In this document: positions 1 through 23,287 of the stretch, in pieces | How the letters are laid out: each line of letters opens with the position of its first letter | How positions within the stretch are numbered: the first letter of the stretch is position 1 | Virus record (IMG/VR): IMGVR_UViG_3300049479_000081 | Coordinates: 1 to 23,287 of that record | DNA: 23,287 nt | From: a virus | Reading direction: 5' to 3' (one strand) | Position numbers and translations under genes: made by a program | The notes under the pieces: generated by a model | Told to the model about the DNA's origin: nothing | The model's database searches: none | The model's input: only the letters and a program-made list of their open reading frames with translations

Positions 1-83
1 TGTGGGACGCCTACCGGGATGCCGAGCGGCTCGGCAAGGAAGTCGATCACTGGCGCCAGCAGGCGCAGGCGGTGCCGGCATGA
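1..83 (+). CDS. 3' end of an unidentified phage gene (5' truncated)
   Basis: Reading from base 3, the window opens inside a reading frame that ends at the TGA at 81-83. About 26 residues are visible: a charged, probably helical tail that begins WDAYRDAERLGKEVDHW. The TGA overlaps the ATG of the next gene in an ATGA arrangement, which supports this as the real end of a translated upstream gene. Too little remains to name a family. From its position it should belong to the early/replication operon. Confidence 0.6.
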   Translation, partial: WDAYRDAERLGKEVDHWRQQAQAVPA

Positions 84-298
84 CCGACGCCACCGCAAAG
101 CAGGTCGTCGAAGACATGACCGCGCTGATTCTCGCCGTTCCGGCTGCGCAGCGCGTCGACTACATCGAGCAGTCCGTGTGCCTGCTGATAGCCGCCATGC
201 GCGGCGCGGCCGGCGATGAATACGTGCGCGGATTCCTGGACGCCGCACGCGCCGACATCGACCAGCCGGCGGCGCGCTACGAAATGGCGAGGCACTGA
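80..298 (+). CDS. Small hypothetical phage protein (72 aa)
   Basis: I chose the ATG at 80 because it overlaps the stop of the preceding gene (ATGA) and because an in-frame GTG at base 2 would give an unnatural Arg/Gly/Ala-rich extension. The protein is short, mostly helical by composition, slightly acidic, and has one cysteine (in SVCLLIAAMRGAAG). It has no signal peptide and no convincing membrane segment. Its stop overlaps the ATG of the next gene at 298-300, so it sits in a translationally coupled run of early genes. I do not recognise the family. A replication or host-takeover accessory role is only inferred from its neighbours. Confidence 0.7.
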   Translation: MTDATAKQVVEDMTALILAVPAAQRVDYIEQSVCLLIAAMRGAAGDEYVRGFLDAARADIDQPAARYEMARH

Positions 299-456
299 TG
301 GCCGTCTTCACCAAGACCAAGAAGCGCCTCCAGCGCCCGCGCTGCGAGGCCACCAATGCCGCCCGGCAGCGCTGCAAGCTGTCCGGACGCGAGTACGTCG
401 ACGGCCGCTGGTGCTGCGTGCATCACGTGGCGAAACTGAAAACAAGGACAGTCTGA
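298..456 (+). CDS. Cys/His-rich mini-protein, probable zinc-binding (52 aa)
   Basis: The ATG at 298 overlaps the previous stop by one base. The protein is very basic and carries C16, C26, C39, C40, H42 and H43, arranged as C-x9-C-x12-CC-x-HH. This spacing resembles small phage and bacterial zinc-knuckle peptides in which two Cys pairs, or Cys2-Cys/His, hold one metal ion. No catalytic residues are visible, so it is probably a structural or nucleic-acid-binding peptide. It lies directly upstream of the replication initiator-like gene, one base from its ATG, which suggests coupled translation and early expression. The zinc-binding call is inference from residue spacing. Confidence 0.65.
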   Translation: MAVFTKTKKRLQRPRCEATNAARQRCKLSGREYVDGRWCCVHHVAKLKTRTV

Positions 457-457
457 T

Positions 458-1363
458 ATGGCACGCGCCAGAAATATCAAGCCGGGCTTCTACAAGAACG
501 AGGATCTTGCCGAGTGCTCGATATGGGCTCGCTACATTTTCCCGGGGCTGTGGATGTTGGCCGATCGGGAAGGGCGGCTTGAAGACCGTCCGAAGCGCAT
601 CAAGGGCGAACTTTTGGCCTTCGACAGTCAGGAGGTCGAGCCTCTTCTCTGCGAATTGGTTCGCTTCGGGTTCATCGAAAGGTATGAAAGCGACGGCTTG
701 AAGATCATCCAAATCATGAAGTTCAAGGACCATCAATCGCCGCATTTCTCGGAAAAACCTAGCGAGCTACCGGAAAGATTCCCGGAATCACATCCTCTTG
801 AAGAAGGAAAATTCCCGGAATCGCCATATGTTAAAGAGGGTGCAAAACGGAAAAACTCCGAGAGGAAGCAGGTCTTAAAGAGGGGGTCGCAACCCCCTGA
901 TTCTCTGAATCCTGATTCTCTGAATCCTGATTCTCTGAATCCTGAGCATAGGGCGGGGGATAGCTCAACCGTTGCCGCGCCCGAAACCGCCGAATCCGCG
1001 CCCCCAACCACACCCCCTGCCGACCCGCCAGAGGCTGTCGAGCCGACGCCACAGGGCTTGGCTTGCAAAGCCATGCGGCAGGCCGGGATTGCGGTGACGA
1101 ACCCGCAGCACCCGACGCTGATTGCGCTGATCGACGCCGGTGCAACGGCCGACGAGTTCCGGGAGGCGGCACGGGAATCGGTCACGAAGGGCAAGCCGAG
1201 TTTTGCCTACGCCCTGGGGATCGTTCGAAGCCGGCGCGAAGAGGCTGCGCAGTTGGTGCTGCATCAGGGTCGGTTGCCGAACAAGCAGGAGGCCTTGGAG
1301 GCATCAAATCGGGCCGCAACGGCGGGATGGGTGCCGCCAGAACTTCGGGAGAAAACCGCATGA
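458..1363 (+). CDS. Phage replication initiator-like protein (winged-helix N-terminus, 301 aa)
   Basis: The ATG at 458 has AAGGA at 444-448. Residues 1-95 match a widespread phage replication-protein N-terminus: ARARNIKPGFYKNEDLAE, then a WARYIFPGLW segment, then REGRLEDRPKRIKGELLAFD. This is read as a winged helix-turn-helix DNA-binding domain. A low-complexity charged linker follows and contains three PDSLN repeats. The C-terminal portion (about 195-275) is another conserved phage segment (LACKAMRQAGI, GKPSFAYALGIV). The protein probably recognises the phage origin and recruits the replisome, as lambda O does. The linker-coding DNA holds the repeat array described separately. The downstream gene overlaps by four bases and fits a helicase-loader slot. 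The linker DNA is clearly AT-richer than the flanks. Function is inferred from family resemblance and context. Confidence 0.8.
   Translation: MARARNIKPGFYKNEDLAECSIWARYIFPGLWMLADREGRLEDRPKRIKGELLAFDSQEVEPLLCELVRFGFIERYESDGLKIIQIMKFKDHQSPHFSEKPSELPERFPESHPLEEGKFPESPYVKEGAKRKNSERKQVLKRGSQPPDSLNPDSLNPDSLNPEHRAGDSSTVAAPETAESAPPTTPPADPPEAVEPTPQGLACKAMRQAGIAVTNPQHPTLIALIDAGATADEFREAARESVTKGKPSFAYALGIVRSRREEAAQLVLHQGRLPNKQEALEASNRAATAGWVPPELREKTA
777..822. repeat. Paired inverted-repeat motif within the replication gene
   Basis: GATTCCCGGAATC at 777-789 is a perfect inverted repeat (GATTCC and GGAATC around one base). Its near copy AATTCCCGGAATC lies at 810-822, exactly 33 bp downstream, about three helical turns. 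Both encode FPES in the linker of the initiator-like protein. The pair lies just upstream of the 15-bp repeat array, so it may be part of the same origin. Confidence 0.55.
881..898. other. GC-rich hairpin beside the 15-bp repeat array
   Basis: AGGGGGT (881-887), CGCA loop (888-891) and ACCCCCT (892-898) form a perfect 7-bp stem. Its right arm runs into the first copy of the 15-bp direct repeat. It lies inside a coding region and has no T-tract, so it is not a typical terminator. A role as an origin structure is a guess. Confidence 0.55.
896..945 (+). repeat. 15-bp direct repeats, 3.3 copies (iteron-like, candidate origin)
   Basis: CCTGATTCTCTGAAT occurs three times without any change at 896-910, 911-925 and 926-940, followed by a partial CCTGA at 941-945. 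The unit is a multiple of three and is translated as PDSLN repeats in the linker of the initiator-like protein. Identical copies inside an AT-richer patch of an initiator gene match the layout of lambda-type origins, where the O protein binds iterons located within its own gene. Simple slippage expansion of a coding repeat is the alternative. Confidence 0.8.
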
Positions 1364-2013
1364 AAACCGAGGATTTTCAGGAGTTCCACGACGGCATTGT
1401 CGGCGTGATGAGTTTCTACCGGCAGGACGTCTCGAGGTTCGCTCTCGACATCTGGTGGCAGGCGATGAAGCCGTTTGACCTGGACGCCGTTCGGCAGGCC
1501 TTCAGCCGCTACGTGGTCAATCCGGACAGCGGGCAGTATCCGCCGAAACCCGCTGACATCGTGCGGCTGATCGAGGGCACGACGCAGGATGCCGCGACGC
1601 TGGCCTGGGCGAAGACGATGCAGGCCGTCGGCCGCGTCGGGCAGTACCAGTCGATTGCTTTCGACGACCCGATCATCCACGCCGTGATCGAGGATATCGG
1701 CGGCTGGCCAGGCCTTTGCCAGACCACCGAGGACGAAGTGCCGTTCGTGCAGCGCCGTTTCGAGCAGGTGTATCGGACGTATCGGTCACGTGGCCAGGCG
1801 CCGGCCTACCCGCGCTACTTGCCGGGCGTGTCGGAACTGCAGAACGCCGGCAAGGGCTATACGTCCGATCCGCCAAGGCTTGTCGGTGATCTCGAGAAGG
1901 CGAAGGCCGTCGTTGCGGGCGGCGGTCTTGCTGGATCGCGACTGCCAGTCCATATCAGCGACGTGCTGCCGCCGGCCGCGAGGCTGTTTCTCGTCGGCAG
2001 GGACGCGGCTTGA
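1360..2013 (+). CDS. DUF6475-type phage protein, putative helicase loader (217 aa)
   Basis: I chose the ATG at 1360 because it has GGGAG at 1347-1351 and overlaps the initiator-like gene by four bases. The frame is open further upstream, but that stretch is an out-of-frame shadow of the preceding gene. Conserved-looking landmarks are DLDAVRQAFSRYVVNPDSG, PPKPADIVRLIEG, VIEDIGGWPGLCQTTEDE and AYPRYLPG. These fit the family I know as DUF6475, found next to phage initiator genes. By position it corresponds to lambda P or DnaC-like helicase loaders, but no Walker motif is visible, so it would be a P-like, non-ATPase loader if the role is right. The family call is recognition from memory; the function is inference. 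Confidence 0.72.
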   Translation: MKTEDFQEFHDGIVGVMSFYRQDVSRFALDIWWQAMKPFDLDAVRQAFSRYVVNPDSGQYPPKPADIVRLIEGTTQDAATLAWAKTMQAVGRVGQYQSIAFDDPIIHAVIEDIGGWPGLCQTTEDEVPFVQRRFEQVYRTYRSRGQAPAYPRYLPGVSELQNAGKGYTSDPPRLVGDLEKAKAVVAGGGLAGSRLPVHISDVLPPAARLFLVGRDAA

Positions 2014-2017
2014 ATCC

Positions 2018-2086
2018 ATGTTCGTTCGCGGGACGGTCAAGCCGGAAGCTTTACAGGCGGCGCGCCAACAAATCGAAACGGAGTGA
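2018..2086 (+). CDS. Very short ORF (22 aa), possibly a truncated phage protein
   Basis: The ATG at 2018 begins a 22-residue peptide starting MFVRGTVKPEALQAARQQIE. This looks like the beginning of longer small phage proteins (about 70-75 aa) that open with a similar RGTVxPEAL segment, but here a TGA at 2084-2086 stops it. No continuation is obvious in the other two frames downstream. It could be a decayed gene or a non-functional ORF. There is no clear ribosome binding site, so confidence is low. Confidence 0.3.
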   Translation: MFVRGTVKPEALQAARQQIETE

Positions 2087-2167
2087 TTCGGAGCGCCGTT
2101 ACAGCGCAATCCGTTTCAAAACCGGTTGCCCGGGCCGGATTTCCCGGGCGTTGAGAAGGAGAGTGCA

Positions 2168-2950
2168 GTGATCAAACCTACCGTTGGGCGAGTTGTCTGG
2201 TATCGGCCGTTCGAGCATGACGACATGGCCGGTGTCAGCGGAGATCAGCCGCTGGCGGCGATCGTCGCGCATGTCTGGTCGGACTCGTGCGTGAATCTCG
2301 CCGTGTTCGACGCGAACGGTGTCGCGCACAGCCGGACCTCCGTGCTGCTGGTGCAGGACGGCGAGCCGAAGCCTGCCGCCGGCTTCTGCGAATGGATGCC
2401 GTACCAGAAGGGCCAAGCGGCGAAGACCGAGGCCGTCGAGAAGCAGTTGGCGGACGTCGGCACGCACGCCAAGCTGACCGACGGCGACATCGAGGCCATG
2501 ATCCAGGCCACGGGCAAGACCGCGCCGCGCATCACACCGGCCGACATCGAGGCGAACATCGCGGGCGAGTTCTACATCAACCCGCACGATGCGACGCTGG
2601 ACGCCCTGCGTTTTCAGTTTCTGATGGACGACCACGGCGACGCGGAAATTCGCGGCAAGGTGCGAACGATCCACGAACGCATGGGCGTCATGAGCACGGC
2701 TGCAGTGCGCAACGAGATCGACGAAATGATGGCGATCCCGGGCGAGGACACCACTCCGCTTCGCCTCCTGACCTTCTGCGTTCTCGTCTTGCGCAACGGC
2801 TTTACCGTCACCGGCCAGTCGGCGTGCGTGTCGCCCGAGAACTTCGACGCCGAGATCGGCCGCCGTGTGGCCCGCGAGGACGCCATCCGCCAGGTTTGGC
2901 CGCTGATGGGCTACGCGCTGGCCGAGAAGCTGCGCGGCGCTCAGGCGTAA
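2168..2950 (+). CDS. Gp49 (N4 gp49/Sf6 gp66) family protein with extra domains (260 aa)
   Basis: I chose GTG at 2168 because a strong Shine-Dalgarno (AGAAGGAGAG, 2154-2163) precedes it. An ATG at 2126 in the same frame lacks one. Three parts can be seen. Residues 1-86 form a small domain found alone in many phages (KPTVGRVVWYRP, VNLAVFDANG, EWMPYQKGQAAKT). Residues 119-136 (PRITPADIEANIAGEFY) look like the start of the Gp49 family domain, and residues 197-256 (LLTFCVLVLRNGFTVTG, SPENFDAEIGRRVARE, VWPLMGYAL) like its end. Between them are about 60 residues, mostly helical and charged, which I do not recall in the usual compact family. The biochemical role of Gp49 proteins is unknown. It lies with the replication genes and is probably expressed early. 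Confidence 0.75.
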   Translation: MIKPTVGRVVWYRPFEHDDMAGVSGDQPLAAIVAHVWSDSCVNLAVFDANGVAHSRTSVLLVQDGEPKPAAGFCEWMPYQKGQAAKTEAVEKQLADVGTHAKLTDGDIEAMIQATGKTAPRITPADIEANIAGEFYINPHDATLDALRFQFLMDDHGDAEIRGKVRTIHERMGVMSTAAVRNEIDEMMAIPGEDTTPLRLLTFCVLVLRNGFTVTGQSACVSPENFDAEIGRRVAREDAIRQVWPLMGYALAEKLRGAQA

Positions 2951-3160
2951 CGGATACACCCGAAGAGGCGAGCATGTGCAGTCAGCATGTGGTCAGTCAT
3001 AGCGGCCGGGCAGTTGCTGGGATGGGCAGCCGGCCTTTGCAGATGCGGGTCATGCGCTCGCCATCCCGGCCGTCCTCACCACCGCAGCAGCGTCCGAGAA
3101 ACCCGGCGGCGGGCTCCGTGCCCGCTGATGGCGCCCGTCGCCGGCCTTGGATCATCGACC
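2951..3160. other. Stretch without a convincing gene, possible gene remnants
   Basis: Three overlapping frames are open here and none is convincing. An ATG at 2974 has AAGAGG at 2963-2968 and would give 65 residues, Ser/Pro/Arg-rich, ending at 3171. An ATG at 2987 would extend the next gene N-terminally with a Cys/Arg-rich segment. The third frame, with no good start, encodes a natural-looking stretch containing DAGHALAIPAVLTTAAAS that stops at about 3128. This pattern fits a decayed or frameshifted small gene, but a functional short gene starting at 2974 cannot be excluded. Confidence 0.4.
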
Positions 3161-3352
3161 ATGCAGCCTAGCACCGCCCCGGCGGTCCGCATGCCCACGA
3201 CCGCCGAGGCGCTCGAGTACCTGCTGATGTTCCGGGACCGCGCCCACCTGGGCTACCGGCGCGACTACATCGCGTGGTTCCGGGAGCACGCCGGGGACGC
3301 GGCGGCAGAAGACCTGCAGTCCAAGCTGCGGGCGAAGTGGGGGAAAGCGTAG
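3161..3352 (+). CDS. Small hypothetical phage protein (63 aa)
   Basis: The segment PTTAEALEYLLMFRDRAHLG onward is well composed, helical and charged, and ends in KLRAKWGKA, like many small phage proteins. The start is uncertain. ATG at 3161 is preferred; ATG at 3191 would begin exactly at the well-composed part; upstream in-frame ATGs at 3128 and 2987 would add an unlikely Cys/Arg/Pro-rich leader. None has a strong ribosome binding site. It is the last gene of the early block, followed by a short promoter-bearing gap. I do not recognise a function. Confidence 0.55.
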   Translation: MQPSTAPAVRMPTTAEALEYLLMFRDRAHLGYRRDYIAWFREHAGDAAAEDLQSKLRAKWGKA

Positions 3353-3374
3353 GGCCGGCGGTTTAGCCACGGGA

Positions 3375-3403
3375 TTGACTCCGCCCGGTGTTGCGCCTAC
3401 CCT
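3375..3403 (+). promoter_or_regulatory. Putative sigma70 promoter ahead of the fibre block
   Basis: TTGACT (3375-3380) and TACCCT (3398-3403) are separated by 17 bp, in one of the few true intergenic gaps (3353-3436). The -35 box matches five of six consensus bases; the -10 box is weak. It would drive the surface-protein genes from 3437 and perhaps read on into the lysis and head genes. This is a visual match only. Confidence 0.4.
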
Positions 3404-3436
3404 CCGCGCATCCCACCGCGCGAGAGAGCCGCCGCC

Positions 3437-4054
3437 ATGTCCGAGGCCTACACGATCCAGCAGGGCGCCACCTTCCGCGCCACCCTGGCCTACATGCAGC
3501 CGACGCTGGCGGTCAAAGCAATCTCGGCCGTCTCGAACTCCATCCGCCCGACATTGACCGCCGCCGCGCACGGCATCCCCGCCGGTATGGACTGGCCGGT
3601 GTGGATCCGCGGCGTCAAGGGTATGACCAAGCTCAACCACGACGCCGACAAGGTCGGGGACCAGAACGCGGCCTACCTGGCGACGCGCGTTGACGCCAAC
3701 ACGCTGACCCTGCACGCCGACACGTCCGACTGGCCGGCCTATGCCAGTGGCGGCGAGATCGCCTACCAGCCGCCGGTCGACCTGACGGGCTGCACGGCGC
3801 TGATGCACGTCCGCGAGCGGCTGATCGATGCGGTACCGGTGCTGACGCTGTCGTCGGCCACCGCGGCGCCGGCCTCGCGTCTGACCATCACGGCAGCCTC
3901 CGGCCTGATCGCGATCGAGATCAGCGACGAGGACACGGCGGCGATCACCTGGCAGACCGCCGTCTTCGACCTCGAGATCACGCACCCCGACGGCAGCACG
4001 ACGCGACTGGCCTCCAGCGAGTTCGAGGTGTCGCCCGAGGTAACGCGGCCGTGA
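3437..4054 (+). CDS. Phage structural protein: FCCH-like plus BppU-like domains (205 aa)
   Basis: Residues 1-20 (YTIQQGATFRATLAY) and 114-205 resemble the upper-baseplate/BppU-like module of many phages, with an ending like VYDLE-DGxxTRL-VSPEVTR. Landmarks are DLTGCTALMHVRE, LIAIEISDEDTAAITWQ and FDLEITHPDGSTTRL. Between them, residues about 26-110 (AAHGIPAG, WIRGVKGMTKLN, VDANTLTL, DTSDWPAYASGG) look like the small beta-barrel known as the E1 FCCH domain, which recurs in phage tail proteins. It probably belongs to the tail tip or fibre attachment. It heads the surface-protein operon just after a putative promoter, and its stop overlaps the next start (GTGA). Domain calls are from memory of sequence patterns. 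Confidence 0.65.
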   Translation: MSEAYTIQQGATFRATLAYMQPTLAVKAISAVSNSIRPTLTAAAHGIPAGMDWPVWIRGVKGMTKLNHDADKVGDQNAAYLATRVDANTLTLHADTSDWPAYASGGEIAYQPPVDLTGCTALMHVRERLIDAVPVLTLSSATAAPASRLTITAASGLIAIEISDEDTAAITWQTAVFDLEITHPDGSTTRLASSEFEVSPEVTRP

Positions 4055-4500
4055 CGGACGTCGTTGTCGCCGCCGATCGCGTGGTTGTCGCGGAGCGCCG
4101 CGAGATCCGCACGGTGCGGGCCGTGACGCCGGGCGTCGCGCTGGTCGACAGGCCCCGGCAGAGCGCTGTGCGTGTCGAGCCGGCCGCGGTGCCGCTGGCC
4201 GTAACGCAGTTTCAGCCCGTGGCCCGCGCGATAGCGGCAGGGCTGCAGGGACCGCCTGGACCGCCGGGCGCATCAGGAGGTGAGGACGTGGCGCGCAACG
4301 CATTGGAGCGGGACTGGACCGACGAGAACACGTACTACGAGGGCGAGGCGGCACCGGGTAGCGCGGCAGATTCGCCGGCGTGGAGCATCAAGCGCGTGAC
4401 GATCAACCCGGTCGACGACGACAAGTCGGTCAAGTGGGCCGGCGGCACTGCGGCCTTCGACAAGCGCTGGGACCAGCGCGCCAGCCTGGCGTACTCGTGA
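4051..4500 (+). CDS. Virion-associated protein with short collagen-like segment (149 aa)
   Basis: GTG at 4051 is the start, overlapping the previous stop in GTGA. Residues 1-60 are Val/Arg/Ala-rich. Residues 58-76 read ARAIAAGLQGPPGPPGASG, four Gly-X-Y triplets of collagen type. The C-terminal half is acidic with WTDENTYYEGEA and ends in VKWAGGTAAFDKRWDQRAS. Collagen-like triplets in phage proteins mediate trimerisation in fibres. The segment before the triplets closely resembles the N-terminus of the collagen-like fibre at 9621. It is probably a minor fibre or fibre-connecting protein; exact role unknown. Confidence 0.6.
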   Translation: MTDVVVAADRVVVAERREIRTVRAVTPGVALVDRPRQSAVRVEPAAVPLAVTQFQPVARAIAAGLQGPPGPPGASGGEDVARNALERDWTDENTYYEGEAAPGSAADSPAWSIKRVTINPVDDDKSVKWAGGTAAFDKRWDQRASLAYS

Positions 4501-4853
4501 TGACCGCGGCAATCGAGGTCTTCGGTCTCTGGTGGGCGCAGCTGGCACCCTGGGTGCGCTGGTCGGTTGCCGGCAGCGTTCCAATCTCGTCCCTGCTCGC
4601 GTGGATGCTGCTGACGTGGCGCGGCCGGCAGTTCGCGCTCTGGATCGACCAGGGCCTCAACGTGCTGTTCGGCTCAGGCTACTGCGACGAGACTCTGAGC
4701 GCGTATTTCCACCGCCGTGCCGACTGGCGCGAGAAGGCCGTGAATCTGCTCTTCTTCTGGCAGAAGGATGAATTCGGCCAGCGCAACCACTGCTACCGCG
4801 CCTGGCTCTCCGAGTTCCAGCGCAAGCACATGCCGAGGGAGTACCGGGCATGA
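4500..4853 (+). CDS. Small membrane-associated phage protein (117 aa)
   Basis: The ATG at 4500 overlaps the previous stop by one base. A hydrophobic segment at residues 21-40 (SVPISSLLAWMLL) is a likely single transmembrane helix. A charged C-terminal half follows, with DETLSAYFHRRADWR, LLFFWQKDEFG, HCYRAW and a PREYRA end. I have seen this layout in phage membrane proteins located in late operons, but no function is known to me. Its place among fibre genes is curious, since it is not obviously a virion component. A role as an accessory lysis or exclusion protein is possible but unsupported. Confidence 0.6.
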   Translation: MTAAIEVFGLWWAQLAPWVRWSVAGSVPISSLLAWMLLTWRGRQFALWIDQGLNVLFGSGYCDETLSAYFHRRADWREKAVNLLFFWQKDEFGQRNHCYRAWLSEFQRKHMPREYRA

Positions 4854-5287
4854 CCACCTACGCCGTGATCAACCGCGCCACGGGCGCCGAGGTCTATCGC
4901 TACCAGCACACCGAGGCGGTGCCGTGGCAGGGAATGGGGTTCGATGAGTTCGACCATGTGGCGCTGCCGGATGAGCCGCCGCCCGATGCGCCGCCGTCAC
5001 CGGAACCCGTGCGACTGACCAAACTGGAGTTCCGCGACCGATTCACCGTGCAGGAAAAGGTCGGCATCGAGTTCGCGTCTCTCGACGCGCCGGCTGCTCC
5101 GCTCGAAGACCGGCTGCGCTCGGCGCAATTGCGCGTGTTCATGGACGACATCGCCAACGCCACGCCAGACCCTGACGGGCGCGCGATCAACTTGGGCGAT
5201 CCGCGCACCATCGCCGCCGTGCAGATGCTCGAAGGCGCCGGCCTGATCGCGCCGGGCCGCGCGGCTGAAATTCTTGGGGGTGCGTGA
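4850..5287 (+). CDS. Hypothetical phage protein (145 aa), fibre-block accessory
   Basis: The start at 4850 overlaps the preceding stop (ATGA). Residues 1-50 hold a YAVINRATGAEVYRY beta-type segment, then a Pro-rich stretch (EPPPDAPPSPEP). The C-terminus (LTKLEFRDRFTVQEKVGIEF, RVFMDDIANA, GLIAPGRAAEIL) looks like a compact helical domain common in small phage proteins encoded beside tail-fibre genes. By position it could be a fibre chaperone or a minor component. I do not know a defined function for the family. Confidence 0.55.
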   Translation: MTTYAVINRATGAEVYRYQHTEAVPWQGMGFDEFDHVALPDEPPPDAPPSPEPVRLTKLEFRDRFTVQEKVGIEFASLDAPAAPLEDRLRSAQLRVFMDDIANATPDPDGRAINLGDPRTIAAVQMLEGAGLIAPGRAAEILGGA

Positions 5288-7359
5288 TGGCGCTCTGGTA
5301 CGTAGATCACGACAACACGACGCTCTACACGTCGGCGTACATGGCGACCCCGTCCGGCCCGTCGCAACTGCCGCAGGAGGGCGACGGTAAAGCAAGTGGA
5401 ACGGGCGCGACTCCGGCGGTCGCCTCGGCGTCGATGGATTTCACCGGAGTCACGGCCGCAGCCGGGGCGACATTCGGCGTGCATGGTGCGACGCTGACCT
5501 GCGTCGCGTCCGGCGCCAGCACGGTGCAGTTCAACGCGGGCTCGGGCTCGACGCTGGCGACCAACCTCGCCACTGCGATCAACGCGGCGACGGCTGCGGT
5601 GACGACGGCAACCGGCAACATCACGTCGCCCTACCTCAAGGGCCTCTGCTGGGCGAGTGCATCAGGCGCCGTGCTGACGGTCTATACGCGGATCGCCTCC
5701 GCTGACCTCAACCAGTCGGCGAACGCGAGCGCGATCCTGACCTGCGGCTCGCTCGCCAACTGGACCAGCGCGCCGGCAAACGCCAACTTCACAGGCGGCG
5801 TGTCCGGCCCGTGGCGCTACATCTTCAATACCTCCGCGCTGGCGCTCGTCAATGCGACAGTCGGCGACGCCGTCATGGAGTACGGCGCTCTACTGGCGAC
5901 GATGATGGGCACGCCGGCTGCCGGCGACAAGATCAAGGCACGCAGCAAGCGCAGCGGATCGAACATTGCGGTGACGTTCGGAACGGCGACTTGGACGGCC
6001 ACGATCCGCCCTGGCGGCACAGCGCTAAATCGGGTGGCTTTCGAGGTAGATGATGGCACCGTTTGGTCGGGTGACAGCGGCGTACTGACATGGACCTTCA
6101 CGACCAACTCGATCACCGAGGTTATCAACCTACCGACCACGACGTTCTGGCATTGGAAAGGTGTTGATCTCGGCAGCGATACGCGCAACTTCAAGTGGGT
6201 CTGTCAGGCGCGCGGGGCGAACTTCTACTACCCACAGATCAGCGTCCTCAACCTGCCGCACATCCTCGAAAACATCGAGGTCGACACACCGGACAACAAC
6301 TCGACCGGCCGGCTGATGTTCTACGACCTGTTGGCGACGACGGCAAACGCCGGCAATAAGACCAAGCTCAAAGGGTTGGTCTTGCGATCGAGGTCGTCTG
6401 TCGGTGGGTGGTTCGTCGGCTCGCCGTCGTTCGGCCGCCACGCCTACGACCTCGAAGACTGCAAACTCATCTACACCAATCAGGCCGGCTCGAACACGCG
6501 GTTTTTCTGGCACCCCTACGACCCCGCGTCGCGCGGTGCATCGCACTACTCGACGCGCGTCAAATTGCTGCGCTGCATTTTCTCCGGGCTCGCCTCGCCT
6601 ACCGGCTCCGGCAATACGCCGTGGCCGGTAGGGTCGGGCGTAACCATCACCGGCGCTGCGGCCGGTGGCCTGACGTGGGAAGCCGAGGACTGCGACCTGA
6701 CCAACGCCAGTCTTGAGGGGCTGGTTCAGACCAGCGCGTTCGAGAAATACACGCCGACCAACGTCGTCAGCCTCATCAACTCGACCGCGAAACGCGAGTA
6801 CGCGATGGACCGCGCAGACGGCTACCGCGAGTGGTTTCCAGGTCGCGGCTTCCCGACCCTTGCTGAGTCCGTGCTGCCGGACGGCACGACTTGGTCGATC
6901 CGTTGCTGCCCTCTGCCTGCAGCGACGGACTTCAACAGCGCCAACCCGTTTGAGGCGCCTCCGCTGTCGAAGCTCAACACGCTCGCCGATGGCGCACGGA
7001 CGGCGACGATTCACTTCTGCGTCGATGACGACATCAAGACAGCTGCCGGCGGTACGCTGACCTCGGCCGATTTCGGTGTCCGCGCGACCTGGACAGACAC
7101 CTCTGGAGTTCAGCGATCAGCCGATACGCTGACGCCCAATTCCGTCGACGCGACCGCGCTCGCGGCGGGCTCGACGGCATGGAGTACCGGGAATCCGCCG
7201 ACATACGGCAGCGCGGGGAACTTCACCAGCTATAAGATCGAAGTGCCGATGGCGTCGGTCAAGAACTTGACGAACGTCACGCTGCAACTGGTCTGCACGC
7301 GGGCCGGCGCGACGCGGGCGCAGTTCTGGTTCGTGAGCCCGGAGTGGTCGCTGGCATGA
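5287..7359 (+). CDS. Large virion surface protein, probable beta-helix adhesin (690 aa)
   Basis: ATG at 5287 is chosen; GTG at 5284 is in frame and possible. The protein is Ser/Thr/Ala/Gly-rich without a signal peptide, as expected of a fibre or tailspike. Residues about 35-180 form an all-beta module (VHGATLTCVASGASTVQF, LATNLATAINAATAAV). The middle (about 335-500) shows short repeating strand-turn units with a Cys or Leu at similar places (LKGLVLRSRS, YDLEDCKLIYTN, VKLLRCIFSGL, TWEAEDCDLTNAS), a pattern typical of right-handed beta-helix rungs. The C-terminus is another beta-rich domain. It probably binds or degrades host surface glycans, but no catalytic residues can be identified. It is the largest gene of the fibre block. 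Confidence 0.6.
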   Translation: MALWYVDHDNTTLYTSAYMATPSGPSQLPQEGDGKASGTGATPAVASASMDFTGVTAAAGATFGVHGATLTCVASGASTVQFNAGSGSTLATNLATAINAATAAVTTATGNITSPYLKGLCWASASGAVLTVYTRIASADLNQSANASAILTCGSLANWTSAPANANFTGGVSGPWRYIFNTSALALVNATVGDAVMEYGALLATMMGTPAAGDKIKARSKRSGSNIAVTFGTATWTATIRPGGTALNRVAFEVDDGTVWSGDSGVLTWTFTTNSITEVINLPTTTFWHWKGVDLGSDTRNFKWVCQARGANFYYPQISVLNLPHILENIEVDTPDNNSTGRLMFYDLLATTANAGNKTKLKGLVLRSRSSVGGWFVGSPSFGRHAYDLEDCKLIYTNQAGSNTRFFWHPYDPASRGASHYSTRVKLLRCIFSGLASPTGSGNTPWPVGSGVTITGAAAGGLTWEAEDCDLTNASLEGLVQTSAFEKYTPTNVVSLINSTAKREYAMDRADGYREWFPGRGFPTLAESVLPDGTTWSIRCCPLPAATDFNSANPFEAPPLSKLNTLADGARTATIHFCVDDDIKTAAGGTLTSADFGVRATWTDTSGVQRSADTLTPNSVDATALAAGSTAWSTGNPPTYGSAGNFTSYKIEVPMASVKNLTNVTLQLVCTRAGATRAQFWFVSPEWSLA

Positions 7360-7766
7360 CGACGATCATCGCCTTCGCGCATACCTGCAAGATCGGCGGT
7401 GTCGTCGATTTGCCGGCGGACGTGCGTGGCGCGTGGATGCTGTCGGGTGCGGGGCACCAGTCGCGGCAGCGCCTCGATACGGATGCGCTCGGCACCGCTG
7501 TGGTCACATTCAAAGGCCAGCCTGCCGGCTCTGAGATCAGGGTCCAGTACCCGGACGGTAGTGCGGCAGCGGGTGTCGAGTCCTGTGCGGCAGATCAAGT
7601 GTTGACGTGGAGCGCCTTCGCCGAAGGAAACCCGAACAACGTCGTTCGCATCGTCATCATCGACATGGCCCTCCGGATCAAGGAGTTCAACTACGAGACC
7701 ACCGGCCCTGGCGCGCAATCCATTCCTATCCAACCCGAAGCGGACCGCTGGTTCCTGAACCCGTAA
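7356..7766 (+). CDS. Hypothetical structural protein (136 aa)
   Basis: ATG at 7356 overlaps the preceding stop in ATGA; an in-frame upstream GTG at 7344 is less likely. The protein is beta-rich and begins TTIIAFAHTCKIGGVV. It contains VVTFKGQPAGSEIRVQYPDG and ends in GPGAQSIPIQPEADRWFLN. No family is recognised. Its end sequence (RWFLNP) echoes the C-terminus of the next protein (RWYSNP), a hint of a shared terminal motif. It is probably a minor virion protein that works with its large neighbours. Confidence 0.55.
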   Translation: MTTIIAFAHTCKIGGVVDLPADVRGAWMLSGAGHQSRQRLDTDALGTAVVTFKGQPAGSEIRVQYPDGSAAAGVESCAADQVLTWSAFAEGNPNNVVRIVIIDMALRIKEFNYETTGPGAQSIPIQPEADRWFLNP

Positions 7767-7776
7767 GGACACAATC

Positions 7777-9135
7777 ATGGCGAAAATCACCGATCCGGAC
7801 AGCCTGAGCTACCTGGTCAACGGCAGCCCGACCACGCAGAATCTGCGCTTCGACACGACGAATAAGACCATCGAACTGGTCGCTGGCGGGTCGCTGGTCG
7901 CCAAGGACGGCGTGACCGGGCGCTGCCTGTTCTCCAAGATCAAGGAAGTCATCAAGGCCGACGCGGACCTGATCAAGTACGCGCTGCCGGTGCGCGAGAT
8001 GATCCACGACGAGTCGATGGAACTGATCAACGGCTGGACTTTCAAGGACAGCAGCACGATCAAGATGGTGCGCGATTGCGGCGTCGCCTACGTGAATGTG
8101 GCCGGGGCGATCACGGCGATGTTCGCCTGCTTCGTCACCCTGGGCGGGATCGTGACCGGGGCGCCGCACTTCGTGCAGTCAAGCGCCACGAACGCAACGC
8201 CGGCCAGCTTCACGCACGTCAACACGGGCGCCAGCTTCGGCGTCAACGAGCTGGTGCAGATCTACTCGGACCCGAACGGCGACGGCAGCACCGCGGACGG
8301 CTACGACTATCGCAGCTACGCGAAGATCTTCCTGCGCGTTGCCGGCTACACGTATGACGAAGCCGACAACACCGACATCGGCTACCCGGCGCTGACCTAC
8401 AAGAAGTACAACTTCCCGATCACGCACGCCGTCGACGCGGGCGTGACGAAGGACGATGCGACGGTCGATGCCTACACGGGCATGAGCATCACTTGGTACG
8501 CCGCCGCGCAGTCGGCGAGCCTGGGGGCGAACGGCCCGTACAATTTCCACGTCATCATCGAGGCCAACGGCCATACCTACGACGAGGTGTATTCGTGGGT
8601 GCAGCGCCAACTGCGCAAGGCTACCGACATCGATGCCGGCGCCGGCAACCGGACCGGACAGGTCGCCGCGGCGCTGGTCTTCATGGATGGCAGCACGCTC
8701 AAGACGCGCTACCAGACCGGCGTGGGTGGCGTGCATATCGCCAACCTGTCGGCGGCCAGCTACAACAACGTCGCCGAGGCCGACGACACACAGACGCTGC
8801 GGACCTATCCCTACACGGCGGCGATCACCTTCGAGTTCGATGAGTACCTTGTGGCGGACGGCGCGAATGCCAAGTTCTGGATCTACGACGCGGCGACCTA
8901 TCCCGGCGCCGGCGCGACGCTGCTCAAGGACGCCAGCAACGCCGACATGACGGGCACCGTGACCGGCGCCAGCGTGGCGAAGTCGTTTGCCTGGACGGTC
9001 GACAAGCCGTGGATCGGCGTGGCGGTCGGCAAGGACAACGCCAAGATCGCGGTCGCCTCCGGGACGATCCAACAGAGCACCGGCAACAAGGGCGTGTTCG
9101 TCGCCGGCCTCGAACGCTGGTACAGCAATCCCTAA
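7777..9135 (+). CDS. Unidentified phage structural protein (452 aa)
   Basis: ATG at 7777 follows AAGGA at 7765-7769, which overlaps the preceding stop codon. The N-terminal 130 residues mix beta and helical parts ([38 protein letters not shown]). The middle contains [16 protein letters not shown] and [15 protein letters not shown], both Asp-rich and possibly calcium-binding. The C-terminal 120 residues are beta-rich and end in GLERWYSNP. It has no signal peptide and no catalytic motif that I can identify. It lies between fibre-type genes and is probably a tail or fibre component. It is a conserved-looking, well-formed protein without a known role to me. Confidence 0.6.
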
Positions 9136-9144
9136 GGGGCGGGC

Positions 9145-9618
9145 GTGGCCTACACCTTCGACGGACCGGGCAAGCTTGTCATCCTGTCGACCGGCACGAC
9201 CCTGGTCGATCTGGCCGAGATGTATTCGCGCTGGAAGGATTGGCTGCTGCTGGGCAACACCGGGTATGCGCGGGCCTTCGATACGGTTGGCGGCGATCCG
9301 ATCGATCCGGGCGCCGGTACGCTGGTTCCGCTCTACCTGTTCCTCGAAAACGGCTGGTCGATCCGCCCGTACGAGGGCAACCACACCTTGACCTTCGCCA
9401 ACGGCACGCTTCTGCGCCGGGGCGGCGGCGATCCGATTGTCGACACGCTGGGCAACTACCGGGTCCGCATCCGGTACCAGCAGCCGGTGCAGGCGTTTGG
9501 GTATTCGACGACAGGCGGTGGCGGCGCGACGCCGGAGGACGTGGCGGATGCGGTCTGGACCCACACCCTCGGCGCCCGGGTAGCGCGTCAGGTCAAGAAG
9601 ATGTTCGGGCTTCACTGA
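9145..9618 (+). CDS. Phage tail/baseplate-type structural protein (157 aa)
   Basis: GTG at 9145 is the start; AAGGGGCGG lies just upstream and no earlier start fits. The body ([68 protein letters not shown]) matches a small domain that recurs in phage genomes beside fibre genes. The C-terminus ([15 protein letters not shown]) carries the DAVW helix also common in such proteins. It is separated by only two bases from the collagen-like fibre gene, so it may link that fibre to the particle. The biochemical role is not established. Confidence 0.6.
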
Positions 9619-9620
9619 TC

Positions 9621-10739
9621 ATGACACGCACGTACATCGCCAGAATCGTCGCCGCCGGGGTGCAGGGGCCGTCTGGCGCGGCCGGACCGTCAGGTGTAGC
9701 AGGACCGCAGGGAGCCCCGGGCGCGGACGGCGCCACCGGTCCGCAGGGTCCGGCTGGGCCCGATGGTGCGCAAGGCCCCGCTGGATCGGCCGGGCCTCAA
9801 GGACCACAAGGCGCCCAAGGACCGGCTGGCCCACAGGGAGCACAGGGTCCGCAGGGAATCCAAGGGCCTCCAGGTTCCGATGCAAACGTGACGGCTCACG
9901 AGGGGGCGGCGGATCCACACTCGCAATACGCCATCACGTCGTCAGGCTCGCGCATGCAAACGGCCATCAGTTCTCCGTCTAACGGGTGGGTGCTGACCTA
10001 TAACGGCGTATCCGGGAAATGGGAGGCGCAGGCAGCAACGGGAGGCGTCACTGATCACGGCGCGCTTACCGGGTTGGCAGATGATGACCATGCGCAATAC
10101 GTTTTAGCGAGCGGAGCGCGTGACATTACGGGCAATCAGTCTGTCGTAAGTAATAGCGACTCTGTCAGTTTTGGATTTCTCCTCAAGCGATCTAGGGGTT
10201 CTGCTGGATCAAAATCGATAGTTTCAAATGGCGACGTAATATTTGGTCTTGTCTGGCAAGGATATGACGGGGCTAGCTACATTACTTCGTCAATGATTCG
10301 CGGCTATGTGGATGGAACCCCAGGGCTGAATAACATGCCCGGCAGATTGACGTTCTGGACAGTGCCGGACGGGTCAAACAACCCATTGGAGCGCGTCAGG
10401 ATTGATAGAGTCGGATTTATGTCGATGCAAAGCGGTTCGATTGGCCGCGCGTCGCCAGTGACTAAGACAGTGTCCTTCACAGTAGCGACAACAGAAAACT
10501 GGCTGATCTGCAACGGCGCCGGAACGATCACCGTAACGCTACCGGCTGCGTCTTCTTTCCCAGGCCGCGAAATCATGATCAAGACCATCGCGGCGCAGGC
10601 GGTCAATTCCGCGTCATCGAATGTTATGCCGCTGGCTGGCGGAGCTGCTGGAACCACCATCCTATCGGCGACTGCCGGCAAGTGGGCAACGCTGGTATCT
10701 GACGGCTCAAACTGGATCATCATGCAGGCGGGCGGATGA
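9621..10739 (+). CDS. Collagen-like phage tail fibre protein (372 aa)
   Basis: The ATG at 9621 starts a protein with an N-terminal anchor ([15 protein letters not shown]), then 24 unbroken Gly-X-Y triplets at residues 13-84. A segment with [16 protein letters not shown] at about 143-160 follows; this is a motif seen in many phage fibre proteins near trimerisation regions. The C-terminal half is beta-rich and ends in a domain with [18 protein letters not shown]. Such proteins form trimeric fibres that contact the host. The DNA for residues about 160-290 drops to roughly 45% GC in sampled lines, unlike the GC-rich collagen part, which suggests exchange of the receptor-binding region. It is the last fibre gene and its stop overlaps the first lysis-region gene. 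Confidence 0.8.
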
Positions 10740-11014
10740 TGCGCGCGATCGTGCTGCTTGTCGCCCTTCTATCCGGATGCGCCACGCATCGACAAGTGCT
10801 TGTCGAGTGGATCAAGGCAGCGGATTCGCTGGAGGTCGAACGCCTGTGCTTCCAGGCCGGCGCAAGAAGCTATCACCAGATTCTCGGATGCCAGTTTTGG
10901 CGCGGCGGGGTCTGCACTGTCGTCGCGCCGGCCGACGAGTATTTGCTTGGCCACGAGGTTAGACACTGCTTCGACGGCCGTTTTCATTTGTCCAGGGGTC
11001 AATCCGGGAGATAA
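10736..11014 (+). CDS. Small lipoprotein with HExxH metallopeptidase-like motif (92 aa)
   Basis: ATG ATG at 10736 overlaps the fibre stop. Residues 3-15 form a short lipoprotein signal ([11 protein letters not shown]), with C15 the likely lipidated residue, so the mature protein would be anchored to a membrane on the periplasmic side. Residues 70-84 read [15 protein letters not shown], holding the zinc-metallopeptidase motif HExxH (H73, E74, H77) and a further His (H84) that could be a third ligand. C38, C52, C60 and C78 might make disulphides. Similar short lipoproteins occur near phage lysis genes, but their substrate is unknown to me. It may help envelope disruption or alter the cell surface. 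Peptidase activity is inference from the motif. Confidence 0.7.
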
Positions 11015-11017
11015 ACT

Positions 11018-11362
11018 ATGCCCACCACAACCGACAGAATAAACGACATGCCGGAAAACATCCCCAAGGAGTGCCCCATGGTCAGGACCGATGGATATGC
11101 CGGCGAGGACCGCCGGAAGTGGCACGTCGACCGCACGGTCAACATCGGCCACCTGCTTACGACGATCGCGATGCTGGCCAGCCTGCTGGTGGTGTTCTCG
11201 AAGTTCGATACCCGGCTTTCCTTGGTCGAGTCGCACATCGCCAACCAGGGCGAGACGAACAAGCGACACGAAGCCGCAGACGCGGAGATCAAGGTTGCGC
11301 TCAAAGAGTCCTTCGACCGGCTCGAGAAGAAGTTGGACAAGGTTCTGGAGCAGCGCAGATGA
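11018..11362 (+). CDS. Membrane-anchored coiled-coil phage protein (114 aa)
   Basis: ATG at 11018 has GGGAG at 11006-11010 with good spacing. The N-terminal 40 residues are polar, a transmembrane helix spans about residues 43-62 (IGHLLTTIAMLASLLVVF), and the rest is a charged coiled coil with heptad-like leucines that ends in LEKKLDKVLEQRR. This layout is common for small membrane proteins in phage lysis regions, and it could be a holin-like, anti-holin or spanin-like component. I cannot distinguish these from sequence. It overlaps the next gene by four bases. Confidence 0.65.
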   Translation: MPTTTDRINDMPENIPKECPMVRTDGYAGEDRRKWHVDRTVNIGHLLTTIAMLASLLVVFSKFDTRLSLVESHIANQGETNKRHEAADAEIKVALKESFDRLEKKLDKVLEQRR

Positions 11363-11553
11363 AGGACTGCCGCGAGTGCAAGCACGCCACGCGCGCCTAT
11401 TCGCAGTGGTTGTGTCGCGTGACCGGATCGGTGCGGCCGACGTCTGTTGTGCGTGATTCGCGTAGCGAGTGCGGACCGGAAGCCAGGCGCTTCGAGCGGG
11501 CCAATACCGACACCAAGCCGCAGGAGGGCCGCGATGCTGGAGTGGGTGCGTGA
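11359..11553 (+). CDS. Cys-rich mini-protein, probable zinc ribbon (64 aa)
   Basis: The ATG at 11359 overlaps the previous stop (ATGA). C4 and C7 form a CxxC pair (MKDCRECKH), followed by C19 and C38 (ECGPEARRFE), a four-cysteine arrangement that would suit one zinc ion. The CGPEARxFE ending is familiar from small phage proteins in late regions. It has no signal or membrane segment. Function unknown. Its C-terminal codons overlap the start of the next small gene, in line with dense packing of this cassette. Confidence 0.65.
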   Translation: MKDCRECKHATRAYSQWLCRVTGSVRPTSVVRDSRSECGPEARRFERANTDTKPQEGRDAGVGA

Positions 11554-11653
11554 CAACGTGCCGGAAGCCTTGCTTCTGGTGTGCCTTGCTGCGGTGTTCG
11601 GATGTGCCTGCCTGTACGCGGGGGCGCTTTGGCTGCTGCCGAGAAAGGACTGA
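11534..11653 (+). CDS. 39-aa single-span membrane peptide
   Basis: ATG at 11534 is preceded by a strong Shine-Dalgarno, AGGAGGG (11522-11528), which decides this start over the longer in-frame ORF from 11447. The peptide has a short charged N-terminus (MLEWVRDNVPE), one transmembrane helix (about 12-34, LLLVCLAAVFGCACLY) and a basic tail (PRKD). It lies just upstream of the endolysin. Small single-span peptides in this place can be pinholins, anti-holins or accessory membrane proteins, but nothing here decides among them. Confidence 0.6.
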   Translation: MLEWVRDNVPEALLLVCLAAVFGCACLYAGALWLLPRKD

Positions 11654-11657
11654 GGAC

Positions 11658-12149
11658 ATGGAACCCGTTTGGCTGACAGAAGCGCGCCGGCACATTGGCC
11701 TCCGCGAGATCAAGGGCGCGCAGCACGAGTCGCGCATCGTCGCGTTCTGGAAGGCCATCCGCATGGGCGGCATCCGCGACGACGAAACCCCGTGGTGCGC
11801 GGCATTCGTCGGCGGGTGTCTCGAGGCCGTCGGCATCGTGTCGGCGCGCAGCGGTACCGCGAGGGACTACTTGAACTGGGGTGTGCCGATCGAATACCCG
11901 CTGGTTGGCTGCGTCGCGGTGTTCAGCCGCCTCGGCGGCGGCGGTCATGTCGGGTTCGTGGAGGGGCGCGACGAACACTATCGCCTGCAGATCCTGTCCG
12001 GCAACCAGGGCGACGAGGTGTCTGTCGCTCCATTCGAACTCTCGCGTCTGCTCGGCTACCGCTGGCCGCTGATCGTTCCGGTTCCTGTCGGCCACATGCT
12101 GCCGGTGATTCCGTCCGGCGGGCGGCCGGCGTCTGCCCGGGAGGCGTGA
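11658..12149 (+). CDS. Endolysin, TIGR02594-like/CHAP-type cysteine peptidase or amidase (163 aa)
   Basis: ATG at 11658 follows GAGGA just upstream. The fold is recognised from the N-terminal helix WLTEARRHIGLREIKG, the catalytic cysteine motif ETPWCAAFVGGCLE (C47), and the histidine strand GGGHVGFVEG (H97), with GNQ at 116-118 as a possible third polar residue. This order fits CHAP/NlpC-P60-related phage endolysins of the TIGR02594 group, which cut peptidoglycan stem or cross-bridge bonds. No signal peptide is seen, so export needs a holin. The neighbours, a membrane peptide upstream and a two-span membrane protein plus spanins downstream, form a complete lysis cassette. Bond specificity cannot be read from sequence. 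Confidence 0.85.
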   Translation: MEPVWLTEARRHIGLREIKGAQHESRIVAFWKAIRMGGIRDDETPWCAAFVGGCLEAVGIVSARSGTARDYLNWGVPIEYPLVGCVAVFSRLGGGGHVGFVEGRDEHYRLQILSGNQGDEVSVAPFELSRLLGYRWPLIVPVPVGHMLPVIPSGGRPASAREA

Positions 12150-12151
12150 TC

Positions 12152-12427
12152 GTGACCGACGACCGCAGACACCAACCGATTCGCCGCGACTTCAACGCCC
12201 TCATCCGGGATCCGCACGGCCGCGTCTCGGAAGCCAAGCTATTCGCGGCGGCCGGCAAGGCGGCGCTGCTCTACGTGCTGCTGACCTACACGCCGTCGAT
12301 CATCGAGCGCTGGGACGTACTGGCGGTGATCGTGCTCACGCTGGTCGCGCCGGACCTGCTGAAGAAGTTCCTGACGCTGCGCGCCGGCGGCGGTCTTCCG
12401 TCGGCCGAAGAGAAGAAGGCGCCATGA
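12152..12427 (+). CDS. Holin candidate (91 aa, two membrane segments)
   Basis: GTG at 12152 is favoured because GGGAGG at 12139-12144 gives proper spacing; GTG at 12146 in the same frame is too close to it. After a polar N-terminus (about 35 residues), two hydrophobic segments follow at about 36-52 (AGKAALLYVLLTY) and 57-74 (WDVLAVIVLTLVAP), then a basic tail (LKKFL) and a charged end. Two transmembrane spans next to an endolysin and spanins fit a class II-type holin. The two short N-terminal ORFs upstream are also membrane proteins, so which one is the true holin is uncertain. Its stop overlaps the Rz-like gene. Confidence 0.65.
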   Translation: MTDDRRHQPIRRDFNALIRDPHGRVSEAKLFAAAGKAALLYVLLTYTPSIIERWDVLAVIVLTLVAPDLLKKFLTLRAGGGLPSAEEKKAP

Positions 12428-12894
12428 GCCGCACCAGCGCAATCGTCCTTGCCGTGCTGGCGCTGATCTGCCTCGGTATCGGCGCTTTCATCGGCTTCAG
12501 CATCGCCGACATGCGCGGCAAGCGCACGCTCGAAGCCTGGGAGCGCGCGTCACTCGAGCAGCGAGAGGCCCAGCGCGCGCACGACAAACGACTTTTGGAG
12601 GAAACGACCCGTGGACTTCTTGACGATCGCGCTCGCCTTTGGGCTCGGCTACGTGCTGGGTGGCAACCCACAATCCCCGGTCCCGCCCCCGGTGGCATGC
12701 CCGCCGGTGGAGCGCCCGACGATTCCGCCGGAGCTTCTGGAGCCGCTGGAACTGGAGTACCTGCTGCCGCCGGAGATGCGGGAGTCTGCGCCGCCGAGCG
12801 GCAACGGCTGATCGAGGATGGCCAGGCCGCAATGATCAAGTGCCGGAGGATGCGGAGCATGCTGCGCGGCCTCGCGGAGCCGGTGCCGCAATGA
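12424..12894 (+). CDS. Rz-like inner-membrane spanin (156 aa)
   Basis: The ATG at 12424 overlaps the preceding stop (ATGA). An N-terminal transmembrane helix covers residues 5-27 (AIVLAVLALICLGIGAFIGF). A charged periplasmic helical region follows (MRGKRTLEAWERASLEQREA, LLDDRARLWARLRAG), then a Gly/Ala/Pro-rich stretch (about 85-118), then a C-terminal helix with C122 and C140. This is the architecture of Rz i-spanins, which join an outer-membrane partner to fuse the membranes in the last lysis step. A second gene is nested in another frame over the Gly/Pro-rich part, the classic Rz/Rz1 layout. Confidence 0.75.
   Translation: MSRTSAIVLAVLALICLGIGAFIGFSIADMRGKRTLEAWERASLEQREAQRAHDKRLLEETTRGLLDDRARLWARLRAGWQPTIPGPAPGGMPAGGAPDDSAGASGAAGTGVPAAAGDAGVCAAERQRLIEDGQAAMIKCRRMRSMLRGLAEPVPQ
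12611..12811 (+). CDS. Rz1-like outer spanin nested in the Rz-like gene (66 aa)
   Basis: GTG at 12611 is preceded by GGAGG (12597-12601) nine bases upstream, a good ribosome binding site inside the Rz-like gene. The protein starts with a hydrophobic stretch (MDFLTIALAFGLGYVLGG), then is strongly proline-rich (SPVPPPVACPPVERP, LLPPEMRES), as expected for an Rz1. The nested geometry and the spanin partner support the call. A clear lipobox is missing: C30 sits in PPVAC rather than the usual LxGC or LSAC, so lipidation is doubtful. If not lipidated it would be an atypical Rz1. Confidence 0.6.
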   Translation: MDFLTIALAFGLGYVLGGNPQSPVPPPVACPPVERPTIPPELLEPLELEYLLPPEMRESAPPSGNG

Positions 12895-12986
12895 CCGCCC
12901 GCATCATCTACCTGCGCAGCCTCGGCATGATCCGCACGTCGCCGAGCTGGAGGCGCTTCTTTTGGCCGCGTCGGAGGGCCGCGTAA
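12891..12986 (+). CDS. Tiny basic peptide before the small terminase gene (31 aa)
   Basis: An ATG at 12891 overlaps the Rz-like stop, and the TAA at 12984-12986 overlaps the next ATG by one base. The peptide is highly basic (SWRRFFWPRRRAA end) and has no known relatives in my memory. Coupled translation on both sides argues that it is read, but it could serve mainly to couple the small terminase to upstream translation. Low certainty. Confidence 0.4.
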   Translation: MTARIIYLRSLGMIRTSPSWRRFFWPRRRAA

Positions 12987-13642
12987 TGCCGCGTCCGCTC
13001 AAGGTGCTGCCCGACGAGCAGATGCGCGATTTCGAGAAGGACTTTCGCGCCGGCATCATGCCGTGGGCGGCCATCGGCAAGAAGTACGGCGTCGGCTCGG
13101 CGTGGATCAAGCGCCAGATTGTCGAGCTCGGGCTGACCCGGGATCTGCGTGAGCGCATCAAGGTCGAGGCGGTGCGCCGCGACCACGAGAAGATTGCCAA
13201 GGAAGCGCTCAAGGAGCAGCGCCGCGACGAGTTCCAGGCGGATCCCGAGCGCAAGATCACCGAGCGCGAGGTGACAGAGGCCAATGCCGAACTGATCGCC
13301 ACCGTCACGGCATCGCATCGCGCGCTGCTGGCCAGGCAACGGGCGATCGTGGGCAAGATCATCGAGGAACTGGAGTTCGCATCCGACTCGGCGCCAGACC
13401 TCAAGGCGCTGGCCGACGAACTGCGCAAGGACAAGGAGCGCCGGTCGGACGCCAACGGCATTCTGGCGCTCATCGACCGGTCTTGCCGCATCGACGACCT
13501 CAAGAAGCTGTCCGACGCCACGAAGACGCTGATCACGATCGAGCGCGACGTGCTGCGCATCGGCGGCACATCCGAAGGCGGAGACGACGACGGCGCGCGT
13601 GTCGTCATGATCCCAGCCAAGCAACCGATTCCAGCCGACTGA
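12986..13642 (+). CDS. Terminase small subunit (218 aa)
   Basis: ATG at 12986 has GGAGGG at 12973-12978. A TTG at 12962 in frame would add eight residues but lacks a ribosome binding site. Residues about 26-50 (PWAAIGKKYGVGSAWIKRQI) form a helix-turn-helix typical of DNA-recognising small terminases. The rest is charged and helical (VRRDHEKIAKEALKEQRRDE), with an oligomerisation-type segment and an acidic tail. It lies immediately upstream of the large terminase, with a four-base gap. Its role is to bind the packaging site and regulate the motor. A pac site inside or near this gene is likely in P22-like phages but is not seen directly. Confidence 0.8.
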   Translation: MPRPLKVLPDEQMRDFEKDFRAGIMPWAAIGKKYGVGSAWIKRQIVELGLTRDLRERIKVEAVRRDHEKIAKEALKEQRRDEFQADPERKITEREVTEANAELIATVTASHRALLARQRAIVGKIIEELEFASDSAPDLKALADELRKDKERRSDANGILALIDRSCRIDDLKKLSDATKTLITIERDVLRIGGTSEGGDDDGARVVMIPAKQPIPAD

Positions 13643-13646
13643 CGCG

Positions 13647-15050
13647 ATGGGAGCGATCGAAAACATCTTCTGGCAGCCGTCGGAGAAGCAATCGCTTTTC
13701 CTGTCGTCGCCGTTCAAGGAGGTGCTGTACGGCGGCGCGGCCGGCGGCGGAAAAAGCGACGCGCTGCTGATCGACGCGCTCGGGCTGCAGCAGGGCGCGA
13801 TCAAGAAGCGCAAGTACCAGGCGATCATCTTCCGCCGGACCTTCCCCGACCTGAAAGACCTGATCGACCGATCGCTGGAGCTCTATCCGGTGATCGAGCC
13901 TGGCGCGAAGTACGACAAGCAGGCGCACGTCTGGACCTTCCCGTCCGGGGCCCGCGTTGAGTTGGGATACCTGCAATACGACTCCGACCGCTTCAAGTAC
14001 CGCGGTCGCGCCTTCCAGTACATCGGCTGGGACGAGTTGACGCTGTTTCCGACGTCGGTCCCCTACATCTACCTGCTGTCCCGACTGCGTACCGTCGATC
14101 CGACCATCACGTGCTACGTCCGTGCGACGACGAACCCGGACGGCCCGGGGTTCAAGTGGGTCAAGGACTACTTCCGCATTCAGACCGAGGGCGGCGCGAC
14201 GTGCTTTGCTGCCGAAACGGAAGATCCGGAAACCGGCGAGACGGTGAAGCACTGGCGGGCCTTCATCCCGGCGCGGCTCTCCGACAACCCGCACCTCAAG
14301 GATTCCGGCTATCGCCAGACGCTGCTACTGCTGACCGAGGAAGAGCAGCGCGCTCTGCTGCTTGGACGCTGGGAGTCGCCGAGCATCAAGGGCGCCTACT
14401 ACGCGGAACAGATCGAGGTCGCTCGGAGCGAGGGGCGCATCTGCCGCGTTCCGTATCAGCCCGGCGTGCCCGTGCACACCTATTGGGATCTCGGTTTCAA
14501 CGACACGACGGCTATCTGGTTCCACCAGCACGTCGGGCAGGAACACCGGTTCATCGACTACGTCGAGGCGAACGGGCAGACGCTCGAGTTCTTTGCCGGC
14601 GAGATTCAGGACCGCCGGTATGTCTATGGCGACCACCACCTTCCGCACGACGCCGAAAACAAGACGCTGGCGGGCCGCGGCAAGTCGATCGCCATGATGC
14701 TGCGCGAGATGCTGCCGAATCACTCCTTCAAGGTGGTTCAGCGCGTCGAGCGCGTTCAGAACGGTATCGAGATGACCCGGAAGATTCTTCCGGTCTGCTG
14801 GTTCGACGAGGACAAGTGCGCCAACGGCATCGCGGCGCTGGAGTCCTACCGCAAGGAATGGGATGACAAGTTGCAGGGCTATAAGCCGACGCCGCTGCAC
14901 GATTGGGCGTCGAACGGCGCCGATGCCTTCCGCCAGTTCCCGCAGGGCTACCGCCTGGCGTCGATGGCGACGCCGAAAACGAAATCCTGGCGTGATCGAC
15001 TTAAGTCGCACGCCGCATCGGGCCGCAGTCGGTCCGCCATGTCTGCATAG
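13647..15050 (+). CDS. Terminase large subunit, packaging ATPase and nuclease (467 aa)
   Basis: ATG at 13647 begins a 467-aa protein of normal size. The ATPase has a Walker A-like GGAAGGGKS (residues 29-37; K36), a FRRTFPDL segment and a Walker B-like FQYIGWDEL (D129, E130). The RNase H-like nuclease half starts at TYWDLGFNDTTAIW (D281), with D335 in LPHDAENK and D426 in SNGADAFRQ as further acidic residues of the metal site. The order and residues fit tailed-phage large terminases of the Terminase_6 type. It translocates DNA into the prohead through the portal encoded next and cuts the concatemer. Identification is strong. Confidence 0.95.
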   Translation: MGAIENIFWQPSEKQSLFLSSPFKEVLYGGAAGGGKSDALLIDALGLQQGAIKKRKYQAIIFRRTFPDLKDLIDRSLELYPVIEPGAKYDKQAHVWTFPSGARVELGYLQYDSDRFKYRGRAFQYIGWDELTLFPTSVPYIYLLSRLRTVDPTITCYVRATTNPDGPGFKWVKDYFRIQTEGGATCFAAETEDPETGETVKHWRAFIPARLSDNPHLKDSGYRQTLLLLTEEEQRALLLGRWESPSIKGAYYAEQIEVARSEGRICRVPYQPGVPVHTYWDLGFNDTTAIWFHQHVGQEHRFIDYVEANGQTLEFFAGEIQDRRYVYGDHHLPHDAENKTLAGRGKSIAMMLREMLPNHSFKVVQRVERVQNGIEMTRKILPVCWFDEDKCANGIAALESYRKEWDDKLQGYKPTPLHDWASNGADAFRQFPQGYRLASMATPKTKSWRDRLKSHAASGRSRSAMSA

Positions 15051-15070
15051 ACGAAAGACAGGACGACACC

Positions 15071-17119
15071 ATGCCGGATACGACCGCACAGGAGAATTGG
15101 GACCGCTACGAGTACGGCCGCCAGCGGGGGCACATCGAGTACTGCACGCAGGCGCGGCGCTGCGAGGACTTCTACCTTGGCGGAGGGCTGCAGTGGTCGG
15201 AAGACGACATCGCTGCGCTCGGCGATCGCCCGGCATACGAGTTGAACCACATCATGCCGACGGTGAATACCGCCATCGGCCACCAGATCCAGAACCGGCT
15301 CGACCTGGCGTACCAGCCGCGCGGTGGTTTCGCCGACCAGGACAAGGCCGAGATCATGACCAAGGTCGCGCTCTCGATCATCCAGCGGCAGAACTACCAC
15401 TTCAAGGAGACCTGCGTCTTTGGCGACGGCATGATCCAGCAGCGCGGATACTTCGACATCCGAATGGACTACCAGAACAACGTGTTCGGTGATGCGTGCA
15501 TCGACGTGCTCGACACGATGGACGTGATCCCGGATCCGGACGCGAAGACCTATGTTCCAAAAGGATGGGCGGACGTCATCGTCGCGCGCTGGCTGACGCT
15601 CGACGAGATCGAGGATATGTACGGGGTTGAGGCGCGGCGCGCTGCCGAGGCGGCTGGCGACGAAGACGGCGACTTCGGCGAGGAAACAGCGGACGAAGAG
15701 CGAAACAAGTTCGGGACGATTCGCGGTGCCGTATGGAAGGCCTCGTTCGGTGACTCGACGGTGCGCCGCCTGCGGATCATCGATCGGCAGCGCTGGAAGA
15801 ACACCAAGGCCCTGTGCGCCATTTGGCCGACTGGGGAAATCAGGGTGGCCGAAGGCCTTAGCGAGCCGCGCATTGCTGCCATGAAAGAGGCCGGCTGTTA
15901 CTTTATCAAGCGCCGTGTGCGCCGCGTGCAGTGGGTGGTCTCGACGCGTAGCGTCACGCTGTTCGACAAGTGGAGCCCCTACGATCGCTTCACGGTGGTC
16001 CCGTTCTTCGCCTACTTCCGCCGTGGTCGCACGCGCGGCATGGTCGATAACGCCATCAGCCCGCAGGAAATGGTGAACAAGGAGGCCAGCCAGTTCATCC
16101 ACATCCTCAACACGACGGCGAACTCCGGCTACACGGTCGAAGAGAACAGCCTGTCGAACATGACGACCGACGATCTGCGCGAGCAGGGCGCGAACACCGG
16201 GATCGTGATCGAGCACAAGCAGGGCACGCAGCCGCCGAAGAAGATCGAGCCCAACCAGGTGCCACAGGGCGTGGATCGTGCCATCGAGCGCGGCGTGATG
16301 TCGATCAAGGAGATCACGGGAATCTCGGACGCCATGCAGGGGCTGAACGGCCCCGAGGTGTCTGGCATCGCCATCCAGAGCAAGCAGTTCATGGGGCAGC
16401 AGCAATTGGCCGTCCCGCGAGAGAACCTGTCGGCAACCCGGAAGATGGTGGCCGAGCACCTCATGTACCTGATTCAGAACTTCTACGACAGCTATCGGGT
16501 GTTCAAACTGACGGAGCAAGATCCAATCACGGGCGCCGACGTCACGAACGAGTACGAGATCAACGTCGCCCAGCTTCGCGACGACGGCACGCTGACCTAC
16601 CTGAACGACGTCACGACCGGAGAGTACGACTGCGTGGTCTCGGAGCAGCCGACGGCAGTCACGTTCGAAAACGGGCAATTCCAGCAGGCGCTCGAGCTGC
16701 GCAAGTCGAACGTGGCCGTGCCAGACCACGTCGTCATCAAGCACTCGAATCTGTCGGAGAAGCAAGAGATCATCAAGACGATGCAGGAGCAGCAGGGCCG
16801 CGCGAACCCGCTGGACGAGGCCCAGGTCCGGCTGATCGACGCGCAGACCAGGAAGACCAGCGTCGAGTCGGTGAACAAGGCCGTGGAGGCGCTGTTCAGC
16901 GCGACGCAGGCGGCGAATCAAATCGCGCTGATGCCGCAGATCGCGCCGATGGCCGACCAGATGCTGAAATCCGCAGGCTTCGAAGACCAGGATGCCGCGC
17001 CGATCGTTCCCGAGGCGGCGCCCGGCGCGCAAGGCGTTCCGTTGCCGGCGAATACCAACCCGATCACGCCCACAAATCCCGCCGTGGGCATGACTGCAGG
17101 CATTGAAGGCGGGGCTTGA
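15071..17119 (+). CDS. P22-type portal protein (682 aa)
   Basis: ATG at 15071 lies 20 bases after the large terminase stop, with AGGA upstream. The length (682 aa) and sequence fit podovirus-type portals of the P22 group: an N-terminal DRPAYELNHIMPTVNTAIGH wing, the VLDTMDVIPDPDAKTY segment, a central FAYFRRGRTRGMVDNAISPQ, and the helical region (GIAIQSKQFMGQQQLAVP, LSATRKMVAEHLMYLIQNFY) that forms stem and crown. The C-terminal end is helical and Gln/Ala-rich, as expected of a barrel. The portal forms the dodecameric ring at one capsid vertex. Scaffold and coat genes follow as in P22. Confidence 0.9.
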   Translation: MPDTTAQENWDRYEYGRQRGHIEYCTQARRCEDFYLGGGLQWSEDDIAALGDRPAYELNHIMPTVNTAIGHQIQNRLDLAYQPRGGFADQDKAEIMTKVALSIIQRQNYHFKETCVFGDGMIQQRGYFDIRMDYQNNVFGDACIDVLDTMDVIPDPDAKTYVPKGWADVIVARWLTLDEIEDMYGVEARRAAEAAGDEDGDFGEETADEERNKFGTIRGAVWKASFGDSTVRRLRIIDRQRWKNTKALCAIWPTGEIRVAEGLSEPRIAAMKEAGCYFIKRRVRRVQWVVSTRSVTLFDKWSPYDRFTVVPFFAYFRRGRTRGMVDNAISPQEMVNKEASQFIHILNTTANSGYTVEENSLSNMTTDDLREQGANTGIVIEHKQGTQPPKKIEPNQVPQGVDRAIERGVMSIKEITGISDAMQGLNGPEVSGIAIQSKQFMGQQQLAVPRENLSATRKMVAEHLMYLIQNFYDSYRVFKLTEQDPITGADVTNEYEINVAQLRDDGTLTYLNDVTTGEYDCVVSEQPTAVTFENGQFQQALELRKSNVAVPDHVVIKHSNLSEKQEIIKTMQEQQGRANPLDEAQVRLIDAQTRKTSVESVNKAVEALFSATQAANQIALMPQIAPMADQMLKSAGFEDQDAAPIVPEAAPGAQGVPLPANTNPITPTNPAVGMTAGIEGGA

Positions 17120-17135
17120 AAAGGAAGACATGACC

Positions 17136-18095
17136 ATGGCGAGCGAAAACGATACGGCAGTTGAAGAACTGAACCTGGACGACGGCTCCCCGGAAACCGG
17201 GGCCGGATCCAAACACGACGACACACCCCCGGCGAAGACCGAGGATCGCGGCGACGCCTTCACGCCGACCGGCGAGGATGACGACGACGATCCGGCGTCC
17301 AAGACCGACGCCGGAGCCGCCGACGCCGGATCGAAGGCCGAGGATGACGCCGGCACCGGAAAGCGCGGCGTTCCTCCCGAGCGCTTCAACGAAGTGACCC
17401 GGGCCAAGCGCGAGGCCGAGGAAAAGGCTGCGGCTCTGGCCGAAGAGAACGATCGCCTGAAGCAGCAATTGGCGGCATCCGCACAGAAGCCGGCGCCGGC
17501 TGTCGAGCAGAAGCCGGAATCCGATGCGGCCCCAGCCTTCGACATGAAGGCGAAACAGAAGGAAGCGGCCGACGCGCTGCTCGAAGGCGACATGGACAAG
17601 TACGCCGATCTGCAGGCCGAGATCTACGCCCATGTCGCCGATACGGCCGCCGCGAAAGCGATCGAGACGGCGAAGGCGACCAACGACAAGCAGGCCGAGC
17701 AGGACGCCGTGCAGTCCGTCGCGACCGCCGCTGTCGCCAAGTACCCGTTCCTGGACAAAGAGACCGGTGACAAGGAGGCGATCGGCGATGTCGTCGCCTG
17801 GCGTGACCTCTACATCAGCCGAGGCATGCGTGCCAGCGAGGCGCTGCAGAAGGCCGTCGACAAGGTGGCTCCGCTCTACGGTGATGCGAAGCCGACCGAC
17901 GGCGGCGGAATCACCGATCCGCGACCCGCAGCAGCAGCCAAGCGGGCGGCTGCGATGGCGGACGGCCAACCGCCGTTGCCGACCGGCGGGCTTGGCGAGC
18001 GCGCGACCGCCAACCGGATCAACGTCGGCGCCATGTCGGAATCCGAGTTCAAGAACCTGTCGGAAGCCGACAAGAAGCGGCTGCGCGGCGACTGA
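17136..18095 (+). CDS. Scaffolding protein (319 aa)
   Basis: ATG at 17136 is preferred because AAGGAAG (17121-17127) is correctly spaced to it; the in-frame ATG at 17130 is too close. The N-terminal 75 residues are very acidic and disordered (GEDDDDDPAS), then a coiled-coil helix (TRAKREAEEKAAALAEENDR) and a long Ala/Lys/Asp-rich helical middle, and a basic C-terminal end (SESEFKNLSEADKKRLRGD), comparable to the coat-binding C-terminus of P22 scaffold. It sits between portal and coat genes. It would guide coat assembly and leave the prohead. The call is by position and composition. Confidence 0.8.
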   Translation: MASENDTAVEELNLDDGSPETGAGSKHDDTPPAKTEDRGDAFTPTGEDDDDDPASKTDAGAADAGSKAEDDAGTGKRGVPPERFNEVTRAKREAEEKAAALAEENDRLKQQLAASAQKPAPAVEQKPESDAAPAFDMKAKQKEAADALLEGDMDKYADLQAEIYAHVADTAAAKAIETAKATNDKQAEQDAVQSVATAAVAKYPFLDKETGDKEAIGDVVAWRDLYISRGMRASEALQKAVDKVAPLYGDAKPTDGGGITDPRPAAAAKRAAAMADGQPPLPTGGLGERATANRINVGAMSESEFKNLSEADKKRLRGD

Positions 18096-18098
18096 TCC

Positions 18099-18127
18099 TT
18101 GACTTTGTCTGCGCCGAGGTATATCTA
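18099..18127 (+). promoter_or_regulatory. Putative sigma70 promoter for the coat gene
   Basis: TTGACT (18099-18104) is followed after 17 bp by TATCTA (18122-18127) within the sequence TATATCTA. The -35 box is near consensus; the -10 is moderate. It lies right after the scaffold stop and would give extra transcription of the coat gene, which is needed in the highest amount. Visual call only. Confidence 0.4.
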
Positions 18128-18139
18128 GGCGCTATACCA

Positions 18140-18160
18140 CCCGGAGGCCCTGCCTCCGGG
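18140..18160 (+). other. Strong hairpin in the coat leader
   Basis: CCCGGAGGC (18140-18148), CCT loop (18149-18151) and GCCTCCGGG (18152-18160) form a perfect 9-bp GC-rich stem about 12 bp after the candidate promoter. No run of T follows, so it is not a standard terminator. A 5' hairpin that stabilises the coat transcript is possible. Confidence 0.6.
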
Positions 18161-18355
18161 GTTCAGATTCACGGAACGCCACCGACCAAACGGCGGGATC
18201 GCAACCTGCAGCGGGTTCTCGGATACCCCAAACCGTGACATCCGGCGACCGGCCGTAAAGCGGGGTTGCTTGGCTCCTAAAGCCATGACATTCGCACAGC
18301 GCGCGGCGACACAGCGGGCGACCAAACGAACGTCACCTACTCAGGAGCAACCACC

Positions 18356-19459
18356 ATGGCAATGACCAATTTTGCCGCGCTCACGTCGCAACAGAAACTC
18401 GTCTGGTCGCGCGACGTATGGTCCGCGGCCCGCGACATGGCTTTCATCACCCGCTTCACCGGCGGCGAGAATGCCCTCATCCAGCGCGTTACCGAACTCA
18501 CCAAGACCGAGAAAGGCGAGCAGTGCATCATGCACCTCGTCGCCGACCTGGTCGAAGACGGTGTCGTCGGCGACAACCAGCGCGAGGGCAACGAGGAAGC
18601 GATGCAAAGCTACTCGCAGATCATCAACATCGATCTGATCTCGCACCAAGTCCGCAACAAGGGCAAGCTCGCCGAACAGAAGACCGTCATCAAGTTCCGC
18701 GAGCAGGGCCGCGACAAGCTGGCCTACTGGCTGGCGAACCGCATGGACCAATTGGCCTTCCTGACCATGTCGGGCATCGGCTACACGGTCATGAACAACG
18801 GCGCTCTGCGCGACACCAAGTCGCCGTTCCCGACGCTGTCGTTCGCAGCCGACGTCTCCGGCCCGTCGGCGAAGCGTTCGCTGATGTGGGATGGCTCCGC
18901 GCTGACCACCAGCAACACGGCCAGTATCGCCAGCACCTACCTGCCGAACTACAAGATGATCGTGGATGCCGTCGCCTACGCGAAGGAGCACTACGTCAAG
19001 CCCTTGCAGTCCGGCGGCAAGGAGTACTACGTGATGTTCGTGCAGCCCGGCACCCTGGCCCAGCTCAAGAAGGATCAGGACTACCAGCGCGCCGTCACGA
19101 ACCTCGCGCTCAAGGACGGCGAGAAGTCTCCGTGGTTCACCGGCGGCACCGTGACGATCGACGGCGTGGTCCTTCACGAGCACCGTCTGGTCTACAGCAC
19201 GAAGGGTGCGGCGGCCGGCTCGAAGTGGGGCGCGGGCTCGAACATCAACGGCACCCGTTCGCTGCTCTGCGGCGCGCAGGCGCTTGGTCTGGCCGACCTC
19301 GGCGCCCCCGAGTGGGACGAAGAGTACTTCGACTACAAGACGAAGCAGGGCATCAGCATCGACAAGATGTTCGGCCTGCTCAAGCCCAAGTTCTATTCGA
19401 TCTACGACAAGTCGGTCGAGGACTTCGGCATCGTCTCCATCGATCACTACATCGCCTAA
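18356..19459 (+). CDS. Major capsid protein, N4-gp56 family (367 aa)
   Basis: ATG at 18356 has AGGAG at 18343-18347 with good spacing. The protein matches the N4-gp56 family of major capsid proteins: MAMTNFAALTSQQKLVWSRD, TELTKTEKGEQCIMHLVADL, GNEEAMQSYSQIINID, FREQGRDKLAYWLANRMDQ and the SLMWDGSAL segment. It ends with SIDKMFGLLKPKFYS and IVSIDHYIA. The family has an HK97-type fold. It is the building block of the icosahedral head, made after the scaffold. It is one of the best-supported calls in the window. The combination with a P22-type portal is expected in some podovirus-like phages. Confidence 0.92.
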   Translation: MAMTNFAALTSQQKLVWSRDVWSAARDMAFITRFTGGENALIQRVTELTKTEKGEQCIMHLVADLVEDGVVGDNQREGNEEAMQSYSQIINIDLISHQVRNKGKLAEQKTVIKFREQGRDKLAYWLANRMDQLAFLTMSGIGYTVMNNGALRDTKSPFPTLSFAADVSGPSAKRSLMWDGSALTTSNTASIASTYLPNYKMIVDAVAYAKEHYVKPLQSGGKEYYVMFVQPGTLAQLKKDQDYQRAVTNLALKDGEKSPWFTGGTVTIDGVVLHEHRLVYSTKGAAAGSKWGAGSNINGTRSLLCGAQALGLADLGAPEWDEEYFDYKTKQGISIDKMFGLLKPKFYSIYDKSVEDFGIVSIDHYIA

Positions 19460-19479
19460 GCGGCGGCGTTCAAACCCAA

Positions 19480-19504
19480 GGGGCCGGGCTTGACGGCCCG
19501 CCCC
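19480..19504 (+). other. Hairpin between coat and decoration genes
   Basis: GGGG (19480-19483) pairs with CCCC (19501-19504) and CGGGC (19485-19489) with GCCCG (19496-19500), leaving a bulged C and a six-base loop. No T-run follows; the sequence continues into the AAGGAG of the next gene. It could act as an mRNA-stabilising 3' structure of the coat transcript or partly attenuate readthrough. Confidence 0.5.
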
Positions 19505-19523
19505 GCTCAAGGAGATTCAGATC

Positions 19524-19925
19524 ATGCCGATCACCAAAAACTCCGGCCGCCAGTCGCCGATCGACGCCTACGTCGACATCAACCTGGCCGACGTCACGAA
19601 CGGCGTCGATGTCAATGCGATCGAACTTCCGCCCGGCGCCGTCGTCACCGATGGCTCGCTGGTCACGACCGAGGCGTGGAACTCCACCACGTCCGACGTG
19701 ATGGACGTCGGCGACGTGACCGTGCAGAACCGCTATCTGAACGACGGCAACATCCGGGCGCTCGCCGCCCGCGTGCCGCTGGTTCCGACTGGCTTCGTGA
19801 CCACCGCGACGCAGCGCTGGCTGACGGTTCGCTGGGTCAGCGGCGGTGGCGTTCCGACCACCGGCAAGGTGCGTCTGCACGTTCGCTACTACGTCGACAA
19901 GCGCGCCGAGTTCTCGCAGGGCTGA
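19524..19925 (+). CDS. Probable capsid decoration or accessory protein (133 aa)
   Basis: ATG at 19524 follows AAGGAG at 19510-19515. The protein is almost all beta by composition (AIELPPGAVVTDGSLVTTEA, RWLTVRWVSGGG, KVRLHVRYYVD) and has no signal. Its place directly after the coat gene, in the same transcript before a terminator, is where many phages encode capsid decoration proteins. I cannot match it to a named decoration family, so the role is inferred from position and fold type. Confidence 0.55.
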   Translation: MPITKNSGRQSPIDAYVDINLADVTNGVDVNAIELPPGAVVTDGSLVTTEAWNSTTSDVMDVGDVTVQNRYLNDGNIRALAARVPLVPTGFVTTATQRWLTVRWVSGGGVPTTGKVRLHVRYYVDKRAEFSQG

Positions 19926-19952
19926 TCGCCCGACGCTTCGCTGTAGCCATTT

Positions 19953-19980
19953 CCCGGGCCCTCATGGGTCCGGGCTTTTT
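19953..19980 (+). terminator. Intrinsic terminator after the coat/decoration genes
   Basis: CCCGGGCCC (19953-19961), TCAT loop (19962-19965) and GGGTCCGGG (19966-19974) form a nine-pair stem with one G-U pair, followed by C and five T (19976-19980). This is a standard Rho-independent terminator. It lies between the decoration and next genes, so later genes need readthrough or antitermination. It would also keep coat mRNA abundant and discrete. Confidence 0.85.
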
Positions 19981-20000
19981 GTCCAAGGAGGGAATCCACG

Positions 20001-20375
20001 ATGAAGTTTCGAGCGCCGACCGACGAACCGGTCCATCTGGCCTTGACCACCGGCCATACCTGCATCATCACCGCCGAGGGAATCGACATCGACCCCCGGT
20101 TCCATCGCGCGGCCATCGCCGCGAACTGCATCCCGGTCGGGATCGAGGTTCCGCAGGAACCGCCGTCCGATCAGTCACTCGATCGCGCCAAGGCGCTGGC
20201 CGACGGAATCCGCCAGATGCTCGATTCCGACGACGACGGGATGTTCACCGCCAACGGCCGGCCGAACGCCACCAAACTGGCCAGCATCGTCGGCTTCAAG
20301 CCGGACCGTGAAGAAGTCGACGCGGCCTGGGCGGTTGTCGAAACCGAGCTCACCGGCAAGGGCGGCGGCGCCTGA
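20001..20375 (+). CDS. Hypothetical head-region protein (124 aa)
   Basis: ATG at 20001 has AAGGAGGG upstream (from about 19985), a strong ribosome binding site. The N-terminus (FRAPTDEPVHLALTTGHTCI, DIDPRFHRAAIAANCIPVG) resembles a small head-associated phage domain. The C-terminus (DGMFTANGRPNATKLASIVG, REEVDAAWAVVE) looks like a compact domain often found in phage structural genes, where a NGRPN-type motif recurs. It lies between the terminator and the adaptor gene. A head-completion or assembly role is inferred from position only. Confidence 0.55.
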   Translation: MKFRAPTDEPVHLALTTGHTCIITAEGIDIDPRFHRAAIAANCIPVGIEVPQEPPSDQSLDRAKALADGIRQMLDSDDDGMFTANGRPNATKLASIVGFKPDREEVDAAWAVVETELTGKGGGA

Positions 20376-20377
20376 CC

Positions 20378-21031
20378 ATGGACCGCAAAGCGCTGATCTC
20401 TGTCGCCCGCTCGCGGCTGGATGACATCACCAAGCCCTACCTGTGGTCGGACGACGAGATCGCGCTTTACCTGGTTGAAGCCGAGCGAGAGGCTGCCGAG
20501 CGCGCCCTGCTGATCGAGGACGACACCTCGCCGCTGATTGTTGAAATCTCGGTCAAGGCTGGCGTGGCGTCCTACCGTCTGAACTCCATGGTGTTGCGCG
20601 TCGAGCGCGTGAAACTCGACCTGCAGCCGAACATCCTGACCCGCGTGAATCGTGAAACGCTGGACGCTCGCGCCCGCAACTGGCAAGCGGAGACCGGAGA
20701 CCCGGCGCGCTTCATCGACGACGTCGACACGCTGGTCCTGTACCCGATCCCAACCCGCGCCGACGTGGCCCGACTGACCGTCAAGCGCCTGCCGGTGAAG
20801 GCCGACCCGGCGAACTGGTCGCCCGAGATCCACGAGCGCCACCAGTTGCGCCTGATCGATTGGGTTCTCCACCGCGCCTACATGAAGCCGGACGCCGACA
20901 CGTTCAACGCCAAGCGATCGGATGCCGCCGAGGTGGCGTTTGCGCAGTCCTTCGGAATCCGGCCCGACGCGAACGTGCAGCGCAAGCAGCGCGAGAAGCG
21001 TCCGATCACGATCAAGTACGGGGGCCTTTGA
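20378..21031 (+). CDS. Head-tail adaptor, SU10/P22 gp4-like (217 aa)
   Basis: ATG at 20378 begins two bases after the preceding stop. The protein has an N-terminal helical part (ARSRLDDITKPYLWSDDEI, LVEAEREAAERALLIEDD), beta strands (VEISVKAGVASYRL, RVERVKLDL), and a C-terminal helical segment (RHQLRLIDWVLHRAYMKPDAD) with a basic tail (REKRPITIKYGGL). This fits adaptor proteins that sit below the portal ring in podovirus-type particles, in the group I recall as SU10-like adaptors. Its position after coat and before a nozzle-like gene agrees. Adaptors seal the head and connect it to the tail. Confidence 0.72.
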   Translation: MDRKALISVARSRLDDITKPYLWSDDEIALYLVEAEREAAERALLIEDDTSPLIVEISVKAGVASYRLNSMVLRVERVKLDLQPNILTRVNRETLDARARNWQAETGDPARFIDDVDTLVLYPIPTRADVARLTVKRLPVKADPANWSPEIHERHQLRLIDWVLHRAYMKPDADTFNAKRSDAAEVAFAQSFGIRPDANVQRKQREKRPITIKYGGL

Positions 21032-22254
21032 TGGGCGCCACCAAGTTCTCAGGCTGGAAGTACGGCATGGACAACATCCACCAGCCGCACGACCTGCCCG
21101 ACGGCACGCTGCGGCGCGCCGTGAATGTAGATGTCTCGGACTCCGGGAAACTGCGCCGCCGCCGCGGCTTCTCGCCGACCCTGTCGGCCGCCGGTGCCCA
21201 CTCCCTGTGGGGGGACCGCGCCGGCAATGGCTATTTCGTGGCCGCCGACACGCTCAAGCGCCTCAACCTGGACGGCACGGCTGCCGTCATTGGAGCCGTG
21301 GCGACCGGCAGCAACCCGCTGTCGTTCGAAGAGGCTGGATCCGCCATCTACTTCATGAGCTCGGCAGCGCGTGGCCGGCTGGTTGGTGGCGCGCTAGACA
21401 CGTGGGGCGTCGATGTGCCGACGTCGCCGCCGCAGATGATGCCGGACGCCGGAGTGCTCGACGCCGGCAAGTACATGGCGGCCATCACCTACCTGCTGGC
21501 CGACGGCCGCGAGTCGGGCGCCTCGGCCCTGCAGTCGATCACCCTGGCGGCGTCCGGCGGCATCAGCTTCTACGGGCTGCCGATCCCGACACAGGCGGCC
21601 GTGGTGAAGAAGCGCATCTACATGACGACCGCCAACGGCGAGACGCTGTACCGCGTAGCCGAGTGCGCGGCAGCCGACAGCGTCGCGGCATTCGAGTCGT
21701 TCGGCGCCGAACTGCGCACGGCCTACCTGACACCGCCCCCGCTGGGCACGTGCATCGCCTACACGCTGGGCCGCATGTTCATCGCCGACGGCAAGACGGT
21801 GTGGTTCACAGAGGCCCTTGACCTCGACCACTGCGACCGCCGCCGCAACTTCTACCGGTTCCCGGCCGACGTGACGCTGATCGCCGGCGCCAAGGATGGC
21901 CTCTACGTGTGCGCCGACCGGACGTACTTCATCGCCGCCGCCGGTACGCCGGAGGCCAACCAGACCGCCGTGCTGGGCTTCGGGGCAGCCGCCGGCAGCC
22001 GCGCGCAGATGCCGACCACCGAGCAATGGATGTGGTTCAGCGAGCGCGGCGCCGTGCTGGCCAAGGACGGCGGCGCCGTCGAGATCCTCGCCGAGAAGCG
22101 CGTGGCGCCAGGTCGCATGACTTCGGCGGCAGCACTGGTCCGCGAGCAGGACGGCTGCCGTCAATTCATCGTCGTCGGCAATCAGGCCGAGGCATCCACT
22201 TTGCAGTGCGGCAGCTACGCCGAAGCGGAAATCATCAGGAGAGCAAAAGCATGA
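21031..22254 (+). CDS. Probable tail nozzle/stabilisation protein, propeller-like (407 aa)
   Basis: ATG at 21031 overlaps the adaptor stop by one base. The sequence shows NVDVSDSGKLRRRRGFSPTL near the N-terminus, then repeated strand-loop units (HSLWGDRAGNGYFVAA, TAYLTPPPLGTCIAY, TLIAGAKDGLYVCAD, WFSERGAVLAKDGG) typical of beta-propeller blades. Phage short-tail nozzle and hub proteins, such as P22 gp10 or T7 gp12, contain propeller domains and have similar size. The position after the adaptor supports a nozzle role. The family is not certain. Confidence 0.6.
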   Translation: MGATKFSGWKYGMDNIHQPHDLPDGTLRRAVNVDVSDSGKLRRRRGFSPTLSAAGAHSLWGDRAGNGYFVAADTLKRLNLDGTAAVIGAVATGSNPLSFEEAGSAIYFMSSAARGRLVGGALDTWGVDVPTSPPQMMPDAGVLDAGKYMAAITYLLADGRESGASALQSITLAASGGISFYGLPIPTQAAVVKKRIYMTTANGETLYRVAECAAADSVAAFESFGAELRTAYLTPPPLGTCIAYTLGRMFIADGKTVWFTEALDLDHCDRRRNFYRFPADVTLIAGAKDGLYVCADRTYFIAAAGTPEANQTAVLGFGAAAGSRAQMPTTEQWMWFSERGAVLAKDGGAVEILAEKRVAPGRMTSAAALVREQDGCRQFIVVGNQAEASTLQCGSYAEAEIIRRAKA

Positions 22255-22841
22255 AAACCATCGTCACGAAGTTCGCCGCCCTGCTTGCCATGGCATCCGT
22301 CCACCTCGTTTCTCAGGCCCTGAACTGGCTCCACCGGTGGGTCAGCGGGTCCGAGGTCCGTGTTGGCTTCACCTATCTGGTCGAGCACGTCCGCGGCGGC
22401 GTCGTCATCGACCGCGAGCTGGTGCACAACCTCGTGCCGACCGAGGGCCTGAACTACATCCTCGAGTCCTCGCTACGCGGTGGCGCCGCACTGAGTACGT
22501 GGTACATCGCGCTCTTCGAGGGCAACTACACGCCCGTGGCAGGCGTCACGGCATCCAGCTTCCCGGCGGCGGCAACCGAGAGCACGGCCTACGATCAGGC
22601 AACGCGTGTCTCCTGGGTGTCGGCGGCGGCGTCAGCGGGCAGCGTGACGAACTCGGCGAGCAAGGCCGTGTTCACGATTAACGCCGTCAAGACCATCTAC
22701 GGCCTGGCGCAGTCGAGCGTTGCCGCCAAGTCGGCGACCTCCGGCGTGCTGGCCAGCGTGGCGCGATTCACGACGCCCAAGGCCGTGGAAGTCGGCGACG
22801 AGCTGCGCGTCACCAGCACGATCACGATGACCAGCGCGTAA
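22251..22841 (+). CDS. Phage structural protein of unknown role (196 aa)
   Basis: ATG at 22251 has AGGAG at 22237-22241 and overlaps the previous stop by four bases. Residues 1-26 include a hydrophobic stretch (FAALLAMASVHLVSQAL), unusual for a virion protein; it could be a membrane segment or a buried helix. The rest is a familiar phage module (HNLVPTEGLNYILESSLRGG, WYIALFEGNYTP), then a beta-rich Ser/Thr/Ala part. Similar modules occur in genes next to head or tail genes. The actual role is not known to me. Confidence 0.6.
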   Translation: MKTIVTKFAALLAMASVHLVSQALNWLHRWVSGSEVRVGFTYLVEHVRGGVVIDRELVHNLVPTEGLNYILESSLRGGAALSTWYIALFEGNYTPVAGVTASSFPAAATESTAYDQATRVSWVSAAASAGSVTNSASKAVFTINAVKTIYGLAQSSVAAKSATSGVLASVARFTTPKAVEVGDELRVTSTITMTSA

Positions 22842-22853
22842 CCGGGGGCTGCG

Positions 22854-23287
22854 ATGACGATCAAGTTCTCGACCGGGCTGCGCAACTTCCTGGCGGCCCT
22901 GGGCAGCTACAAGGACGCCTTCCAGAACGGGAAGCTCGAAATCTACTCGGGCGCCCAGCCGGCGAACGCCGATGCGGCCGTGACCGGGACACTGCTCTGC
23001 ACGATCACCGACAACGCGGGAGCCCGCACGGCTGAAGTGCTGGCCTCGGGCACCGTGACGCTGACGGGCGGCGCCTCGGGCTCCGTCAATACGCTGACCG
23101 TGAACGGCGTCGAGATCATGGGCGCCGCCGTGCCCTACAACACCTCGCTCACCCAGACGGCTGCCGACGTCGCGGCGCAGTGCAACCGCTTCCGCGGCAA
23201 CGTCGAGTACAACGTGACGTCGTCGGGCGCCGTCGTCACCATCACGGCGCTGCCGGGCACCGGCACGAGCCCGAACGGCTTCGTGGT
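22854..23287 (+). CDS. Phage structural protein, 3' end missing (144 aa visible)
   Basis: ATG at 22854 has GGGGG at 22844-22848 upstream. The window ends inside the gene. The visible part starts with FSTGLRNFLAALGSYKDAF and the LEIYSGAQPANADAAVTG segment found in small phage structural proteins. A beta module (GVEIMGAAVPYN, AADVAAQC, GAVVTITALPG) follows that resembles the N-terminal module of the 690-aa surface protein at 5287. It follows the preceding structural gene by 12 bases and is likely part of the same head-tail operon. Role unknown. Confidence 0.65.
   Translation, partial: MTIKFSTGLRNFLAALGSYKDAFQNGKLEIYSGAQPANADAAVTGTLLCTITDNAGARTAEVLASGTVTLTGGASGSVNTLTVNGVEIMGAAVPYNTSLTQTAADVAAQCNRFRGNVEYNVTSSGAVVTITALPGTGTSPNGFV

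Follow-up and report, generated by a model that had tools for sequence, protein, structure and literature searches.

A predicted chain of tandem pseudoknots in the leader of a phage coat gene

The window analyzed here is the 23,287-base virus record IMGVR_UViG_3300049479_000081 (positions 1 to 23,287), in which the head genes follow the order of small terminase, large terminase, P22-like portal, scaffold-like gene, leader and Phage_capsid_3 coat gene. In addition to its Pfam assignment (Table 1), the coat protein matches the major head protein phrog_334 in PHROG, with an E-value of 6.6e-83. The protein encoded upstream of the leader gave no match in a Pfam and PHROG search, so that its label "scaffold" is given by position only; the scaffold-like proteins at the same place in relatives share about 27-40% identity with it. 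Elsewhere in the window, a putative tail protein (about 9620-9830) contains collagen-like GXX repeats. The 260-bp gene-free gap that had been described between the scaffold-like and coat genes was confirmed.

Table 1. Features of the coat leader and its flanks in the window, and tRNA genes at the corresponding place in AT-rich relatives
Feature	Position	Strand	Evidence or remark
Putative scaffold gene	17103..18095	+	ORF; 5' of leader
9-bp GC-rich hairpin, lineage-specific, outside conserved core	18140..18160	+	Arm match and shuffles
PK1	18193..18238	+	Chain search; helices 1 and 2 covary in relatives
PK1 stem 1 (GCGGG/CCUGC)	18193-18197/18205-18209	+	
PK1 stem 2 (UCGC/GUGA)	18199-18202/18235-18238	+	
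PK2	18243..18263	+	Chain search; covariation in relatives
PK2 stem 1 (CGGC/GCCG)	18243-18246/18252-18255	+	
PK2 stem 2 (CCG/CGG)	18249-18251/18261-18263	+	UAAA in loop 3
PK3	18262..18285	+	Conserved helices 5 and 6; assigned in the window by alignment to relatives
PK3 stem 1 (GGGG/UCCU)	18262-18265/18275-18278	+	Weak in window
PK3 stem 2 (UGGC/GCCA)	18271-18274/18282-18285	+	Intact in window
PK4	18292..18316	+	Chain search; helices 7 (invariant) and 8 (covarying) in relatives
PK4 stem 1 (UCGC/GCGA)	18292-18295/18306-18309	+	
PK4 stem 2 (CGC/GCG)	18302-18304/18314-18316	+	
Spacer, 39 nt, outside conserved structure	18317..18355	+	Sequence
Shine-Dalgarno AGGAG in spacer	18343-18347	+	Sequence
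Major coat protein gene	18356..19459	+	Pfam PF13252 Phage_capsid_3, E 1.4e-40
tRNA-Met gene between scaffold-like gene and leader	L093 2845-2918; L139 1045-1118		
tRNA-Pro and tRNA-His genes between scaffold-like gene and leader	L168 919-995, 1002-1076		
tRNA-Gln gene between scaffold-like gene and leader	L078 2407-2480		

The preliminary description had listed several features in this gap. The perfect 9-bp hairpin is present, with arms at 18140-18148 and 18152-18160 and a 3-nt loop, and is unusual in that a hairpin of equal length arises in 2 of 1000 dinucleotide shuffles. Long-leader relatives have different sequences at this position, some with terminator-like hairpins; a terminator scan of the window hairpin called no terminator and found no T run after it, so that it is not a canonical terminator. 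The exact 10-bp repeat CGACCAAACG does occur at 18183-18192 and 18319-18328, but lies outside the conserved core and is less unusual than the hairpin (15 of 500 dinucleotide shuffles). The imperfect duplication has a period of exactly 50, with 20 of 35 positions identical, but it is weak against shuffles (12 of 200 as good) and falls on the PK1/PK2 and PK3/PK4 junctions; for both reasons we rejected it as an organising feature. The promoter-like pair (TTGACT at 18099-18104 and TATATC at 18120-18125, 15 nt apart) had no match in a consensus scan, and a promoter in the window leader was rejected as no better than shuffles, 48 of 200 of which equal its score with 16-18 nt spacers. Similarly, GCAACC and GGTTGC (18201-18206 and 18264-18269) are complementary as claimed, but the conserved pairing is a different one. 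Folding of the whole leader is moderately better than that of shuffles (z -2.24, 5 of 200). The promoter pair, the duplication, the 10-bp repeat and the alternative pairing are not conserved, whereas four tandem pseudoknots are.

Relatives were collected via the coat protein, comprising 15 genome loci (L001-L015) at 49-76% identity and 80 viral contigs, most of which have a gap of about 150-180 nt of recognisably similar sequence 5' of the coat gene. A structure-free covariance scan of a sequence-only alignment revealed that 7 of the 11 top column pairs fall in five helices of one architecture, namely both stems of PK2, both stems of PK3 and stem 2 of PK1, the remaining four being near neighbours or coat codons. 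The covariation in the sequence-only alignment A1 is 0.292, compared to 0.140 after shuffling (0 of 500). Alignment A3, which contains 47 sequences with the window excluded, was made with model R1, in which each pseudoknot is represented by one stem and the window is one of the 30 training sequences. In A3, pairing holds in 89.1% of cells, changes on both sides are seen in 24 of 34 pairs, and the covariation reaches 0.344, against 0.134 in shuffled (0 of 500) and at most 0.101 in slid versions. Helices 2, 4, 5 and 7 (PK1 stem 2, PK2 stem 2, PK3 stem 1 and PK4 stem 1, respectively) are absent from R1, so that their pairing in A3 cannot come from the model; the first three of them covary. Compensatory changes among the 47 relatives back every helix except the CGC/GCG helix of PK4, which never varies and thus gives no covariation evidence. 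In the helices of PK1 and PK3, G-U pairs outnumber A-C mismatches (35 versus 11), which points to an RNA of the coat-sense strand. Moreover, a chain search of single sequences forms the chain in 40 of the 47 relatives, with 10 of 800 shuffles equalling their own natural sequence. A coding region or conserved peptide was also considered for the leader and rejected, as even the best-populated frame is open across it in at most 29 of 92 relatives. The two outcomes named in the preliminary description as refuting a cis-acting RNA, a lack of covariation or conservation and a conserved peptide, were thus both checked, and neither was found.

From this comparison, positions 18193-18316 of the window very probably form a conserved chain of four consecutive H-type pseudoknots (PK1 to PK4), the multi-pseudoknot RNA of the coat leader. 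Each unit is composed of stem 1, a short loop, stem 2, almost no gap, stem 1', a loop and stem 2'. In the relatives, PK1 has a variable stem, and UCACC in its loop pairs with a downstream GGUGA; PK2 pairs CGYC/GRCG and has a stem 2 resembling GAC/GUC and a loop with UUAAA; PK3 pairs GGCN/NGCC together with UGRC/GYCA; and PK4 has CGC/GCG with a GGC/GCC-like stem 2. The loop residues are conserved as well. Compared to the relatives, which have U-A or C-G at the third pair of PK2 stem 1, the window has G-C; in addition, its PK3 stem 1 competes with PK2 stem 2 for positions 18262-18263.

Search with the covariance model R2, which was built without the window, gave a match at 18185-18320 of the window with a score of 27.5 bits and an E-value of 8.2e-7, followed by a next-best match of 10.7 bits. 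Chance matches reach 25-31 bits in 301 whole genomes, against which 27.5 bits within 23 kb at the expected place is strong. The chain search recovered PK1, PK2 and PK4 of the window as listed in Table 1, with 3 of 150 shuffles scoring equally, and picked another local pairing at PK3. The window copy is a divergent member of the pseudoknot-chain family.

The chain is strictly linked to the coat gene. A pattern scan of viral-contig DNA that was blind to the coat gene yielded 18 matches, 11 of which were confirmed by the model; each of these 11 is placed between the scaffold and coat genes, and the other seven gave no coat match. A single bacterial family supplied 301 genomes, and the six matches of at least 80 bits in them all adjoin the coat gene; the weak ones (21-31 bits) are not beside it. 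Every checked match of at least 80 bits, in viral contigs and in the 301 related bacterial genomes, is located directly 5' of the coat gene. Further copies at other sites in host or phage genomes were rejected, the matches being only at chance level (about 9-31 bits) and those checked being without a coat gene. Two such model matches of 25-31 bits (L131 2978-3096, minus strand, and L127 1501-1610) have no nearby coat gene and were taken as chance.

More distant phages have similar chains. AT-rich relatives retain PK1-PK3-like chains, for example L080, L085, L088 and L094, for which none of 30 shuffles was as good. A search of the leaders of the KPP25-like sister lineage with R2 did not find the element; PK2-PK4-like folds are seen there by eye, by chain search and, in one clade, by covariation. 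In the chain search 84 of 620 shuffles were as good, indicating that not every KPP25-like leader fits. Covariation in the 12 leaders of that clade (0.334 versus 0.147, 0 of 500) supports PK2 and PK3 and, with less certainty, PK4; PK2 stem 2 is 97% paired, and 6 of 6 pairs have changed on both sides. A -10 box of the TAnnAT type ends 7-13 nt 5' of PK2, the first pseudoknot, in 11 of these 12 leaders. When two promoter hexamers are scored, eight leaders score at least 9 out of 12, as do about 9% of shuffles, and six score 10-11 out of 12, as do about 1%. The placement of the -10 box suggests that the coat message should start at or near PK2 in this clade. In two distant phages the distance from the tRNA end to PK2 is about 4 nt (L093/L139, tRNA-Met) and about 8 nt (L078, tRNA-Gln), such that tRNA processing would also leave PK2 at a new 5' end. 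The coat of Aeromonas phage phiA008 had no relatives in the viral contigs, and its own leader fits PK3 and PK4.

In the window lineage, the chain starts at a median of 15 nt 3' of the upstream stop codon, and the end of PK4 is separated from the AUG by a median of 33 nt (range 25-46 in 47 relatives). The Shine-Dalgarno sequence and the AUG lie outside the chain, which leaves the ribosome site open. In the window, PK1 is 97 nt from the upstream stop codon, and no convincing promoter was seen. A terminator search between the chain and the coat gene found none. Terminator-like hairpins with T runs are present between scaffold and leader in several relatives (L099 5810-5840, L010, L019 and L176), suggesting that the coat may be a separate transcript there.

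The genes for coat, portal and scaffold protein are neighbours in tailed phages, and coat is needed in much greater amounts than the other two; the means of setting this ratio is, to our knowledge, mostly unknown. Our leading, though tentative, reading of the sequence data is that the chain may act in cis as a 5' element within the coat mRNA, shielding its 5' end while translation stays open. In the coat message, the RNA of 18193-18316 would make up the folded upstream portion, and the Shine-Dalgarno sequence and the AUG would lie outside it in the next 40 nt or so. This RNA would reach the 5' end of the message by a promoter, by processing or by its position just after the upstream stop codon. 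At or near this end, the compact chain would block 5'-end-dependent decay and upstream interference, with the coat ribosome site remaining open, and would raise or fix the yield of coat relative to the scaffold-like protein of the same operon. A base-paired 5' end slows RNase E (PMC3997798). The leader RNA probably helps the virus to produce a large amount of coat protein. At the level of sequence, covariation, strict coat linkage and the lack of a frame kept open uphold the earlier proposal of a cis-acting RNA, whereas for its further proposal, the tuning of coat production, the inferred role of the chain is to stabilise the mRNA or to give a high output of coat. The uncovered ribosome site speaks against a simple on/off switch. 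A simple hairpin can already protect a 5' end, so that a set of four pseudoknots whose loops are conserved hints at a role beyond shielding. For the window itself, the lack of a convincing promoter and the 97 nt between the upstream stop codon and PK1 also weigh against this reading.

The T4 protein gp32 represses its own translation through its leader pseudoknot, and with this precedent protein-binding autoregulation is the main rival to a 5' shield. A phage protein, most simply the coat or scaffold-like protein, would bind the pseudoknots and repress or activate coat translation. We consider this somewhat unlikely, weighing the strict association with one gene pair, the conserved loop residues and the order of pseudoknot and then spacer with ribosome site, as in T4 gene 32 (PMC535899, PMC3014915), against the fact that vertical inheritance alone could produce the same gene association. 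A further point against such an operator comes from the T4/RB69 gene 32 spacer, which has UUAAA/UAAA repeats, whereas the spacers of the window and 47 relatives have no such repeats. In a more specific and rather less likely form, the chain might be a coat-specific sensor, in which free coat or scaffold protein binds and coat synthesis is matched to capsid assembly; if true, such a sensor would operate in a large group of tailed phages.

Less likely again is a pure translation-initiation element, which would insulate coat initiation from the preceding cistron or serve as a ribosome standby platform, leaving decay unchanged. The short median distances (15 and 33 nt) do place the chain near ribosomes that end the upstream gene or start the coat, but insulation leaves unexplained the sister-phage transcripts predicted to start from PK2, without an upstream cistron. 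Pseudoknots are a common ligand-binding fold, by which a small molecule or factor could switch the chain to hide the ribosome site or form a terminator; such a riboswitch or attenuator is very improbable, given the Shine-Dalgarno sequence outside the chain, the lack of a terminator between the chain and the coat gene and the lack of an Rfam riboswitch match. A packaging-related element had also been suggested in the preliminary description and gained no support; it could be RNA or DNA, for instance an RNA of the pRNA type. Its one favourable point is the structural-gene neighbourhood; the chain is tied to the coat gene rather than placed beside the terminase in Acidovorax phage AP1 or the window, its excess of G-U over A-C points to coat-sense RNA, and no Rfam packaging RNA matched, making this reading more improbable still. 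That the interval is a product of chance, unremarkable intergenic sequence or a small coding region can practically be dismissed, because the covariation is far above controls in A1, A3 and the KPP25-like clade and no frame is widely kept open, although single-sequence folding of the window is only moderately unusual.

Pseudoknot leaders as a kind are already known. The T4/RB69 gene 32 leader resembles the present one in being a phage mRNA leader with an H-type pseudoknot 5' of a less structured ribosome-site stretch, and one feature of the gene 32 type, a pseudoknot 5' of the translation start in an mRNA leader, is found in the window leader. They differ in that gene 32 encodes a single-stranded DNA-binding protein and has one pseudoknot, compared to three to four 5' of a coat gene here. 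Chains of pseudoknots occur in tmRNA and plant-virus 3' UTRs; these are likewise consecutive and of the H-type, but differ in position and in partners. The T4 pseudoknot is 67 nt upstream of the initiation codon, according to a review (PMC3014915). Like the 5' stabilisers of bacterial mRNAs of the ompA and papA type, the present element leaves the ribosome site open and, in the sister phages, is predicted to place its structure at the transcript 5' end or very close to it; however, those stabilisers are simple stem-loops, whereas the present element consists of tandem pseudoknots with conserved loops and is mostly intercistronic in the window lineage.

When the window and 11 relatives were compared with the Rfam 15 families, nothing reached the gathering score, and the leaders of the window and L030 had no match at E up to 5, so that a known RNA family was rejected as the identity of the leader. 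In the literature searched, no paper on such a coat-leader element was found. What is new is that three to four pseudoknots form a chain and that, throughout a large group of phages, this chain is linked to a capsid gene. As a widespread RNA family outside Rfam, present in dozens of phages and prophages, it offers clear mutants to make, and the chain could supply compact parts for mRNA stabilisation or translation control.

Individual leaders carry additional elements. In L078 and L143/L144, an HNH-endonuclease-like gene is located between the PK2-PK3-like leader and the coat gene and looks like a homing endonuclease insertion; similar genes are found 5' of the coat gene in L165 and L254. The leader of Burkholderia phage BcepMigl, a distant relative, has no clear chain, and a CsrA-like regulator gene is annotated immediately 5' of its coat gene (L102 4663-4857), hinting at another post-transcriptional control of coat. 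In L025 (about 2810-2850), loop 3 of PK1 has an insertion with a Shine-Dalgarno-like site and a short ORF (ATG GTT CGC TAA).
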